A stretch of DNA of 64,000 nt from assembly GCA_003650675.1 (NCBI GenBank), contig QMRH01000001.1, positions 1 through 64,000 of the forward strand. The letters run 5' to 3'. Of the stretch, positions 1 to 64,000 are shown piece by piece. Source of the stretch: Thermoprotei archaeon (GTDB lineage Archaea; Thermoproteota; Thermoprotei; Thermofilales; B20-G17). The notes below the pieces were generated by a model. The model was not told the DNA's origin, ran no database searches, and was given only the letters and a program-made list of their open reading frames with translations. How positions within the stretch are numbered: position 1 is the stretch's first letter; each line of letters opens with the position of its first letter. The position numbers were made by a program, and so were the translations under genes.

Positions 1-2
1 AT

Positions 3-365
3 TGCGATCTCGTACTACTGGCGGTAGGTCTTACACCTGACACTAGGCTTCTCTCGCAATTTGGAGTTCAAATGAGATGGGTTCCAGAGTTAGGTGGGAT
101 GGTTCCCCTTCGAACAAGATATCTCGAGACATCGGTGCCTAATGTCTTGGTGGCAGGGGACATGAGTGGAATAGAGGAGGCCACTACGGCGATGCTGGAG
201 GGATGGATTGCTGGGCTAACAGCTGCCATTAAGATAAAGGGCAAAGACAAGGAACTTTTAGAGGAAAGGGAGAGATTAATTGGACTACTAGAAGAATACA
301 GGAGGGCCCCGGTGAGCAGAAGGGTTAGGGAGGGATTAAAGAAAGTCACAGTTGAGGGGTGGTAG
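3..365 (+). CDS. FAD/NAD(P) oxidoreductase subunit of an amino-acid dehydrogenase complex (C-terminal part)
   Basis: The reading frame is open from the window edge and ends at TAG (363-365), so only about 120 C-terminal residues are visible. They hold the typical end of a pyridine-nucleotide-disulfide-type oxidoreductase: AVGLTPDTRLL, then TSVPNVLVAGDMSGIEEAT (the FAD-binding GD motif), then a helix lining the flavin. The next three genes overlap or abut it and encode a 4Fe-4S protein, a BFD-like 2Fe-2S protein and a DAO-family flavoprotein. Such a set is known from archaeal dye-linked proline dehydrogenase and related hydrogen-cyanide-synthase or opine-oxidase complexes. This would be the alpha-type subunit. 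The real substrate cannot be read from the sequence. Confidence 0.8.
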   Translation, partial: CDLVLLAVGLTPDTRLLSQFGVQMRWVPELGGMVPLRTRYLETSVPNVLVAGDMSGIEEATTAMLEGWIAGLTAAIKIKGKDKELLEERERLIGLLEEYRRAPVSRRVREGLKKVTVEGW

Positions 366-865
366 CTATGGGATTATCTTTTAGAAAGACGTGTATAATA
401 ACAATAGAGGAGTTAAGGAAAATAGGTTTAATGCCTCCTCAAAACAGGCTTAAAAGGGGACCAGTAGTGTTAATAGAATGCCCGGAGGAGATACCCTGTA
501 ACATATGTGTAGATGCCTGTCCCTTTAACGCAATAAACATGGAGAGGATAACTAGTATTCCCAAGGTCGATTGGGATAAATGTGTAGGATGCGGGGTTTG
601 TGTTACAAGTTGCCCTGGCCTAGCCATATTTGTTGTAGATGTCTCAAGGGAAGACACGGCATTCGTCACAGTACCCTACGAGTTTCTTCCCAGACCGAAG
701 CCAGGCGAAAAGGTTATAATATTGGGCAGAGATGGAAGGAGTCTAGGACAAGGGGTAGTAAAGGCTGTTTTTGAACAAAATAAAACTTTAGCAGTTAAAA
801 TTGAGGTTCCTAAAGAGATTGCTTTTGAAGTTAAGGGAATTAGGGTGGTGAAGACAAGTGGGTGA
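359..865 (+). CDS. 4Fe-4S dicluster ferredoxin-like subunit
   Basis: 168 residues from a GTG start that overlaps the upstream stop; an ATG at 368 is an alternative. Two cluster motifs are visible, CNICVDACP near residue 46 and CVGCGVCVTSCP near residue 77, the pattern of a two-[4Fe-4S] ferredoxin. A C-terminal domain of about 75 residues without cysteines (FVTVPYEFLPRPKPGEKV onward) looks like a small beta domain. It probably passes electrons between the two flavoproteins encoded on either side. Translational coupling to both neighbours supports one complex. The substrate of the complex is unknown. Confidence 0.8.
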   Translation: MVAMGLSFRKTCIITIEELRKIGLMPPQNRLKRGPVVLIECPEEIPCNICVDACPFNAINMERITSIPKVDWDKCVGCGVCVTSCPGLAIFVVDVSREDTAFVTVPYEFLPRPKPGEKVIILGRDGRSLGQGVVKAVFEQNKTLAVKIEVPKEIAFEVKGIRVVKTSG

Positions 866-1142
866 CTCGGAACCCATAATAGTGTGTCGATGTGAGGATG
901 TCACGTTGGACGAAGTTGAGGAGGCTATTGAACGGGGATACAGGGACCTTGAAACCCTTAAACGTTATCTTAGAATAGGTATGGGGGCTTGTCAAGGTAG
1001 AACATGCATTCCTATGTTATTGAGAATACTGGCACGTAAGCTTGGCAAAAGCGTAGAAGAGTTGCTTCCACCTACTTCTCGGCCTCCTTTATCTCCGGTT
1101 AATATAGGTTTAATTGCAGGGGATGAAGATGATGAAGGCTGA
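858..1142 (+). CDS. BFD-like [2Fe-2S]-binding subunit
   Basis: 94 residues. IIVCRCEDVTLDEVEEAI followed by GMGACQGRTC gives the four cysteines of a bacterioferritin-associated-ferredoxin-like (Fer2_BFD) domain. In hydrogen-cyanide synthase, sarcosine oxidase and archaeal proline dehydrogenase complexes this domain is either fused to the FAD/NAD subunit or, as here, separate. It overlaps the preceding gene by 8 nt and the following one by about 11 nt. The C-terminal Pro-rich stretch (LLPPTSRPPLSP) is typical of these proteins. Start chosen as GTG at 858, since GGGTGACTCGGAA continues directly from the overlap. Confidence 0.78.
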   Translation: MGDSEPIIVCRCEDVTLDEVEEAIERGYRDLETLKRYLRIGMGACQGRTCIPMLLRILARKLGKSVEELLPPTSRPPLSPVNIGLIAGDEDDEG

Positions 1143-2265
1143 TGTTATCGTGGTTGGTGGAGGTATAAGCGGGCTATCGACGGCATATTGGCTTCTTGTG
1201 AAAGGCGTGAAAAGAGTTATTGTACTGGAGAAGAGTTACTTGGGTTCGGGTTCTACCTTCCGTTGCGCCACAGGAATAAGGGCATCCTTTACAAGTGAAG
1301 AACATATCATAGCCATGCGAGAAAGCATTAAACTATGGAAGGATCTATCCGAGCAACTTGATTTCCCATACATGAGAGGTGGTTATGTCTGGCTGTTTAC
1401 CCAGGAGGATCAAATGAAAATTTACGAAGAATATTCTAGGCTTCATAATTCCTTAGGTGTACCAACTAGGATCGTAGATTCAAGAGAAGTACAGAGGTTG
1501 GTTCCAGTCATCGATATCAGAAATATTTTAGGGGGACTCTACGACCCCTTGGCAGGTAAAGCTAATCCATTCAAGGTGATGTACGCATTCAATGAAACAA
1601 TAAGAAAACTTGGAGGAGAAATACTGACAGGCGTTAATGTTACCAAGATATTGACGAAAGGGGAAAGGATTGTAGGGGTTCAGACCACCAAAGGAACCAT
1701 AGAATCAGATAATGTGGTTGTTGCAGCTGGATATGGCTCCAGAAAGCTTCTTGAGCAACTTGGAGTATCAATGCCTCTGAAAAACATACCTCACCATGCA
1801 GTAATAACAGAGCCATTTAAACCGGCATTTAACCCGCTCGTTGTAGATGTATCGACAGGTGCATATATTGTACAGACGTTTGATGGTGGTTTCATTATGG
1901 GTGCAGAAATAGAAGACATTGAAGATGGACCCTTAATACCTAGAATAGAGTTTATGAAGACCGTGGCAAAAATATGGCTTAAGTTTTTCCCGTGGCTTAA
2001 ATCAATAAACTTTCTAAGATACTGGGTAGGCTACTATGTTGTAAGCCCCGATCATCATCCCATAATTGGACCAATAAATCGCTATAAGGGTCTCTACGTA
2101 GCGGCTGGCTTTAGCGGACACGGCTTCATGATAGGGCCTATTACTGGTAAGATTCTTGCAGAATGGATCCTAGAGGACGGTCCAAAGATACCCCAATTAA
2201 GACGACTTTCATATCAACGTATAGAGGAGGGTAGGCTAATAGAGGAAAAGGCGATAATAGGTTAA
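1132..2265 (+). CDS. DAO-family FAD-dependent amino-acid oxidase/dehydrogenase subunit
   Basis: About 377 residues. The N-terminus ADVIVVGGGISGLSTAYWL is a Rossmann FAD-binding fold (GxGxxG), and the C-terminal GLYVAAGFSGHGFMIGPITG is the second FAD-contact motif of the DAO superfamily (sarcosine/glycine oxidase, proline dehydrogenase beta). HHPIIGP near residue 305 is also typical. It is the likely catalytic subunit oxidising an amino or imino acid. Several starts are possible (TTG 1114, ATG 1123, 1129, 1132); the last is preferred because GGGGATGA lies just upstream. It closes the operon; the neighbour at 2311 is on the other strand. Confidence 0.8.
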   Translation: MKADVIVVGGGISGLSTAYWLLVKGVKRVIVLEKSYLGSGSTFRCATGIRASFTSEEHIIAMRESIKLWKDLSEQLDFPYMRGGYVWLFTQEDQMKIYEEYSRLHNSLGVPTRIVDSREVQRLVPVIDIRNILGGLYDPLAGKANPFKVMYAFNETIRKLGGEILTGVNVTKILTKGERIVGVQTTKGTIESDNVVVAAGYGSRKLLEQLGVSMPLKNIPHHAVITEPFKPAFNPLVVDVSTGAYIVQTFDGGFIMGAEIEDIEDGPLIPRIEFMKTVAKIWLKFFPWLKSINFLRYWVGYYVVSPDHHPIIGPINRYKGLYVAAGFSGHGFMIGPITGKILAEWILEDGPKIPQLRRLSYQRIEEGRLIEEKAIIG

Positions 2266-2310
2266 TGATGAACACAAATTACTGGCGTAAGGCTTTTAGA
2301 TTGTTTGACA

Positions 2311-3297
2311 TCAAAGTGGTGGAGGAGAGGATCTATATTGTTCCTTGTTTTTTATCCATTCCATGAACTTTTTCGAAGGAGGTTTTTCTTCATACAATTG
2401 TTTTCTCATGGCTTCCAGCATCTCTTCCTTAGTTCCCATGAATTCAGCAGCCGAAAGTACTTGATTGCCTTTTCTTGAGGCCCTTAAGAAAACAGTTTTT
2501 ATGTGTTCTCGCCATTCAAGTTGTCGAAGCAGATGATGCGAAACTACAGTTAGGGGGACGTTTTCTACAAGGAGCTCAAGGTTATTAATACCTTGTACCA
2601 CATCTTCCGTCTTAACCTTATTGCCTGCAAGATATAATGGAGGTCCACCAACAATTGCTACATCAGGTTTCATGGAAATAATGTATTGAAGGGTTTCTTC
2701 TGAAATGGGGCCCTGGACATCTGGGGCGTAAACAACGGTCTCGTCGCGGTACTTTATAGTTAGTAAAAGAACCCAACCCAACTTACTTTCCTTAGCACCA
2801 TGGGGCATTGGCATGGAGATTTCTATGTCAGTACTGAGAAATTTATATTTTCTTCCATCAGCAACCTTGATATCTATGTTTTGTATTTCTTCTAAATGAT
2901 TTACAAGTGTTAATGCTCTTCTTCTCTGTCTAAAATTGATTTTTTCGTCGGGATTTTTAATGAGGATCTGTTTATCTGAATAAACCTGCTCGAAGATTTC
3001 TTCATTGCACCATTCGAACCATGACTTGAAGGGAGGTGTATAGTGGTCTAGATGGTAATGGCTTATAAACACTATGTCAGCTTTAGGAACAAATTTCATT
3101 ATTTTTTCTCGAGCTTTCTTCACAGACTGAAATTCCAAGGGGTGGGGAGGCAGGCCGAATCTTCTTGGTGCAAGGGAAACCCCCGGATCCAGGATTATTG
3201 AAAGATCTGGGGTTTCAATATAGGTTGCCATGGAGCGTACTCCTAGACTTTCCTCAGAAAGTATTTTGATGTCGATGTGGTTTAAGGGATTTTTCAT
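2311..3297 (-). CDS. Metallo-beta-lactamase-fold hydrolase (UPF0282-like)
   Basis: 328 residues. ISHYHLDHYTPP near residue 100 is the HxHxDH metal-binding motif, with further likely ligands at MPHGAKES and VVSHHLLRQ. Length and the N-terminal SLGVRSMATYIETPDLSIILDPG match the archaeal UPF0282 group of MBL-fold proteins, which has no established substrate. The start overlaps the upstream gene by 4 nt (ATGA), so the two are translationally coupled. A nuclease or phosphodiesterase activity is possible but not shown. Confidence 0.75.
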   Translation of the reverse strand: MKNPLNHIDIKILSEESLGVRSMATYIETPDLSIILDPGVSLAPRRFGLPPHPLEFQSVKKAREKIMKFVPKADIVFISHYHLDHYTPPFKSWFEWCNEEIFEQVYSDKQILIKNPDEKINFRQRRRALTLVNHLEEIQNIDIKVADGRKYKFLSTDIEISMPMPHGAKESKLGWVLLLTIKYRDETVVYAPDVQGPISEETLQYIISMKPDVAIVGGPPLYLAGNKVKTEDVVQGINNLELLVENVPLTVVSHHLLRQLEWREHIKTVFLRASRKGNQVLSAAEFMGTKEEMLEAMRKQLYEEKPPSKKFMEWIKNKEQYRSSPPPL

Positions 3298-3725
3298 ATA
3301 TAGCCTCTTAAGTTCTCTTCTTCCTTCTTCTGTAATATGTATGCTGCTTCACTTAAAATTAATAACGCACCAAGAACTAGGCTAAATAGTTCCTCCACGT
3401 CCCTTGCCAGGGTTTCTAATGCTCTCTCCTTTGCTTGATAAGAGTAGAGTAAGGGTATGCTACTTGAGGCCTCTTTTATCCCCTTAACATAGGATAGTTC
3501 ACGTTCGTAATACTTTATTATATCATCAACTATCTGGAGTGTAATAGGGTTTGTAAGTTTTGAGACTATTTTCTCCTTAAGTATGTTTAAAAGCATCCTG
3601 ATCATTTCTTCTCCCATTTTTATGGCTTCGTCGTGGTTTCCTTCGATGACGGCATCATTAAAATCTCTATGCATCTTCGTGAAATTGTCGTAGAAACGCT
3701 TCAAGAACAAGGCTTCTTCGCTCAT
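3294..3725 (-). CDS. Conserved-looking all-helical protein of unknown function
   Basis: 143 residues, rich in Glu, Lys, Leu and Ile, with no cysteine clusters, signal peptide or transmembrane segment. Heptad-like spacing in FLKRFYDNFTKMHRDFNDAV and in the C-terminal half suggests a helical bundle. It is coupled by a 4-nt overlap to the downstream MBL-fold gene, which argues that it is real and may act with it. I do not recognise the family. Confidence 0.6.
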   Translation of the reverse strand: MSEEALFLKRFYDNFTKMHRDFNDAVIEGNHDEAIKMGEEMIRMLLNILKEKIVSKLTNPITLQIVDDIIKYYERELSYVKGIKEASSSIPLLYSYQAKERALETLARDVEELFSLVLGALLILSEAAYILQKKEEENLRGYI

Positions 3726-3879
3726 CGAGACATTACCTACTATTGAATTAACATTTACCCTTTAAAATCCTTTATTCAAAATAATACTTTTGAGCTTAAG
3801 ATAAATACTATCATAGTTTCGTCGGGCGTATAACTTTAAATATTTAAGGTCGTTGATTGTGAAATCTCCTAACTATAAA

Positions 3880-4002
3880 CTATAACTTTTATATAGTATT
3901 TATAGGTCTTTGTCTAGGTTTGCAGGATGCAAGTAAAACATAAAACTGTTTCCTCATTTTTCTTTAACATGATTTTAAAGGGGAAGCGAGGAAGGATGTA
4001 GC
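3880..4002 (+). promoter_or_regulatory. Promoter region of the etf-glcD operon
   Basis: The gap is very A+T rich. An archaeal TATA-like element (cttttatata, about 3887-3896) lies about 110 nt before the etfB ATG, so a long leader would be present. A purine-rich GAGGAAGGATG just before 4003 can serve as the ribosome binding site. No terminator-like hairpin was seen in the gap. Confidence 0.4.
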
Positions 4003-4803
4003 ATGCCTTTTCATATAATCGTTCCCGTCAAACAGGTTCCCGACATGGAAAGAGTCAGGTTCGACGTGGAAAAAGGAAGAATAGATAGAAGTTCAGCACC
4101 AGGCGAAACGAACCCCTTTGATCTTAATGCTATTGAGGCCGCAGTAAGAATCAAAGAAAAGCTGGGAGGAGTAATCACTGCAATTAGTATGGGGCCTCCT
4201 CAAGCCGAATTAACCCTGAGAGACGCGCTGTCGAGGGGTGTGGACAGGGCCATACTGCTCACCGATAAACGTTTTGCAGGCGCCGATACGCTAGCCACCT
4301 CTTATGCTATTGCATGTGCTATACGTAAGCTCGGAGAATTCAACTTGATTGTTTGCGGAGAAAAAACGGTTGATGGAGATACGGGGCAAGTTGGACCTGA
4401 AATAGCTGAGCATCTGAATATACCGCATGTAGCTTATGTATCCGAGATAAGGGAGGTTTCCCGAGATAAATTAAAGGTGATATCTGATATGGGTGATGCC
4501 TACTATCTAGTGGAGGTAAAGCTCCCTGCGTTAATAACTGTCACAAAGGACATAAATACCCCTCGACTTCCGACACTACGCGACAAGCTTAGAGCCCGTA
4601 AAGCCAAAATCGAAGTATGGACGGTAGACGATTTAGCGGATATTGGTGATCCAGATAGATTCGGATACAAGGGTTCTCCGACAACTGTTCACAAAATAAC
4701 GTTTCCGGAGGAGAGGGGAAGAAGAGGTAAGATATTCACTGGGGAAGATGCTGTAGAGAAGCTAATTGAATCTCTACTAAAAGAGGGGGTGTTCAAATGT
4801 TAG
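4003..4803 (+). CDS. etfB: Electron transfer flavoprotein beta subunit (bifurcating type)
   Basis: 266 residues. The start MPFHIIVPVKQVPD is typical of EtfB/FixA. Residues 123-132, VDGDTGQVGP, match the DGDTxQVGP signature that in characterised bifurcating ETFs sits next to the bifurcating FAD and NADH site; canonical ETFs that bind AMP differ here. It is followed with a small overlap by etfA and then by a GlcD-type flavoprotein, the order seen in the lactate dehydrogenase/Etf of Acetobacterium. I infer a cytoplasmic electron-confurcating complex oxidising a 2-hydroxyacid with NAD and ferredoxin; the acceptor is not proven by sequence. Confidence 0.9.
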   Translation: MPFHIIVPVKQVPDMERVRFDVEKGRIDRSSAPGETNPFDLNAIEAAVRIKEKLGGVITAISMGPPQAELTLRDALSRGVDRAILLTDKRFAGADTLATSYAIACAIRKLGEFNLIVCGEKTVDGDTGQVGPEIAEHLNIPHVAYVSEIREVSRDKLKVISDMGDAYYLVEVKLPALITVTKDINTPRLPTLRDKLRARKAKIEVWTVDDLADIGDPDRFGYKGSPTTVHKITFPEERGRRGKIFTGEDAVEKLIESLLKEGVFKC

Positions 4804-5795
4804 TTGAAGGCAACTATAGAGGCGTGCTGGTATTTGCTGAACAACATGAGGGGGAGATCCATCCAGTTACCTTCGAGCTTTTAGGAAAAGGAAGGGAGAT
4901 AGCGGACAGGCTGAAAACAGAACTATCAAGTGTTTTACTAGGACATAATGTCGAGGAAAAAGCTAGGGAATTAATCTACTATGGTGCGGATCGAGTATAC
5001 CTCTACGATCATCCATCCTTAAAGCACTTTGATGTTGTTTTGTATAAACAGAACATAGTAAACCTTGTTAAAGAGGAAAAACCTGAAATAATACTCATTG
5101 GTGCAACACCCATAGGAAGGTCTTTGGCCCCTAGAATTGCCGCCGCATTAAATACTGGTTTGACCGCCGATTGTATAGACCTGCAAGTGGATGAGAACGG
5201 TGACCTAATTCAAATTCGTCCAGCCTTCACGGGAAACATTATAGCACATATAAAGACTAAAACTCGCCCCGTTATGACTACTGTAAGATACAAGGTTATG
5301 AAGATGGGTGTTAGAGACGAGAGAAGAAAAGGCAAGATAATCAAGAAAAAGGTCGAGGTCATAGATAACACGGGCATCAAGATACTTAGAAAAGAAAAAA
5401 GAAAGGAAGTAAATATAGCTGACGCGGATGTGATAGTAGCGTGCGGTAGAGGATTAAAGAAACCTGAAGACATTAGCATGATAGAGGAATTAGCTAAACT
5501 TCTCGGAGGTGTAGTTGGAGCCAGCAGGCCTCTTGTCGATGAAGGATGGATATCGAAGGATCACCAGATTGGTTTCAGCGGAAACACTGTTAAACCAAAA
5601 CTTTATATTGCCTGCGGTATCTCGGGCTCTCCACAACATTTAGCAGGTATGAGAGATTCAAATATAATAGTGGCAATAAACATAGATCCGACAGCACCCA
5701 TATTCAGGCACGCGGATTACGGTATAGTAGGGGATTTATATGAAGTGGTTCCAAAGTTAATCAAAGAATTAAAAAAGAGAGGCGTTAGAACATGA
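4797..5795 (+). CDS. etfA: Electron transfer flavoprotein alpha subunit
   Basis: 332 residues, overlapping etfB by 7 nt. The N-terminal half is the ETF alpha/beta fold (LIGATPIGRSLAPRIAAAL near 100). The C-terminal FAD domain, about residues 205-332, is complete: GRGLKKPED (217), GASRPLVDEGW (241), GNTVKP (262), GISGSPQHLAGM (274) and INIDPTAPIF. A basic linker, KGKIIKKKVEV, joins the domains. There is no ferredoxin-domain insertion, unlike some LctC proteins. It forms a heterodimer with EtfB and delivers electrons to or from the GlcD-like partner encoded next. Confidence 0.92.
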   Translation: MLVEGNYRGVLVFAEQHEGEIHPVTFELLGKGREIADRLKTELSSVLLGHNVEEKARELIYYGADRVYLYDHPSLKHFDVVLYKQNIVNLVKEEKPEIILIGATPIGRSLAPRIAAALNTGLTADCIDLQVDENGDLIQIRPAFTGNIIAHIKTKTRPVMTTVRYKVMKMGVRDERRKGKIIKKKVEVIDNTGIKILRKEKRKEVNIADADVIVACGRGLKKPEDISMIEELAKLLGGVVGASRPLVDEGWISKDHQIGFSGNTVKPKLYIACGISGSPQHLAGMRDSNIIVAINIDPTAPIFRHADYGIVGDLYEVVPKLIKELKKRGVRT

Positions 5796-7168
5796 AAAGG
5801 GAAGTTGTTGAAGAGCTGAGAAGAATAGTTGGGGAAGAATGGGTTATAACCGATAAGGAAAGGATTTCCAGTTATCTTGTCGACGAAACAGCTGAAGCTG
5901 TTAGACCCAAACCCTCTAAAAACGTGGTCTTAGTGAAACCTAAAAACGCGAATGAAATATCCGAGATTATGAAACTGGCAAACCGAGAAAAGATCCCTGT
6001 TTTCCCAAGGGGAGGAGGAACAGGGCTGGTTGGAGGGTGTATTCCCACCGAAAAAGGAATAATTATCTCTCTTGAAAGGCTGGATAAAATTGAGATAGAT
6101 AAGGAAAATCTCATGGCTGTAGCAGAAGCAGGAGTCACCTTAGGAAGACTAATTCAAGAGGCTGAGAAAAATGGATTGTTTTTCCCGGCTCATCCAGGAG
6201 ATGAAGGAGCGCAAATAGGCGGATTGATAGCGTGTAACGCTGGTGGAGCAAGAGCCGTAAAGACAGGTGTAATGAGAAACTATGTTAAGGGAATTGAAGT
6301 TGTTCTTCCAACTGGGGAAATTCTAAATCTCGGGGGAAAACTGATTAAAAACAATACTGGCTATAATTTGCTTCAACTATTTATAGGTAGTGAGGGAACC
6401 CTGGGGATAATAACCAAGGCTATAATACGCTTATACCCGAGATATGGGGCTACCTTAACGCTGGTTGCCCCCTTTAATAATAGACTTGATGCGATAAACA
6501 CCGTACCCAAAATACTGCAGAGCGGCGTAATTCCATTGGCCTTAGAGTACGTAGAAAGAGACCTAGTAGAGAGGTCGGCTGAATATCTTGGATTGACGTG
6601 GCCCTGTAGCGAGGGAACAGCTTTCCTTATAATAACAATTGCTGAGGCTAATGAAGAAACAGCATATGCTCAAAGTGAGAAGATATATGACATATGTATT
6701 GAAAACGGATCACTTGAACCATTAGTAGCCGAAAGAAGAGACGAACAGGAAAATATACTGAAAATACGAAGCGAAATATATACGGTACTTAAACCCGATA
6801 CCATCGATATTTTAGACGTGACTGTCCCACCTGCTAACATCGGTAAACTATTGAACAAGATAGAGGAAATAGGTAAAAAGTATGGGATCTACATTCCCGC
6901 ATATGGACATGCTGGGGATGGCAACATACACCCCCATGTCATGAAAATAGAAGGATGGACCATGGATAAATATGAGCAGGTAATAAAAGAGATCTATAAG
7001 GCGGCTATCGAGTTAGGAGGGGTCATAACGGGGGAGCATGGCATAGGCGCGTTAAGAAGAAAGTATCTTGGACTATGCCTTAGCGAAAAGGAGATCGAAA
7101 TAATGCGAGAAATAAAGAGGCTATTAGATCCGAACAATATATTGAATCCCGGAAAGGTGCTACCCTAA
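5792..7168 (+). CDS. GlcD/LctD-type FAD-linked 2-hydroxyacid (lactate/glycolate) dehydrogenase
   Basis: 458 residues. The PCMH-type FAD domain carries PRGGGTGLVGG at 72-82 and GGLIACNAGGARAVKTG near 145. The C-terminal domain holds GHAGDGNIHPH near 370 and GEHGIGALRRKYL near 415, both conserved in GlcD, D-lactate dehydrogenase and D-2-hydroxyglutarate dehydrogenase. It overlaps etfA by 4 nt, so the partner electron carrier is the ETF rather than GlcE/GlcF iron-sulfur subunits, which are absent. Substrate (lactate, glycolate, 2-hydroxyglutarate) is undecided. Confidence 0.88.
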   Translation: MKREVVEELRRIVGEEWVITDKERISSYLVDETAEAVRPKPSKNVVLVKPKNANEISEIMKLANREKIPVFPRGGGTGLVGGCIPTEKGIIISLERLDKIEIDKENLMAVAEAGVTLGRLIQEAEKNGLFFPAHPGDEGAQIGGLIACNAGGARAVKTGVMRNYVKGIEVVLPTGEILNLGGKLIKNNTGYNLLQLFIGSEGTLGIITKAIIRLYPRYGATLTLVAPFNNRLDAINTVPKILQSGVIPLALEYVERDLVERSAEYLGLTWPCSEGTAFLIITIAEANEETAYAQSEKIYDICIENGSLEPLVAERRDEQENILKIRSEIYTVLKPDTIDILDVTVPPANIGKLLNKIEEIGKKYGIYIPAYGHAGDGNIHPHVMKIEGWTMDKYEQVIKEIYKAAIELGGVITGEHGIGALRRKYLGLCLSEKEIEIMREIKRLLDPNNILNPGKVLP

Positions 7169-7224
7169 AAAACTGTTTTTATACTGTTATTCATCCTATA
7201 CGATACCAAATATTGTGTGTTGCT

Positions 7225-7914
7225 CTAAGAGGAATCTTTAATGGATTTTTTACGTGCTTTGAGAATTAATTTTTCTAGTATACTATAGGCTCTTAGAGCA
7301 TCCTTTCTATCGATTATAAGTATTGTATCGGTGTGGCAGGAGATAAACTGTGTAACATTGATGCCATTATATGCTAGAGATGACATAATGTAGGCGACTA
7401 CCCCAGGTGTCTCTACTATTTCAAGTGGGCTAGTTATAATAATAGCGGTCTGATCCTTCATTATTTTAATTGGGGTGAACGTAAAACTTTCCCTTATTTT
7501 CTTAAGTAAACCCTGGTCTATCATCAACGTGACTGTATGGAGGCTACGTGTGGATTGAATAAATCTGGCGCGGTTTTCCCTAGCCAGCTCATATACTTTA
7601 GGAATGTCTATCTCGTCTCCTGCTGTTACAACTGTTACATCGTTAATTATTTGAAGCGAACTTTCCGCTAAAATGTGAAGTATTTTCTCCTCTAGGCCTC
7701 TTGTGGTTAGCTGAAGTTTGTCGGCTAGCCGTAGTAAAGCCATTTTAGCGGCAGGAATGTTCACTATAATGTTTTTCTCTTCTCTTAATTCATTAGAAAT
7801 TTTTCGAGCTACGGCACTGTAGTTTAAAATACCTTGTTTTAAAGCCTCCTGTAGACAAGGTCTGACAGCAACGTATTCTCTCACTATATGGCCTATACTT
7901 ACTTTCTTATTCAT
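7225..7914 (-). CDS. ACT-domain protein with N-terminal helix-turn-helix-like region
   Basis: 229 residues. The N-terminal 60 residues (QGILNYSAVARKISNELRE) look like a winged-helix segment. The rest has two regulatory repeats, best seen in VVAYIMSSLAYNGINVTQFIS, which matches the aspartokinase-type ACT domain that binds amino acids. It is divergent from an amino-acid ABC transporter and shares with it a gap containing three TGTTACA boxes, so it may be the regulator that reads amino-acid levels and controls the transporter and itself. That role is inference. TTTTATAT at about 7951-7959 on the minus strand is its likely TATA box. Confidence 0.7.
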   Translation of the reverse strand: MNKKVSIGHIVREYVAVRPCLQEALKQGILNYSAVARKISNELREEKNIIVNIPAAKMALLRLADKLQLTTRGLEEKILHILAESSLQIINDVTVVTAGDEIDIPKVYELARENRARFIQSTRSLHTVTLMIDQGLLKKIRESFTFTPIKIMKDQTAIIITSPLEIVETPGVVAYIMSSLAYNGINVTQFISCHTDTILIIDRKDALRAYSILEKLILKARKKSIKDSS

Positions 7915-7960
7915 TAGCCAGGTCTCCCATTTAGATATACGGGAAAGAGAATATAAAAGT

Positions 7961-8007
7961 TGTTACATATAGAACATTTATGTTACAATAATGCTATATT
8001 TGTTACA
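7961..8007. promoter_or_regulatory. Three TGTTACA boxes in exact 20-bp phase (putative operator array)
   Basis: TGTTACA occurs at 7961-7967, 7981-7987 and 8001-8007, in the same orientation and exactly 20 bp apart, which places them on one face of the helix. The array lies between the TATA-like elements of the divergent ACT-domain gene (minus strand, about 7951-7959) and of the transporter operon (GTAATATAAA, about 8010-8019). A regulator binding as stacked dimers could control both promoters. Confidence 0.6.
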
Positions 8008-8052
8008 TAAGTAATATAAACCGATCTTCAGTAGCACGCTGGGAGACCGAAC

Positions 8053-8865
8053 TTGGAGACAAAAACATTGTTGATCGGGTTGCTGATAGGCCTAGTTGTT
8101 GGATACGCTGTAGCAAAATATTTACCTGTTTTTCAGGTAAGTGAGGAGAAAAGTCTAGTCGAAAAAATAAAGGCTAGAGGTTATTTGGTTGTCGGTACTA
8201 GCGCCGACTGGCCACCCTTCGAGTATATTAACAAGAAAGGCGGATACTCGGGTATAGACATCGAGATAGCTAAAAAGATAGCGGAAGCGCTTGGCGTCGA
8301 GCTCAAAATAAAGGACATCAAATTCGACGCCCTTATAGCTGCATTAAAGACAGGGGAAATAGATCTAGTTATAGCCGATATGACTCCTACAGCCGAGAGG
8401 GAAAGGGAGGTAGATCTCTCGATTCCATATTTCAACGACGTCTTTGTTGTTGTATCCTTAAAAACCCAGAGCTTTTCATCCCTAGAAGATCTTTATGGAA
8501 AAACTGTAGGTGTTCAGCAAGGGAGCACGCAGGCATCATGGGTTGAGGAAAATTTAGGCGGTAAATGTGGCATCAACTATTATACCAAAGTTTATCCGGA
8601 TATGGTTTTCGCACTTAAAAGGGGCGACGTGGATGCCATAATTATAGCTAAAACGGTGGCTCAGGTCCTTTCAAGCAAAGATAGTGACCTAGAAATATCA
8701 TTGGTTATCGAAGGGACGGAAGAGTATGCTGCTATAGCTTTACCTCAGGGAGCGGAAGACCTAAAGTACGTTGTTAATTCTGTGATAGAAAATATTAAGA
8801 AAGATGGTACTCTCGAAATAATAGTCAACAACGAAATTTATAAATGGCTGACGAGCGAAGGATGA
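8053..8865 (+). CDS. Polar amino-acid ABC transporter, substrate-binding protein (membrane anchored)
   Basis: 270 residues from a TTG start with GGGAGACC upstream. Residues 5-27 (LLIGLLIGLVVGYAVAKYLPVF) form an uncleaved-looking membrane anchor without a lipobox Cys. The mature part is a family-3 solute-binding protein: GYLVVGTSADWPPFEYI, FDALIAALKTGEIDLVIADMT, ERE-VDLSIPYF and GKTVGVQQGSTQ. It should bind a polar or charged amino acid outside the membrane and deliver it to the permease encoded next. The operon is led by the phased TGTTACA array. Confidence 0.88.
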   Translation: METKTLLIGLLIGLVVGYAVAKYLPVFQVSEEKSLVEKIKARGYLVVGTSADWPPFEYINKKGGYSGIDIEIAKKIAEALGVELKIKDIKFDALIAALKTGEIDLVIADMTPTAEREREVDLSIPYFNDVFVVVSLKTQSFSSLEDLYGKTVGVQQGSTQASWVEENLGGKCGINYYTKVYPDMVFALKRGDVDAIIIAKTVAQVLSSKDSDLEISLVIEGTEEYAAIALPQGAEDLKYVVNSVIENIKKDGTLEIIVNNEIYKWLTSEG

Positions 8866-8892
8866 TAAACCCATTTATACAGGTGGGTTCCT

Positions 8893-9537
8893 TTGCTGGA
8901 CACCCTAAATTTTCTAATTCAAGGATTGGGGGTCACAATCTATATTAGTATTTTTTCTTTCATCCTAGGGCTGGTAACTGCCACGTTTTTCACTTTACTG
9001 AGACTTTTTCCCGGTACATGGGGAGGAGCTATTGTTTCATCGTACGTTGAAGTGTTCAGGGGGACGCCTGTCCTCGTCCAGCTTTTATTCATCTATTTCG
9101 GCTTGCCAGCTCTAGGCGTAAGATTTGATCCTTTAACAGCGGGCATACTTGCGTTAGGATTAAACAGTGCTGCTTACCAGACGGAAATATTAAGGTCGGC
9201 TATAAAATCCATACCTAAAGAACAGTTTCTTGCGGCTGAGTCACTTGGATTAACCCATATTCAAATTTACCGACATGTGATTCTTCCCCAGGCTTTGCGG
9301 ATAGCATTACCTTCGCTGGTGAATGAGGTTATAGCCCTTATAAAGGAAAGTTCACTGGTATCGGTTATAGGTGTAGTTGAACTCACCAGGAGAGGTGAGT
9401 ATTTGGTTGCTGTAACATTTAAAGCCTTTGAGGTTTTTGCCGCCGTAGCCTTCATATACTTCATTACATGTTATACTCTTTCTCGTGGTGCCAAAATCCT
9501 CGAAAGAAAAATAACTATACCTGGCTATGTGAGGTGA
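8893..9537 (+). CDS. Polar amino-acid ABC transporter, permease (HisM/GlnP type)
   Basis: 214 residues from TTG 8893, with AGGTGG 10 nt upstream. About five membrane segments are visible. SLGLTHIQIYRHVILPQALRIALPS carries the EAA loop (AAESLGL....PQALRIALP) that couples to the ATPase. Start GVTIYISIFSFILGLV and EVFRGTPVLVQL are typical of HisMQ/GlnP permeases. It probably works as a homodimer since only one permease gene is present. Confidence 0.9.
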   Translation: MLDTLNFLIQGLGVTIYISIFSFILGLVTATFFTLLRLFPGTWGGAIVSSYVEVFRGTPVLVQLLFIYFGLPALGVRFDPLTAGILALGLNSAAYQTEILRSAIKSIPKEQFLAAESLGLTHIQIYRHVILPQALRIALPSLVNEVIALIKESSLVSVIGVVELTRRGEYLVAVTFKAFEVFAAVAFIYFITCYTLSRGAKILERKITIPGYVR

Positions 9538-10329
9538 ATGTCCTTGCCTTTTGTTGAAATAAAAAACCTGGTAGCTGGCTATGGGAACACTATAGTCCTT
9601 AAGGGAGTCTCGTTGGATGTGGAGGAAGGGGAAAAGGTAGCTATTATAGGTCCAAGCGGCTCCGGCAAATCAACGCTATTAAAGTGTATCATAAGGCTTA
9701 TCGAACCATTACAGGGCAAGATAATTATAGATGGGATTGATGTCACTTCAAAGACTACTGACATAAGAAAGATCCGTGCCATGACAGGTTTTGTATTCCA
9801 GCACTATAACCTGTTTCCCCATATGACAGTTATAAAAAATGTAGCATTGCCTCTACTCTTAGTTAAAAAAGTGCCGAAGAGAGAAGCCTACGGAAGGGCG
9901 ATGGATGCCTTGAAATCCGTTGGCCTACAGCAGTACGCGGATTCATATCCCCTCCAGCTTTCAGGTGGACAGCAACAAAGAGTGGCCATAGCAAGAGCAC
10001 TGGTTATAGAACCGAGGCTTTTATTGTTGGATGAACCAACTTCAGCTTTAGACCCAGAGCTCGTAGACGAGGTTCTCGACGTGCTTCGAAGCATCACAAA
10101 GAAAAACATGACAATAATTTTAGTCACCCATGAACTTGATTTCGCAGAAGACATAGCAGATAGAATAATATTCATGGAAGATGGAAAAATAGTCGAGGAA
10201 GGGGATCCAATAGTCATGCTTCACAACCCACAAAAAACAAGAACACGAGAATTTTTAAGAAGAATAATACGCAAAAGAAGAGCAACATTCACTTTTAACC
10301 CGAATTCTCCTACAAATGAAGGGGCTTAA
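9538..10329 (+). CDS. Polar amino-acid ABC transporter, ATP-binding protein (GlnQ type)
   Basis: 263 residues starting directly at the upstream stop. Walker [10 protein letters not shown] at 38-46, Q-loop [12 protein letters not shown], signature [15 protein letters not shown], Walker [14 protein letters not shown] and H-switch VTHEL are all intact. A basic tail of about 25 residues ([11 protein letters not shown]) extends beyond the usual end. Third and last gene of the transporter operon. Confidence 0.93.
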
Positions 10330-10516
10330 AGGAATTATAATGAACATGGAGGGTAAAAGTGTAGATAGATGTGGTTGCGTTAAGAAACCCGATAAAACTT
10401 TCTTCGAAACCCCCTTAAAACCCCCACTAAAACTTGTATCTAAATCCATTTAATAATTTTAGTGTACTAAACATTTTTCTAAAGGGAGAGTATTACCTTT
10501 CAATAAAAATATAAAG

Positions 10517-10589
10517 TGGACCGGGGGGGACTCGAACCCCCGACCTCCCGCGTGCAAGGCGGGCGCTCTCCCACCTGAGCTACCGGCCC
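10517..10589 (-). tRNA. tRNA-Ala (anticodon TGC)
   Basis: Folds as a complete 73-nt cloverleaf on the minus strand: acceptor GGGCCGG/CCGGTCC, D-arm GCTC..GAGC, anticodon loop CTTGCAC, T-loop TTCGAGT. The acceptor contains the G3-U70 wobble pair that is the alanine identity element, and the discriminator is A. CCA is not encoded and no intron is present. Confidence 0.95.
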
Positions 10590-10691
10590 CGTTCTACTCG
10601 GCTAGCTTATCCATCAAGCATTAAACAACAAATCTTTAAAAGTTTGTCGTTAAGCAGGAAATTTAAACAAAAATAGAATATTCGACTAACG

Positions 10692-10820
10692 GAAGGAAGT
10701 GGTTGCCCGTATTTTATTTTTTATTTTCAATTTTTGGGATGCATGCGTGGGCTTCCTCCTCAGCCACCTCATCTCTATCGGTGGTTTATGCGGTTATCGC
10801 CGTAAGGCTGATGGCGTTCA
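10692..10820 (-). repeat. Degenerate structured repeat, copy A (possible TnpB-type right-end relic)
   Basis: Starts with GAAGGAAGTGGTTGCCCGT (10692-10710), identical to 30188-30206. About 35 nt further on, a second block (about 10745-10800) matches copy B at most positions: GTGGG-TTCCTCCT-AGCC-CCTC and CGGTGGTTTAT. On the minus strand the order ends in GGGCAACCACTTCCTTC, after which the two copies diverge, which looks like the 3' boundary of an element. The 10590-11026 gap otherwise shows nothing except the promoter region of the HEPN gene. Assignment to IS605/TnpB ends is inference. Confidence 0.5.
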
Positions 10821-11026
10821 ATACATCTGTTAATCGAATGTTTATAGAGATGACATTCCTCTAGTTTCTAAAATACCCAAACATCTGTCTAGGCGAATAA
10901 TCTACATGAAAAGCGGCTTTATATTTTTAAAGAATACTTGTATTAGCCAGAACCTACGGCGCAACTCATAATCGTCTTCAAAAACCCTATAAATATTATT
11001 TTATCTAAAATTTTGGGTGTGTTTAA

Positions 11027-11377
11027 ATGGAATTTCTTAAGAGGAATGCCCTAAAATTTCTTGAAGAAGCGAAGGAGGCGTTCAGTAAGAACGACTATGG
11101 TTTCACGATGTTTTTTGTAGAACAATTTTTCCAATTATCATTAAAATATTTATTGTATAAAAAGTATGGTGATTTCCCGAAAACCCATAGCTTAAAAACT
11201 CTTTTTGAGCTAACAAAGGATACTATTTTAATTAGTTATTACAGACAAAACCTAGATCTACTTAGGGAGATAGAATTATCGTATATAGCTTCAAGATACA
11301 TGGAAATAGAATATAGCAAAAAAATAGCAGAACGAGCTTTGCTTTTAGCTGAAGACTTTGAGAGGAGATTCCTATGA
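11027..11377 (+). CDS. HEPN-domain protein (partner of MNT nucleotidyltransferase)
   Basis: 116 residues, all helical. YLLYKKYGDFPKTHSLKTLF (41-60) and the end YIASRYMEIEYSKKIAERAL are typical of the HEPN family that pairs with minimal nucleotidyltransferases. The Rx4-6H RNase motif of HepT-type toxins is absent: the only His is in KTHSL. Thus it may be a non-catalytic HEPN or a substrate-binding partner rather than an RNase toxin. The next gene overlaps by 4 nt (ATGA), the usual arrangement of the pair. It lies in a region of tRNAs and repeat relics. Confidence 0.78.
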   Translation: MEFLKRNALKFLEEAKEAFSKNDYGFTMFFVEQFFQLSLKYLLYKKYGDFPKTHSLKTLFELTKDTILISYYRQNLDLLREIELSYIASRYMEIEYSKKIAERALLLAEDFERRFL

Positions 11378-11706
11378 AAAACTACTTTGAATTACTTGAG
11401 GAAAACAAAAAGTTCTTCGAAAGAGCATTTGAAACAGCTGAAGAAATCGCCACAAAAGCCGGGAAAATATTTAAGAACTGTAAGGTATATATTGTAGGTA
11501 GCTTTGCTAAAAAAACTTATGTTTTATCCTCTGACCTTGATATACTGATAATATCTAATGAAATTCCAGAGAAGATGGATTTTGAATGGTACTATAAAAT
11601 TGTTAAATATTTGACAGACGATCATAGAGTAAATATACATCTATTAAATGAAAAAAGATTTAAAAAATGCAAAAAGATGTATTCTCCACTTATAAAGATA
11701 AAATAA
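11374..11706 (+). CDS. MNT-type minimal nucleotidyltransferase
   Basis: 110 residues. VGSFAKKTYVLSSDLDILII (41-60) is the GSx10DxD signature of pol-beta-type minimal nucleotidyltransferases. The position where a third acidic residue is usual reads HRVNIHLLNE, so the third carboxylate seems not to be conserved; this could mean altered or lost activity. In MntA/HepT systems the MNT AMPylates the HEPN toxin; here the target motif RX4HXY is absent from the HEPN, so that model may not apply. Confidence 0.78.
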   Translation: MKNYFELLEENKKFFERAFETAEEIATKAGKIFKNCKVYIVGSFAKKTYVLSSDLDILIISNEIPEKMDFEWYYKIVKYLTDDHRVNIHLLNEKRFKKCKKMYSPLIKIK

Positions 11707-11754
11707 CTATAAGTATACCATATATCGCCGGGTATCTATATTTATGGTTGCTGT

Positions 11755-11850
11755 ATATTTTAGTGATGTAGGTTGGTGCGCCTCTCTTGGCCTCTTATTT
11801 GATTTCGACGTTTCATTGAGGCTACATTGACGGTCACCAGAGGAGCAACT
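11755..11850 (-). repeat. Degenerate structured repeat, copy C
   Basis: GGCTACATTGAC at 11820-11831 is identical to 30295-30306 of copy B, and the following GGTCACCAGAGG resembles the CGCCACCACAGAGG that follows it there. Upstream, GCCTCT blocks also echo copy B. It is the most decayed of the three copies. The rest of the 11707-12045 gap shows no gene. Confidence 0.35.
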
Positions 11851-12045
11851 ATACTAGGGTTGCGGATTATCGAACGAAACCCTGGGAACACCTAACAAAC
11901 ATTAATATCTAAATAAACAGATAGTTTATCGGATTTACATTGTTTCTAAGGCTATGTATCTCAAATAGGGAATCTCGGGGGTATTTTTAGGTGACATTAT
12001 AACGTAAATAATAAATTTTACTGTTTGGTAGGATTATAGTGCTAA

Positions 12046-12136
12046 GCCCCGGTAGCTCAGCCTGGTGGAGCACCGGCCTTGTAAGCTCTTATGCCTAGAT
12101 AGCCGGGGGTCGCGGGTTCAAATCCCGCCCGGGGCT
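12046..12136 (+). tRNA. tRNA-Thr (anticodon TGT) with 17-nt intron
   Basis: Acceptor GCCCCGG/CCGGGGC, D-arm GCTC..GAGC, anticodon stem CCGGC/GCCGG, T-arm GCGGG-TTCAAAT-CCCGC, discriminator T as usual for archaeal tRNA-Thr. The anticodon TGT is at 12080-12082. An extra 17 nt, 12084-12100 (AGCTCTTATGCCTAGAT), sits between positions 37 and 38, the canonical archaeal intron site, and must be removed by the splicing endonuclease. Confidence 0.93.
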
Positions 12137-12261
12137 TAAAAACAGTAGGATAAAGTCGTTATTTTGAGGCCGATCGATAAAGAAGAAATGTTATTAGATT
12201 ATTGTAATTTTTAAAAGCAAAATTCTTAAAAATAAGTCACTAGAATAAAGGAAAGGAGCTT

Positions 12262-13401
12262 ATGATGAGAAAGCGTAGTTTCATTCTATTGACATTTCTT
12301 GTAGTATCTACCGTAATAGCATATCTTGTTTACCAGGAATTTTTCACAAGTGAAGACATTTACCTAAAGATCGAGAAGAATTACTATGTTTCCTTTAATA
12401 GTAAGTTCGTTAACTTGACGATAAAGCTGTATGGCCTAACGGAGGGTGGAAAAAACATCACCCTGGAAGTATTTGATGGAAATAGCTTGGTTAATTCTAC
12501 CAATTTATTTCTGACCATAGGAATTAAAGCAGTTTCCTTTAGGCTTCCCTATTCAATTAGAAACCCGTTGTTGAAGATAAGGTGGGATGGAAAGTTGAAG
12601 ACCATAGGGATCGAGTTAAACGATAAGACTATTGTGAGGGTTGAGGGAAGGCATATTGTACTAGTAATAAAGAAAAGGAACTTCGATTTATTCAAGGATC
12701 CTTTAGATTGGATTCGAAAACTCGACATGGCATATGAAGCTTATGCAGAGCTCGTAGGCGATGTACCTTACAACGGGGCGAAGATCGTGATAGAGGAGGT
12801 GGATAAGTATCCTGGCGGCTGGGCTGTTGCCGGGAATCCTATAAAATGGTATTCACCTTACATCCCTGATGCTATTAAACAGGTTAATGAAGGCGACTGG
12901 CTTTTCGGCATACTCCATGAAATAGGACATGATTTTGATCTAGACTATAGATGGGTGTGGAACGCAGAATTTTCAGCGAATTTTAAGATGGTTTATGTAG
13001 CCGAGAAGTTGAAGGCAAAGATAAAGGAGTATGGAGTATGGTATGATTACAGCGATCCTAACGGAAAAACTTTGGATGATTTCTATGCCATGATGGCTGC
13101 AAAAACAGGAGAAACCAACGTACTAAAAGATTGGCTGAGACATAATGACGCCGCCACAGACAAGTTTCTTAAAGTGAAAAACATGATCGGATGGGAGCCA
13201 TTTAAAAAGACTTATAGAGCCTGGTTAAATCTAAGTAGTGACGAGATACCTAAAACCCCTGAGGGGAAACTTAACTTATTTGTATACTATCTCTGCGTGT
13301 TCTCCGGGAAAGACTTGACACAACAGTTTATCGAGTGGGGTTTCCCCATTAGTAGCGAAACTGTAACAAAGGTTAGGGAAGTTCTCGGATCCCAGCCATA
13401 G
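12262..13401 (+). CDS. Membrane-anchored M60-like (gluzincin) metallopeptidase
   Basis: 379 residues. An N-terminal anchor (FILLTFLVVSTVIAYLVY) precedes a beta-rich region of about 110 residues and then a peptidase domain. LHEIGHDFDLDYRWVWNAEFSAN near residue 218 gives HExxH with a glutamate 13 residues on, the HExxH(8,28)E pattern of the M60/enhancin family, which in characterised members attacks glycoproteins. The C-terminal region (GWEPFKKTYRAWLNLSSDEIP) fits the same fold. It should face outside the cell. AGGAAAGGAG upstream of the ATGATG is a good ribosome binding site. Confidence 0.7.
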   Translation: MMRKRSFILLTFLVVSTVIAYLVYQEFFTSEDIYLKIEKNYYVSFNSKFVNLTIKLYGLTEGGKNITLEVFDGNSLVNSTNLFLTIGIKAVSFRLPYSIRNPLLKIRWDGKLKTIGIELNDKTIVRVEGRHIVLVIKKRNFDLFKDPLDWIRKLDMAYEAYAELVGDVPYNGAKIVIEEVDKYPGGWAVAGNPIKWYSPYIPDAIKQVNEGDWLFGILHEIGHDFDLDYRWVWNAEFSANFKMVYVAEKLKAKIKEYGVWYDYSDPNGKTLDDFYAMMAAKTGETNVLKDWLRHNDAATDKFLKVKNMIGWEPFKKTYRAWLNLSSDEIPKTPEGKLNLFVYYLCVFSGKDLTQQFIEWGFPISSETVTKVREVLGSQP

Positions 13402-13468
13402 ATTAAAGATAACATGTGCCCTATAAAATGGCATCAACTCGGACTAAAAACATCAATTGTTAGTTGCT

Positions 13469-14560
13469 TTAGATTACACCTGTTTCTCTTGCTAGTCTTT
13501 CAGCGGCTTCACGTGTTAAACCGCTTTCACCTAGAATGGTGTATCTTTCGGGCCTTATCTTATGTGCTATTACCAGTGCTTTGATGATAAATTCCTTTTT
13601 TATTCCAAGATCTCTGGCTGTAACCGGAGCACCGACTTTCACTAGCGTGTCTTTTATCATCTCCCAGTCGCCTCCATGTAGCCACATCATCATTATAGCT
13701 CCGATACCACATTGGAGTCCGTGTGGTGCTGGCTTAAACCCGTATCTACGTGAAAGCAGGTCTAGTGCATGGCTGAAGAGGTGCTCGCTCCCTGATGCAG
13801 GTCTACTGCTACCAGCTATACTCATGGCTACACCGCTCCCTATAAGTGCTTTAACCACTATTCTTGCACTTTCCTCTCCACCCGCCCTTATAGCATCCGC
13901 CCGTTTTACAATTATTTCAGCGCTCATAAGCGCCATGGAAGCCGCATATTCACTGTAATTCTCTCCTTTAAGTTTATGTGCCAACTCCCAGTCCCTTATC
14001 GCCACGAACTTTGATAACAGGTCCCCGCATCCTGATTGAAGTGTAACGGAAGGAGCCTGGGATATTATTTCGGTATCCGCTAAAACCGCTATAGGTGCCT
14101 TAGCCATGCTTATTTTTTCCCCAAATTCCTTTCTTAAATCCATTTTAAGGAGATACGATAAGGAAGGGGAGGCTATTCCATCATTTGCAGCACTTGTAGG
14201 AACACTAATATATTCCAAGTCTAGGAGAAAAGCCAGAGTTTTAGTTACATCTAATACTCTTCCACCTCCTACTCCAACCAAGAGCCCAGGTTTTTCCCCT
14301 TTACTCAACAACTCGTAGAAATTTTTTATCGCTTCCACCCCGCTTAAAGCCTTCATTTTAAGAAATTTTATATTGAATTTACCCGGTATTCGTGGTATAA
14401 CTTTTTCCGCCGCTATACGTGACGTGTTAACGCCCCCCGATATAACAACAACATTTCTATTCTGTGAGAAGTCTTCGACAACATCCCCTATAATTCGAAG
14501 TGCCTGAGGCCCGAAAACCACTCTCCTTGGAATTTCCATAAACTCTAAAGGTTTATTCAC
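13469..14560 (-). CDS. egsA: sn-glycerol-1-phosphate dehydrogenase
   Basis: 363 residues from GTG, with AAGGTGGG upstream. MEIPRRVVFGPQALRIIGDVV is the typical start; GVGGGRVLDVTKTLAF is the nucleotide-binding glycine-rich turn, and SVPTSAANDGIASPSLS, SGCGDLLSKF and SGSEHLFSHALD hold the substrate and zinc ligands (Asp in NDG region, His in EH..SH, His in PHGLQCG). It reduces dihydroxyacetone phosphate to G1P, giving archaeal lipid stereochemistry. It stands alone here, convergent with the M60-like gene. Confidence 0.95.
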   Translation of the reverse strand: MNKPLEFMEIPRRVVFGPQALRIIGDVVEDFSQNRNVVVISGGVNTSRIAAEKVIPRIPGKFNIKFLKMKALSGVEAIKNFYELLSKGEKPGLLVGVGGGRVLDVTKTLAFLLDLEYISVPTSAANDGIASPSLSYLLKMDLRKEFGEKISMAKAPIAVLADTEIISQAPSVTLQSGCGDLLSKFVAIRDWELAHKLKGENYSEYAASMALMSAEIIVKRADAIRAGGEESARIVVKALIGSGVAMSIAGSSRPASGSEHLFSHALDLLSRRYGFKPAPHGLQCGIGAIMMMWLHGGDWEMIKDTLVKVGAPVTARDLGIKKEFIIKALVIAHKIRPERYTILGESGLTREAAERLARETGVI

Positions 14561-14661
14561 AAACCCACCTTAAATAAAGCATAGAAACATGCTATTAATG
14601 TTTTAGGGCAACAACCTCCCGGTAAAGAATATATTTTGGAAAGAAATGTATAACCGTGATA

Positions 14662-14735
14662 GCGGCCGTAGTCTAGTCTGGAAGGACGCCGGCCTTCCAC
14701 GCCGGCGATCCCGGGTTCGAATCCCGGCGGCCGCA
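14662..14735 (+). tRNA. tRNA-Gly (anticodon TCC)
   Basis: Complete 74-nt cloverleaf: acceptor GCGGCCG/CGGCCGC, anticodon stem CCGGC/GCCGG with loop CTTCCAC, T-arm CCGGG-TTCGAAT-CCCGG, discriminator A. No intron and no encoded CCA. Confidence 0.95.
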
Positions 14736-15019
14736 TAATTAGTAGCAGGTAGCGTCAGAGATTATAGTAATGGCCATAAGGAATAATTTATGGTCTAGTT
14801 CTCATGTAAGGTGTGGTGAAATTAGAGAAGGTTAAATGGTGGTTTATGGTGGGATCTTAACCCAAGGTCTTGATCTCAGAGAGTTAGGGGGTTAATCCCT
14901 GTAGTCAAGCTGGAGAAGTAGGTGGAACAGTAAATATATGTAGTCGTCAAAAACAACATATAGGTGATTCGTCATCGAAATGTTACTATTTTATATTTTT
15001 AGTACGATATAGAAAGGGT
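14736..15019. other. Non-coding gap with a possible transposon-tail relic
   Basis: No gene was found between the tRNA-Gly and the methyltransferase. Around 14850-14935 one plus-strand frame reads WWDLNPRS, stop, SQRVRGLIPVVKLEK, stop. Such LNP..GLIPVVKLE words resemble C-terminal tails seen on some archaeal TnpB proteins, so this may be a decayed IS605-type end. Evidence is weak. A+T-rich sequence at 14985-15010 may hold the promoter of the next gene. Confidence 0.25.
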
Positions 15020-15877
15020 ATGAATACTCCAGATGCTCTGGAAGAAGGCTATAAAATAGCATTGTGGAAAGATGATCCATGGAGCCCCGAAGGCCGAGAA
15101 AGATACAATTCTGCTTTAAGGAAGTTTAAGAGGCTTACAGAACATCCATGGTTGAAGAACATTCTAAGTAAAGAAAAAGTGAGTTTATTGGATTTGGGAG
15201 CGGGTAAAGGTATAGGAGGTGTAGCTTTAGCGAAAACCCTCAAACAACATGGTATGGAAGTGGATCTAACAATGGTGGATTTAAGGAAAAGTGCTGTACA
15301 AGATGGCCTGCGGTTCGCCCATGAAGAGGGAGTTAAGGCGGAAGCATTTCAGATGAACGCCATTGAAGCACATAAGCTAGGTAAATTTGATATAGTTTTA
15401 ATGTACGGTGCCATTTTAACCCACTTTGATTCATGGAACATGCCCAGACTCTTTGCTTCTTCGGCCAAATCTCTAAAAGAAGATGGGATAATTGTGATAG
15501 AGGAATTCGACAGAGTACATAGAATTTTTACGTCCGGGTTCAAGGATTTTATAATCGAAAACCCGAAGCCAGAGGAACTTAGTATATCGATACATGTAGG
15601 CTATGATTTGATTAGAGGTTCATATAAGAGGAGTTTCATTAGAATGAGAGATTGGAAATCCGTCATGCTACCTATAAATTTTAGAAGCATATCAACCATA
15701 GCATCAACACTCTGGTTCTTCACAAAAGACGTTGACATAGTATCCACTGGAATAAATGGAGTTTACGTTGTATTAGGTAAAGGGGCAAGAAGACTGCTGG
15801 AACCCGAACATCTAGCCGAAAACCCGACTGTATTACAGAGAGGAAATCCATGGGACTCTTCGATAAAGAAAGGTTAA
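15020..15877 (+). CDS. Class I SAM-dependent methyltransferase
   Basis: 285 residues. LLDLGAGKGIGGVALAKTL near residue 56 is the SAM-binding motif I, and LTMVDLRKSAV supplies the acidic end of strand beta2. FDIVLMYGAILTHF and KEDGIIVIEEFDRVHRIF are motifs IV and post-IV. The C-terminal 90 residues (KRSFIRMRDWKSVMLPINFRS) are specific to this protein and may form the substrate site. The substrate cannot be told. It is monocistronic and convergent with the GH116-like gene. Confidence 0.75.
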   Translation: MNTPDALEEGYKIALWKDDPWSPEGRERYNSALRKFKRLTEHPWLKNILSKEKVSLLDLGAGKGIGGVALAKTLKQHGMEVDLTMVDLRKSAVQDGLRFAHEEGVKAEAFQMNAIEAHKLGKFDIVLMYGAILTHFDSWNMPRLFASSAKSLKEDGIIVIEEFDRVHRIFTSGFKDFIIENPKPEELSISIHVGYDLIRGSYKRSFIRMRDWKSVMLPINFRSISTIASTLWFFTKDVDIVSTGINGVYVVLGKGARRLLEPEHLAENPTVLQRGNPWDSSIKKG

Positions 15878-15967
15878 ATTAAACACGATATTATGGTAGA
15901 TTCATTAGCCGAAAGTTCTGTAGAGTGTCATATAGGTAAAATAGGTAATTATCAGATCACTACATAC

Positions 15968-18292
15968 CTATACTTTATCTTTTCTTTTAAGCTCGATTGT
16001 TTTTACTCCGCTTGGAATAGCGTTTACTCTAATTTTTATGATTCCCCTAGAGTGAGTTGAAAGGGCCTTCCTTCCATCTATATATACATCGACTTCTCCT
16101 TTAGGGGCTCTCAAAATCAAGTTTTCAATATACAGATTTGAACCATCGTTTATGATAGTATACTTGAATTTATCGCCGTAATCTTCTTTCTCGAACACCA
16201 GCTCTATTAATCTACCTAGAATAAATAAGGGAAGTTTAATGTTTTCGACCACTGGAACCAGTTTGAGTTCATTTTTAAACATGTCAAGATTGAATCCGGC
16301 AAGAGAATAGACTAGTTGCCATGAGGCTAATAGACTTGAGGGATCGTTTTCTTTGCCATGCGGCTTACTACTTACGCCTTGAGAGATTTCTTCATTTATT
16401 TTTGAAAGAAGAAGCATTAGGACCTCGTCGACTTCCTTTAGAAGACCGCCATCAGCTTCTACTCCTATTTTAAGAGCAAGAGATACACAGGTGAAGGCAG
16501 GGTTAACTACTTTAAATGAAGTTAATTTACCTTCCCTTTCTATGTAGTCTCTGTCGAAGGGAATGTGGTCAACTGTCTTCCAAAGATCTTTCAAAGTGGC
16601 TTTAAGGCAGCTTAAGACCTCTTTTTCATTAAAAGGTGATTCCAATCCCATTGATCTCATTAAGTATATTCCCAGCAGATGTCCAAGCGTTGGACCATTG
16701 CACACCATTTTTTCTGAAACGAAGTGTATGAAGCGCTCATTAGCCAGTAAGATTCCTTTGATATTTTCCACAGTTTTGTCAATTCTCTTAACTAGAAAAG
16801 ATGTTTGTTCCCTATCTCCGGCCAGTTCAACTGTCTTCTTCAAAGCCAGTAATGCGGCTAGATAGAGGAGGGAAGAACAGGATACCGCTCCATATACTGT
16901 TCTATAGAAGCATGAATCGTCTCCCCTATGATCAGGAAGCCAGTCACCGTTTATGTCGGAGGCGACAAGCCATTCATAAGCTTTTACCATGGACCTGTAA
17001 AACCTTTTTAAAATACTTAGGTCGCCTAATGATTTAACGATATTATATATCGAAAGAATGTAGAGAGAGGGATGCTCTAAAGCAGGTTTACCCCGAATCC
17101 CCATATTGGGTGAATCTATTCTAGATTCACCTAGATTATCCGGTATACTTCCATCGATGTTTTGCAGCCTACCTATATAAGTAAGGTTCTTTACTTCAAG
17201 TTGTGGAAACAGGTGAAGTGTCAGAAAAGAGCGGAACAGCTTGTAGTCGAATAGCTCTACAATTGTATTTGAACCTAGTCTACTGATGAAGAAAAGTTGT
17301 CCATCCTTGGTGAGCCAAGTGTTAGATGCGTAAACATGTAAACTTTTCGCTAACAATTTTTTAAAGTGGGGAGGAATGTTGGAAGATTGAATTGCCTTAA
17401 ACAATTCTCTAGTTTTATGTCTTAATGTCTTCATGTTTCTTAAAACATATTCTGCTACATCAAATGAGTTGGCAAAAAAGTTTTCGTAGTAGTGTCCGTA
17501 CGGATATTCATGGCTCTTTCCATTAAAGTACCATGAAATAATAAAGGGAATCTCCGTTTCACTGCCTCCACGTAGCCTTCTCCGTACAGACAATATTCCT
17601 CCAATATTATGGGCTAGATCGTTTAATTCTACACCTCCCTCATTTGAGGGTATAACTCCCGTCGCTAAGAATTCTTGCCAAGGCTCTGTGTTCTCTTGCT
17701 TGTGGGTAGATGAAAAATATTGTCCTAGAATCGTTGTCTCTCCGGGTAGAGTTCCTAGGGTCATATTGCCATGAAACGGATCCTCGACGGTGCTTTTCGA
17801 CGAATAAAAGTATATTCCATGAGCCCCCACCTTCTTGAATACTTTATTTATCCTACCTATTCTACTAGATCCCACAATGTTTTCCAGCCCCATGGAGATA
17901 GCCACATGTACATTCCTTTTCAAAGTATTTTTTACTCTGAAAATGAATAGAATTGCTGGAATCGAGGAGTTGAGAACATCTCCGGGAATAAAGGGAGAAA
18001 ACGCCTGTAACTCTATTTTTACAGGTGAATTTTCTAAGATATATTTTGCCTCTACCCAGGGGTAACATGTCTTAAAATCTGCTACGCCAACACCCGTTGC
18101 TTCCTTTTCTAGTAGAAAACCTTGGGAGAAGTTTTCACTTTTAACATGTACTGCTATATGAAATCCAGCTAGTTTTTTAAGCGGTTTAAACCAATTGTTT
18201 CTTATAGTCAAGTTAATTAGTTTACCGCCTTCCGTTAACTCGATCTTCCCCGTCCCTAAGCCTCCTAAAATCGCTTTTCGATTTAAGCTCAT
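15968..18292 (-). CDS. GH116-like glycoside hydrolase (DUF608/GBA2 type)
   Basis: About 774 residues from ATG 18292, chosen over an upstream start at 18340 because GAGGAAATG follows directly on the thrC stop. The N-terminus AILGGLGTGKIELTEGGKL and RNNWFKP match the GBA2-type N-terminal beta-sandwich; the C-terminal (alpha/alpha)6 domain holds DINGDWLPDHRGDDS. In characterised GH116 enzymes this stretch continues into a YD pair bearing the acid/base Asp; here it reads CFYRTVYG, so the acid/base residue is not obvious. Family members cleave beta-glucosides or xylosides. No signal peptide, so cytoplasmic. Confidence 0.65.
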   Translation of the reverse strand: MSLNRKAILGGLGTGKIELTEGGKLINLTIRNNWFKPLKKLAGFHIAVHVKSENFSQGFLLEKEATGVGVADFKTCYPWVEAKYILENSPVKIELQAFSPFIPGDVLNSSIPAILFIFRVKNTLKRNVHVAISMGLENIVGSSRIGRINKVFKKVGAHGIYFYSSKSTVEDPFHGNMTLGTLPGETTILGQYFSSTHKQENTEPWQEFLATGVIPSNEGGVELNDLAHNIGGILSVRRRLRGGSETEIPFIISWYFNGKSHEYPYGHYYENFFANSFDVAEYVLRNMKTLRHKTRELFKAIQSSNIPPHFKKLLAKSLHVYASNTWLTKDGQLFFISRLGSNTIVELFDYKLFRSFLTLHLFPQLEVKNLTYIGRLQNIDGSIPDNLGESRIDSPNMGIRGKPALEHPSLYILSIYNIVKSLGDLSILKRFYRSMVKAYEWLVASDINGDWLPDHRGDDSCFYRTVYGAVSCSSLLYLAALLALKKTVELAGDREQTSFLVKRIDKTVENIKGILLANERFIHFVSEKMVCNGPTLGHLLGIYLMRSMGLESPFNEKEVLSCLKATLKDLWKTVDHIPFDRDYIEREGKLTSFKVVNPAFTCVSLALKIGVEADGGLLKEVDEVLMLLLSKINEEISQGVSSKPHGKENDPSSLLASWQLVYSLAGFNLDMFKNELKLVPVVENIKLPLFILGRLIELVFEKEDYGDKFKYTIINDGSNLYIENLILRAPKGEVDVYIDGRKALSTHSRGIIKIRVNAIPSGVKTIELKRKDKV

Positions 18293-18296
18293 TTCC

Positions 18297-19418
18297 TCAA
18301 CCCATGTATCGAATAATCTTGTCTGTTGCCTTAAGTCCAATACCTGTTAACGGTGCAAGTACAGCTTCTCCCCTACTAATAAACTTCTCTGAAAGAAGCT
18401 TCCTGAAAGCCGCTTGTACGGTAGCTGACGTAGGTTCTACGTACAATCCCATTCTAGCCAGCTCTTTAAACCCTTGAGCAATTTCCTCGTTGTACACGAG
18501 AATTATCTTCCCTTCGGTTTCCTCTATGATTCTAGCAACCTGATGTGCTCTGGGTGGATCCGGAACTGCTATTCCGTCGGCAAGTATGGCTTCAGATTTT
18601 GATCTAACCTTTTTATTGTATAATAACTCGTAGACCCTGGCGAATCTTGGAGTTTGTATTCCGATTAATCTAGGAAGATGGTCTAGGTATCCGGCCTCCT
18701 TTAGCTCCCTAAATCCTTTATAAATGCCTATAAGAAGCCCTCCACTACCAACCGGCACTAAAATTGTATCAGGAACCCTTCCTCCCGTCATCTCGTACAC
18801 TTCAAAGGATATGGTTTTAAGCCCCTCTATGAAAAAGGGGTTCCATAAATGCCCTGCATAGTAACTTTTTCTTGCAGCTTTCAATGCAGCTTTATTAACA
18901 TCCTCGCGGGACCCTTCTACGGGGATCACTTCAGCGCCGTAAGATGAGATCTGTTTTATCTTACCTTCGGGGGCTGAAGCGGGAACAAAAACCTTGCATT
19001 TGATTCCGGCCACGGAGCAGTAAGCCGATAACGCTGCACCTGCATTTCCAGAAGAATCCTCTACAACCTCCCTGATCCCCTGTTCTCTAAGATATGATAC
19101 AAGCATGCTTGCTCCTCTATCCTTGAACGACCCTGTGGGATTCAGGAAGTCAAGCTTATACCATATTTTTATTCCCGCGACGTTTCTTTCCACTATGGGT
19201 GTAAAGCCCTCCTTCAAGCTTGTAATGTTTTCAGGCTTGATTGAGGGGAGAAGGGATTTGTAACGCCACATGCTATAGTTTTCCTTTTCGATGCTGAACT
19301 TTCCATATGTTTTTATTTTGATGTCAAGAGGGCTCCCGCATTCACACCGCCATAGTAGCGTGCCCTTACCATAGGTTTTACCACAATTGCTACAGTATAC
19401 ATCGTATTCTGCCAACAC
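18297..19418 (-). CDS. thrC: Threonine synthase
   Basis: 373 residues. An N-terminal zinc-ribbon-like segment (CSNCGKTYG..WRCECG) is followed by a PLP fold-type II domain: LDFLNPTGSFKDRGA with the PLP lysine near residue 98, EDSSGNAGAALSAY, and VPVGSGGLLIG as the phosphate-binding loop. It converts O-phosphohomoserine to threonine. The stop lies 5 nt before the GH116-like start, so the two are co-transcribed, though no functional link is evident. Confidence 0.88.
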   Translation of the reverse strand: MLAEYDVYCSNCGKTYGKGTLLWRCECGSPLDIKIKTYGKFSIEKENYSMWRYKSLLPSIKPENITSLKEGFTPIVERNVAGIKIWYKLDFLNPTGSFKDRGASMLVSYLREQGIREVVEDSSGNAGAALSAYCSVAGIKCKVFVPASAPEGKIKQISSYGAEVIPVEGSREDVNKAALKAARKSYYAGHLWNPFFIEGLKTISFEVYEMTGGRVPDTILVPVGSGGLLIGIYKGFRELKEAGYLDHLPRLIGIQTPRFARVYELLYNKKVRSKSEAILADGIAVPDPPRAHQVARIIEETEGKIILVYNEEIAQGFKELARMGLYVEPTSATVQAAFRKLLSEKFISRGEAVLAPLTGIGLKATDKIIRYMG

Positions 19419-19448
19419 ACCTCCCTCAGTAATCCAATTACTTTATGG

Positions 19449-20264
19449 TTACTTAAAAACATCGGCAAGGCTTTTAATTATAAAATCGGGTTTAAAACAG
19501 CTATCCTCAACCTGTTTAGGGTTGTTGATCACACCTGTTAAAACTAGTGCCGAACAAAGACCCATGTTTCTTGCACCTCTAATATCTGTGTCTAAGCGAT
19601 CTCCTATAACAATAGTATCCTCTGGATTCACCTCTGCCTTGCTTAAAGCAAGCTCAAAAATAAATCTTTGAGGTTTACCGACAATGAAGTCTGGATCCCT
19701 CCCGGTAGCCCTACTTATAGCTGCAACTATTGATCCTGCTCCAGGTAGAAGCCCATGCTCTGCGGGCAACGTGCTATCGTCGTTAGTTGCAATAAATAGG
19801 GCGCCATGATAGATCGCATCCACGGCTTGCGCCAGCTTAAGGTAGGTTAAATCCCTATCTAAACCTACTACGACACAGTCTACCTTCATGCCCCATTTAA
19901 AGCGGTTGTTAACGATCTTTATGTCGTTTAAAGCAAGCTCTTCTATTAGCCCAGCTTCACCAACCACGTATGCTTCGCTAATCCCTATCCTAGACTTTAG
20001 AAATAATGCTGTAGCATAAGCACTATTCACTACAATCAGCTTCTCGCTGTCAACATTTACCCCTATTTGTTTAAGCCGTTTTATGTAACTTTTTCTAGAA
20101 AGTGTAGAGTTGTTTGTCATGAAAATAACAATTTTATCCAGCTTTAAAAGTGCATTAACGGCATCGACTGCTCCCGGAATGATTTCGTTACCTTTCCATA
20201 CAACCCCGTCTAAATCAATTATAAAGCAACTAAACCTACTGAATTCTCTTTTAAGTACCCTCAT
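19449..20264 (-). CDS. HAD-superfamily IIA phosphatase (NagD-like)
   Basis: About 271 residues from ATG 20264, preferred over an upstream in-frame ATG at 20285 because AAAGGTGAT precedes it and it abuts the upstream stop. FIIDLDGVVWKGN holds the nucleophile Asp, IFMTNNSTLSR is motif II, and GKPQRF plus IGDRLDTDIRGARNMG are motifs III and IV. The long cap between motifs II and III defines subclass IIA. Candidates are phosphoglycolate or 4-nitrophenyl phosphate phosphatase roles. Confidence 0.85.
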   Translation of the reverse strand: MRVLKREFSRFSCFIIDLDGVVWKGNEIIPGAVDAVNALLKLDKIVIFMTNNSTLSRKSYIKRLKQIGVNVDSEKLIVVNSAYATALFLKSRIGISEAYVVGEAGLIEELALNDIKIVNNRFKWGMKVDCVVVGLDRDLTYLKLAQAVDAIYHGALFIATNDDSTLPAEHGLLPGAGSIVAAISRATGRDPDFIVGKPQRFIFELALSKAEVNPEDTIVIGDRLDTDIRGARNMGLCSALVLTGVINNPKQVEDSCFKPDFIIKSLADVFK

Positions 20265-20265
20265 A

Positions 20266-20934
20266 TCAATCACCTTTGGGATCAAGCTCAGAAGCTGGAT
20301 GAGGACCCTTATTGTAGCCTAAAAGCATGGCTACTAGCGCTTGGAGCCTTAATATATCGTAGTTTTTTGGATCGTTTTCAAATCCCTTTAACTTAAGTGA
20401 ATTAATAAGTTCCCTGAGTTCTCTGGCGCTTATACCAGTTTTCCTTACTAAATCCGGAAAATCTTTACAGTATGCGATCGATTGGAGCAGTTTAAACTCT
20501 TCTTCGTTAAATACATGTAATTGCGGTTCTAATATTCGGATAAGAAGTTTAGTTAGAGTTCTTTCGACGATGTTAACCAATTCTTCGGGCTCTAAGAAAA
20601 TAAGATAATCCGATAAAAACAATACCTCTACATTTAAAGCTTTAGCCAGTTCTTCAGCGGCTTTATCGGCATAGCCTCGACATATTATAATTGGTCTTGC
20701 CTCCACTAGTTTTGCATTAGTATAAACTTGCCTTAGATCAGTGACTGAAACACGTCCAGCTTTAACTTCCACCGCATAAACTTCACCATTTTTCTCAGCT
20801 AGTAGATCTATTTCAGCCACATCGATATTATTTCTTTTAACCCGTTTTCTTTCTTCAATTACCGTAAATCCCTCTTCTTCAAGCAATAGTTTAGCAATCT
20901 TTTCGACGGTTACACCCCTTAATTTAGGCTTCAT
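20266..20934 (-). CDS. RecB-family (PD-(D/E)xK) nuclease-like protein with C-terminal HTH
   Basis: 222 residues. AEIDLLAEKNGEVYAVEVKAG (about 40-60) is the D...ExK core of a PD-(D/E)xK nuclease; VTDLRQVYTNAKLVEARPIIICRGYADKAAEEL completes the fold as in archaeal Hjc/RecB-like proteins. The last 70 residues (FPDLVRKTGISARELRELINSLK) look like a winged helix. A DNA-processing role is likely, but the substrate is unknown. The downstream HAD gene begins at its stop. Confidence 0.75.
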   Translation of the reverse strand: MKPKLRGVTVEKIAKLLLEEEGFTVIEERKRVKRNNIDVAEIDLLAEKNGEVYAVEVKAGRVSVTDLRQVYTNAKLVEARPIIICRGYADKAAEELAKALNVEVLFLSDYLIFLEPEELVNIVERTLTKLLIRILEPQLHVFNEEEFKLLQSIAYCKDFPDLVRKTGISARELRELINSLKLKGFENDPKNYDILRLQALVAMLLGYNKGPHPASELDPKGD

Positions 20935-21058
20935 TCAACCCCCCTAACTCTATGTATTGGATAAATAAAAACAATCAGTAACACTATGTAATCAGGTTTT
21001 CATGGTTTTACACGAGAAATCTTTCAGCTATATTTTTGAATGAACATAGGCATTCTAT

Positions 21059-22147
21059 TTAGGACTTAGGGGATTTATCGTACTGTCTACTAGTAACTTC
21101 TTTAACTTGAATTTCCGGCCACCGCCAGAACCTATAATTATCTTTTATTCCAACAAATTTCCATAGGAAGGGCATTAATCTATTTATATCCTTACTTGAC
21201 TGTATTAGAACACCTAAAGGCATGTCTACATCAAGTACAGAGAGAAAATTATAGAACTCTTCTTCAAACGAACAGGGGATCTGCGCTGCGATTAAAGAAG
21301 TATCACCATCTATGAAAGCACTATAGAAATAGGGTAACCTGATAAGTACTCTTGCTAAAAGAGGAGCCTCTCTACCTTTAAAGTACAGTATTTTCATCGG
21401 AACGTTCTTTAAGGGTAGATAGGCCGAAAAAGAATTGTACCTCCATCCCGGGATAACATGTTTCCTATAGTGATAGCTTAATGTCTGTCTCGAATATGCT
21501 TTATCAAATATGGGATCGATGGAAGCCGCTAAACGGATAACCTCAGATAACTTGATGAAGGGTCCACGCGCCAGCTTAAAGGTGAGTATCGCTAAATCTA
21601 TATGATCTGGGGGTGGACCAGGTTTAATATACTGATTACCATAGTTTTTTGGGGTAGAGTCTATTAATGAAAAACATTTTTTAAAGCATGGTTCTAAAAC
21701 TTCCTTTTCCTGATTGTAAAATTCTCGACTTAAATCGGGTCTCCATCTGAGGTATTCTGTTCCCTTTACAACTATCTTTTTGGCATCGAGCATCCTTGTA
21801 TATTCGTCCACAAAAACCACTGGAATAAGGGCGGTGAAGAGAATGTATTTTTCCAGGCCGTAAAGAATCCTTCTCCCTAAGGTGCCTGTAATATGAAGCC
21901 TCGATAATTCTTCATCGAAGTCGCATATAACTGCAAGAGGTATAAAGCCAAAATAAAGATAGTTTGGAACATATCGTAACGACCCTTTTTCCCTAAGCCT
22001 TTCCAGGATATTTTTTACGGTTGAGGGCGATATTTTTGTCTTTTTGCTGATTTCCCTCACTGTACGTGATGTTGACGCGGCTTCAATGATCTTCCATTCT
22101 CTTCTTCTAATCTTAGGTAGATTATTGTACATCAATGGTGTCACCAT
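21059..22147 (-). CDS. Two-HTH regulator, paralogue 1
   Basis: 362 residues. Residues 14-60 (REWKIIEAASTSRTVREISKKTKISPSTVKNILERLREKG, in part) form an Lrp/wHTH-like domain; after about 120 residues a second HTH is seen around LSEVIRLA..YSRQTLSYHYRKHV, then a C-terminal domain of about 130 residues. The same architecture and several matching words (PNY...G..P, LxYHxxKHV) occur in the protein at 37663-38694. It lies directly downstream of rad50 on the same strand. No known effector; likely a DNA-binding transcription factor. Confidence 0.65.
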   Translation of the reverse strand: MVTPLMYNNLPKIRRREWKIIEAASTSRTVREISKKTKISPSTVKNILERLREKGSLRYVPNYLYFGFIPLAVICDFDEELSRLHITGTLGRRILYGLEKYILFTALIPVVFVDEYTRMLDAKKIVVKGTEYLRWRPDLSREFYNQEKEVLEPCFKKCFSLIDSTPKNYGNQYIKPGPPPDHIDLAILTFKLARGPFIKLSEVIRLAASIDPIFDKAYSRQTLSYHYRKHVIPGWRYNSFSAYLPLKNVPMKILYFKGREAPLLARVLIRLPYFYSAFIDGDTSLIAAQIPCSFEEEFYNFLSVLDVDMPLGVLIQSSKDINRLMPFLWKFVGIKDNYRFWRWPEIQVKEVTSRQYDKSPKS

Positions 22148-22260
22148 GCACCTCTTACAATCACTGTACTTACTATTACCTTCCTATAATATATGTGCTT
22201 TGTTTACTTTCCCTCAGGCGCCCTATGTCTCAATACAATATCACCTAAACGTTTACTGTT

Positions 22261-25014
22261 TTAACTTATGGGTTCAGCTTCAAGAAAAACGTGTGAAGTC
22301 CCCCCTTTCTTCTCCACTTTGTAGACTAAATCAGCTGCATCCTCTAGTTCGCGTTCATGTGTGACTATTATAAGCTGAGGGATTATTCCCCCCTTCTCTT
22401 TAAAGAATTTTTTAAGTAAACCCACAAGATAGCGTCTACGTTCCTCATCTAAATGTGTTGTAGGCTCATCCAGCAGCAGGAAACCCACTTTATCCCCTGC
22501 CAACACCCTTGCAATGGCCAAACGGAGCGCTAACGCCAATCCTACCCTTTCACCACCACTTATCATGTCAGCTGTCTCGTCTCCACGTGGAGTAACGAGA
22601 GTTATTTCGTAGTTATCATCCAAACGTATATCAACGAAGTTAACGTAGTTCAAATGTTGGAAAATTTGTTTTGTGTGAAGCTCTAATAGTGGACGAGCTC
22701 GCCTTCTTACAATTTTTTGAAGTCCTTCTTTGCCATAAAGTTTACGTATTTTGCGGAGAAATCCTATGAAATCATTTAGACGAGCATATTCTTCCTCGAT
22801 TCTCCCAATCTCGTTTAGCTTCCTTTCAAGGTCGAGGATCTCGTTCTTAAGGTTTAGGATATCTGCTTCGAGGGAAGAAGTCTTTGAAAGTAATCTTTTT
22901 TCCAGATCCCTTAACCTGGCTTCTTCTTTCTTGAGCTGGAGGTGAGTATTTTCGTCGTAGCCGAGGTCTTTGAGGTCTTTTTGTATAGCCTGCATAGTCT
23001 CCTGTAACAGCCTTTTCTCGTCCTCAAGTTTCGCAATTATATCCTTCAAAAAGGGTATTTTTGCTACAATGCTTCGTAGTTCACTAACTTCTTTCTCCAG
23101 CTCACGGTAATAATCTATCCTTTTCTCGACATCTTTTACTTCCTCCGCATGTTCCTGTTCAATAAGGCTTATTTTAGCCTTAACGTTCGAAAGCTCCCTG
23201 GAGAGGTTGCGAAGATTAGTGTTTATCTCCTCTTCATTCACCTTTTCAAGGTATTCTTTAGCCAGGAGAAATCGTCGGTAATTTCGCTCTATTTCCTCAA
23301 GGCTTTCAAGCTTCTTTTGGATGCTCTTCTTCTCCTCTTCAAGAACCTCTAATTCCAACCTAATCTTCTCTCTTTCACCTTTGAGATTATCGAATCTAAG
23401 ATTATATTCCTTGTATTTTTCTGACAATAACATTAGTTTCCCTTTAAAGACGGACTCTAGCTTTTCAAGAGTGTTTCTAAGAAACTCGTGACGCCTTATC
23501 TTATCTTTTTCTTCTTCCTCCAAGTTTTGAAGTAGTTTTTCGAGCTCTCTTTTTGTATTAAACAGGTCTTTAAGTAATTCATCTCTATGCTCGGGTGTAA
23601 GTTTACTATGGCAGAGCGGACACTGGCTTGATGTAGAAATCTCCTTAATGTTGGCGGCGATCTCCTCTAGGCTATAATTGATCTTCAGTTTCTTATTTTT
23701 TAAAAACTCTATATCATGTTCCATTCTTTCCATATCCTTGCTTAAATGGTCCATTATCTTTTCCAAGTTGCTTGAAAAGCTGGTGATCGTGTATTCAGAT
23801 CCTCTGAGCGGTGATACAAATTCTTCAGGTACTGTATTTATTAACATATGTAAGGTGTCTTCGAACCGTTTCTGTATGGTTTCAATGGATGCTTGGAGTT
23901 CCATAATTTGTCTTTGAATCTCCTTAAGTCTGCCAAGGAGGTTTGAATGTTGAGATAAGATCTCCTTAAATTCCTTCTCTAAACTCTTTAGGCGATTGTA
24001 TTTTTCTTCAATATCTCTATTGTTGTCGATGAAACGTCTATGTTCCTCAATTTCCTGTCTCTTTTTCTTTAATTCTTCAACTCTCTCCGAGAAAATATTC
24101 TCTCTTTCTTTAAGGGCTAAATATTCTTTAAGAACATCCATTATGGCTAGCTTTGGCTCTAAAATAGCTAGTTTTTTAGCGGCTTCTAAGGCCTTTGAAT
24201 ACTCCTCGTTAAAGTTATCCAAACGGGAATTAATATCGGTGATCCTCTTCCTAATGTTCTCCAGACGTGATTTATATTCCACGAACTTTGTTGCTTTAGC
24301 ATCATATTCGCTTAGCGCTTTTTCTAGTGCTCGATATTTATTCTGAACATCGTTTAACTCTCGCCTAGCCTTTTCCAACTCCTTTCGTTTACCGTTCAGC
24401 AGGGAGTTTTTCTCGACTAAAAGCTTTATTATCTCGTCTTTGGCCTTTAACCTTCCATAAAGCTCATGTGATTTATTTTCAAATGGTTTAATCACTTCCC
24501 GCATTTCTTGAAAAGCTTTTTCAAGATCCTCTATACCCATTAGGCGGGCTATAATTTGCTTCCTTTCAGCAGGTCTAGCAGTAACCAGTTTCTCTATTTC
24601 ACCTTGCCTTATGTAGATAGAATTTAGGAAAAGAGTCTTATCCATCCCTATAATCCGCTCTAAGAGCTTATTTGCTTCAGAATCAGTATACGCCTTCAAC
24701 GTATTATTCTCGTAGACTCTTACATCACTTTTTACGCTTCTTCCACTTTTCATCACTCTCCTCTCAACCTTATATAGCCTACCCTTGGCTTCAAATTCGA
24801 GAACGACAGTAGCCTTTCCAGCTCCTCTTTTAACAATATTTTCTAGTGTTCCTCCTCTGCTATGTTCCTTATATAATGCAAAGCTTATGGCATCTAGTAT
24901 ACTTGTTTTCCCTGCACCATTAGGTCCCACTATAGCGATTATTCCTTCCGGGAATTGTAGCTTCGTATTATCGTGTGATACAAAGTTTTCTAGAATAATT
25001 TTTCTCAATATCAT
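22261..25014 (-). CDS. rad50: DNA double-strand break repair ATPase Rad50
   Basis: About 917 residues from ATG 25014, which overlaps the mre11 stop (ATGA); a TTG at 25020 is the alternative. GPNGAGKTS (Walker A) near residue 33, long coiled coils, a zinc-hook CPLC near residue 463, signature MISGGERVGLALALRLAIARVL and Walker B FLLLDEPTTHLDEE are intact. With Mre11 it tethers and processes DNA ends; in archaea it hands over to HerA-NurA for 5' resection. Last gene of the operon. Confidence 0.97.
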   Translation of the reverse strand: MILRKIILENFVSHDNTKLQFPEGIIAIVGPNGAGKTSILDAISFALYKEHSRGGTLENIVKRGAGKATVVLEFEAKGRLYKVERRVMKSGRSVKSDVRVYENNTLKAYTDSEANKLLERIIGMDKTLFLNSIYIRQGEIEKLVTARPAERKQIIARLMGIEDLEKAFQEMREVIKPFENKSHELYGRLKAKDEIIKLLVEKNSLLNGKRKELEKARRELNDVQNKYRALEKALSEYDAKATKFVEYKSRLENIRKRITDINSRLDNFNEEYSKALEAAKKLAILEPKLAIMDVLKEYLALKERENIFSERVEELKKKRQEIEEHRRFIDNNRDIEEKYNRLKSLEKEFKEILSQHSNLLGRLKEIQRQIMELQASIETIQKRFEDTLHMLINTVPEEFVSPLRGSEYTITSFSSNLEKIMDHLSKDMERMEHDIEFLKNKKLKINYSLEEIAANIKEISTSSQCPLCHSKLTPEHRDELLKDLFNTKRELEKLLQNLEEEEKDKIRRHEFLRNTLEKLESVFKGKLMLLSEKYKEYNLRFDNLKGEREKIRLELEVLEEEKKSIQKKLESLEEIERNYRRFLLAKEYLEKVNEEEINTNLRNLSRELSNVKAKISLIEQEHAEEVKDVEKRIDYYRELEKEVSELRSIVAKIPFLKDIIAKLEDEKRLLQETMQAIQKDLKDLGYDENTHLQLKKEEARLRDLEKRLLSKTSSLEADILNLKNEILDLERKLNEIGRIEEEYARLNDFIGFLRKIRKLYGKEGLQKIVRRRARPLLELHTKQIFQHLNYVNFVDIRLDDNYEITLVTPRGDETADMISGGERVGLALALRLAIARVLAGDKVGFLLLDEPTTHLDEERRRYLVGLLKKFFKEKGGIIPQLIIVTHERELEDAADLVYKVEKKGGTSHVFLEAEPIS

Positions 25015-26156
25015 TTCCAAGCACCTTTTTCATAGAACTTACGTGCCTGGTTTACGGCGCCTTCAATATCGCCTTGGGATAATAGATTGAAAAGCTCGTA
25101 GGCAAAACTTGCTTTGGATTCATCCTTTAGAAACTCCCTCAAAAGGTCTTTGATACTTATTTTATCCATTTCTAAGGTTAATAGATCGGGTGTAAGTGGC
25201 TTCTCCTCTAGTTGCCATCTAACGCCAAGTGCGTAAGGCTCGATGTACTTGGAGATAAGTTTCTGTAGAAAGACCCTGTTAATTGACGAACTTGTCTTTA
25301 TTTCAAGATGAATTACAGGTTTCTTATTGAATCTTATGGAACGTATTTTCTCCATTATCTTTGCAAATTCTTTATCAAAGTTCTCTGAACTCTTTACCTT
25401 GAATTCAAGGTGGGGTCTAATGTTCTCTAGGTTGATTTCATGTACATAGGGTTGGTCGCCGCTTAAATCCACAATATAGAAGCCTTTGCCGTTTTTTCTG
25501 TATTCATTATACTCGTCTTTACTCCAAACTTCGGTTGATCCAGGATATGCTAGAATTCCTCTACCATAATTGGTTTTTAAACGTTTATGAATATGTCCCA
25601 TAGCATAGTAGTCAAAATTTGTGGGTAGGTCGCTTAAATCAAGTTCGTAGTCAAATGGGAGGTATTGTTGAACCGCTTGATGGAGGACAAGTATCCTTTT
25701 ACTGTAGTTTTTAGAATTCGAGGCTATTGCCTCTATCTTTGACATAAGAATCTTTTTGAAAGCACGTGGGGTGTATTCGACCCCTCCTATGAAAACTTTT
25801 TTGCCGAAAACATCAAAGGGCTTGCTCGACCTTAATACTGTTACACCAAGTTGCTCAAATAATGCATGTGGAGGGAGCCCCTTTCTTCTAGGCTGATCAT
25901 GGCTCCCGGGAATCGCATAAATTTTAATACCTTTTTCATCCAGCTTCTTAACTGATTTTAAAACCGCTAATAGAGCTTCGGTGGATGGTCTGGAAGATTC
26001 GAAAAGATCGCCGGAGTGTACCACGAAATCTACTTTTTCTTTAATTATTTTGTCTATTGCTTCGTTAAATGCATCGTAAAAATCCTGCTCTCTTTCACGT
26101 AGATTATATTGTCGAAAACCCAGATGGGTATCAGATATATGGGCAAAAAACACCAT
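25011..26156 (-). CDS. mre11: DNA repair nuclease Mre11
   Basis: 381 residues. The phosphoesterase motifs are in order: HISDTHLGFRQ, HSGDLFESSRPS, PGSHDQPRR, VLHQAV and MGHIHKR. The usual GNHD reads GSHD, an Asn-to-Ser change at the position that normally ligands metal, which is notable. The C-terminal 150 residues contain the Rad50-binding region. The start follows the herA stop without gap, with GGAGTGG upstream. Confidence 0.94.
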   Translation of the reverse strand: MVFFAHISDTHLGFRQYNLREREQDFYDAFNEAIDKIIKEKVDFVVHSGDLFESSRPSTEALLAVLKSVKKLDEKGIKIYAIPGSHDQPRRKGLPPHALFEQLGVTVLRSSKPFDVFGKKVFIGGVEYTPRAFKKILMSKIEAIASNSKNYSKRILVLHQAVQQYLPFDYELDLSDLPTNFDYYAMGHIHKRLKTNYGRGILAYPGSTEVWSKDEYNEYRKNGKGFYIVDLSGDQPYVHEINLENIRPHLEFKVKSSENFDKEFAKIMEKIRSIRFNKKPVIHLEIKTSSSINRVFLQKLISKYIEPYALGVRWQLEEKPLTPDLLTLEMDKISIKDLLREFLKDESKASFAYELFNLLSQGDIEGAVNQARKFYEKGAWK

Positions 26157-27650
26157 CTACCACTCCTCCGTTATGTCATTATAAGCTTTCTCTAGCTCCA
26201 GCTCTTCCTCGCGTATCCTCTTCCATTCAGAAACTATATCGATATCGCCTCCAGAAAGCTTGCCCTCAAACTTATTTATTTTAACTATAGCCGGTATTTT
26301 AACCATCAAGCCTAGTACGACTGCTTCACCGATATTGAGGGAAGGAAGTTGCTCCAAAAGATCTTCACTTAATGTTTCGCTAGCTTGCTGTACGAACCTT
26401 TGGTCAGATGGTTCAACGAGCCTCAAAACTATCATGTTATTGGCTTGTGATAAGGTGTCAGGATCCAATGCTTTAGGCCGTTGACTGACCAGACATAGTC
26501 CCAAACCGAATTTCCTACCTTCACGCGCTATACGGCTTATCCAGTATTTTGAGAGAGTGGATCTGCCCTTGGGCGCCAGTATATGAGCCTCTTCAAGCAC
26601 AACAAACACTGGGAAGGCAAGCCCTTCTCCCGTACTTTTATAGCTTTTACGGGAGTACAGTAATGTTCTTAGATAGTGGCTTACAATGACATCAGAGGCA
26701 TCCTCATCAAGAGCACCCAAGTCGACTACGTTTACATATCCAAGCTTTATCTGGTTTAATACTGAGGGAGCCTGGAGATCTATAATAAAACCATATTTAT
26801 CTTGCATGGCCTCTAGCTTGTTCTGCACCGAGATCACTACATTTTTTGCGTCCCTGGATTTACTCTCCTCAGCTACATCATCAAGGGCTTTAACTAGGAG
26901 TTTAAAGAACATCTCTGTATCCTCCGGATGCCTTTTCAGGTGATTATAAACTTTCTTCAAAGCTTTTCTAAAGTAATATTCCTGCCTATGGGCTTTGTAA
27001 TCGATATTTAAAAGTTTCAGTAGCTCGCTTAAATGCAGGTGTAACGGATTTACTCTTGGGGAAATCGGGTTCACGTCACCGTTTCTAAACCTAGCGTCGA
27101 CATATTCTGAATGCATGTCAAATATGAGTACGGCTCCGCCAAGCCCTAGAATACCATCGCTTATAACTGCTACAGTATTAGATTTTCCAGCACCAGTTAT
27201 TGCCAGTATGGCCAGGTGTCTAGAAACCATTCTATTTATATCAATATATACAGGAACTTCGGGGTTTGACGCAAGAACACCTATACATACACCTTTCTCT
27301 TTACAGGAGAAAACATCCTTTAAAATTGAACTATCAGCTTCTCTTACCTCAGTTGCAGGTGGAGGAGGGACACGGGGTATCTCGAGGTTTTTGACATCAC
27401 CAAGTATTTTTATTATACCCTTTATATAGTAGTCTCTTTCACCTTCGAGATCTTTTATCCGTTCTACTACAGTGGGATCATGGATATCCTCGCTTAAAGC
27501 TACACTGCCCATAACCACCCTTCTAACAATACCCAGCACCTTTTTTCCATCATATTCCAAGATAACGTATTGCCCCAGTCTCGGAGGCTTTTTCGATATG
27601 AAAATTACATGTGTTGGTGATGCTTCACCAACCACGTATCCAAGTTTCAT
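26157..27650 (-). CDS. herA: Bipolar DNA helicase/translocase HerA
   Basis: 497 residues. The N-terminal HAS barrel (MKLGYVVGEASPTHVIFIS) is followed by the FtsK/HerA ATPase: AITGAGKSNTVAVI (Walker A), FDMHSEYVD, FPVFVVLEEAHILAP (Walker B), WISRIAREGRKFGLGLCLVSQRP (sensor and arginine region). It forms a hexamer that works with NurA. It overlaps nurA by 4 nt and abuts mre11, so the four genes are one operon. Confidence 0.96.
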   Translation of the reverse strand: MKLGYVVGEASPTHVIFISKKPPRLGQYVILEYDGKKVLGIVRRVVMGSVALSEDIHDPTVVERIKDLEGERDYYIKGIIKILGDVKNLEIPRVPPPPATEVREADSSILKDVFSCKEKGVCIGVLASNPEVPVYIDINRMVSRHLAILAITGAGKSNTVAVISDGILGLGGAVLIFDMHSEYVDARFRNGDVNPISPRVNPLHLHLSELLKLLNIDYKAHRQEYYFRKALKKVYNHLKRHPEDTEMFFKLLVKALDDVAEESKSRDAKNVVISVQNKLEAMQDKYGFIIDLQAPSVLNQIKLGYVNVVDLGALDEDASDVIVSHYLRTLLYSRKSYKSTGEGLAFPVFVVLEEAHILAPKGRSTLSKYWISRIAREGRKFGLGLCLVSQRPKALDPDTLSQANNMIVLRLVEPSDQRFVQQASETLSEDLLEQLPSLNIGEAVVLGLMVKIPAIVKINKFEGKLSGGDIDIVSEWKRIREEELELEKAYNDITEEW

Positions 27651-28723
27651 AGCAACACCTCCCTCCCTCTCTCTTCATGATAGAGACTTAAAATACGGTA
27701 GATTCTTAACATATCTTCCCCACGGATTTCAACCTCCTGATGGGCTCTTCGAAGGGGATATGGGTATCCCCTTACCGTGAAAACTGAAAGGTCATCAAGT
27801 AATTTTTTAATATCCTCCATACTCCTTTCCCCAAAAACCTCTATCCTAAAAACCTGTTCTCTCGGTTCAAGCCGAGCATAAAACACCGTGAACATAAGAT
27901 CCTCACTAAAATCCAAATAATTTTTTAATGCTTTCGGTAAAGATAACTTAACCACATTAGGCTTGGAGAAACCTGTATTCTGAGTAAGCTTATCGAAAAT
28001 AACTAGGTCGGGCTTTAAGCTATACCTGAAGTACCGTCTACTTGTGGATGTTTTGGAGATCGCCACAAGTTTTCCACCATATCGTCTAAAAAGTTTAATT
28101 AAGACATTCAGCAACTCCACCTTCTCGAGGGTAAGCATCGAGTTTAGAAGAACATCTGTATCAAGATCCCTGCCGATAATATCCGTTGCCTTTTCCTCCG
28201 CGAGGATGTCAAGCTTAGGCTCATTAATAGCGTTAATGTATTTTTCCATGAAATCAGGATCCAGATTAATAAACATTTTTATATCATTTTCAATACCCCT
28301 AAGCTTAACAAGAAAACTTATAAAAGATCCATCTATTAAAGAAAGATCCAGTTCGCCCTCCTCTATGAGATTCAAAGTAGTTTTAGCCTCCAAAATACCC
28401 ATTTGGGCTCTAACCCTCTCTAGCACGTTCTCTGATGGAGGTAGAAGACCGACTTTCCCGGTTTTCACCTCTTTTTCAAAACCATTTCTCGAATAAAGAA
28501 TAGAAACCGCGTTTATAGCATACAACATAAATCCTCTAAACTCCATGAAATTGAGGCTACCGTCTGTGGCTGAAACCCTAAACTCCCTTTCAAAAGAAGA
28601 AGGGTTATATTTAATCCACCGTTCTATAGCATCTTTTTTATTAACTCTTAGGCTTTGTGCATTCTCGAGTATCTCTTCTCTATGCTGTAGAGCATACTCA
28701 ATGAGTTCTGGAATCAATTCCAC
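27647..28723 (-). CDS. nurA: 5'-3' nuclease NurA
   Basis: SATDGSLNFMEFRGF holds the catalytic Asp of the NurA fold; further conserved features are VDISDGS-like LIDGSFISF and the C-terminal YPYPLRRAHQEVEI. The frame is open to an ATG at 28864, but the first 43 residues are rich in Cys and Trp and look non-coding. I therefore favour GTG 28723 (GGGGAT upstream) or TTG 28717, giving about 358 residues. It overlaps herA by 4 nt. Confidence 0.9.
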   Translation of the reverse strand: MELIPELIEYALQHREEILENAQSLRVNKKDAIERWIKYNPSSFEREFRVSATDGSLNFMEFRGFMLYAINAVSILYSRNGFEKEVKTGKVGLLPPSENVLERVRAQMGILEAKTTLNLIEEGELDLSLIDGSFISFLVKLRGIENDIKMFINLDPDFMEKYINAINEPKLDILAEEKATDIIGRDLDTDVLLNSMLTLEKVELLNVLIKLFRRYGGKLVAISKTSTSRRYFRYSLKPDLVIFDKLTQNTGFSKPNVVKLSLPKALKNYLDFSEDLMFTVFYARLEPREQVFRIEVFGERSMEDIKKLLDDLSVFTVRGYPYPLRRAHQEVEIRGEDMLRIYRILSLYHEERGREVLL

Positions 28724-28922
28724 ATCCCCAACATTCTTATCTATTATAATTTTATTAAGTAAAGCTCTTAAAATAACGAATCGATAAAAGGAGCATGAAA
28801 GTAATTTAATTAACCTCCACTTACATGAACACCAACTATCTACAGGTGATATCCATCTAAACACTTGAAAATCAGTTCCTTTTCAAGCTTCTAATAAATT
28901 AACAAATTATTTTACTGCCAAA

Positions 28923-29024
28923 CTAAAATTCCTCCTCCCAGACCTCCTCTAGTTCTTCCCACTCTTCTTCTTCCTCTTCCTCCTCCCACCACTCTTCTTC
29001 TTCGTCAAAAATACGTGATCTCAT
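28923..29024 (-). CDS. 33-residue Glu/Trp-only micro-protein upstream of nurA
   Basis: ATG 29024 to TAG 28923 encodes 33 residues of which 21 are Glu and one Asp, with five Trp and a terminal Phe (begins MRSRIFDEEEEWW, ends EEVWEEEF). GGAGG lies 13 nt before the ATG, and a TATA element TTTATAAG (29066-29073, minus strand) stands at the right distance for a leader of about 20 nt. Mixed GAA/GAG codons argue against a simple repeat expansion. It is the first gene before nurA-herA-mre11-rad50. No family is known to me; an acidic DNA-mimic or partner-docking peptide is a guess. Confidence 0.55.
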   Translation of the reverse strand: MRSRIFDEEEEWWEEEEEEEEWEELEEVWEEEF

Positions 29025-29065
29025 AGACCCTAACCTCCGGTCGCAGGAAAACTATTTCTTAAAAC

Positions 29066-29073
29066 TTATAAAT
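29066..29073 (-). promoter_or_regulatory. TATA box of the Glu/Trp micro-protein
   Basis: TTTATAAG on the minus strand, preceded by an A-rich stretch as for a BRE-TATA promoter. Transcription about 25 nt downstream would start near 29042 and reach the ATG at 29024 after a short leader with GGAGG. It may also be the main promoter of the nurA-rad50 operon. Confidence 0.5.
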
Positions 29074-29103
29074 TTAACTAAAAAGCAGTTAAAGTATATT
29101 GAT

Positions 29104-29901
29104 TCACCACCCTAGAATCAACGTATAGTCCCCTTCCTCGCCTTTAACCATTCTAATTAAATTTCTCGGTTCAATTAAACTCCCCACGCAGACCGGTATC
29201 CCCTTACATACTATTTTAGAAACATAGTTAATTTTTTCCTTAAGTCCCCCTGTAACATCAGGCACCATAATTTTACTTGTATCAAGTGCTTTAAGGAGTT
29301 TAAGTGGTATTTTTCTAAATAGCTTTGCGTCAGGGTAGAGTTTTGGATTTTTATCATATATTCCTTTTACATCTGTTCCAAATACAACTTTGCTCGGCTT
29401 GAATTTTTCCGCGAGGAAATAAATTATCTGGTCACCTGATACTATGGAAAAGCCTTTATCTAGATCTAATACTACATCTCCCTGTAGAAGGGGAACGAAA
29501 CCCTTCACTAAGGCCGTTTTCACGGGTTCAAGGAAAAATTTCTCTATCACACCATTACGTGCTATTATTAGACAGGAGGGGTGTAAAGGTGTTACAGGTA
29601 AACCTGTTTCTACCAGTATTTTTGAAACAACCTCATCTAGGAGCAACATAGCTTTTCTTGTAGCTAAGTATCCTTTAATACTCTGCAACCCTTTATAGCC
29701 TTCGTTGACGGAATATCTTGTTGCCGTCCAATGACCATACGATCCTCCTCCATGTACGAGAATGAATTTCCAACCCTCCTCCCATAACTCCACCAACTGT
29801 TCAGCCACACTAGATAGTACTTTCTCATTTGGTGTACAAGGCTTATCTTTAATAGTTATAGCTGATCCCCCAAGTTTTATCGCGACAAGTTTTCTTTTTA
29901 T
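29104..29901 (-). CDS. Isopentenyl phosphate kinase, apparently with an ATA start codon
   Basis: The first standard start in frame (GTG 29808) would cut off the conserved N-terminus. Upstream in the same frame the sequence reads KRKLVAIKLGGSAITIKDKP, the KLGGS nucleotide-binding motif of the family. Between the upstream TAG and KLGGS there is no ATG, GTG or TTG; the best candidate is ATA at 29899-29901 with GGGGTG 7 nt before it, giving 265 residues. HGGGSYGH and GTDVKGIYDKNPK are the other kinase motifs. The enzyme makes IPP from isopentenyl phosphate in the archaeal mevalonate pathway. Confidence 0.88.
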   Translation of the reverse strand: MKRKLVAIKLGGSAITIKDKPCTPNEKVLSSVAEQLVELWEEGWKFILVHGGGSYGHWTATRYSVNEGYKGLQSIKGYLATRKAMLLLDEVVSKILVETGLPVTPLHPSCLIIARNGVIEKFFLEPVKTALVKGFVPLLQGDVVLDLDKGFSIVSGDQIIYFLAEKFKPSKVVFGTDVKGIYDKNPKLYPDAKLFRKIPLKLLKALDTSKIMVPDVTGGLKEKINYVSKIVCKGIPVCVGSLIEPRNLIRMVKGEEGDYTLILGW

Positions 29902-30187
29902 CCCTACACACCCCGTTTGTCCCTATCGCTTCATTCCATTTAAAAATATTGTTTTTGGTCTTCGATCTCCCTTTCCCGCCTTAATGATAACAGGGATCTC
30001 CGTTGAAAAGCGGAAAGATGGATTTTCTACTTTGCAGATCATATATGTCCGTTGGCGGGTCTCATTAAGATTAGTTATAGATAAAGTATAGAAGAGCGTT
30101 CCCTTAGAAATATTTAGAATATAAGAAAGAAGGCGAAGGAAACGGTGAGGATACCTCCTGTACATCTCTTTGGTGAAATAAAATGAT

Positions 30188-30363
30188 GAAGGAAGTGGTT
30201 GCCCGTGCATGGTGTTTAGGTTATTTTTGAAACTATGGGAACTTGTGTGGGTTTCTCCCTTAGCCGCCTCGCCTCTAGTTGGTGGTTTATCGGGGGCTAC
30301 ATTGACCGCCACCACAGAGGCGGTCTTACGGGGGAGTGCTGTCATCGGCTAAGCCTGACGGCA
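30188..30363 (-). repeat. Structured repeat, copy B (best preserved)
   Basis: Shares 19 identical bases with copy A at its left edge (30188-30206) and a 12-base block with copy C (30295-30306). It can fold: GACCGCC (30304-30310) pairs with GGCGGTC (30319-30325) over an 8-nt loop, and CTTAGCCG (30259-30266) pairs with CGGCTAAG (30346-30353) around it. Read on the minus strand it ends in GGGCAACCACTTCCTTC. It may be the 3' structured end (omegaRNA-like) of a lost IS605-type element; no tnpB is present. Confidence 0.5.
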
Positions 30364-30469
30364 TCTAAGGCGAGTAGGTAAAACACCATACATAAGCTTC
30401 GAGCTCCCATAACTCCAAAATACCCTAAATACCCAAATAAACCACTAGTCTCTGTAAAAACGATTTTGA

Positions 30470-30857
30470 ATAAACACAAAAAGTGATGAATGGTTTTTGG
30501 ATGATTATTCTTTAAATCCTTATCGGTTTTGTGATTTTAACTGTATTTACTGCTATATTCGGGGGAGTAGATATAGAAAGAATGTGAAGCAAGTTTTAGC
30601 GGCTAAAATAAATGCTCCGATTTTGCTTGAAAGAGAGCTGCGAAGAAGAGCAAAGGGAAGAGAGTATGGTTTTATTGCTTTAAGCTCAGTAACCGAGCCC
30701 TGGATACATATTGAAGAGAATACAAACTTACGAGAAGATGTTTAAAAATTATAGCAAAATTTAGATTCCCTGTCCCCTGTCTAACGAAGTCAACCCTAAT
30801 TTTAAGGGACTTAGACTTACTGGAGGAAATTGATAAAAAGCATGTTACAAATATGAC
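30470..30857 (+). pseudogene. Radical SAM protein (SplB-like, COG1533 type) remnant
   Basis: DDYSLNPYRFCDFNCIYCYIRGSRY (quoted in part: CDFNCIYC) holds the CxxxCxxC cluster motif, followed by a normal-looking domain to SSVTEPW. The frame then stops at 30743-30745. Shifting frame at about 30732 restores TRRCLKIIAKFRFPV..LTKSTLILRDLDLLEEIDKK, so one base has been lost. The N-terminus is missing (stop at 30467) and the 3' part is cut at about 30857 by an IS605-type end. The gene is dead. Confidence 0.75.
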
Positions 30858-31000
30858 GCCGGAAAGCCCCTTTCTCCAGAAGGGGGATGGGCACCCGCCG
30901 TAATGGAGGTATGTCCATCGGGCTGGTGGCACAGCCACTGCTTCGATGAATCCCCCACGAGAAGCAAGAATCTCCCCACTAAAGTGGGGAAAGTGTCAAT
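30858..31000 (+). mobile_element. IS200/IS605-type right end with omegaRNA-like structure, no tnpB
   Basis: The segment GGAAAGCCCC..AAGGGGGATGGGCACCCGCCG, a small hairpin ATGGA/TCCAT (30903-30918), CGGGCTGGTGGCACAGCC, then GAATC-TCCCCACT-AA-AGTGGGGA (30973-30990) and AAGTGTCAAT has the layout of archaeal IS605-family right ends, which carry the 3' part of the TnpB guide RNA (omegaRNA). The TnpB coding region is absent on its left, where a broken radical SAM gene lies instead. Family recognised from pattern memory, not from a search. Confidence 0.65.
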
Positions 31001-31139
31001 GCCGAAATACAGGTAGCTTTTCAAAATATTTGGGCAACCGAGCAAAGAGCATCAAAGAAAGCTTGAAAAAAGACAAGAGGTTTCTGCAAAAAGTTCAGAA
31101 TAAGATACAATGTAGTTTAAATATCTATCATATTGTAAC

Positions 31140-32162
31140 CTAGAACTTCCTTTTAACTATAAAATCAGCTAGTTTCTCGAGCTTTGATCTAGCCTGTGAC
31201 ACTGGCAGTCCAAGCAACGACTTCTTTGCGTCTTCCACGAGCGTCAAAGCCATGTTATAGACCTCTTCCCTAGCGTTAGTCATAGAAATTATTTTGATAG
31301 CTTTTCTTACATCTTCTTCGCTTATTTTCTCGCTTCTTAATATCTCCAGCAAATCTTCTCTTTTTTCTTTAGGGAGATTTTGTAGTGCTTTAAGAATTAT
31401 GGCGTTACCGAGCTTGTGTTCTAGAATATCTTTACCAACCTTTTTTCCAAATGTTTTTTCTTCGCCGAAAATGTCTAAAAGATCATCTATGAGTTGGAAG
31501 GCAATCCCTATTTTTCGTCCATACTTTGCTAATGCATCACATTGAACTGGGGGAGCATCAGCTATTATTGCACCGGCTAAACAGGCTGCCTCTATAAGTG
31601 CCGCAGTTTTATATTCGATCATTCTAAGATAATCGCTGAAATCTATTTCCCTGTACCTGTGCTTTACGATATATTCTTCTCTTCTACCCGCCTGTTCAAA
31701 GAGTATGTCAAGTCTTTCGCCTTCTATTATGCGTTTTATAGTTTCTGCTATTAATGCATGTAACTCAAGGGGCTTCTTGCTCTGGTTCACTAGCTCGCTT
31801 ATGGATTCACGGTAGTGAAGGGCAGCTAAGAGAGCCATTATATCTCCATAAAGTTTCCTGACAGTGGGTTTTCCCCTCCTAATCTCTCCTCTGTCAATGA
31901 TATCGTCGAATATCAGGGAGTATTCATGTATCAGTTCTATTGCAGCGGCTACAGGTAGCGCGTCCTCTCTGCTTCCGCCGCATGCTTCACAGGATAATAT
32001 GACAAGAGCAGGTCTGACGCGTTTCCCCCCGGTTTTAACCTGATGCAGAACTATTTCAAGGAAATCGCTACTAACCATGTTTGCTAAAGCCTTCTCCATA
32101 AAGGGATCCACTAACCTTCCAACCTCACTTAATTCTCCTAAAATATCCTCCATTTTAGCCAT
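31140..32162 (-). CDS. Geranylgeranyl diphosphate synthase (polyprenyl synthetase)
   Basis: About 340 residues from ATG 32162 (a GTG lies one codon upstream). The first Asp-rich motif is DDIIDRGEIRRGKPT and the second is FQLIDDLLDIFGEEKTFGKKVGKD. GGKRVRPALV is the IPP-binding basic motif. Residues before the FARM (ELIHEYSLIFDDI) lack bulky aromatic stops directly upstream, in keeping with C20 or longer chains. It supplies geranylgeranyl diphosphate for the archaeal lipids also served by egsA, carS and geranylgeranyl reductase in this window. Confidence 0.93.
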   Translation of the reverse strand: MAKMEDILGELSEVGRLVDPFMEKALANMVSSDFLEIVLHQVKTGGKRVRPALVILSCEACGGSREDALPVAAAIELIHEYSLIFDDIIDRGEIRRGKPTVRKLYGDIMALLAALHYRESISELVNQSKKPLELHALIAETIKRIIEGERLDILFEQAGRREEYIVKHRYREIDFSDYLRMIEYKTAALIEAACLAGAIIADAPPVQCDALAKYGRKIGIAFQLIDDLLDIFGEEKTFGKKVGKDILEHKLGNAIILKALQNLPKEKREDLLEILRSEKISEEDVRKAIKIISMTNAREEVYNMALTLVEDAKKSLLGLPVSQARSKLEKLADFIVKRKF

Positions 32163-32267
32163 CACTTATCCCCTATAGATCTGTTTACAGGTATTCTAGA
32201 CACTATTATACTTATTATTTTACAGTATCTGCTTTTTCATCCGAACCTCACATGTAACTGGAAGCTA

Positions 32268-33089
32268 TTACAGGGTGTTGGAGAAGGACTGCTTTGACCT
32301 AGGAGGTGGAATATAGAAAACTAGTTTTCCGTTTATCCAGTCCCTCAAAACTATTCTAGCAGCTTCCTCGATGTTTAGTTTACCGCCTTTCAGAAGTAGT
32401 CCACGCTTCAACGCTATTTCTCTGAGTATTTCCTCAGGTGTTTTAGATTGCACTTTATATGTTTCTTTGAAAACCTCCGGGTGCAGTTTTAGACCTAATT
32501 TTATTAGTTTACAGGCTGTCCCTACAGGATCTGACAGATCCTCGGGGTTTAATGCAAAACGTAGTACGAGGGTGACCTCACTTTCTCTTAAAGGTATTAC
32601 TCCTGGAGTATCTATTACCTTAAGCCATCTAGATGCCCTATACTCTTGAACATGTTTAGTATACCCGGCCTTGGGAGAGGTTGATGCCGAATGTCTTCCC
32701 TTTAAGATATTGATTATACTGGATTTTCCTACGTTGGGATATCCTACAACAGCAACCTTTACTACAGGCTTATTGCCGGGAACTACTTTTCTTATGGTTT
32801 TCCATAGAAATGTTGTGCCAAGCCTTTTCCGGGCGCTGATGTAAATAGTCGGATATTCTTTTTCAAAAACATTTTTCCATTCATCCATAATTTCTCGAGG
32901 TACTAGGTCAGCCTTATTTATTACAAGTATAAGAGGTTTACCGAGCCGTGAAACCAGTTTCTCCAGTTTCAGGGATCTCGTACCCATCGGGTTTCTAGCT
33001 TCAAGCACCTCAAGTACAACATCAGCATTTCTTATTATTTTACGGACCTTACGCCAAGCCTCTCTAAAAGATGATTTATCCATGCTCAT
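32268..33089 (-). CDS. Circularly permuted GTPase (YlqF/YawG type)
   Basis: 273 residues. The motif order is permuted: G4 INKADLV near residue 58, G5 ISARKR, then G1 GYPNVGKSS near 115, G2 region SPKAGYT, and G3 DTPGVIP. N-terminal FREAWRKVRKIIRNADVVLEVLEARNP is typical. Relatives act in large-ribosomal-subunit assembly. A C-terminal helical domain of about 90 residues completes the fold. Confidence 0.9.
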   Translation of the reverse strand: MSMDKSSFREAWRKVRKIIRNADVVLEVLEARNPMGTRSLKLEKLVSRLGKPLILVINKADLVPREIMDEWKNVFEKEYPTIYISARKRLGTTFLWKTIRKVVPGNKPVVKVAVVGYPNVGKSSIINILKGRHSASTSPKAGYTKHVQEYRASRWLKVIDTPGVIPLRESEVTLVLRFALNPEDLSDPVGTACKLIKLGLKLHPEVFKETYKVQSKTPEEILREIALKRGLLLKGGKLNIEEAARIVLRDWINGKLVFYIPPPRSKQSFSNTL

Positions 33090-33164
33090 CTTCTACTGTC
33101 TAGAAAAACATGTTTCGGTTAATAAATCTTCTTGAAGATAATGAATGTGGAAACTGATTTATTT

Positions 33165-33761
33165 TTAAACTAACATCACATTCCTAAACCATTCTGCAAA
33201 CTTCGTGAATGCTCTACCCCGGTGTGAATATAGATTCTTCTCCTTAATGTCCATTTCAGCAAACGTTTTAGACGACCCTTCAGGAATAAATATAGGATCA
33301 TATCCGAAACCTTGAGACCCCTTCTCTTGTTCTGCAATGACACCAGAGACCACTCCTGTAAAAACCTTTAACCCCAATTCAGGAGATACGAAAGCTACAA
33401 CAGACTTAAAGTAGGCTCTTCTATCACTTCTACCTGACATAAGCTTTAGGATACCGCTTAACCCTATGGTTCTATATACATACGAGGAAAAGGGTCCTGG
33501 AAAACCTTTTAACGCCTCTATGAAAAGCCCATCATCTTCAACTAGTAAATTTCTGTTGGGATAACGGCTAGCAAGCTCTTTAACGGCGTAAGTAGCTATC
33601 TCCTCTAGGGAGTCAGATTGTATTTCAAGCTTATCTTCCGGAAGATGATCAAGTTGAATATTGTATTTCGACAGTATCAGGAAGGCTTCTTTAAACTTAT
33701 TCATGTTCCTTGTGGCAAATAACACCCTAGATCTAAAGCCCGTTTTCGTCGAATTCGACAA
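33165..33761 (-). CDS. XTP/dITP pyrophosphatase (Ham1/RdgB)
   Basis: 198 residues. VLFATRNMNKFKEA at the start, LLVEDDGLFIEALKGFPGPFSSYV, and GFGYDPIFIPEGSSKTFAEM with SHRGRAF are the family motifs. It removes non-canonical purine triphosphates. TTG 33761 is chosen because GGAGGGTG lies 7 nt upstream; this overlaps the preceding gene by 29 nt. GTG 33725 is an alternative that would begin at the conserved core. Confidence 0.92.
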   Translation of the reverse strand: MSNSTKTGFRSRVLFATRNMNKFKEAFLILSKYNIQLDHLPEDKLEIQSDSLEEIATYAVKELASRYPNRNLLVEDDGLFIEALKGFPGPFSSYVYRTIGLSGILKLMSGRSDRRAYFKSVVAFVSPELGLKVFTGVVSGVIAEQEKGSQGFGYDPIFIPEGSSKTFAEMDIKEKNLYSHRGRAFTKFAEWFRNVMLV

Positions 33762-34383
33762 CGGATTTCACCCTCCCTAACTTAAGGTATTCGGCTTCAT
33801 CCCTATCTATACCGTTTTTAAGGTATTCGACCAACTCCCTGCTTATTAACGGTCTACCATCTTTTATTGGATAGCTAAACGGTAAGATTATTGAATGTTT
33901 TTCAGACACCTTTATTTCAAGTTCATTAACGAAAAATAGTTCGCTTAACGGGGTCCCTTCAGCTATTCTTTTAGCTACATAGGCGGCACCGTCCACGGAT
34001 AACTGAAGTTTACCTAGATTTCTCTTTCTAGCGTTGGGCAACCGTTTTGATAGAAAAGTTTTCGTTCTACCCTTAGGTGGGTGATCCCCCATGATCCCGC
34101 CTATAACAAACACCGTATTTTCTTTTACATCCTTTGGTTCAAGAACATGGGGTGCCTGAGGATCAAGAACTATCATGTCCTCCTGCTTGAACGATTTTAA
34201 GGATAGTATGCTCTCCTCTAAAACCATGAATGCTATCTTTGTCAGCAACTTTCTTTCCGCTGGATCCCTAATATTCGATATAACTAAGTTCTCTTTACCA
34301 ACTATATGGCTAACGTTCTTGTATTCGAACCAAACCCATTTGCTGACGACTGGCTCTAAATGCTCTATCACGTAGATTACCAT
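33733..34383 (-). CDS. SPOUT-fold methyltransferase, Sfm1-like (DUF431)
   Basis: 216 residues. IEHLEPVVSKWVWFEYKNV at the start resembles the eukaryotic Sfm1/DUF431 family (EHxE..sxWxxxEY). FVIGGIMGDHPPKGRTK is the SPOUT knot loop that binds SAM, and LSVDGAAYVAKRIAEG follows. Yeast Sfm1 methylates an arginine of ribosomal protein S3; archaeal members have been predicted to be RNA or protein methylases. It sits between the SF2 helicase and the XTP pyrophosphatase on the same strand. Confidence 0.75.
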   Translation of the reverse strand: MVIYVIEHLEPVVSKWVWFEYKNVSHIVGKENLVISNIRDPAERKLLTKIAFMVLEESILSLKSFKQEDMIVLDPQAPHVLEPKDVKENTVFVIGGIMGDHPPKGRTKTFLSKRLPNARKRNLGKLQLSVDGAAYVAKRIAEGTPLSELFFVNELEIKVSEKHSIILPFSYPIKDGRPLISRELVEYLKNGIDRDEAEYLKLGRVKSVVEFDENGL

Positions 34384-34398
34384 CGTAGACGCCTTTTC

Positions 34399-37300
34399 CT
34401 ATGTTTTTTCCTCTTTCATTTTCTTAAGGATAAAGTATAATAGATATATGTTTTTAAGATTCTCTTTCATAGCTTTCTCTGAAGTATCCCCAAGAAATCT
34501 AGTGAACTTCTTCCATTTACCTACAGGAACCTCCTTTATCCTGTTGAGTGAATTAAAGTACTTGTTTAGGACATCTACAAGGGACGTATTACGTGAAAGT
34601 CCCAAAGCACTTTCCAATTCCTCTAAAGAGATAAACCGCAATTCTAGAACATCTTTTGCGAGGCTCTCCACATCCTCTACAAGCCCCATCTGCTCAAGAC
34701 CGCGAATCGTAGCTATGATACTTCTTAACCCTATTTTCTCTAAGCTTTCGTAAATCGTACTCTTGGAGAAAACTACTAGTTTAAATCCCTCGTTTATAAG
34801 TTGCCGTACAACGTCTTCAAAGTCCTCTAGTTCAGCAGACGTTACTAGTACCTCCTTAAACCCTCTGGAAACAAGCATATCGTCCCCATCATATACCCCC
34901 ATAATGAAGAAAGATACCCTTAGTTGCTCGTCAAAGGGTAACTCCAGTACATCTATTACCGCTGTACGCAAGGCCCGTGACGGCTTCGGTATGAGAATGC
35001 TTTTTCCCTTGATTTTTAGCTCGATATTTTGTCTAAGTAAAAGGTATTCGATAGACCTCAAGGCGAAGCTTTTTGCGAGATCCCAATTGAAGTCAAATTC
35101 CACGAAGTCGAGGTATGCGTTTTCATCCACCTCTAAAAGCAGTATTTCATCTATTTCCTCAGGTTCATATTCTTTGACTTTCCCTGCTACAAGGGACCAG
35201 TCTAGAAGTTCCAAAAGACCTGCACTTTCAGGTTCATGGAGTAGAAGGAGCTTTCTTTCCCCCAACTTATGTAAACTATAATCTATAGTATCAAATGGTA
35301 TACCAAATTCTTTACGTAAAATTACCATAAGATAAGCCATACCGATTCTCATTAGCTCGATGTTCTCCTTGGGATCGAGCTCTACACTGATGCCATACGT
35401 GTAGTCGGAGTATTTCCCATTAGTGACGGCTGGAACTTCAATGGTTTTTATGTTTCTAAAGACCACCGACTTACCTCCAATTGTTTTAATTATGGGGCGT
35501 GGGGCCGTTAAAAACCATACAACCCTGTTAGGGAACTTCGTGAGTTTCCCGAACCCATTTTTAGGGGCGTATACGACGCATATTACCTCGGAATGCAGGT
35601 GTCCCTTAACATAATCCCAGTAGAAGGAGGGAGATTCACCCCACTTCCTCTTAATCTTAGCATACTCTTCATAGGCTTCTGCGAGGGGATCATATTTCCA
35701 TAGGGTTCTATCGTTTAAGGGTTCTTCTATGACTGCCGTAACTACCCTTCCACTACGTCCACCTAAATTGTGGAAAGTAACTATGCTATCAGATGAATAG
35801 TCTATACAACCAGGTTGAAACCTCTCGACCAGATCACAGTGGGAAACATCCTCCAAATATATTTGTTTTTCATCGTCCAACCGTTTTATTCGTTTTATAC
35901 CGTAAGGCGGGGAAAACTCGTAGAAATTCATGTTTCTCCAAGTCATCTTACCGACCTTGGTGAGCTCAGCTCCTGAAACTAATCCTAATTCCTTTAGAAA
36001 ACGGTACTCCTCTTCGGTGAGCTTGCCCCGTAACTCAGGCGAAATGAACTTGAAGAGAGCTTCGAAGAGTAAGGAGTACTTATTGTGCGGGTTAACTATG
36101 GTCTTTTCCAGGGGTAGGTTTGTCCATTCTATTAGAGCTTTTAATCCCCGTGAAAGTAGGTATCTATCCCAGCGGGTTAAAGGGATTATTATTGTTTCCG
36201 TAAACTTGATATCCGTTCGTCTACCCTTTCTACCTTCCCGCTGCCAATATTCTCGAACATTCTCCGGTAACCCTATGTGCACTATTCTCACTATAGTGCC
36301 GATGTCTATACCCTGCGAAAGGGTTCTCGGCGATATTATAACCTTTATTTTCCCGCTACGTGCACCTTCCTCTATTTTTTCTCTAACATCTTTTGATACC
36401 AGATGATGGTGTGCTGCAACCCGTCTACTCTTATCTTCTGAGAGCATCGACCTAAGTTTTCTGTATATCTCCTCTGCTTTAGCTATACTTCTAGTGAATA
36501 CTAGCGTTACACCGTCATCGTTTAAATAGTGTGTGAGAAGTTCGCAGGGGTCGAATTCAATCCAGGGAATTTTAAGGCCCATTGCCTCTGCTATTGACAA
36601 AACTTTGTAAACGTTTTCCCGAAAATACTCGAAATCCTTCAACGCCTTTAATATATCTTCACCAAGCTCCTTGAGGTTTGAAATGTTCCTGTTAAATTCT
36701 CTTTTAACTATGCTCCATACTTGTTCCAAGTTTTTGCCTAGAATAACGTAGAGAATGTTTTTTACCTTGAAGGCCTTACCTTCTATGATGCTTGTCGGCT
36801 TGGAATTAATACCGGTAAAATACCTTGCTACCTCGTGGGCATTCTCCAAGGTAGCAGTCAGTAATACTATCTGAAACCTGGCACCATAAAATTCCCTTAA
36901 AAGCTTTATCATCGAAAATAGAAGGGCTATTTCACGCGGCCCATAGAAATCAAATTCATCAAGAACTATAACGTCTACTTTTCTTAGAAACTCCTCGAGA
37001 ATAGAGACCTTTCGCCTTGAACCTATCTTTTTCAGTTCAAGGATTAAGAAAGCAGGGTTAGTTACAACTATGTCGGCTCCAGCAATATATTTAATAACTT
37101 TAGATCTACTCCCTTTATCTTTATAAAGCTCGTTCTTCCTCTTTGCGTCGATTGCAACAACCTTAATTTTGGCGGCCTTCGAGTATTTATTCAATCTATA
37201 AAGCTGATCATTGGCCAACGCTAAAGTAGGATAAATTGCCAAAACCTTCTTCCTGTGTATAATCGAATACATAACCCATGCTTCTGTCTTGCCGGACCCA

Positions 37301-37539
37301 GTTCCTGATCTAAGAATAACGTTATATCCTTGAGCCAGCTTCCCGTAAGCTTCCCATTGATGTTTATATAGCCTTTTTCTACCAATGTTGCCGAAGTAAT
37401 CGTCATTCAGATATTTGTTTATAAATGGTAGCATATCCAGGAAAGTTACGGACACAGTATCGGGCATAACCTCTGGCTCAGAATATTTATAATAGTTGTA
37501 TCCCAGCCGATCCAGTATTTTCGCACTTTCTATGGTCAA
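34399..37539 (-). CDS. Large SF2 DNA helicase (COG1205/MrfA-like) with DEFD motif II
   Basis: 1046 residues from TTG 37539. LYKHQWEAYGKLAQGYNVILRSGTGSGKTEA (Walker A at 79-86), YPTLALANDQ (Ia), VIVLDEFDFYGPRE (motif II, DEFD at 194-197 instead of DEAD/DEAH), LLTATLENA (III), VTLVFTRSIAKAEEIYR, and QREGRKGRRT (VI, near 432) define an SF2 helicase. The C-terminal LLLLHEPESAGLLELLDW resembles the DUF1998 end of MrfA-type helicases, but its cysteine ligands are absent. Role likely in DNA repair; partner genes are not obvious. Divergent from the two-HTH regulator at 37663. Confidence 0.78.
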   Translation of the reverse strand: MTIESAKILDRLGYNYYKYSEPEVMPDTVSVTFLDMLPFINKYLNDDYFGNIGRKRLYKHQWEAYGKLAQGYNVILRSGTGSGKTEAWVMYSIIHRKKVLAIYPTLALANDQLYRLNKYSKAAKIKVVAIDAKRKNELYKDKGSRSKVIKYIAGADIVVTNPAFLILELKKIGSRRKVSILEEFLRKVDVIVLDEFDFYGPREIALLFSMIKLLREFYGARFQIVLLTATLENAHEVARYFTGINSKPTSIIEGKAFKVKNILYVILGKNLEQVWSIVKREFNRNISNLKELGEDILKALKDFEYFRENVYKVLSIAEAMGLKIPWIEFDPCELLTHYLNDDGVTLVFTRSIAKAEEIYRKLRSMLSEDKSRRVAAHHHLVSKDVREKIEEGARSGKIKVIISPRTLSQGIDIGTIVRIVHIGLPENVREYWQREGRKGRRTDIKFTETIIIPLTRWDRYLLSRGLKALIEWTNLPLEKTIVNPHNKYSLLFEALFKFISPELRGKLTEEEYRFLKELGLVSGAELTKVGKMTWRNMNFYEFSPPYGIKRIKRLDDEKQIYLEDVSHCDLVERFQPGCIDYSSDSIVTFHNLGGRSGRVVTAVIEEPLNDRTLWKYDPLAEAYEEYAKIKRKWGESPSFYWDYVKGHLHSEVICVVYAPKNGFGKLTKFPNRVVWFLTAPRPIIKTIGGKSVVFRNIKTIEVPAVTNGKYSDYTYGISVELDPKENIELMRIGMAYLMVILRKEFGIPFDTIDYSLHKLGERKLLLLHEPESAGLLELLDWSLVAGKVKEYEPEEIDEILLLEVDENAYLDFVEFDFNWDLAKSFALRSIEYLLLRQNIELKIKGKSILIPKPSRALRTAVIDVLELPFDEQLRVSFFIMGVYDGDDMLVSRGFKEVLVTSAELEDFEDVVRQLINEGFKLVVFSKSTIYESLEKIGLRSIIATIRGLEQMGLVEDVESLAKDVLELRFISLEELESALGLSRNTSLVDVLNKYFNSLNRIKEVPVGKWKKFTRFLGDTSEKAMKENLKNIYLLYFILKKMKEEKT

Positions 37540-37662
37540 AGACCTAACCCCAATAATTTATTAACGTAATCGGTTTTCAAGGCTCTCCATCCTTGATACC
37601 ATTTTTGGCGATTTAAACTTAAGAGAAGAATTAAATATAAATTGTTTTCATTTTAATTAAAC

Positions 37663-38694
37663 ATGTCGGAAGATTTATTCATTGACGACCGCGATAAAAG
37701 AATCCTCGAATTAGTTTCCAAATTAAAGCTATTAAATATGGCGGAAATTGCTAGAAGCGTTAAAGTATCTAAGGAGACTATAAGAAGGAGGATTAGAAGG
37801 CTCACAAAGTTCCTGCAAATATGTATTTCTCCCAACTATGAGGCATTAGGGTTAACACCTGCAATTCTAATACTAAAACAACCCTCTAGAAGCGATTTAA
37901 AACTTCTTGACTCGATATACTTGTGTGCAAAAGAAAAAATGTACCAGGGAGGTGAAGTTTACTGGCTTCTACTCTACTTTTTCCCAAGCAAACACCTGGA
38001 AAAACTACAAAACATGGTTTTAAGCCATATACCTGAAAGCGAGCTTTTTATAGGTAGGAGGATGCATCCTGAACCCGATTTTTCATGTTATGACCTAAAA
38101 AACAATACATGGCGCCTAGACTGGAGGAAAATAGGTGATCAGATAAGAGAAGGAACAGGATCGTTAAACTTCAATCCTATAAGAAAATGGAAGGTTGATA
38201 TAAAAGACCTTCATATTATAAGGGAACTAGAACGAGATGGATTGAAAAGCATAGCTAAGATAGCACGCTATATAAATGTGAATCCAAGGGCGTTACTCTA
38301 CCACTTTCATAAACATGTTGTGAACATGGTCGAGGGGTATCGAATAAAATTCAAGAGTACAGCAACTGGAAACCTTTTACCCATGTACATTAAAATGAAA
38401 TTCTATACTCTTGACGCAGCAGCCGCCTTCATTAATGTATTTAAAAAAATACCTTTAATGGATGAAATATTCATTTCAAAGAAGGATATAAGTGTGGTCA
38501 CTCGATTGCTTTTACCAGACAACAGGAATCTAATAGAAGCATACAGATTCTTTGAAGAGATGATCTCAGAGGACATATTACAAACCATAGATCTAATGTG
38601 TGTAGTTGATGAGGAGAAGAGTATATGGAGGGGGTTTCCACCACCCGAAAAGACATTCAACAATGGATGGATCCTCGAAGAAAAATTCCTTTAA
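37663..38694 (+). CDS. Two-HTH regulator, paralogue 2
   Basis: 343 residues. RILELVSKLKLLNMAEIARSVKVSKETIRRRIRRL is an Lrp-like wHTH; PNYEALGLTPAILILKQ follows, then a second HTH (LKSIAKIARYINVNPRALLYHFHKHV near 200) and a C-terminal domain. It matches the protein at 21059-22147 in order and in key words. It is divergent from the large helicase gene, with a 123-bp shared gap that is A+T rich (aattaaatataaatt near 37630), so it could regulate that gene. Confidence 0.65.
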   Translation: MSEDLFIDDRDKRILELVSKLKLLNMAEIARSVKVSKETIRRRIRRLTKFLQICISPNYEALGLTPAILILKQPSRSDLKLLDSIYLCAKEKMYQGGEVYWLLLYFFPSKHLEKLQNMVLSHIPESELFIGRRMHPEPDFSCYDLKNNTWRLDWRKIGDQIREGTGSLNFNPIRKWKVDIKDLHIIRELERDGLKSIAKIARYINVNPRALLYHFHKHVVNMVEGYRIKFKSTATGNLLPMYIKMKFYTLDAAAAFINVFKKIPLMDEIFISKKDISVVTRLLLPDNRNLIEAYRFFEEMISEDILQTIDLMCVVDEEKSIWRGFPPPEKTFNNGWILEEKFL

Positions 38695-38882
38695 CTTGCA
38701 AAGGGATAATGGGTTTAAATAAATAATATAGTTCATTTTACCATAATTTTCAAGCCACGAAGCATGTTACTACGCTAGTATAGAAGTACATTGTATTTTA
38801 CTTGGGTTTGACCTATCAGCACCCAGTAGAGTTAATTCACTACACTTGCGTTAAATATTTTAGTGTCTGTTGATCGAATCTA

Positions 38883-39404
38883 ATGGATTTGGAGATGATT
38901 ATCGGCTTAATGTCTGATACACATGATAATATTCCAGCATTAAGAAAAGCATTGAAAATTCTTATGAACCATGATATCAATACCGTGATCCATTGTGGGG
39001 ATTTTGTGTCACCGTTCATTTTAAAGGAAATATCCTCTTTCCCAGGTAAATTCATTGGCGTCTTTGGAAACAATGATGGCGACAAATATCTCCTATTAAA
39101 AATAGCAGAAAAGAACAATATCGAAATATTTACACCACCACATGTCATGGAACTTTATGGTAAAAGAATCCTTGTACTTCACGGTTTCGGCCCAAAGGAC
39201 TTTACACGAAAAATAGTATACGAACTCGCTGAGAGTAAAAACTATGACCTAATATTTTACGGCCATACACATGAAAGAGAAGTGAAACAAATCCATGGGA
39301 CACTAGTTGTAAATCCAGGAGAAATACTAGGCTATCTCTCCGGGGAGTCGACCTTAGCCATAGTAAATCTAGAAAAGCCATGCGCAAAAATAGTGAAAAT
39401 TTAG
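38883..39404 (+). CDS. YfcE/MJ0936-type metallophosphoesterase
   Basis: 173 residues (or 169 from ATG 38895). GLMSDTHDN, VIHCGDFVSP, GVFGNNDGD, LVLHGF and FYGHTHER are the five phosphoesterase motifs of the small YfcE/Vps29-like family, which cleaves phosphodiesters using Mn or Ni. VNPGEILGYLSG is the conserved end. Followed after 36 nt by a TMEM165-type transporter. Confidence 0.92.
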   Translation: MDLEMIIGLMSDTHDNIPALRKALKILMNHDINTVIHCGDFVSPFILKEISSFPGKFIGVFGNNDGDKYLLLKIAEKNNIEIFTPPHVMELYGKRILVLHGFGPKDFTRKIVYELAESKNYDLIFYGHTHEREVKQIHGTLVVNPGEILGYLSGESTLAIVNLEKPCAKIVKI

Positions 39405-39429
39405 GTTTTCAGGACGATGACCTGAAAAC
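39405..39429 (+). terminator. Perfect 9-bp hairpin between phosphodiesterase and transporter genes
   Basis: GTTTTCAGG (39405-39413) pairs exactly with CCTGAAAAC (39421-39429) around the loop ACGATGA. It starts at the base after the stop codon. No T-run follows, so it may be a processing or stability element, or a translational control element for the transporter whose ribosome site GGGTGAGG comes next. Confidence 0.4.
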
Positions 39430-39440
39430 AGGGTGAGGAA

Positions 39441-40010
39441 ATGATCAGCTTCCTTGAAAGCTTTTTCACCACCTTTTCAATAGTCTCCTTGATGGAATTG
39501 GGAGATAAAACCCAGCTAATATTATTAAGCTTGTTAGCAAGATATAGAAGTGGAAAAGAAGTGTTTTTCGGAGCATCGTTAGCTTTCGCAGCTTTAACTA
39601 TAATGGGCGGTGTTTTAGGCCACGAAGCATCTATTATAATTCCCTCTCATCTAGTATCGCAAATGTCGGCTCTTCTCTTTATAATAATCGGTTTATTTAC
39701 CTTAATACAAAGGAAAAATGAATTGAAAGAAGAGGAAGGGGGGAGGAGTCTCTCTCCATTTAAAGCATCGTTTATGGGTATATCTCTAGCGGAACTGGGA
39801 GATAAAACCCAAATAACCGTTTTCTCGCTTTCAGCCGTATCTAGAAATCCCTTTGCCACGATACTAGGCGGATATCTAGCATTGATTTTCATATGTTTTT
39901 TAACGTTGGAAATAGGTGACGCTATATTAAGAAGGATACCTAGGAGGATGCTTCGTTTTATTTCAGGAATACTCTTCATTATCGTCGGAATTGTTCTTCT
40001 TTTATCTTAA
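39441..40010 (+). CDS. TMEM165/GDT1-family cation transporter (UPF0016)
   Basis: 189 residues in two homologous halves, each with three membrane segments and the family motif: SLMELGDKTQLILLSL near residue 13 and SLAELGDKTQITVFSL near 117. The acidic ExGD(K/R)(T/S) pairs form the ion path. Relatives export Mn(II) or Ca(II). A charged linker KNELKEEEGG separates the halves. Confidence 0.93.
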   Translation: MISFLESFFTTFSIVSLMELGDKTQLILLSLLARYRSGKEVFFGASLAFAALTIMGGVLGHEASIIIPSHLVSQMSALLFIIIGLFTLIQRKNELKEEEGGRSLSPFKASFMGISLAELGDKTQITVFSLSAVSRNPFATILGGYLALIFICFLTLEIGDAILRRIPRRMLRFISGILFIIVGIVLLLS

Positions 40011-40072
40011 ACACCTGTAAATGCATCTATCTATCTTCCATACTCTTAGAAATCAACAAGATCAATCATACT

Positions 40073-41308
40073 TTAAATTAGTTTTTGAGTTTTCATCTTC
40101 GAGGAGAGCCCCTGTATGGGGGCCAGAAACCCTGTTAAACTTTTAATAGCTACATTTAGAAAAGTTCGTGACGTGAGGGTTTTTGTGATAACCGTTGATT
40201 GAAAATCTATATCGCCAAATGTTGTTGCAACATCCTCTAACCCGCTTTCCTTACCTTTTGCAAATAAGTTTTCGATGAAGTTATCTGGAAGAATATCCAG
40301 CAACTTTCTGGCGATTTTCATTAGTTTAAACTCTGCAGCATATAGTTTTAACCAAAGTTTTCTATAATAGGAAAGAGAGGATTCATTAAACATTTCATCT
40401 TCCTCAATTATTTTTATAACAACTTTGGCTGCAAGTAGTGCGCCTAAAATCCCGAAAACTACTCCTCCCCCTGTCGTAGGTTTAACGTGTCCGGCGGCGT
40501 CGCCTACAAGCATAAACCCGTCGCCGTAGGGTTTAGGATTAGGACCAGAAACCACCACCAAGCCTCCATATACTTTTTTAATCCGTATATGTTTTGTTCT
40601 CTCCCTTAAAGCTGGATGTTTTAGAATAAGCCTGTTTAACATGAATCTAGGTTTAAAGGTGGATGCTAAACCGATCCGAGCTTCATCGCTGGATAACGGT
40701 ATAAGCCACGCAAAAAAGCCTGGTGCCCAACATTTCCCAGTAAATATCTCTACAAAGTCGCTATCCATGTCACTGATTCCTTGGATCTCGTATTGAATCG
40801 CAGGTATCATTTGACGTGAATCCCTTATTCCGATGGACCTTATTATCTTAGAGGAATACCCTTCGGCATCGATTAAAAGGTCAAAGCCCTTAAATGTTCT
40901 CCTATTTGTCCTTAGTATCCAGGCATTGCCGCCGGTTTTCTTGACCCTGATTATCGGGGCTTTAAACTCGAAGTTAACGTCATTTTTAAGCGCTTTTCTA
41001 TAAAGCAGGTAATCGAACGATAGACGGTCAATAACCTTTGCTTGTACCTCAGGTCTTGAAACAATCAACACGTTACGTCCACTTGGCGAATAAAAGATCG
41101 CCCCCCTTACGTTATTTAAGACAAAGGATTCATCTTTTATACCGATCAGCTCTAGGCCTTTTGAGGACACGAGTCCTGCGCAATGAACCGGCCATCCCAC
41201 TTGAGCATGTTCTTCAAACACAGTCACCTCAACACCCTTACTTGAAAGCCTAGAAGCCACCGTCAGACCGGCCGGTCCACCGCCGGTTACGGCTACCTTA
41301 ACGCTCAT
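40073..41308 (-). CDS. Geranylgeranyl reductase family flavoprotein
   Basis: 411 residues. VAVTGGGPAGLTVASRLSSKG is the FAD-binding GxGxxG; PVHCAGLVSSKGLE is the conserved CAG motif; YGDGFMLVGDAAGHVKPTTGGGV is the GD motif. Family members saturate the geranylgeranyl chains of archaeal lipids. Protein length is usual. It is followed by unrelated small genes on the same strand, spaced 11 nt from DUF504 upstream. Confidence 0.9.
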   Translation of the reverse strand: MSVKVAVTGGGPAGLTVASRLSSKGVEVTVFEEHAQVGWPVHCAGLVSSKGLELIGIKDESFVLNNVRGAIFYSPSGRNVLIVSRPEVQAKVIDRLSFDYLLYRKALKNDVNFEFKAPIIRVKKTGGNAWILRTNRRTFKGFDLLIDAEGYSSKIIRSIGIRDSRQMIPAIQYEIQGISDMDSDFVEIFTGKCWAPGFFAWLIPLSSDEARIGLASTFKPRFMLNRLILKHPALRERTKHIRIKKVYGGLVVVSGPNPKPYGDGFMLVGDAAGHVKPTTGGGVVFGILGALLAAKVVIKIIEEDEMFNESSLSYYRKLWLKLYAAEFKLMKIARKLLDILPDNFIENLFAKGKESGLEDVATTFGDIDFQSTVITKTLTSRTFLNVAIKSLTGFLAPIQGLSSKMKTQKLI

Positions 41309-41319
41309 AGACCCTATCC

Positions 41320-41586
41320 TCAGCCTCTTCTACCGCTTTTAGAGTAAACAACAACGTTTTTCCTTAAGTCTTTCACGTAGATAACCCTGTGCAAAGGTAT
41401 CTTCTTCACTCTATTGTTTTCCTCAATATAAAAATAGTCGCGAGTAACTTTGACTAAATTATTGCATCTAACCCGTTCCACATCTCCCGGAAAGCCTCTG
41501 GATATAAAACATATTTCAAAGATCTCAGGATTTACCCTGGGATCCCAGATAATCTTGTTAAGTAGCTCCCTTAAGGGATTCTTCAT
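41320..41586 (-). CDS. DUF504/UPF0248 protein
   Basis: 88 residues. NPLRELLNKIIWDPRVNPEIFEICFISRG, RCNNLVKVTRDYFYIE and KIPLHRVIYVKD are the conserved blocks of the archaeal UPF0248 family, suspected to be nucleic-acid related because it is found near RNA genes. Function unknown. It overlaps the macro-domain gene by 4 nt and lies just upstream of the geranylgeranyl reductase. Confidence 0.85.
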   Translation of the reverse strand: MKNPLRELLNKIIWDPRVNPEIFEICFISRGFPGDVERVRCNNLVKVTRDYFYIEENNRVKKIPLHRVIYVKDLRKNVVVYSKSGRRG

Positions 41587-42128
41587 CTACCAACCCACTC
41601 TGAAAATTTTTGAATAAAATTCTCATAGTCTTCCTGTGTATAGGCAACCAATATTACCTCCTTAAGAGGCGGTTCATGGACATCTTTAAGCGATTCCTCG
41701 ATAGCTTCAAGAATAGCTTGAGCTGACATGCGAGCAGAAAGCCCACCGACTCCTGCCCCCATAGCCGGGAAAGCAAGTGACTTAACACCAAGATCTAGAG
41801 CAACTTGAATAGCTGCTTTAGATGCCTCTTTAACCTTCTTGAAAGTAGTCCGCATGGCTGGCCGTTCCATCGTGGGGGCATGTATAACATATTTTACTTT
41901 AAGTTTACCTCCGTGGGTCGCTACGGCTTTACCCACTGGTACAGGAGCCATCTTTCTAGCCTCCATCTCTATCTCTACACCGCCTCTACGTTTTATGGCG
42001 CCTGAAACACCTCCACCCATAAGCATCAGCGAATTCGCAGGATTAACTATTGCATCAACCTCGAGGTCTGTTATATCACCTTTAATTATCCTTATCTTCA
42101 CCCTACCCCTGTATTTTGTTTCCTCCAA
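41583..42128 (-). CDS. Macro-domain protein (ADP-ribose hydrolase type)
   Basis: 181 residues from TTG 42128 (GTGAGGAACA upstream). KGDITDLEVDAIVNPANSLMLMGGGVSGAI and FPAMGAGVGGL are the ADP-ribose binding loops of the Af1521/MacroD-like family. It probably removes ADP-ribose or acts on O-acetyl-ADP-ribose. Coupled by a 4-nt overlap to DUF504. Confidence 0.9.
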   Translation of the reverse strand: MEETKYRGRVKIRIIKGDITDLEVDAIVNPANSLMLMGGGVSGAIKRRGGVEIEMEARKMAPVPVGKAVATHGGKLKVKYVIHAPTMERPAMRTTFKKVKEASKAAIQVALDLGVKSLAFPAMGAGVGGLSARMSAQAILEAIEESLKDVHEPPLKEVILVAYTQEDYENFIQKFSEWVGR

Positions 42129-42279
42129 TGTTCCTCACTTCCCGGATATAGTAGAATATTTTCAGATATTAAGGCAATGTCTATTCCGCTAGAGCAATAC
42201 GTTATTTTAAGGGTGATTATAAGCAAGGTAAGCTTAATATAAATAAAACAATGTAAAAAGGGTATAGGAGGAGCTAGAG

Positions 42280-42609
42280 ATGCTACAGGTGATGGATTCC
42301 CAACTTTATTTAACGGTGCTTCTACTGGCGGTGTTAAACCTGGTAATATTCCTGGTGCTAGTATACTTCGTTTTTAGTTTTAGAAAACTAAATAGACTCC
42401 TAGTTATGCAAAGCCGCTTATTATCGGAGATGGAGACGAGTATAAAGGGATTAAGTGGCAGTAGTATAAAAGAAGAAAGTCGAAGCCGATCGACGCTCAA
42501 GGAAAATGAAGAGCTACTCTTTAAACAAAAGGTTTGCCCACACTGTGGAATGGAATTACCTTTAGGCGATGTACATGCCATATGCCCCTTCTGTGGACGC
42601 CGCATCTAG
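42280..42609 (+). CDS. Single-pass membrane protein with C-terminal zinc ribbon
   Basis: 109 residues. A membrane segment (LYLTVLLLAVLNLVIFLVLVYFVF) at about 9-32 is followed by a Ser/Arg/Glu linker and CPHCGMEL..AICPFCGRRI, a four-Cys zinc ribbon at the C-terminus. The ribbon should face the cytoplasm. Family unknown to me. GTATAGGAGGAGC upstream is a strong ribosome binding site. Confidence 0.75.
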   Translation: MLQVMDSQLYLTVLLLAVLNLVIFLVLVYFVFSFRKLNRLLVMQSRLLSEMETSIKGLSGSSIKEESRSRSTLKENEELLFKQKVCPHCGMELPLGDVHAICPFCGRRI

Positions 42610-42650
42610 AAAACTAATTTATATTTGTACTGCTCCATGTATCTGATACT

Positions 42651-43853
42651 TTGAAGCATATAGCTAGTTTAATGGAGCATTTAGATACTCCTTTTAGGTG
42701 GCGGTCGATGGCAGGAATAATAGAGAAAGTAAAGCCCATGAGTGCTGGACAAGAAGTCCTGCTCAATGCCTTAAAAAGTAAAGAATACGAGATTGTAGGC
42801 GTATTTGGTCCGACCGGGACCGGGAAAAGCCTTCTTTCCTGCGTCTACGCTATTGACGCAGTGCTTAAAGGAGAATATAGGAGATTTATACTTGCACGAC
42901 CAGTTGTCGACGTACGTACCGGCAAAGAAGTTACCGCGCTGGAGGTGGGTGACCTTTACTATAAACTTGTTTACTCGTATCTAGAGGACGTCTTAGCTGG
43001 CATATTTTCCCAAAAAGATCTACAAAAACTCATCGACGAAGGAAAAATAGTGATAGCTGATTCGCATTTCCTTCGGGGAAGAACGTTTGACGAGTCGATT
43101 ATATTTCTCGACGACGTCCAATCCACATACCCTGAGATAGTTGCGGAAATAATTATGCGTATTGGAAGGAACTCTAAACTCGTGGTGGCTGGAGACCCTG
43201 TTTTTCAGCGAGATCCAACCGTGGAAGTAGATGGAGCAACTCTTATACGTGAAGTTTTAATGGGCGAAGAAAAAGCTATAGTAATCGACCTAGGTCTCTC
43301 CGACATAGTGAGACCCGGCGCGAAGAGGGGAATCAAGCTCGCCCTCGAACTAAGGATATTAAAGAGGAAGCTAAATAACATCGAAAAAAGCATCCTTGAT
43401 ATAGCTAAAATCAGGGCCCCGGACGCAGAAATATTAACTGTAATTGAAATGACTAAAGAGAAGAAGGATTTTGACATTACCAGTGAAGTGGTTCCAGATG
43501 CTTTGATAATAGTTAAAGAAGGTAGCTTAGGTAGGCTTGTAGGTAGAAAAGGTGAAAGAATACATTTAATCGAAAAGGAGACGGGATTCCGTTTAAGAGC
43601 AGTAGAGTTGACACTGGACTTTAGTAGACTTATAACTGCAGTGCATCCTGTAAGCTGGATAGGAAAACACATTAAGACCGTGGACTTCGTGGGACCTGAA
43701 TTTCAAGTAGGTTTAACGGGTGAAGGAATAGGAGCATTTCTAGGTCAAGGCGGTTCATACGTTAAATTCATTGACGCCATATTTAGAAAACTCTTTCATG
43801 TAGGTATCCGTGCGGTTAGGGAGAAAGGAGCAAGAAAGAGGAAAAGAAGCTGA
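42651..43853 (+). CDS. PhoH-like ATPase with KH domain
   Basis: 400 residues from TTG 42651 or about 393 from ATG 42672. VGVFGPTGTGKSLLSCVYAID (Walker A), FILARPVVDVRTGKEV, ESIIFLDDVQSTYPEIV (Walker B) and VVAGDPVFQRD match the PhoH ATPase. A KH module follows: IIVKEGSLGRLVGRKGERIHLIEKETGFRL. A basic tail ends the protein. Archaeal relatives often add a PIN nuclease domain, which is lacking here. An RNA-related ATPase role is likely. A TATA-like element near 42617 suggests a very short leader. Confidence 0.78.
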   Translation: MKHIASLMEHLDTPFRWRSMAGIIEKVKPMSAGQEVLLNALKSKEYEIVGVFGPTGTGKSLLSCVYAIDAVLKGEYRRFILARPVVDVRTGKEVTALEVGDLYYKLVYSYLEDVLAGIFSQKDLQKLIDEGKIVIADSHFLRGRTFDESIIFLDDVQSTYPEIVAEIIMRIGRNSKLVVAGDPVFQRDPTVEVDGATLIREVLMGEEKAIVIDLGLSDIVRPGAKRGIKLALELRILKRKLNNIEKSILDIAKIRAPDAEILTVIEMTKEKKDFDITSEVVPDALIIVKEGSLGRLVGRKGERIHLIEKETGFRLRAVELTLDFSRLITAVHPVSWIGKHIKTVDFVGPEFQVGLTGEGIGAFLGQGGSYVKFIDAIFRKLFHVGIRAVREKGARKRKRS

Positions 43854-45763
43854 TGAAGAATAATGACAAATACAAAGTTCTGAGAAAAATCGATGTCCTT
43901 GTTGTCGCAGAAAAAAACAGTGTAGCCAAAGCAATTTCGAGTTTTCTCGCCGAAGGCAGAATTTTCGTGAGAAACATAGGCAGGATTCCGCTATACATTT
44001 TTTCCAGGAGAAACAAGACATGGGTATGTATAGGGCTTAAAGGACACCTAATGAACTATGACTTCCATAGAAAATACAATTCTTGGAGAAACGTGGATCC
44101 TAGAGTATTATTCTTCACGACGCCTATTAGGGTGGTCATACCTGAAAACAGAGAATACGTTCGGGCGCTAGAACTATTAGGTCGAATATCGAGATTCGTT
44201 GTTTTGGCATTAGACGCTGACGTGGAAGGTGAAGCCATAGCCTTTGAGGCTATGAGCGTAATACGGAAAGTCAATCCAAAGGCGGTTTTCAAGAGAGCGT
44301 GGTTTTCTGCTCTAACAAGAAAAGATATTCTGGAGGCTTTTCAAAACCTAAGAGACCCTAACCCGCTTTTAGCTAACAAAGTATTTGCACGCATGATAAT
44401 TGACCTGACTATAGGTGCAGCATTCACAAGATTTTTAACCTTGACTGTTGAAAAGAAAAAAGTTTTCCCAAAGGGAATGTTCTTGAGCTACGGTCCCTGT
44501 CAATCACCTGTACTCTACTTCGTTGTAAAAAGGGAATTGGAAAGGGAGAACTTTAAGAAGAAAAAGTACTATACATTTGAATTATTTTTTAGGAAGAGAG
44601 GAGAAACATACCGGGCACTTTATGCAGGAGAAAAAATATTTGACAGAAAAATAGCGCTTCAGATGTTTGAAAAACTTAGAAAATCATCCTTTGTCGAGGT
44701 TGTTGAAGCAGTTTACAAGAAACGTATAAAAAGGTCTCCTGTACCCTTAAACACCATCGAGTTAGAGAGGAACTGCAGTAGATTTCTTAATATACGCTCC
44801 AAAGAGACATTAACTATAGCAGAGGAACTTTATAGGCATGGTTTAATCTCCTACCCGAGAACAGAGACCACCATTTATCCCCCAACCCTCAACTTGAGAA
44901 ATCTCGCTAAAATGTTTATACGAAACCCACATTACGGAGATTATGTAGAGAGATACGTTCTCGCCAAATATAAGCTAGTTCCCACTAGGGGAAGGGAGGA
45001 CGATAAAGCTCATCCCCCCATATACCCTGTTAAAAGCGTTAGATTAGAGGACGTTAGATCACGGTTCGGTGTTAAGGCAGCGAAAATTTATGATTATATT
45101 GTACGCCACTTCCTTGCTACTTTAAGTGACCCGGCAGTTGTAGAAAGCCAGATTATCACGTTAAAGGCTGGCGGGTTTCCCTTTAGAATGGAGGGATTAA
45201 GGGTACTAAATGAGGGGTACTATAGGATATTTCCTTTTGAAAGACCTAAGGAGAAGGATCTAGGGTTGTTCCAGAAAGGTGAAGTTTATGAAATCCTGAA
45301 TGTTAACATGCTTCAGAAAACCACTACACCTCCTCCCCACTTAAGTGAAGCTGAACTACTAAGGTTAATGAAAATCTATGGTATAGGTACAGATGCTACA
45401 ATGCAGGAGCACATATACACGAATATAAAGAGAAAATACATGCTGGTTAAAGGCAAAAAATGTATCCCCACGGAGCTGGGGAAAGCCCTCATATTATCGT
45501 TAAAGGAGGTTGTGCCAGAGATAGTTAATCCTGAGGTGCGCGGAAAAATAGAAAGCTTCTTGGCACAGATCCCCGAGAAAGGCGTTAACCCCCAAGAAGT
45601 TGTGGAAACAGTTAAAAGCGAATTCTTAGACTATTTTGATAGACTGCGGGAAAAGGAGAACGAGCTTCAAGAAAAACTATTATATGCTTTAGAAAGGATG
45701 GGTGATTACTATACCTCAAGTAATAAGGATAACAACGGAAGAAGATCTACAAGAAAAACTTAA
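43853..45763 (+). CDS. topA: DNA topoisomerase IA
   Basis: 636 residues, overlapping the PhoH-like gene by 1 nt (TGATG). The Toprim domain has VVAEKNSVAKAI (catalytic Glu) and LALDADVEGEAIAFEA (DxDxE). The active-site tyrosine is in LISYPRTETTIYPP near residue 333. LMKIYGIGTDATMQEHI completes the toroid. No C-terminal zinc fingers and no helicase domain are present, so it is a minimal TopA/Top3-type relaxing enzyme rather than reverse gyrase. Confidence 0.93.
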   Translation: MKNNDKYKVLRKIDVLVVAEKNSVAKAISSFLAEGRIFVRNIGRIPLYIFSRRNKTWVCIGLKGHLMNYDFHRKYNSWRNVDPRVLFFTTPIRVVIPENREYVRALELLGRISRFVVLALDADVEGEAIAFEAMSVIRKVNPKAVFKRAWFSALTRKDILEAFQNLRDPNPLLANKVFARMIIDLTIGAAFTRFLTLTVEKKKVFPKGMFLSYGPCQSPVLYFVVKRELERENFKKKKYYTFELFFRKRGETYRALYAGEKIFDRKIALQMFEKLRKSSFVEVVEAVYKKRIKRSPVPLNTIELERNCSRFLNIRSKETLTIAEELYRHGLISYPRTETTIYPPTLNLRNLAKMFIRNPHYGDYVERYVLAKYKLVPTRGREDDKAHPPIYPVKSVRLEDVRSRFGVKAAKIYDYIVRHFLATLSDPAVVESQIITLKAGGFPFRMEGLRVLNEGYYRIFPFERPKEKDLGLFQKGEVYEILNVNMLQKTTTPPPHLSEAELLRLMKIYGIGTDATMQEHIYTNIKRKYMLVKGKKCIPTELGKALILSLKEVVPEIVNPEVRGKIESFLAQIPEKGVNPQEVVETVKSEFLDYFDRLREKENELQEKLLYALERMGDYYTSSNKDNNGRRSTRKT

Positions 45764-46367
45764 AATCGCGGTTGAAACTGTAAAGAAAGGAGGGTTAGTT
45801 GTTTTTCCAACGGATACCGTTTACGGTTTAGGGGCCACCCCTTTTTCAGATAAAGCTGTAGAAAGAATACTTAAAGTAAAGAAGAGACCCCCAGGAAAAC
45901 ACATACCTCTTCTAGCTTCCAGCATCGAAAAAGTTATGGAGATAGCTGTCTTTAACAAGTATTCATTAACCCTAGCAAGAAAATTTTGGCCGGGCCCCTT
46001 AACCCTTGTCCTCCCCCTACGAGATAGAACTCCGATTTCCCCTCTCATTCATTCTGGAACCATGGAAAACGGTTTCCGTATACCTAAGAACAAGGTAGCT
46101 CTCACACTGATTAAAGATTGCGGGGGGTTATTAACTGGAACAAGCGCTAACATTTCCGGAAGAAAAAGCCCCATTACTGCTAAAGAAGCCATAGATCAGT
46201 TGGATGAAATGGTAGACCTTGTGATAGATGCGGGTGAAACAGAGCTTAAAAAACCATCGACCATCATTAAGGTGTTGAATGACGGGAGTCTAATAATTTT
46301 AAGGGAGGGGGCATTAAGTATAAGTAGGATAATTAGTTTTCTCAGAAGCCAGGGATGGATGAAATAG
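45702..46367 (+). CDS. tsaC: L-threonylcarbamoyladenylate synthase (TsaC/Sua5 core)
   Basis: 221 residues from GTG 45702, which overlaps topA by 62 nt. GLVVFPTDTVYGLGATP, KVKKRPPGKHIPLL, FWPGPLTLVL and LLTGTSANISGRKSP are the YrdC-domain motifs. Sua5's extra C-terminal domain is absent. It makes threonylcarbamoyl-AMP for t6A37 of tRNAs decoding ANN codons. The long overlap with topA suggests strict co-translation. Confidence 0.93.
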   Translation: MITIPQVIRITTEEDLQEKLKIAVETVKKGGLVVFPTDTVYGLGATPFSDKAVERILKVKKRPPGKHIPLLASSIEKVMEIAVFNKYSLTLARKFWPGPLTLVLPLRDRTPISPLIHSGTMENGFRIPKNKVALTLIKDCGGLLTGTSANISGRKSPITAKEAIDQLDEMVDLVIDAGETELKKPSTIIKVLNDGSLIILREGALSISRIISFLRSQGWMK

Positions 46368-46432
46368 ACAACACTTATAAAACAACCTCTGTGTCCTAGT
46401 TTCTTGCTTTGACAGTAGGAGAAAGCATGTCT

Positions 46433-47029
46433 CTACTTTTTTGGTTTGATTACCCCCATTTTCAGAAGCTTTTCTGTACAGGATCTGAGTATACTCCTTA
46501 TTTTATTCCTATTATGAAGCCCGCCGAGCTGGATGGCAGCCTCTCTAATACTATTTTTTGTTAAAACTAGGGCCAAAATTCTTTTCTCCTCTGAATTAGA
46601 AGCTACATCATATGCTAATGCAAGTTTAGCTATCTCTCTAGGTGTATACCCATAATATATATAATGATCTTTATCTTCTTCCTTGATCTTTCTCACGAGC
46701 TTGAACCTCAGGATGGTCACCCAATCCTCCTCATTTATATCTGGATAGAATTTCCGCAGATTTTCCATTAATTCTCTTTTATTTTTAAATCCATCAAGGA
46801 GAGCATCTTTGTCTGTTAGATCCCTCACTTTAACATATTTTGTTGATTCAATCTCAACTTCGCCTATAACCTTACCTTTACTATGGAGATAAACTCTATC
46901 ATATATGGGTACCACGATACCCCTCCTTATAGTGGTTATTTTTTCCCCTCTAAAGATGGCGGGTAGATAGTCGGCTTTTATGGATAAATGTTTGCCTAAA
47001 CGTATCCTACGTGGTCTTTTTTCATGCAT
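46433..47029 (-). CDS. ASCH-domain protein with C-terminal HTH
   Basis: 198 residues. LSIKADYLPAIFRGEKITTIRRG and YLHSKGKVIGEVEIESTKYVKV are typical of the ASCH (PUA-like) fold, thought to bind RNA. The last 60 residues (LVLTKNSIREAAIQLGGLHNRNKIRSIL) resemble a helix-turn-helix. It may be an RNA- or nucleotide-binding regulator. Alone on its strand between two plus-strand operons. Confidence 0.75.
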   Translation of the reverse strand: MHEKRPRRIRLGKHLSIKADYLPAIFRGEKITTIRRGIVVPIYDRVYLHSKGKVIGEVEIESTKYVKVRDLTDKDALLDGFKNKRELMENLRKFYPDINEEDWVTILRFKLVRKIKEEDKDHYIYYGYTPREIAKLALAYDVASNSEEKRILALVLTKNSIREAAIQLGGLHNRNKIRSILRSCTEKLLKMGVIKPKK

Positions 47030-47111
47030 AGAGTAAGCCTCACTTACTTTCGCTGTAAAAAGGAGATAGATTTAAAATGTTTTACTCAATTGGCTTTAAT
47101 GAGGGTTAAAA

Positions 47112-47525
47112 ATGAAGGTGCATGTCAGGGAGATCGTGTTAAAAACGCGAAACAGGCTGGAGCTAGTCGATATAACACATAGAGTGGAAGAAATAGTTGC
47201 TGAAAGTGGTGTAAAAAACGGGTTATGCCTAGTCTTCGCACCCCATGCAACTGCTGCTATTATAGCCAACGAACATGAATACGGGTTGATAGAAGATATA
47301 TTGAAGAAAGTTTCAGAGGAATTTCCGCATAACGGTAAATGGAAGCATAATAGAATAGACGATAACGCTTCTGCACATCTAGCATCTGCTTTTTTAGGTG
47401 CGGAAAGAACATTTCCCGTAGTTAATGGAAGACTTGTAAGAGGCACCTGGCAGAACATTTTCTTGCTGGAACTGGATGGTCCCCGACCGATAAGAAGAAT
47501 AATTGTAGAAGTTATAGGCGAATAA
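47112..47525 (+). CDS. YjbQ/UPF0047 family protein
   Basis: 137 residues. NGLCLVFAPHATAAIIANEHEYGLIEDI, HNRIDDNASAHLASAFLGAERTFPV and GTWQNIFLLELDGPRP are the conserved blocks with the His cluster. Family members show weak thiamine-phosphate synthase activity; the true role is unknown. Ends 5 nt before the NSUN6-like gene, so the two are co-transcribed. Confidence 0.93.
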   Translation: MKVHVREIVLKTRNRLELVDITHRVEEIVAESGVKNGLCLVFAPHATAAIIANEHEYGLIEDILKKVSEEFPHNGKWKHNRIDDNASAHLASAFLGAERTFPVVNGRLVRGTWQNIFLLELDGPRPIRRIIVEVIGE

Positions 47526-47530
47526 AGGAA

Positions 47531-48709
47531 ATGGAGTTCATCAAGGTTCAGGGCCTAGAATACGAAAAAAGAATATTTGAAGGCCTGGCTGAATACATCG
47601 GATGGACACGGGTCTACTCGATAATAAAAGAAACATGCAAGCCTGTTAAACGGTATTTTGTAAGAGTCAACACTCTTAAGATCACCCGTGAAAAAATCCT
47701 GGAAAGACTAAAAGAAGAGGGGTTAACGGCATATGCAGATGGTATTTTATCTGAAGCAATATACTTTGAGGTTGAGGGACCTTTCAAAGTACCTATAGCA
47801 AGAAAAGGTATTATAGTAGATAAACGTACGGCTGAGAGCGTGTTTCAGGGGGCAAACCTCTATGCTCCCGGGATTTTAAGGGGCGATCCTGTTAAAAAAG
47901 GCGACGAGGTCACAGTATACTCCCCTAATGGTATAGCTGTAGGGTACGGGATAGCTGAGATGGATATAGGAGATGCCATGCAGAAGCGAAGAGGATTAGC
48001 GGTAAGAATAATTGTATCTAGATATAGGGCTCCTAAGATCCGCGAATTAGACGAATATAAAAAGGGGTTATTGTATGACCAAAGTTATCCCGCAATGCTA
48101 GTTGCCAGAATCCTTGACCCGAAGCCTGGAGAAACAATAGTAGACCTTTGTGCAGCCCCTGGAGGAAAAGCGACCCATGTTGCACAAATTATGGGTGATA
48201 GGGGGCTGGTTGTAGCGGTAGATAGAAGCAGAAAGAAGGTCGAAAAACTGGCTGAGAATTCGAGAAGACTTGGACTGAAATCAATTAGAATTCTTTTAGA
48301 GGATAGTAGACGTTTACATGTGAAATATCCTTCTCTTAAAGCAGATAAAGTGATTTTAGATCCTTCTTGCTCATCGCTGGGGGTTAGGCCCAAACTCATC
48401 GAGAGGAAAACTTTTCGAGACATTATATCCTGCTTCATGTATCAACAACAGTTTCTTCCTGCAGCCTCAAGCCTACTGAAAAAGAATGGAATATTAGTAT
48501 ATTCAACATGCACCCTTACACTTGAAGAAAATGAGCATATAGTGAGAGTTCTTGTTGAAAAATATGGTTTCGAAGTCGAGGAACAGGATTTCCATGTAGC
48601 TGAAAGGGGATTAGGGGATAGCGAATGGTGTCCATTCTTACAGAGATTCCATCCAGATAACATGGATACACCCGGTTTCTTCATAGCAAAACTGCGTAAG
48701 AAGACTTAA
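47531..48709 (+). CDS. NSUN6-like tRNA m5C methyltransferase with PUA domain
   Basis: 392 residues. A PUA domain lies at about 95-165 (KGIIVDKRTAESVFQGANLYAPGI). The methylase follows: DLCAAPGGKATHVAQIMGDRG (motif I), DPSCSSLGVRPK (motif IV; usual DPPCSG changed) and YSTCTLTLEENE (motif VI with the catalytic Cys). The GVRPK words and inserted PUA fit NSUN6 and its archaeal homologues, which methylate C72 of tRNAs. Target position inferred from family. Confidence 0.88.
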   Translation: MEFIKVQGLEYEKRIFEGLAEYIGWTRVYSIIKETCKPVKRYFVRVNTLKITREKILERLKEEGLTAYADGILSEAIYFEVEGPFKVPIARKGIIVDKRTAESVFQGANLYAPGILRGDPVKKGDEVTVYSPNGIAVGYGIAEMDIGDAMQKRRGLAVRIIVSRYRAPKIRELDEYKKGLLYDQSYPAMLVARILDPKPGETIVDLCAAPGGKATHVAQIMGDRGLVVAVDRSRKKVEKLAENSRRLGLKSIRILLEDSRRLHVKYPSLKADKVILDPSCSSLGVRPKLIERKTFRDIISCFMYQQQFLPAASSLLKKNGILVYSTCTLTLEENEHIVRVLVEKYGFEVEEQDFHVAERGLGDSEWCPFLQRFHPDNMDTPGFFIAKLRKKT

Positions 48710-48815
48710 AGGCACTTAGTCTACTATAATAATCTTTCTTACTAGGAAAATAAATGAAATACGTTTAAATGTTTAAATGCTACATGAATAAACAGTAGTT
48801 TTTAGTAGGAGGGAA

Positions 48816-49535
48816 ATGGGTCTGCAAAGGACGTCGAGAAGATGGAAGATAAAGGAGAGGAGGGGTAAAAGGGTTTACTTAGAGAAAGAACTGCATATCG
48901 AAGGTTTTTATGTACCAGTAAGAGTGTTTAGAGAAGACGCTATAAAAGGTGTAGCGTTACAAAGTTTCTCAATATATCCTGTAACTCCAACATTGATTAG
49001 AAGCTTCATAGAACAAGTTGGCGATGTAGAATGGGACTACTCGTTTCAAGAAAAAGGTGGAAGGTTGAATTTTTGGGTAAAAGACCCTTATGGGAATGTA
49101 TTTGACAATCTAAAAGAAGTAGAAAAATACGTTTCCCGACTAGTTTCCAGGGGGCTAATCTTAGCTAAGGCTCTTGAACCAGTTAACCTATCCTTTATAG
49201 AAGAAATTTTAGCAAAGGAAGGCTGGCTGGTTCATAAGGACGAAAATACCCTTACCGCACGAATAACCACTTCGACCGGTAAGGGAGGCTACGTTCACGA
49301 GATTGAAGTTAGATCTATAAATTCACGCTCCCTTATCAGAATTGAAGAAAGAGTTTACACGTGGAAAGAAAAAGATGATACGATAATCAAGCTCCTTGAA
49401 GGAAAATTCCCGAATGCAAGAATTTCTATCAGATCACAGCACCCTTTAACCATAGTTCTGACAATGGAGTGTAGGAACAGGGATTTACCTTCAATAATTA
49501 AAAAAATGACAGACTATATTCAGGAAATTCGGTGA
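48816..49535 (+). CDS. Unknown protein, possible DUF in operon with DHH phosphoesterase
   Basis: 239 residues, no membrane segment, strongly basic N-terminus (RTSRRWKIKERRGKR). Mixed alpha/beta pattern, with two possible repeats (GDVEWDYSFQEKGGRLNFWVKDPYGNVF and the C-terminal IEVRSINSRSLIRIEERVY). It precedes a DHH phosphoesterase by 4 nt and is surely co-expressed with it. The basic N-terminus would suit nucleic-acid binding. I do not recognise the family. Confidence 0.6.
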   Translation: MGLQRTSRRWKIKERRGKRVYLEKELHIEGFYVPVRVFREDAIKGVALQSFSIYPVTPTLIRSFIEQVGDVEWDYSFQEKGGRLNFWVKDPYGNVFDNLKEVEKYVSRLVSRGLILAKALEPVNLSFIEEILAKEGWLVHKDENTLTARITTSTGKGGYVHEIEVRSINSRSLIRIEERVYTWKEKDDTIIKLLEGKFPNARISIRSQHPLTIVLTMECRNRDLPSIIKKMTDYIQEIR

Positions 49536-49539
49536 AAAT

Positions 49540-50523
49540 ATGAATCCTGCTTCATCAAACATAATAATTACACATGGAGATTTGGACGGACTAACTGCCG
49601 CCGCTATTCTTCTTGACTATATCATCCAAAAAGATGTAGGGAAGCCGCATATCGAAATAGCACAACCCTATATTCTCCAAAGGTTCTTCAAGAGATTTTA
49701 TTATAATAGATGTAATTTATGGATTCTCGATCTGGCTTTAGATGAAAATACCTGGTTTAAGATATCTCCTTTTATAATCGAAGAAGACGGGAGGGAAATC
49801 GTATGGATCGACCATCATAGATCAACGTTAGTTGCTTTATCAAAATACAAAAGCGATAAAATAACATTGATTTTTTCACTTGAAAAATGCACAGCGGAAT
49901 TGGTTGAGGAAAATTTTGGAAACCAGACAAGCAATCCATCCTTTTATAAGACCCTTGCTGAAATAGGGTCCCTAAGCGATAAAAACCTCTATCTCGTGAC
50001 AGATAAACCTCTTTCAAGGGAAACGAAAATACTTGAGGATTCTTTATTATACCTGCCAAGCGACATAGAATTTAAGAAGCGATTAATAGAATTCTGGGTT
50101 AACGAGCAAAAAATACTGTCAGAAGAAATCACAGCAAGAGCCAGAAAAGCTAGAGATAAACTTAGAAAACTTCACAAAATTTTTGAGGGACAGGTGGTGT
50201 TTTCAACAGACTTAGTCGAAATAATAGATTTAAGAGAAATAAATGTACGTGGATACGTAGGCAAGATTGCATCAGAAAGAGCCGAGTCTTCCAACAAAAT
50301 AACGTTCGTGTTTTTTCAACCCTCATTACGAGAAATCGTGTTAACCATGAGAGTACCTTCAAAAATAGAGTTCAATGTCCTTGAAATAGTTAGAAAACTT
50401 GTGGAAAAATATAGAGGTGCCGGAGGAGGACATCCTAAGGCAGCGTCGGTAAGGGTCCCGAGAATGGCTTTCGACCAAATTTTTCTCGAACTGAAAAAGA
50501 TTTCGATGAAAATTAACGCTTAA
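49540..50523 (+). CDS. DHH-family phosphoesterase
   Basis: 327 residues. ITHGDLDGLTAAAILLDYI (motif I), WIDHHRST near 88 (the DHH motif) and C-terminal GAGGGHPKAASVRVP (DHHA1 substrate loop) are intact. Such small archaeal proteins act as nanoRNase, RecJ-like nuclease or cyclic-nucleotide phosphodiesterase. No OB domain or membrane part. Coupled to the unknown gene upstream. Confidence 0.87.
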   Translation: MNPASSNIIITHGDLDGLTAAAILLDYIIQKDVGKPHIEIAQPYILQRFFKRFYYNRCNLWILDLALDENTWFKISPFIIEEDGREIVWIDHHRSTLVALSKYKSDKITLIFSLEKCTAELVEENFGNQTSNPSFYKTLAEIGSLSDKNLYLVTDKPLSRETKILEDSLLYLPSDIEFKKRLIEFWVNEQKILSEEITARARKARDKLRKLHKIFEGQVVFSTDLVEIIDLREINVRGYVGKIASERAESSNKITFVFFQPSLREIVLTMRVPSKIEFNVLEIVRKLVEKYRGAGGGHPKAASVRVPRMAFDQIFLELKKISMKINA

Positions 50524-50531
50524 ACCCGACC

Positions 50532-51041
50532 TTACCATGGAACACTCTTCAAACCAAGTTTAAATGCAACAAAATTTGTTAAAAGATGTAGTGGTGGTGT
50601 AATTAAAATACTTATTATAAATGTTAGAAACTCAACTGGTTCAACTAGTATGGAGTAGAGTAACAGCGAAAACACTAGAAATAACAATTGGTCTGCCACT
50701 GGAAGCGCCTTTCCCGGAGCCACGTTGAGTCTACGTTTTAAAAACGATCCAGTTAGATCACCTAACATTGTTCCTAAGCTAAGGACAGCACCTGAAAACG
50801 GAGTATGATACCCTATTATAGAAAGCAGGAAACCTACGGTAGATCCTGTTAGAAAACCTATTGTAAATCCCTCTATTGTTTTATGGTCTCCAAGAATCCT
50901 TTTTCCGTCGACAAAATTTTTACCCATATCTATCGGATGTCTCCTAGGGAAAATTTTCGAGGAAAGTACGGGTGTAGCGTTGGCTATATAACATGGGAGA
51001 AGAAACATAACCGTGTTAATGAACTCTTGGGCCAACGACAT
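50532..51041 (-). CDS. carS: CDP-archaeol synthase
   Basis: About 169 residues from ATG 51041 (MSLAQEFINTV); an in-frame ATG at 51098 would add 19 non-hydrophobic residues that do not fit the family. Four to five membrane segments. NATPVLSSKIFPRRHPIDMGKNFVDGKRILGDHKTIEGF is the cytoplasmic CTP-binding loop of CarS (DUF46). It activates unsaturated archaetidic acid with CTP. Ends convergent with the DHH gene. Confidence 0.9.
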   Translation of the reverse strand: MSLAQEFINTVMFLLPCYIANATPVLSSKIFPRRHPIDMGKNFVDGKRILGDHKTIEGFTIGFLTGSTVGFLLSIIGYHTPFSGAVLSLGTMLGDLTGSFLKRRLNVAPGKALPVADQLLFLVFSLLLYSILVEPVEFLTFIISILITPPLHLLTNFVAFKLGLKSVPW

Positions 51042-51175
51042 TTCACATCTGCATGAGAGAGGATACCGTTTAAAAATAAAGTTATCGTATTCTAGCAAAA
51101 AGATATTTACTTGCTGTGAAGAGGGAATAGATTTTTATTGGACCTGAATGTTCCTATGATGGAGAAAAGGAAATT

Positions 51176-51907
51176 ATGGAATTTGAGGTACTGCTACCCG
51201 AGAAGCTCAAGCAATATAACATTAATAATTCTCTTGATGTGATTGAAGCATTTCAATCATATGACGTGGATTGGGGCTTCTACCTGGTGGATTATGGTTT
51301 AGATAAAATTCGCTTGGAGACAAGTGAAAAAATATCACCTTTTCCAACAACTTCCGGAGGATTGTGTTTCCTTCAATTTTTCTTTGAAGAGGAAAAATTC
51401 TTAGAAGAAGCTAAAAAACATGTTAGTAAAAGAGTTTTCGAGAACCTCATGAAATTAATTAAAACGGGTTATCCTGCTTCAGAGTATATACCTGAAGACG
51501 TTTTCCTAAGGATATTAAAAAGTAACGAAGATATTATTCACGAAGTTTTGTTTGAAATGTTTATTCCAGTAGATTCCTATGAGAAGGAAGATCTATATAT
51601 AGAAAAGCATGGTGACCTAAAAGACATCTCGACAGGGTTGTTGAAAACCGACTATTATTTTCTGCATCCCTCTGTCGTTAAATCTTGTTTGGAGGAAAGC
51701 CTGTACGTGCATGAATACTTACAAAAGATCGCGGAGAGATTCACAAGTGCCACGAAAAACGAGGGATACTTGTTTGTTGTAAGGGGATATTTCCCAGCTA
51801 AAAAGACGTTTAAGGACCTGGAAAGATCCATTAATAGCCTGCTTTCCACATTAAACATACGTTATCTTCCACGAACATTACTGTTCAATAGGATAATTAC
51901 TGGATAG
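51176..51907 (+). CDS. Unknown acidic protein
   Basis: 243 residues, acidic, soluble, no cysteine motif. The N-terminus LLPEKLKQYNINNSLDVIEAF and the C-terminal NEGYLFVVRGYFPAKKTFKDLERSINSLL look folded. The 3' end overlaps the convergent M28 peptidase gene by 30 nt. I do not recognise it; its base composition matches its neighbours, so no sign of recent transfer. Confidence 0.6.
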   Translation: MEFEVLLPEKLKQYNINNSLDVIEAFQSYDVDWGFYLVDYGLDKIRLETSEKISPFPTTSGGLCFLQFFFEEEKFLEEAKKHVSKRVFENLMKLIKTGYPASEYIPEDVFLRILKSNEDIIHEVLFEMFIPVDSYEKEDLYIEKHGDLKDISTGLLKTDYYFLHPSVVKSCLEESLYVHEYLQKIAERFTSATKNEGYLFVVRGYFPAKKTFKDLERSINSLLSTLNIRYLPRTLLFNRIITG

Positions 51908-53806
51908 CTGCTGTTCCTTTATCCAAGCAGTCTTTTCCATTACTTCGACAGCTAGCTGGAAATCTTCTTTAGATAAGCCTTTAAAGACGTATTTTAGTTC
52001 ATCAAATATTTCTTCTAGGGTTTTCTTACCGTCACACATAAAGTATATATAATTCATGACGGTGTTTAGTCCTCTTCCTCTTTTCCGCAAAAACTTTCTA
52101 GCAAGTTCCTTGTCTACTGATTCAAGTTGAATAAACCTTATATGTAATGGGCTTCGACGTAACCTTTTGAATACCCGTTTATCGTCTATTCGGGGAGGAG
52201 TTTCTTCCTCTCCACTTTCTAACAGTATATCGAAGAGATTTTCCACGTCCTGAGTTATGTTGGAGCTTATATTTTTAATTACTTCATTAATGCCTTCGCT
52301 TTCCCATGTCCTTTCAATCGATGATAATGCTTTTAAATACATGTTAGCGAGCTGTTTAATTCTTCCTTTAACGTACCAGTAGGGTTCGTTAACTAAGTAT
52401 TGCAATTTATCATATAAATGTTTTTTCATGTTTGAATATGATATAATAATTACATCTCGTAATGTCTTTTTAGAAGTTGACGTTAGAAGAAAAGCCGTTG
52501 AAAGAGCTGTCGAGCCGACGATCCTCATGAGATCAGGGTCGAGGTTATCTAATGTATCTCTATCACTATGGTAGAATTTGTCTGGCCATTCGATAAAGGC
52601 CGTGGCAGCTACATTCACCCATGGGTCTACGAAGATATGGTGGTCACTTCCACCACTATACCCAGTTAGTTTGTATCGAATCTTCGGTAGATTCTCCCAT
52701 CCTCCAAAGTGCCTGAACCCGATGACCGTTTTCTCAAGCATACCGTATGCCAGAAACGGCAGAAATGATGGATTAAACTCGGGGGACCCGACCACTGTTA
52801 ATACTCCTCCTACCTTATCCTGATGCCCACCTACCATATCTAAATTTATCACTGAAACCAGCTCATTAACTACCTCCGGTTTTCTGTCTAAGTGTGCTAT
52901 AATTCCAGTAAATTCAGGAACCCACCAGAAACGCAACCCTCTATCCAAGCGAAAACCGTTTTCAACAAGCTTCATGGCAGCTCTAGCAACTTCGATTAAA
53001 GTCCCGCTTCCAGAAGAATTATCGTTTGCCCCGGGGCTTGGGTGGCATATATGAGCTACGAGCAGTACATCTTTATTGTATTTACCTTGTATTCTACCTT
53101 CAACTAATTTAATCTCTCCTTCATAGAAACGTGCGTCAACTCTACCGTAGACCATTACTTGTTCTCGTTCAAGCATCCTTAGAAGCCTTAATGCAACATT
53201 ATATGAAACTGAGAAAGCCAAACCTTTCTCATACAGGGTTTCAGCGGTCGGCCATATTGCTGCATATGGATAACCGTCCGGGTTTGACGTGTTTTCCTTG
53301 AAAACAATTATTCCGATAGCGCCTCTTTCAATAACAGCTCTCTTAAATACGATCGAGGCTGGGCCCTTTGCAATGACGAATTTTCCCTCTACATCTATGT
53401 TTTTGTAATCTTCCTCCCAAACTCCTTCACCAACGTATACTAATTCCCCTTCTACTCCCTCTGGTAGAGAACCACTATGCGCAACCACTAGTGTAGGATG
53501 GTCCTTAAATCTACCCAAAACCATGTTTCTTGGTTTTCGCACCTCGAGAAAACCATCTCGAACCTCCCATCCTATTGGAGCCACATAGCCGTCCAAATAC
53601 CTAGTTTTTCCGTCTCCTGGATAAGAATATACATTTACCTCAAATCCCATCTCCTTTAAAATTGATGCCACATAATCCTGCGCCTTAGACAGTCCGGGAG
53701 AAACCTGGATCCTATGGAATGATGATATCATTTTCGAATATTCTTTAGCTTGGTATCCGGAAAACTCCTTCGTGACCGCTCCAATTAAATCATTTGTTTT
53801 CATCAT
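51878..53806 (-). CDS. M28-family aminopeptidase-like protein with PA domain
   Basis: 642 residues. A PA-type insert (EGELVYVGEGVWEEDYKNIDVEGKFVIAKGP) precedes the M28 core: VAHICHPSPGANDNSSGSGTLIEVA (first His and bridging Asp), RLWWVPEFTG, VINLDMVGG and GGSDHHIFVDP (last His). The C-terminal 150 residues are helical. No signal peptide is visible, so it should act in the cytoplasm, possibly with carbohydrate-linked or peptide substrates. Confidence 0.82.
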   Translation of the reverse strand: MMKTNDLIGAVTKEFSGYQAKEYSKMISSFHRIQVSPGLSKAQDYVASILKEMGFEVNVYSYPGDGKTRYLDGYVAPIGWEVRDGFLEVRKPRNMVLGRFKDHPTLVVAHSGSLPEGVEGELVYVGEGVWEEDYKNIDVEGKFVIAKGPASIVFKRAVIERGAIGIIVFKENTSNPDGYPYAAIWPTAETLYEKGLAFSVSYNVALRLLRMLEREQVMVYGRVDARFYEGEIKLVEGRIQGKYNKDVLLVAHICHPSPGANDNSSGSGTLIEVARAAMKLVENGFRLDRGLRFWWVPEFTGIIAHLDRKPEVVNELVSVINLDMVGGHQDKVGGVLTVVGSPEFNPSFLPFLAYGMLEKTVIGFRHFGGWENLPKIRYKLTGYSGGSDHHIFVDPWVNVAATAFIEWPDKFYHSDRDTLDNLDPDLMRIVGSTALSTAFLLTSTSKKTLRDVIIISYSNMKKHLYDKLQYLVNEPYWYVKGRIKQLANMYLKALSSIERTWESEGINEVIKNISSNITQDVENLFDILLESGEEETPPRIDDKRVFKRLRRSPLHIRFIQLESVDKELARKFLRKRGRGLNTVMNYIYFMCDGKKTLEEIFDELKYVFKGLSKEDFQLAVEVMEKTAWIKEQQLSSNYPIEQ

Positions 53807-53872
53807 TATCGGTTAAGTTGAATGCATGTGATGTTTATAAACCTGTTGATAAATAATTGTTGTTGATGTGAA

Positions 53873-54145
53873 TTGCCAGAAACCAGGAAGTACATTTTAC
53901 GGGTGGTTGTCCCAGCTAGGGACCTTAAACGCGTTGAAAAGGCGCTTGAAACAGTAAAAACCAAGGGTTGTCTCTCCTTCTACAGTAAGAGAATAAAACA
54001 TTTCGATGTGAGACGAGATCTGGATTCACTGGAATTCGTTTATCTTCTTGTGCTTTCTAGAGACGATGAAAGGAAGTTACGTGAGATGTTTTCGAGAATC
54101 CTCCAGGGCACAATAGGTTTTTTCCTGCTATACGTTGTCGAATAA
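53873..54145 (+). CDS. Unknown small basic protein
   Basis: 90 residues from TTG 53873. Regular pattern of beta and helix (YILRVVVPARDLKRVEKALETVKTKG, then LEFVYLLVLSRDDERKLREMFSRIL) suggests a ferredoxin-like alpha/beta domain as in ACT or RNA-binding folds. No homologue recognised. Monocistronic. Confidence 0.5.
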   Translation: MPETRKYILRVVVPARDLKRVEKALETVKTKGCLSFYSKRIKHFDVRRDLDSLEFVYLLVLSRDDERKLREMFSRILQGTIGFFLLYVVE

Positions 54146-54324
54146 CATTTTCCTTATTAAAGAGTAAAATGATGATCCTGATCTGATGTTTACTCAAATT
54201 CCATATATAGGATAGAGTAGCCACTGGGTAACGAAAACTTCCTCAAACCACTATCGTCCCCTTCCCGAAAAGTTATATAGCGTTAACCACGGCTAATAAG
54301 ATTAGTTAAAATCATTGCTTATGG

Positions 54325-54912
54325 GTGGTTAACTTGTATACTAAGGAAGAAACATATTATTTTACTGATAAGAATGAAGAGGAAAATACATTGAAGGTCT
54401 TAGAAATATCAAGAGAATATGCGTTGAAGAACGATATTAAAAGCATTATTGTAGCCTCTACGAGAGGAAGGGTTGCCAGCAAGCTTCTGGACTTTTTTGA
54501 CCCTACCACCTTTAACCTTATAGTTGTAACCCATTCCTGCTGGTTTAGGCCAAACATAAAGCAGGAATTCGACAGCAAGGTACTCTCTTCCTTGAACAAG
54601 AAAGGAGTTAAAGTAGTTACTGCCGCACATGCCTTGGGGGGAGTATGTAGAGCTGTGGGAAGACGTTTTGGAGGCATACCTTTAACTGTATTGATAGCCG
54701 ATGTTCTACGCCTGTTCTGTGAGGGAGTGAAGGTAGCCGTAGAAATAACGTTAATGGCCACAGATGCTGGGTATGTTAACCCTGGTGAAGAAGTCATATC
54801 CATAGGAGGTACAGGCCGGGGTGCTGACACAGCCCTAGTTATAACAGCAGCCCCCTCCGAGATGTTCTTTGATTTAAAAATCAAAAAGGTACTTGCAAAA
54901 CCCGTTTTTTGA
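54325..54912 (+). CDS. Pyruvate kinase C-terminal-like (COG1751) protein
   Basis: 195 residues from GTG 54325 (TTG 54334 is possible, with GGGTGG ahead). IKSIIVASTRGRVASKLLDFF, VVTHSCWFRPN, THAL-type TAAHALGGVCRAVGRRFGG and EVISIGGTGRGADTALVI match the free-standing pyruvate-kinase alpha/beta domain family found in archaea. It lacks the catalytic TIM barrel, so it is not a pyruvate kinase; role unknown. Confidence 0.82.
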   Translation: MVNLYTKEETYYFTDKNEEENTLKVLEISREYALKNDIKSIIVASTRGRVASKLLDFFDPTTFNLIVVTHSCWFRPNIKQEFDSKVLSSLNKKGVKVVTAAHALGGVCRAVGRRFGGIPLTVLIADVLRLFCEGVKVAVEITLMATDAGYVNPGEEVISIGGTGRGADTALVITAAPSEMFFDLKIKKVLAKPVF

Positions 54913-55000
54913 TGAATATTTTAGCAATTGTCGGTGAAACATTTACAGTGATTATCGTTTAAGGATATCTTTATACACTACCTGCAAGGTATTCATTTTA

Positions 55001-57850
55001 GTGATATTGGTGAAGGCTATTGAGCTTCTTTCACCGGTTGTAAAGAAACTCATAGAGGAAAGAGGATTCTCTAGCCTGACTCCTCCCCAAGAAAAGGCTA
55101 TCCCCCTGATACTTTCCGGTTATAATGTTTTAATTGTAGCGCCCACTGGTACTGGAAAAACGGAGGCAGCTATCATACCTCTACTGGATTTAATGTTAAA
55201 GGAAAAATCTGTTAAAGGAGTGAAACTCATATACGTGACCCCTCTCCGTGCACTTAATCGAGATATATTGGAGAGAATAAAATGGTGGTTTCTTAAACTC
55301 GACTTCAAGGTCGCTGTTAGACATGGAGATACACCCGTGTCCGAACGTAGACTGCACGTTATATCCCTTCCCGACGTTTTAGTAACTACACCTGAAAGCC
55401 TTCAACTGCTCTTTTTAGGTAGAAGACTTAGGGAAATAATTAGAAATGTTCGTTGGGTCATCATTGACGAGGTTCATGAAATAGCTTCAAGTAAACGCGG
55501 TAGCCAATTGTCCATACTACTAGAAAAACTTAAGAGACATGTTCAGGGACGAGAAATACAGATAATAGGTTTATCTGCAACTGTAGGTAATCCAGAGGAA
55601 GTAGCGAGATTCCTGGCAGGCTCCAGCAAACCCTGCAAAGTAGTATATGTACCTGTCGCCAAGAGGATATCGATTAACGTTAAATGCCCGCGTCCAATTC
55701 CCCGGGACTATGCTTTAGCCAGCAAATTAGGAGATTCCCCTGAGATCTTAGCGCGAATTAGAGTCATAAGAGAACTTTTAGAGAACAATAGAGCGGTAAT
55801 AATTTTTACTAATACTCGACCCACCGCCGAAATGCTTGCCAGTCGATTTAAAATACTTGATTTAAGGGCGCCTATCGATGTTCACCATGGAAGTCTTTCT
55901 GCGGATAGGCGGCAACGTGCCGAAATAGGGTTAAAGAGCGGTGGCATAAGAGGCTTGGTTTCAACCTCTTCGATGGAGTTGGGTATCGATGTGGGACATG
56001 TAGATCTCGTTATACAGTATAATTCACCGCGGCAAGTTTCCAAGCTTGTCCAAAGGATCGGGAGAAGTGGTCATAGACTTGGAGAAGTCAGTAGGGGTGT
56101 TGTGTTAGCACTGGATTCCAACGATGTTTTAGAAGCCTTAGTGTTAAAGAAGTTTCTGAGAGAAGAAAGGATAGAGCCTATTGAAATACCTTCTAAACCA
56201 TTCGATGTGCTAGCACACGAAATAGTCGGACTTTTCATTTCCGAGAGAAGAAGATGGCTTGATATACATGAGCTATATCTTTTCTTTAGGAAGGCATACC
56301 CCTTCCGAGATTTGAAAATTGAAGAATTTAACAAATTAATCGATTTCCTAGATCAAGTTAAAATTTTGAGAAGGGTGGGGGACAAGATCGTCCTAAAAGA
56401 TAGAAGATATGCCTATAAGTACTTTTACGGTACCCTTTCAATGATACCTGAACTGAAACAGTACATTGTCATAGATTCGAAGGAAGGAATCCCTGTAGGG
56501 ATACTCGATGATACCTTCGTCTCCTACTATTGTGAACTTGGAGTAAAATTCATTATGGGCGGAAGACCATGGCGCATCGTCGAGGTTCTCGAAGAAACAA
56601 TAAAAGTTGAGTCTGAAGATGACTATAAAGGGGCTATCCCTAGCTGGGTAGGTGAGGAGATTCCTGTACCCTTTGAAGTTGCGCAGGAGGTTGGTAAAGT
56701 ACGTGGTTGCGTCGAAGACCTGGCCGCAAAGGGATGGTCTCTAAAAGATATTGTAAGACATCTTGTTGACGTCAATGAATGGAAGGGGGATGACGTTAAA
56801 GAAGCAGTGAAAGACGTATATAAGATAGCCCGCTCAGGGCTGAAAGTCCCATCAAATAAAGACATTATAATAGAGGGTGAAAAGGGATTGGTGATTGTAC
56901 ATATGCATTTCGGGACACGTGTGAACAGAACGTTTGCAAGGTATCTTGCCTACTCTCTTTCAAGAATTTTAGGTTCAGCTATAGTAACGGTAGATAAACC
57001 TTATGCGATTGCATTAAGATCCAATTTTCTGGATGTAAAGGATGTTGAAGAATGTTTAAAAAAGGTTTCTTCACATGACTTCAAGAGAAACGTTATAGGC
57101 GGAATCTCGGAAAGCAGGTTATTTAAATGGCGGCTTGCCCAGGTAGCTAGAAGAATGGGAATAGTCGATCCGGATACCCGTCTTTCATCAGATATAATGG
57201 ACAAGCTAGTTTCTATGCTTAAGGGGACCCCTGCCTACGAGGAGGCCTTAAAAGAGGTATTGAATCGGGACCTGGATTTAGCCAGAGCCATTGAAGTGGT
57301 TAAAAAAATAGAGAAAGGAGAAATAGTGATACACGTTCGTGGCGGGTTCTCCTCCCTAGCCGAACAAATATTATATTACGTTGGACGTAGCGGCGAGGTG
57401 TTCAAGCCGGATAAACGCGAGGTTCTCGAAAACCTGATTTTTAAAGCCCGAGTTCTCTCCGAAAGGATAACGGTTGGCTGTTTATCATGCGGTTACGTGG
57501 AAGAAAAAATTCTTTATGAAGTGGGTGACAATTATCATTGTCCAAAATGTGGCTCCAATGAACTAGTTTTTTCTACAAAACCGGTTGAAGCCCTTGAAAA
57601 TGAACTAGAATATTACATGAGAGGAGAAAAGTCTAAACGAACCATAAGGTTGAAAACTATAGCTGCTCTCTATGAAAAATATGGCCTGAAAACACTGGCA
57701 GGTGTAGTTCTAGGTTTACCTTTAACTGAACTTAGAAGGCTACTGAAAGCTGAATTTGAAACACTTGATGAATTTATGAAAGAACTTAGAAAAACGTATA
57801 GACGTGGCTTACTTAGACGCTTCACTCAGCGTCGGCTCCAAGCATTTTAA
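55001..57850 (+). CDS. lhr: Lhr-type SF2 helicase
   Basis: 949 residues. VAPTGTGKTEA at 46-56, TPLRALNRD, TPESL, DEVHE at 156-160, GLSATVGNP, MELGIDVGHVDLVIQYNSP and QRIGRSGHR are the SF2 motifs of the Lhr/aLhr group; the winged helix and DUF4145-like Lhr core follow. A C-terminal zinc motif CLSCGY..CPKCGS (about 827-849) resembles the aLhr type with four cysteines. TTTATACAC at about 54968 places transcription start near the GTG, suggesting a leaderless message. Confidence 0.93.
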   Translation: MILVKAIELLSPVVKKLIEERGFSSLTPPQEKAIPLILSGYNVLIVAPTGTGKTEAAIIPLLDLMLKEKSVKGVKLIYVTPLRALNRDILERIKWWFLKLDFKVAVRHGDTPVSERRLHVISLPDVLVTTPESLQLLFLGRRLREIIRNVRWVIIDEVHEIASSKRGSQLSILLEKLKRHVQGREIQIIGLSATVGNPEEVARFLAGSSKPCKVVYVPVAKRISINVKCPRPIPRDYALASKLGDSPEILARIRVIRELLENNRAVIIFTNTRPTAEMLASRFKILDLRAPIDVHHGSLSADRRQRAEIGLKSGGIRGLVSTSSMELGIDVGHVDLVIQYNSPRQVSKLVQRIGRSGHRLGEVSRGVVLALDSNDVLEALVLKKFLREERIEPIEIPSKPFDVLAHEIVGLFISERRRWLDIHELYLFFRKAYPFRDLKIEEFNKLIDFLDQVKILRRVGDKIVLKDRRYAYKYFYGTLSMIPELKQYIVIDSKEGIPVGILDDTFVSYYCELGVKFIMGGRPWRIVEVLEETIKVESEDDYKGAIPSWVGEEIPVPFEVAQEVGKVRGCVEDLAAKGWSLKDIVRHLVDVNEWKGDDVKEAVKDVYKIARSGLKVPSNKDIIIEGEKGLVIVHMHFGTRVNRTFARYLAYSLSRILGSAIVTVDKPYAIALRSNFLDVKDVEECLKKVSSHDFKRNVIGGISESRLFKWRLAQVARRMGIVDPDTRLSSDIMDKLVSMLKGTPAYEEALKEVLNRDLDLARAIEVVKKIEKGEIVIHVRGGFSSLAEQILYYVGRSGEVFKPDKREVLENLIFKARVLSERITVGCLSCGYVEEKILYEVGDNYHCPKCGSNELVFSTKPVEALENELEYYMRGEKSKRTIRLKTIAALYEKYGLKTLAGVVLGLPLTELRRLLKAEFETLDEFMKELRKTYRRGLLRRFTQRRLQAF

Positions 57851-58373
57851 CAAGTTTTTCCAGGTCGACCTCCATATATGTACGCCATCCTAGTGAAATT
57901 AGAAACTCTTCATCTTCGATCAGATAGCCTGCTTTTATGAAGCGATCTAAAGTACTTTGTATCCTCCACTCCGGCACCTTGTCCTTGAGAAAATTTACTA
58001 CTGTTTGTCTTTGAACCTTTCCTCCATGAGCAAACACAAGAACCAGCGTCGATGCCAAAACAGCTAGATCGTCTATGCGCCATCCAACGCTACGTAGATC
58101 CTCGATTTTAAGCTCCTCTGTTAACACTATTCCTATCCATGCCTGAGATAGTTTTTCTCTTTCATCTAGGTTGACTTCGCTACCGTCCTCAAGAACAGCC
58201 TTTACACGAAGCCCAAGTTTTTCCAGTTCACTATTAAGCTTTTTTAACACCTCGGGATAATCTATTCCGAGAAGCTTACGTAGCTCCGATCCTCTGATAC
58301 CTGGCCGGCTTCTACCCCTCACAAGGAGTATTCTCAATGCCCGTTTAACCCTTTGATCAACCTTCTTTACCAA
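57822..58373 (-). CDS. scpB: Segregation and condensation protein B
   Basis: 183 residues from TTG 58373. Two winged-helix units: RGSELRKLLGIDYPEVLKKLNSELEKLG and VNFLKDKVPEWRIQSTLDRFIKAGYL. This is the ScpB layout (kite protein), dimerising on the ScpA kleisin. It overlaps scpA by 17 nt and converges on lhr with a 29-nt overlap. Confidence 0.82.
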   Translation of the reverse strand: MVKKVDQRVKRALRILLVRGRSRPGIRGSELRKLLGIDYPEVLKKLNSELEKLGLRVKAVLEDGSEVNLDEREKLSQAWIGIVLTEELKIEDLRSVGWRIDDLAVLASTLVLVFAHGGKVQRQTVVNFLKDKVPEWRIQSTLDRFIKAGYLIEDEEFLISLGWRTYMEVDLEKLVKMLGADAE

Positions 58374-59151
58374 CTCTTTTCACCCATTCCAGATAATTTA
58401 TTGAGACTGCTAGAGAAAACCTGTTTGAACGTTTACTCCCGGTTTTTTCCTCTTTGACAATGAATATTTTTTCTTTCAGTGGATCTATCTCGATTGCTAG
58501 GTTCCCCCTGCTTATAAGATGAGATAGTAGAAGCGCGTTTTCCACCGTTTTTCGATAATCGTTTTCATCAATTATGGCATCCCAGTACTCTATTCGACTA
58601 TTTTTCTCGAGTTGGGAAGCTATTTTTAAAGCATATTCGGAAAGTTTTTTCTCAAAGTCTTTTTCTCCTATTATTCCTAGATATTTAAGGAATTTTTCGT
58701 TAACTAAACCCAAAGTGTCTTCTTCACCGACTTTAGGTTTCTTTGGAAGCCTTCTAAATGCTTCAATATACTTTAAACCTCTTTTTATTTCCCTTAATGT
58801 AAGGTGGTCTCTATAGACTTGAGGGGTCCATGCAGCTAAGAATATTGATGCAATCTTTTTTAGGGGGGCTTTCCGTAATGTCATGAGGGCGGCAAGCGAA
58901 CTCAATCCAAGTAACTGCGACTCCATTTTCAGCCATTCTTCCTGCTCTACAAGGAGCATTACTATGTTTTCGATGGCTTCTGCGTCAAGATGTAGTATTT
59001 TTTCACCGTATTTTTCTAGGAAGAACCTGAGATCATCCAATAAAGATGATATGTCTACAGTGAAGGGATCCTTCCGTTCTTCTATAATCTGCTTTATCGT
59101 CCTGATGCGTGCTTTAAGCTGTTCCTCTATGTTTCTCGGCACACTTGTCAT
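58357..59151 (-). CDS. scpA: Segregation and condensation protein A (kleisin)
   Basis: 264 residues. DPFTVDISSLLDDLRFFLEKYG near 30 is the N-terminal kleisin signature (ScpA 'PF..dl..L..Li'), then a middle helical region and a C-terminal winged helix (RGNLAIEIDPLKEKIFIVKE). It starts 4 nt into the end of the SMC-like gene. It should bridge the SMC heads and bind ScpB. Confidence 0.82.
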   Translation of the reverse strand: MTSVPRNIEEQLKARIRTIKQIIEERKDPFTVDISSLLDDLRFFLEKYGEKILHLDAEAIENIVMLLVEQEEWLKMESQLLGLSSLAALMTLRKAPLKKIASIFLAAWTPQVYRDHLTLREIKRGLKYIEAFRRLPKKPKVGEEDTLGLVNEKFLKYLGIIGEKDFEKKLSEYALKIASQLEKNSRIEYWDAIIDENDYRKTVENALLLSHLISRGNLAIEIDPLKEKIFIVKEEKTGSKRSNRFSLAVSINYLEWVKRVGKEG

Positions 59152-60890
59152 CGAAGCGTTCCCACCTTAGATACACCCTTAACATTTTGGACCACAACTA
59201 CATTGGCTGTCTTCACCAGATTAATCAATGTTCCAGGTGTTATTACCAAGTATTGAACATCGGGGTGTTGTTCCGAGATTCGGAAAATTAGGTTGAATAC
59301 GGCTTCTCTATTTTTAGGATCCATGTGTACGTCGAATTCGTCTACAGCTCTGAAAGGCGATCTTATGTATTGTTGTAGAGCCAGGAGAAAGCACATTATA
59401 GCTGTTGTCCTTTCCCCTCCGCTTTGAGTATAAGGGTCGAGGACGGTGGGGGCGGATCCCCGGAATCCAACTGTTATCTCTATTCCAGCCTGTTCTATGT
59501 CATCAAGGTTTATGAGACGAACATCCCCCACGGCTTCAACATGGGATAAATGGCTTGAAAATAGTCTCCTTACGTCTGATATCAATTTTATCAGTTTGCT
59601 CTTCCAGATGTTTTTCCTATACTCTAGCTCTTTAAGAACCTTCTCCCTGTTCCTTGCAACTATTAAGGCTTTCTCTCTAAGCCTGTTTAAATCACCTAGA
59701 TATCTTTTATATAACTCCTCTACCTCCCTGCTTATTCCCCTGTAGCCAGCGAGCTCCAACTCTATTTTCTTTAACTCTTCTTCCACCTCCTCTATCTTTC
59801 GTTGAGATTCGACTCTCTCTCCAAGGGTTAACGCCTGTTTAAGCGCAACCTCTAACCGAAAACTTAGTTCCCTGAGTTCCGTCTCTATGCTAGCTATTTT
59901 TTCGTTAAGTATTTTTAAAACGTATTTTGATAACTTTAATTCAGAATAGTCATTTAAATAACTATTCCAAGTATCCTTATATTTGTTCAATAGAGACAAA
60001 AAGTCTTCAAGGGAAACCTTATTGATGAAACCATCTATTAAATCTTTTTCAATGTCTTTTAAAGCCGCTTTTAGATAGTCGATAGAATCTCTTAAGCCGA
60101 CTATCTTCCTTTCGGTCTTTTTCTTCTCTTGAAGTAACGCATTTATCTCTTCTTTTAGCAGGTTAGTCTGATGTTCTAGATCCCTAACTTTAATCCATGC
60201 GGCTTCAAGCCTCAGTCTCCCACGAATCTCTTCTAGCTCCAGTTTACGAAGGTATTTTTCGTGTTCCTGTTTAATGTTTTCGAACTTTTCTTCGGCTTTT
60301 TTAAGAAGTTCTTTGATTTTTTCTTCTTCGCTGAGTGTATGTTCCAGCCTTTGCATGGATTTGACTATAGCGTCTCTATATCCTTTCAACCCGACTGCAT
60401 CTTCTATTAAACGTAGTTTCTCTTGTGGAGAAAGGTAAACAAACTCCTCTATCATGTTTTGATGCATTATTATGAACATATTGTCTGGATTGAGTCCTAT
60501 ACGGTTAAGTAGACGATTGATCTCATATTTTGTTGCAAGAGTATTGTTAAGTTCATGCCAGTATTTTCCATCGCTACGAAGATACCTTGTTAAATAGATT
60601 TCATTGTACCTCCACCTAGGCAATGGTCTTATACGGTTTCTGGGAGAGTTATCCAGGACAACAGTCACTCTGGCTATCTCCTCTCCCCTTCGTATTAAGT
60701 CGCTCAATCTTCTTCCTCTCTCAGTATAAGTTTGTCCAAGAGCTACAGCGATTGCAAGCAATATGGACGATTTTCCTGCACCGTTAGGTCCTGTAATTAT
60801 ATTGAGACCCGGCTGAAAGCCTATTCGAGCGTAACGATATGACATAAAGTTCTCTATTATTACTTCTTTGACTAAAGGTTGAACCTTCAC
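59148..60890 (-). CDS. Miniature, apparently hinge-less SMC-like ATPase
   Basis: 580 residues from GTG, half the usual SMC length. N-head: VIIENFMSYRYARIGFQPG and GPNGAGKS at 34-41. Coiled coil at about 170-290 and 320-455 flanks only about 30 residues (FINKVSLEDFLSLLNKYKD), too short for an SMC hinge. C-head: QSGGERTT at 489-496 and Walker B RAVDEFDVHMDPKNR, with DEFD at 517-520, which resembles Smc6 rather than the LLDEID of bacterial SMC. It is coupled to scpA and scpB, so it probably forms their SMC partner. Confidence 0.85.
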   Translation of the reverse strand: MKVQPLVKEVIIENFMSYRYARIGFQPGLNIITGPNGAGKSSILLAIAVALGQTYTERGRRLSDLIRRGEEIARVTVVLDNSPRNRIRPLPRWRYNEIYLTRYLRSDGKYWHELNNTLATKYEINRLLNRIGLNPDNMFIIMHQNMIEEFVYLSPQEKLRLIEDAVGLKGYRDAIVKSMQRLEHTLSEEEKIKELLKKAEEKFENIKQEHEKYLRKLELEEIRGRLRLEAAWIKVRDLEHQTNLLKEEINALLQEKKKTERKIVGLRDSIDYLKAALKDIEKDLIDGFINKVSLEDFLSLLNKYKDTWNSYLNDYSELKLSKYVLKILNEKIASIETELRELSFRLEVALKQALTLGERVESQRKIEEVEEELKKIELELAGYRGISREVEELYKRYLGDLNRLREKALIVARNREKVLKELEYRKNIWKSKLIKLISDVRRLFSSHLSHVEAVGDVRLINLDDIEQAGIEITVGFRGSAPTVLDPYTQSGGERTTAIMCFLLALQQYIRSPFRAVDEFDVHMDPKNREAVFNLIFRISEQHPDVQYLVITPGTLINLVKTANVVVVQNVKGVSKVGTLR

Positions 60891-60962
60891 CCTACTACAT
60901 CCACCTGTAAGGAAAACATAGTAGATTATTTTATTGGTTTTGGTTGAAATAAAATCATAACT

Positions 60963-61232
60963 TTATCCCAACTTTTCCGGAAACTCTGGAAAAGTTGGTT
61001 CAATGGAGGCTGTGATGTTGCTGGATGGGGCAAACGGTTCATGGTTTTCCATGGTGAGGACAATTTCTAGGGGTCTTTTCAGTTGTGATGTTTTGTTTGT
61101 AAATATTGGTATAGTGGGATGTAGAGGATTCTGAGATCGAACAAATAAATTTAACCAAAATAATATAGACAATAATATTGTCATTGAGCTAACGTTTTCT
61201 TCGGTGTTCTCTCCAAAGAAAGTTTCTGTCAT
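60963..61232 (-). CDS. Small secreted or membrane protein, possibly truncated
   Basis: 89 residues with one hydrophobic segment (MTILLSILFWLNLFV), then LKRPLEIVLTMENHEPFAPSSNITASI, which reads like the start of an extracellular domain that ends early. No clear ribosome site. It may be a decayed surface-protein gene. Nothing else is seen in the 60891-61435 gap apart from the hairpin below. Confidence 0.3.
   Translation of the reverse strand: MTETFFGENTEENVSSMTILLSILFWLNLFVRSQNPLHPTIPIFTNKTSQLKRPLEIVLTMENHEPFAPSSNITASIEPTFPEFPEKLG
60968..60998. other. Perfect 11-bp inverted repeat
   Basis: CCAACTTTTCC (60968-60978) and GGAAAAGTTGG (60988-60998) are exact complements around GGAAACTCT. The hairpin lies inside the last codons of the small gene and 70 nt downstream of the SMC start. 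It could be a terminator for a minus-strand transcript or a mobile-element end. Confidence 0.45.
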
Positions 61233-61435
61233 CGGAGATAAAAAGTAGTACTGTAGTGTTCTACTGTATGAAACTAAACCTATTGACAGAAGTGTTAAAA
61301 GCGTTTCCTAATTTTACCAAATTCGCACTTACATCTTTGAACCGGGAAATCAAAAAATCACTCTTTTGTACAAATACATGTTAATTCATGTTCATAGCGC
61401 AGGAGACAGGGTGTAGGTTGTAGCGATAGGTGTGA

Positions 61436-62956
61436 TCACTTTATGAAGTATCTTATTTTCTCTTTCATGTCTACTTTCGGTATAAATGTTTTGATGCTTC
61501 TTAAAGCTACTTTAAGATAATCGTCTTCGTTGTTGTTAATTAAATCAATAATTTTTAGGAGTTTGCTTTTAAATTCCTTGTATTCTTTTTCGTCTAGTTT
61601 GGTGCCTTCAGGTGTTTGAGGGTCTACTAGTCTCTCTTCGTTTCTACCAAATAACCAGCCATTTACACCGTCCTCTATTAACTCCAAGACTCCGCCGTCT
61701 CGGGATGCGAGGCTTGGCACACCATTTATCCCAGCTTTCATAAAACTTGTTCCGCAAGCTTCCCATGACGGAAAGGGCGTGAACAACAGGAGGTCTCCTC
61801 CGCTCAGTAGAAGCCTAGCTTTGTCGACATCGTAATCATGTATGTAGATCACAGATGGCTTTTCCATGTGGTATTGACGGAACTTTTTCATGTAACGTAA
61901 ACCCTCTACATCATATGGATGGGCTTTACCTGCAACTATAAATATCGCGTCAGGGTCCTCTTCTATAATCCTAGTGATGAAATATGGTCTCTTGTATCTT
62001 GTTATTCTTCGACTCCAAACGATTATCGGCTTGTTTGTTGAATTCAACTTTTTCCTTGCTCTTATGAATTTTAGTAGCTTTTCTCTAGCCTCTTGCTTAG
62101 CCGTTGCCAGGGATTTCGTGTTTAAACAACCCTTGGAGATCAATTTCTTAATATGGTCTGTCATCCAACGAGACAGACTAACACCGTTTGTCACGTAGGA
62201 TAGCTGGTGGGCAAAGTGCGGTATTATTTTCTGCATTACCTTAAAGTGTTTTCTAGATACAGTGTATGTTTTAGTGGATGCCGCTAAACCTATTTCCGTC
62301 AGGGATACTTTTTCTGAAATAAATTTAAATCCGAATTCCCTTTCAAAAAGCTCTACCGGAAATATTGGATGCCCCCAGGGTCCCGGAGTGTGTATTATAA
62401 AAATGTACTTTTCTGGGGCACGTAACACAAGTGGTAGAAGTGCGGTGTAGGCTTCATTTAAAATTATTTTACTTACCCTATTTAGTGTCACATGAGTTCT
62501 AATGTATTCTGCAGAAGCCCTGGCGAGCAATACATACTTGTAGAACCGATCTTCGTAATGCTCTTCAATGTATAATTTATCTACTAGATTGTGGACCCAG
62601 CCTAGCTGGATAGGATGGAAGAAGATGGTTTCTGCGGTCTTGTACTTGTAGGAGAATGCTTCAAGCAGAACATTTTCTCCTCTCACCTTAACAGAAATTT
62701 TACCCTTGCTTTGAAGATGGCTTAAAAAGTTGTCTGGCTGGGGTTGAGGTCTAGGGATGGGAGAGCCATCTTCTTTAAAATCATAATCAACATAACCGTT
62801 TTCATAGAAGAGGGTTAAGACTAAATATCTTATACCTAAGTCGCCTGCAGTATAGAATTTGTCTCCTTCAAGTACACCTAAACCTCCTGCATAAGTATAT
62901 CCCTCTTCTAAAGCTATTTCAGGGGTGACGCTAACTATAATCCCTGTATTACCCAT
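61436..62956 (-). CDS. Alpha-glucan phosphorylase (short archaeal type)
   Basis: 506 residues, against 800-850 for classic phosphorylases. YAGGLGVLEGDKFYTAGDLGI is the GGLGxLxGD opening; LNEAYTALLPL, VTNGVSLSRWM and SWEACGTSFMKAGINGVPSLASRDGG match the phosphorylase core, the last being the EASGTSNMKFALNG region. The PLP-lysine (usually in the xxNMKF stretch) would be the Lys of FMKAG; the usual Asn is Phe here. The gene pairs with a GH57-like gene upstream, so glycogen or maltodextrin use is likely. Confidence 0.8.
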   Translation of the reverse strand: MGNTGIIVSVTPEIALEEGYTYAGGLGVLEGDKFYTAGDLGIRYLVLTLFYENGYVDYDFKEDGSPIPRPQPQPDNFLSHLQSKGKISVKVRGENVLLEAFSYKYKTAETIFFHPIQLGWVHNLVDKLYIEEHYEDRFYKYVLLARASAEYIRTHVTLNRVSKIILNEAYTALLPLVLRAPEKYIFIIHTPGPWGHPIFPVELFEREFGFKFISEKVSLTEIGLAASTKTYTVSRKHFKVMQKIIPHFAHQLSYVTNGVSLSRWMTDHIKKLISKGCLNTKSLATAKQEAREKLLKFIRARKKLNSTNKPIIVWSRRITRYKRPYFITRIIEEDPDAIFIVAGKAHPYDVEGLRYMKKFRQYHMEKPSVIYIHDYDVDKARLLLSGGDLLLFTPFPSWEACGTSFMKAGINGVPSLASRDGGVLELIEDGVNGWLFGRNEERLVDPQTPEGTKLDEKEYKEFKSKLLKIIDLINNNEDDYLKVALRSIKTFIPKVDMKEKIRYFIK

Positions 62957-62958
62957 AG

Positions 62959-64000
62959 CTATCTACACCGTGCGTATACCGGTTTTCCTATTGGACAAAG
63001 GGAAATAGGGGTTAAAATTCTGGCTTCAACAACGTTTCCCTGGATGCTTTCTTTAAAGATATTTATACCGGCGTTTAGTTTCACGATCTTTTGCAACATT
63101 TTTGTACCATCTACCTGTATCCTTAGTATTATCTCTCCTCTTAAAGGGCTTTCAATTTCCACGAATACATCTCCATTTTCTTTTTCGATCCTTTTCACCC
63201 TTAATAGATTCAATTTTGGAAGAATATTTTCCGTTAATTCATTGTACCATGAAACGACATGGTCTTCATTTATGAACTCGGTCCAGTACATGTCGCTGTC
63301 CAGAATCTGCATTATACAGTGGAGCAGGTGCCCGTATTTTTCTTCTTTGCTGAAGATCTCTTCATAGATCTTTAGTAGATTGTATGCCTGTTCAGCGAGC
63401 TTCCAAAGCCTACCTTGCACGGCTGGTCTCTCTGTTGTCCATTTAGCTATACTTCCTAGCCACGTTGTGGCCGGTATTTTTTTAAGCTTTCTTTCTGCTA
63501 AATCGGCTACCTCTCTTGCTAGGACGCATTTAAAGTATCCTTTTCTCTCGCAGGACAAAATATATGTAAGTAGTTTTTCGTAAGCTACAGCTGCTTTTGG
63601 TGATGGATGCGGTAAAATCATCCAGTTTTCACCATCCAATGCGACAGTAACTATCTTTTCTTCGTCGCCCATCATCAACTTTAAAATATTTAGAGTGTAT
63701 CTTCTGGCGTTTGCATCTGCCTCCTGTAGGCTCTTTGCCTTGTTTAGCTGGAAGCTAATGTAGTCCGAGAGGCTAGTGTCTCTGAAAAAGACTATAAGCT
63801 CTCCTCCGCCATATTCAACCTTGTACGGCTCGTAAGGAGTCCTCTTATCTCCTAAAGATTCAATGAAATGGTGGAGGGAGTCAAGCACAATATACCTGTA
63901 ATTATATTTAGAGAGTACTGGAACCAGCTTCATTGAGAAGAAGAGTTCGGAAACCCAGAAGCCTTGAGCCTCAGTATCCAAAATACTTTTTGTTACTTCG
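62959..64000 (-). CDS. GH57-like glucanotransferase/amylase, 5' part outside window
   Basis: The frame stays open to the window edge (TTG at 63981 is not a likely start). About 347 C-terminal residues are visible. VTVALDGENWMILPHPSP resembles the ALDGEN..W motif of GH57-type enzymes, after FQLNKAKSLQEADANARRYTLNIL. The C-terminal 90 residues form a beta domain (VFVEIESPLRGEIILRIQVDG). It stops 2 nt before the phosphorylase ATG, so both are in one operon for alpha-glucan metabolism. Confidence 0.75.
   Translation of the reverse strand, partial: EVTKSILDTEAQGFWVSELFFSMKLVPVLSKYNYRYIVLDSLHHFIESLGDKRTPYEPYKVEYGGGELIVFFRDTSLSDYISFQLNKAKSLQEADANARRYTLNILKLMMGDEEKIVTVALDGENWMILPHPSPKAAVAYEKLLTYILSCERKGYFKCVLAREVADLAERKLKKIPATTWLGSIAKWTTERPAVQGRLWKLAEQAYNLLKIYEEIFSKEEKYGHLLHCIMQILDSDMYWTEFINEDHVVSWYNELTENILPKLNLLRVKRIEKENGDVFVEIESPLRGEIILRIQVDGTKMLQKIVKLNAGINIFKESIQGNVVEARILTPISLCPIGKPVYARCR

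Follow-up and report, generated by a model that had tools for sequence, protein, structure and literature searches.

A family of glutamate- and tryptophan-rich microproteins in an archaeal phylum and its genomic linkage to ABCE1

The DNA analysed here (the window) is a stretch of 64,000 nucleotides from a contig of a Thermoprotei archaeon, in which a short open reading frame rich in glutamate and tryptophan (EW) lies next to nurA. The locus raises the question of whether such a frame is a gene, how far it extends beyond this genome and which cellular process it could serve. The original prediction placed it with DNA repair, as a peptide that might dock on NurA, HerA or Mre11-Rad50 or act as a decoy for them.

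The reading frame and its signals

The product of the frame, read from the ATG at 29024, is MRSRIFDEEEEWWEEEEEEEEWEELEEVWEEEF. Glutamate accounts for 19 of the 33 residues (58%, or 61% with aspartate) and there are four tryptophans, fewer in each case than the two-thirds glutamate and five tryptophans initially described. The clean frame first described, preceded by a TATA box and a GGAGG of its own, is borne out: both sites could be located (Table 1), and both fall within the gap between the isopentenyl-phosphate-kinase-like (IPK) gene, whose stop is at 29104, and nurA. The frame is far from chance. Among 60 windows simulated with a first-order Markov model, none contained an ORF of at least 20 aa with at least 50% acidic residues and at least three tryptophans, and the highest acidic fraction reached was 0.33. 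A search of the window for RNA families returned tRNAs only. A protein search, which is affected by composition bias, indicates a single EW copy in this genome. The AF2 model of the protein is one helix covering residues 2-32 (pLDDT 93.6), as any Glu-rich chain would give.

Table 1. Features of the EW locus in the window and of related loci
Feature	Position	Strand	Basis or remark
EW microprotein ORF, 33 aa, ATG to TAG	28923..29024	-	ORF translation; syntenic orthologue L137:2952-3053; about 130 relatives
GGAGG Shine-Dalgarno-like site, 9 nt 5' of the EW ATG	29034..29038	-	SD-like enrichment over shuffles across EW ORFs
TATA-box-like TTTATAAG, putative own promoter of the EW gene	29065..29072	-	TATA-like enrichment over shuffles; similar TTTATAAA at orthologue L137
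IPK-like gene, upstream of EW	29104..29829	-	PF00696; syntenic in G002
nurA, downstream of EW	27647..28864	-	PF09376; context only, adjacency not conserved
Zn-ribbon protein of ~100 aa	L144:2676-2969; also L129, L130, L134, L135, L165, L188		TFS model score below cut-off
EW-tailed larger proteins, G034 paralogues, 4-5 Cys	L176:3047-3397, L177:2713-3033		
EW-tailed larger proteins	L158, L216 and L217 (8 Cys)		
EW-tailed larger proteins, LysW-like ribbons	L232-234		
EW-tailed larger proteins, Asgard-phylum sample	L308 and L344		Starts tentative

Distribution and conservation of the family

Profile and protein searches with 33-residue queries recovered the query alone, owing to composition bias. 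Since this bias blinds profile searches, a DNA pattern for the motif EEEWEE (GARGARGARTGGGARGAR) was used, with the reversed pattern as control. Within the class it matched 67 of 81 genomes, generally at one clustered locus, against 12 of 81 for the reversed control (counted by hand), and in a sample of the phylum 216 of 398 genomes. Because genomes with a single hit include unrelated proteins, presence is best judged from the loci read. About 130 EW loci were fetched and read, representing at least 49 family-level groups of one archaeal phylum. Most members stand alone as ORFs of 21-55 aa; MEEEWEEWEEEEEWEEEEWEEEW and MVFEEEWEEEEWEEEEWEEEW are examples. Members missed by the pattern were found by inspection upstream of ABCE1, such as MAEEEELEEFEEFEEFEELEEFEEF (L264) and the Asp-containing forms in f32. 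In genomes where the pattern gave no match, the region upstream of ABCE1 was scanned as well, and at many of these loci there is no EW ORF, so its absence from this place appears to be real in part of the phylum. Elsewhere, a minority of the Asgard-phylum sample carries EW (e.g. L279, L340, L341, L358, L360); L360 is the sole case there with ABCE1 downstream and may be a binning error. The 120 Methanobacteriota genomes gave no clustered matches, and single matches in eight. Seven matches were obtained in viral contigs, and none of the frames read around them is a clear EW microprotein gene, two (L374, L375) lying at the edge of the stretch read.

Several pattern matches were set aside as unrelated: PhoU/TrkA_C proteins with single-Trp tails (L139, L142, L143, L151) and large membrane proteins, also with single-Trp tails (L245-L248, L306). 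Also set aside were L148, with a single Trp motif near its N-terminus, and L363, a 53-codon frame with one Cys; the spurious frames L206, L237, L310 and L316 were dropped. The PhoU/TrkA_C proteins belong to the order of the window (L139:1825-3039 on contig 21 of G000; L142, L143, L151) and share a conserved acidic end, ...EEDREEIIEDIQEEEWEEE. In the membrane-anchored proteins (family f17), a transmembrane-like segment precedes the C-terminal end ...LEEEWEEEEEL.

Stand-alone EW proteins gave no match in Pfam, NCBIfam or PDB, where composition bias limits such searches, and no description of an EW family was found in the literature. By these sources EW is an undescribed microprotein family, in line with the original remark that no described protein of this composition and position is known. 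It seems to have been overlooked in the annotation libraries searched because its members are short and hidden by low-complexity filters, and a DNA-pattern search can thus find low-complexity microproteins where profile searches fail. This family of extreme composition spans many families of the phylum, probably including the genetically tractable Sulfolobales.

Glutamate makes up about two thirds of the residues across the family. Tryptophan represents about 12% of residues overall and is the C-terminal residue in 94 of 130 members, with phenylalanine in a further 20 (together 88%); the remaining 12% end without an aromatic residue. Ends of the type E-E-[W/F] prevail, with Glu at position -3. 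For Trp, Phe and other hydrophobic residues, lags 1-3 are depleted and lags 4-5 enriched.

The nucleotide sequences carry a clear signature of constraint. Across twelve genomes belonging to one family, the final 24 codons read as EEEWEEEEELWEEFEEEWEEEEEW with hardly any change, and GAA and GAG vary. Over all pairs of twelve EW genes of one family there are 537 synonymous and 44 non-synonymous codon differences, many of the 44 corresponding to a one-codon shift in L182 and the pairs not being independent. Other aligned groups give synonymous to non-synonymous counts of 20:0, 9:0, 8:0, 47:13 and 26:4, and the aligned sets of close relatives contain no frame-breaking indels. In 113 EW upstream regions a TATA-like element is present in 72% (21% in shuffles) and an SD-like site in 42% (8% in shuffles). 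In the groups aligned, the codon differences place the family under purifying selection, from which we infer that EW is translated. The initial view of an acidic tail with a terminal aromatic residue on a genuine, selected microprotein thus looks correct from sequence conservation: start, stop and Trp pattern are retained in relatives (the syntenic orthologue and the aligned groups), and codon changes in the aligned groups are mostly synonymous.

Linkage to ABCE1 and possible roles

The commonest neighbour of EW is the gene for ABCE1/RLI, identified by Pfam and by tblastn. It lies downstream on the same strand at 51 loci in 29 of the 49 family groups, at a distance of 41-1108 nt and often of 41-130 nt. 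In the other 20 groups, including that of the window, no downstream ABCE1 was seen, some loci being covered with a 1.5 kb flank only. Since family groups share ancestry, the 29 groups reflect an old linkage and not 29 independent events. An RPB9/TFS-like Zn ribbon is frequent between EW and ABCE1, and a divergent THUMP gene and CGI-121 often lie upstream of EW. On its ABCE1 side, EW is often adjoined by a protein of ~100 aa that has an acidic C-terminus and, of the RPB9/TFS type, the N-terminal Zn ribbon alone (Table 1). Beside EW loci away from ABCE1 (L207-L211, L232-L234, L205), a protein of ~250 aa without Pfam match recurs. It marks a second conserved EW location, and G081 has both locations (L204, L205).

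Neighbourhood linkage is not equal to physical interaction. Nevertheless, the reading favoured here, with a rough probability of 0.45, is that EW may be a docking peptide, helical and acidic-aromatic, which acts in trans and ancestrally served ABCE1 in ribosome recycling or Fe-S loading. The gene and its conservation are evident in the sequences themselves, and its partner is our inference from them. A Glu chain of 21-55 residues with Trp or Phe every 4-5 residues, ending in Glu-Glu-Trp or Glu-Glu-Phe and usually provided with its own promoter signals, would form a single acidic helix, and its aromatic residues, together with the free Trp or Phe at the C-terminus, could dock on a basic or hydrophobic partner surface. 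The ancestral partner process would be that of ABCE1, the Fe-S ATPase which splits ribosomes. EW could be an accessory factor in recycling, by analogy with HCR1/eIF3j, or else a tag that delivers Cys-metal proteins, ABCE1 among them, to the Fe-S or metal-loading machinery, by analogy with the C-terminal Trp of Lto1. A bolder version can be offered only tentatively: EW would be the dedicated cofactor of ABCE1 nearly throughout the phylum, a portable helical docking tag whose free C-terminal Trp couples recycling or Fe-S loading to a partner, and thus a functional archaeal counterpart of the eukaryotic Lto1/eIF3j tails. Archaeal ABCE1 carries two [4Fe-4S] clusters, and to our knowledge archaea have no eIF3. 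The linkage makes it testable what assists archaeal ribosome recycling and how ABCE1 acquires its two clusters.

Both analogies are partial. The N-terminal region of eukaryotic eIF3j/HCR1 is acidic and contains Trp, a likeness to EW in composition. HCR1/eIF3j is moreover an ABCE1 partner, functionally tied to ABCE1/RLI1 in termination and recycling (PMC5737393); unlike it, stand-alone EW proteins are mostly 21-55 aa long, with no second domain and no Pfam match. As regards Fe-S loading, the C-terminal Trp of Lto1 is required for loading clusters on Rli1/ABCE1 (PMC4523923), and the eukaryotic CIA complex is recruited by a [LIM]-[DES]-[WF]-COO- tail, which the archaeal homologues of its clients are reported to lack (PMC10623007). 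EW shares with these tails an acidic residue followed by a C-terminal Trp or Phe, and Lto1 specifically serves ABCE1/Rli1, which EW genes adjoin. However, position -3 is Glu instead of Leu, Ile or Met, so that EW follows the CIA tail rule only in part and lacks the full motif. EW also consists almost only of Glu and Trp, and the deca-GX3 motif of Lto1 is absent from EW sequences by inspection.

Alternatively, EW could act as a general acidic chaperone or nucleic-acid mimic, its helix shielding basic proteins that bind DNA or RNA (those of ribosomes or chromatin) and ABCE1 reflecting a translation context only. The very high negative charge, the spaced aromatic residues and the other translation or tRNA neighbours, such as THUMP and CGI-121/KEOPS, fit this explanation. 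Yet it requires neither a C-terminal Trp/Phe so precisely placed nor residue-for-residue conservation across a family, and it leaves the repeated adjacency to ABCE1 unexplained; we consider it unlikely.

A nascent-chain leader peptide is improbable. Here translation of the poly-acidic stretch would destabilise or pause the ribosome and so regulate the gene that follows, which is ABCE1 in many lineages; this suits a short ORF often placed 41-130 nt before abce1. Ribosomes translating acidic stretches are destabilised in bacteria and can be in eukaryotes as well (PMC9718836); ribosome pausing is acted upon by EttA, an ABC-F protein (PMC11282234). However, where EW is away from ABCE1 its sequence is kept, and what lies downstream differs or has the opposite orientation (the latter at L169-L172 and L207-L211), which argues against EW being no more than a leader peptide of abce1. 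Moreover, the C-terminal residue is under selection, and some larger proteins carry the EW tail as well.

EW-tailed proteins, nurA and the remaining alternatives

All eight kinds of larger protein with a multi-Trp EW tail that were examined have a Cys-rich domain with 4-8 Cys in CxxC-type or metal-ribbon-like segments (Table 1). This post-hoc count of few cases suggests that EW may be a portable tail working with Cys-metal proteins. The G034 paralogues are ~110-aa proteins with four conserved Cys, the one scanned having no Pfam match, and their tail resembles that of the EW protein which G034 also encodes as a separate gene (L178). A fold search with the L176 model (mean pLDDT 66) gave nothing significant. 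The LysW/ArgW carriers are likewise small Zn ribbons that end in an acidic tail; in f37 (L232-234) a ribbon precedes the EW tail, and EDWG occurs in some EW proteins. However, the LysW model scores 37.4 against a cut-off of 75, the LysW-like ribbon is confined to the f37 fusion and most EW proteins have none, and EW ends in Trp or Phe, in contrast to the substrate-carrying Glu of LysW (EDWGE). The association of EW tails with Cys-metal domains, like the glutamate content of about two thirds, could also point to an abundant polyglutamate peptide sequestering metal ions or Mg2+. Neither the Trp/Phe spacing nor the C-terminal aromatic residue would have a role in simple buffering, and we give this explanation little credence.

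The docking or decoy function for NurA, HerA or Mre11-Rad50 that was first proposed is very improbable. It starts from the adjacency of nurA in the window and from the general resemblance of an acidic tail with terminal Phe to that of bacterial SSB (DDDIPF), an acidic peptide which docks partners. EW shares with the latter its acidity and terminal aromatic residue; unlike it, EW is a stand-alone gene with Glu/Trp repeats, favours Trp over Phe and has no linkage to repair genes. In the closest relative, G002, the orthologue MRIFVFEEEEEWWEEEEEEEWEELEEVWEEEEF retains length, start, stop, TATA box and Trp pattern and follows the run ITPase-YlqF-prenyl synthase-IPK as in the window, but a different gene lies downstream and nurA-herA is on another contig. 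In G001 a 33-aa EW ORF (MLPEEEEEEEEWEELEEEFFEEEEWEEEWEEWE) follows bud32 and is separated from nurA by ~2 kb containing other genes. As these arrangements differ, the adjacency in the window is incidental; nurA-herA does not recur beside the EW loci fetched, as ABCE1 does. The present state in the window's lineage would have arisen through a rearrangement that left EW no longer beside ABCE1.

That a GAR-rich, non-coding purine tract contains the frame by accident is hardly credible, given that start, stop, length, TGG codons and frame are kept in relatives with GAA and GAG varying freely, and given the few matches of the reversed control.

The surroundings of the EW gene include a short ORF on the forward strand (30497-30745), between the IPK and prenyl synthase genes, which resembles the N-terminal part of a radical-SAM protein and is possibly a truncated gene.

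Follow-up and report, generated by a model that had tools for sequence, protein, structure and literature searches.

Most models of kleisin-SMC complexes presume a ring closed by the SMC hinge, and the locus described here raises the question of what kind of machine is encoded by an operon whose SMC protein has none. The window analysed is a stretch of 64,000 nt (GCA_003650675.1, QMRH01000001.1:1-64000) from an archaeal MAG of 2.07 Mb in 149 contigs, which is 96.5% complete and 6.45% contaminated. Between 57822 and 60890 the minus strand carries three open reading frames arranged head-to-tail. The first (59148–60890, GTG start) encodes a hinge-less SMC ATPase of 580 aa with an SMC5/6-related head, and shares 4 nt with the following frame of a Nse4-like kleisin (58357–59151, ATG start, 264 aa). 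The latter shares 17 nt with the frame of a KITE protein of the Nse1/Nse3(MAGE)-like, tandem winged-helix type (57822–58373, TTG start, 183 aa). The end of the KITE gene overlaps by 29 nt with the 3′ end of a convergent gene for an Lhr-type helicase (55001–57850, plus strand); this is a conserved neighbour and is not claimed as a subunit. The presence of a hinge-less SMC with two partner genes is confirmed, and the original prediction, which took the operon for a minimal condensin of an SMC coupled to ScpA and ScpB, had placed it and sized its SMC correctly. The closest relatives of the SMC (58–62% identity) are in Guaymas Basin MAGs, in records labelled Thermoprotei.

The SMC protein carries the full set of ATPase motifs, all encoded on the minus strand. 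These are the Walker A motif GPNGAGKS (residues 34–41, 60768–60791), the Q-loop glutamine Q144 (60459–60461, invariant in 42/42), a Smc5-like signature motif QSGGER (residues 489–494, 59409–59426) and a Smc6-like Walker B and D-loop VDEFDVHMDP (residues 516–525, 59316–59345). Comparison with 78 hinge-less relatives shows that both half-heads are complete, as had been proposed. Walker A is GPNG[ASC]GKS and the signature (Q/H/L)SGGE(R) among these proteins, while Walker B is DEFDVH(M/L)D, with its listed variants, in essentially all of them, and the motifs remain intact in relatives down to 35% identity. The C-lobe combines traits of Smc5 (QSGGER and MDP.NR) with one of Smc6 (DEFDV.MD). The hinge-less SMC and SMC5/6 also have in common the sequence S-P-(F)-R preceding Walker B, and (I/L)TP replaces the usual switch region, as in both SMC5 and SMC6.

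Pfam matched SMC_N in the 580-aa protein and no SMC_hinge, which is likewise not among the families matched by at least four of 42 relatives. The monomer was modelled with AlphaFold2, a check that had been suggested with the original prediction, using a 42-row alignment (mean pLDDT 90.5). The outgoing coiled-coil helix (residues 169–289, 60024–60386, minus strand) is unbroken in the model, and at the site usually occupied by the hinge domain there is a turn of four residues (290–293, 60012–60023, minus strand). From this turn the chain returns as a coiled coil (residues 294–449, 59544–60011, minus strand) made of two helices (294–356 and 389–449) on either side of a joint-like break at 357–388. 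The helix-turn-helix tip thus bears out the absence of a hinge, and no hinge fold is hidden in residues 280–330; the estimate of about 30 residues between the coils was too large. The pLDDT is about 78–93 around the tip. The arm is about 120 residues long, or roughly 18 nm, and its tip varies in length across the family and is the least conserved stretch (residues 281–300, mean top-residue frequency 0.21 compared with about 0.8 in the motifs). Zinc-hook dimerisation is ruled out, since no CxxC hook was found in the coil in any of the 78 members. These are 555–692 aa in length, and the open frames in a wider scan of Thermoproteota reach no more than 762 aa among the matches listed for the hinge-less SMC; hinge SMCs in that scan are mostly 1,170–1,300 aa. 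The layout is retained by 80 relatives at 35–62% identity, and is therefore not due to chance.

The heads of this family are related to SMC5/6. When the family profile was compared with the PDB, chains of Smc5 and Smc6 scored best (208–237 bits), with prokaryotic SMC at 171–199 at best and Smc1–4 at 168 at best. A tree was calculated from concatenated half-heads (324 sites) of 28 hinge-less SMCs, eight canonical archaeal SMCs, human SMC1–6, yeast Smc5, B. subtilis SMC and two Rad50-type proteins, with yeast Smc6 joined in a second run. The heads used for human SMC5 and SMC6 match the PDB essentially letter for letter, and those of human SMC1–4 and B. subtilis SMC are presumed correct. The split that unites the hinge-less SMCs with SMC5 and SMC6, leaving out SMC1–4, bacterial SMC and canonical archaeal SMC, has SH-aLRT/UFBoot supports of 99.7/100 (98.2/100 with yeast Smc6), in a tree with long eukaryotic branches and Rad50 as a distant outgroup. 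AU tests, whose constrained trees were fast searches under a simpler model and hence somewhat biased towards rejection, reject grouping the hinge-less SMCs with all canonical SMC without SMC5/6 (p 0.024) or just with the canonical SMCs of archaea (p 0.0013), a single eukaryotic SMC1–6 clade (p 0.0006), and a position of the hinge-less SMCs outside all SMC (p 0.036). The data allow the hinge-less set to be strictly monophyletic (AU p 0.196; supports 86/90 and 96.2/97), while the order in which SMC5, SMC6 and the hinge-less clade of archaea branch is unstable across the trees. The Smc6-like Walker B, DEFD, was thus the right lead, and the head-domain tree that had been suggested places the protein with SMC5/6 at 98–100% support. 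The hinge-less SMCs form one clade with SMC5/6 apart from canonical archaeal SMC, which is how archaeal SMC5/6-related proteins are defined in PMC9389158.

The two partner proteins appear to have relatives in the same complex. The C-terminal domain of the kleisin (residues 187–258, 58378–58593, minus strand) matches Pfam Nse4_C above the cut-off (5.6e-9; 36.6 bits, cut-off 26), and 18 of 51 kleisin relatives match this family at E up to 0.01. In the PDB the family profile matches EID3 (3.9e-5) and Nse4 (6e-4) best, both far better than ScpA (0.03–0.1). The link to Nse4 is carried by this one domain; the N-terminal region, which includes a DPFxVD(I/V) motif (approximate limits 58921–59139, minus strand), is slightly more like ScpA than Nse4, with a weak similarity to the ScpA N-terminus (E 0.027). 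There is no Pfam match to ScpA (PF02616) in the kleisin or anywhere in the source genome. By sequence the kleisin appears closest to Nse4/EID3, and the name ScpA is not supported.

For the KITE it is the fold that carries the relationship. The model (pLDDT 90, pTM 0.81) gave a top five in Foldseek that are all chains of Nse1/3/MAGE complexes (2e-6 to 1e-3). The leading full-length matches in VIA-align are Nse1/3 (Z 13.8–10.7, the first being 13.8, 12.3, 12.1 and 11.6), while Wadjet JetB (Z 9.4, 5.1 Å) and ScpB (Z 8.9, 5.2 Å) rank among single winged-helix matches. The signal in the sequence is faint and points in the same direction, with profile matches to Nse1 (E 0.021) and MAGE (E 0.058), and Pfam matches to MAGE in three and to SMC_Nse1 in one of 52 relatives. 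The KITE has no match to a RING, its 183 aa ending with the second winged helix, and none to the ScpB family (PF04079), for which the source genome gives only a match below the cut-off elsewhere. This is a weak ScpB-like winged helix on another contig (C6:47862–48083, E 7e-4), unrelated to the KITE of the operon. The modelled KITE seems closest to Nse1/Nse3/MAGE, and the name ScpB is not supported. The idea of a distinct minimal SMC-kleisin-KITE complex is accordingly supported, while the proposed coupling to ScpA and ScpB and the label of condensin are not.

The SMC, kleisin and KITE are one conserved unit and no oddity of this genome. Among 80 TACK loci in other genomes a kleisin frame is found nearby in 75 and a KITE frame in 70–71, each count including one locus (L071) with a single frame joined across a masked run. 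A kleisin-KITE fusion at that locus is ruled out, as the junction is the masked run of N. Most cases of a missing kleisin or KITE coincide with contig ends; an exception is L010, where the kleisin is on another contig of the same genome (G359). Two loci of Calditenuaceae (L061 and L062) have SMC and kleisin with no KITE detected in the interval from the kleisin to the gene that follows, and their relative L064 has a KITE. Start-stop overlaps are common among the operon loci and gene order is kept across TACK. At a locus of Hecatellales (L038, 6130–8883) about 2.7 kb of unrelated genes split the SMC from the kleisin, which is still paired with the KITE. Named hosts include Thermofilales, Methanomethylicia, Bathyarchaeota, Nitrososphaeria, Geothermarchaeota, Aigarchaeota/Calditenuaceae, Wolframiiraptor, Methanodesulfokora and Brockarchaeota, and two records outside these are labelled Thermoplasmata (L085) and Hadesarchaea (L018). 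In 61 relatives of the source genome the kleisin is found in 13/13 genomes known to have the hinge-less SMC (including G359), and is otherwise nearly absent, the exceptions being two genomes not scanned for SMC (G399 and G401) and one lacking SMC (G327), which has a fragment of the kleisin. A viral collection gave only distant ATPase matches, none from the hinge-less family; phage proteins gave only short matches to the SMC head, and plasmids no match to the kleisin.

Over 398 Thermoproteota genomes the hinge-less SMC is present in about 157 and a hinge SMC in 168; 77 genomes have both, 80 the hinge-less form only, 91 the hinge form only and 150 neither, with the hinge-less SMC counted at E below 1e-60 and a divergent hinge below threshold escaping the count. 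Within the source's own order about half of the searched genomes have neither, and the function must therefore be dispensable or replaceable there. The source genome has a hinge-less SMC, Rad50 and an arcadin-4-like protein. An SMC_hinge profile that found its target in 12 of 14 control genomes has no match anywhere in it, and no full-length SMC was found elsewhere in the genome when one was looked for.

This bears on one alternative, that the protein is a degraded paralogue of a full-length SMC. At about half the usual length it could be taken for one, but the source genome has no full-length SMC from which it might derive, the ATPase motifs are kept throughout the family and the absence of the hinge is a family trait and not a local lesion. 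Such an origin is refuted in practice and scarcely credible. A minimal bacterial-type Smc-ScpAB condensin that has lost its SMC hinge would have the same kinds of gene, and could call upon the weak ScpA resemblance of the kleisin N-terminus and on the hinge-less protein being the sole SMC in the source genome. Bacterial and archaeal Smc-ScpA(-ScpB) does share the logic of SMC, kleisin and KITE with a homodimeric SMC, but has a full-length hinge SMC and the ScpA and ScpB families, unlike this operon. The heads go with SMC5/6 and not with canonical SMC in both tree and AU tests, the kleisin has a match to Nse4_C and none to an ScpA family, in a genome that has no ScpA, the KITE has an Nse1/3-like fold, and the hinge-less SMC stands beside a hinge SMC in 77 of the 398 genomes. 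The condensin reading is thus disfavoured and unlikely.

RecN is of similar size, hinge-less and has short arms, and so the SMC might instead dimerise through its arm tips as a tethering DNA-repair ATPase, rather than form a clamp closed by a kleisin. The break at 357–388 and the slightly less certain tip of the model are compatible with such a dimer, but a tip that is poorly conserved and variable in length is unlike a conserved dimer interface, and the conserved kleisin and KITE favour a kleisin-closed complex; we regard the tip dimer as unlikely. An anti-plasmid or anti-phage defence system of the Wadjet or Lamassu type is suggested by JetB as the next-best full-length fold match of the KITE (Z 9.4), and by a match of the SMC to LmuB in PADLOC (2e-26). 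Against this, neither the kleisin nor the KITE has a match among PADLOC families, there is no conserved nuclease neighbour and no JetD gene was seen (the commonest neighbour is the Lhr helicase), and the broad single-copy spread with stable synteny resembles that of a core-genome locus. A role in defence is very improbable.

The operon therefore probably encodes an archaeal Smc5/6-like SMC-kleisin-KITE complex of a pre-duplication type, acting as an ATP-gated DNA clamp. From the three genes, their order, conservation and relationships, the missing hinge and the predicted folds we infer the stoichiometry, clamp and cellular role of this complex as follows. It would contain one kind each of SMC, Nse4-like kleisin and Nse1/Nse3-like KITE, with the SMC and the KITE both predicted to be homodimers. 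ATP would bring two SMC heads together, with the N-terminal domain of the kleisin gripping the neck of one SMC and its C-terminal winged helix capping the head of the other. The KITE pair, located on the middle of the kleisin, would close over DNA resting on the heads, so that the clamp would sit between heads and kleisin with no requirement for a hinge. Since the arms end in a bare turn the SMC pair would be held by the heads, kleisin and KITE, perhaps helped by weak contacts between the arm tips. The SMC subunits may be joined through the two partners alone, as the original prediction proposed. In yeast Smc5/6 the DNA lies in a tunnel made by the engaged heads, the necks, Nse4 and Nse3, secured from above by the KITE, and the clamp consists of the heads plus Nse1-3-4 (PMC9191643). 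Subcomplexes of Smc5 and Smc6 engineered to lack the hinge still associate in the presence of ATP (PMC8327961). The archaeal complex would probably deal with DNA topology and with intermediates of recombination or replication; both its relatives and the genes beside it (Lhr helicase and topoisomerase IB) suggest a role in repair or topology.

The closest relative of all three subunits is the eukaryotic Smc5/6 core (Smc5, Smc6, Nse4, Nse1 and Nse3), with which the operon shares the heads (by profile and tree), Nse4_C in the kleisin and, on the model, a KITE folded into tandem winged helices as in Nse1/3. The eukaryotic complex has two SMC and two KITE paralogues where the operon has one of each, its SMCs are of about 1,100 aa with a hinge, whereas the archaeal SMC has none and short arms, its Nse1 carries a RING for which the archaeal KITE is too short, and it additionally has the SUMO ligase Nse2 and the loader Nse5/6. 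Because it lacks a hinge and a RING, and a second SMC paralogue (the source genome has one hinge-less SMC gene), the archaeal complex is not a member of eukaryotic Smc5/6. Other archaeal SMC-like ATPases with shortened arms are the ASRP/coalescin/Sph proteins. The comparison with coalescin drawn in the original prediction is a loose one, given that ASRPs (coalescin) possess a zinc hook (PMC9389158), unlike all 78 members here, and that the SMC scores 63 bits against the NCBIfam ASRP model, with a cut-off of 300.

SMC5/6-related SMCs of archaea have been described before (Yoshinaga and Inagaki 2021, cited in PMC9389158) and are very probably the same family, as they too group with SMC5/6 apart from canonical archaeal SMC; that description, as cited, makes no mention of a missing hinge, Nse4-like kleisin or Nse1/3-like KITE. 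Nor does the searchable literature report hinge loss in this archaeal family or such partners, although a preprint on the prokaryotic roots of SMC (van Hooff 2024, 10.1101/2024.01.07.573240, cited in PMC12188315) may hold part of this. Hinge-less SMCs of marine Actinobacteria were presented as new in 2025 (PMC12153180). As described there, they also comprise head and coiled coil with no hinge, but are set apart as bacterial, metagenomic and with no kleisin named. What may be new here is the missing hinge together with the dedicated Nse4-like and Nse1/3-like partners.

We put forward tentatively the stronger proposal that this is a complete SMC-kleisin-KITE machine, standard in a large share of archaea and a direct relative of the ancestor of eukaryotic Smc5/6, with no SMC-SMC dimerisation domain. 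If so, the DNA clamp would be made purely of heads, kleisin and KITE. SMC function would then require neither a hinge nor a tripartite ring that is closed, and the three kinds of core subunit in Smc5/6 would all be older than eukaryotes. The complex bears on the question of the prokaryotic ancestor of Smc5/6, and may show its ancestral state and how few parts are needed. As a natural hinge-free relative of Smc5/6 with three subunits in one operon, from thermophilic and other TACK archaea, it offers a minimal Smc5/6 that could be reconstituted, and a direct test of the need for a hinge in clamping, translocation and loop extrusion. It has been reported that smc, scpA and scpB are all missing from Crenarchaeota, and argued that the Smc complexes of archaea do without a KITE (PMC7055376). 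In about half of the carriers (80 of 157) no hinge SMC could be detected, which suggests that an SMC complex is present in many archaea taken to be 'SMC-less'.

The genes around the operon are partly conserved. The convergent Lhr-type helicase is the commonest neighbour, following the operon in 17 of the 33 non-redundant loci whose sequence extends far enough. In ten Methanomethylicia loci (for example L023, 4187–5860, minus strand; Topoisom_I 6.9e-70) a divergent gene for a eukaryote-type topoisomerase IB begins just upstream of the hinge-less SMC, at a distance of about 180 bp. A conserved protein of about 227–244 aa, with no match in Pfam or NCBIfam, is encoded near the operon in 36 loci (for example L012, 5230–5961, minus strand) and absent from this window; it is possibly a further functional partner. 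Another contig of the source genome (C7; locus L111, 499–3015) encodes an SMC-like protein of 838 aa with a zinc hook, for which the best model is arcadin-4 (2.3e-99, below the cut-off) rather than Rad50. The second SMC-superfamily gene in the window is that of Rad50 (22261–25020, minus strand; best NCBIfam model Rad50_Sulf, 8e-110), and the genes packed directly upstream of it (25011–28864) are probably a cluster of the Mre11-HerA-NurA type.
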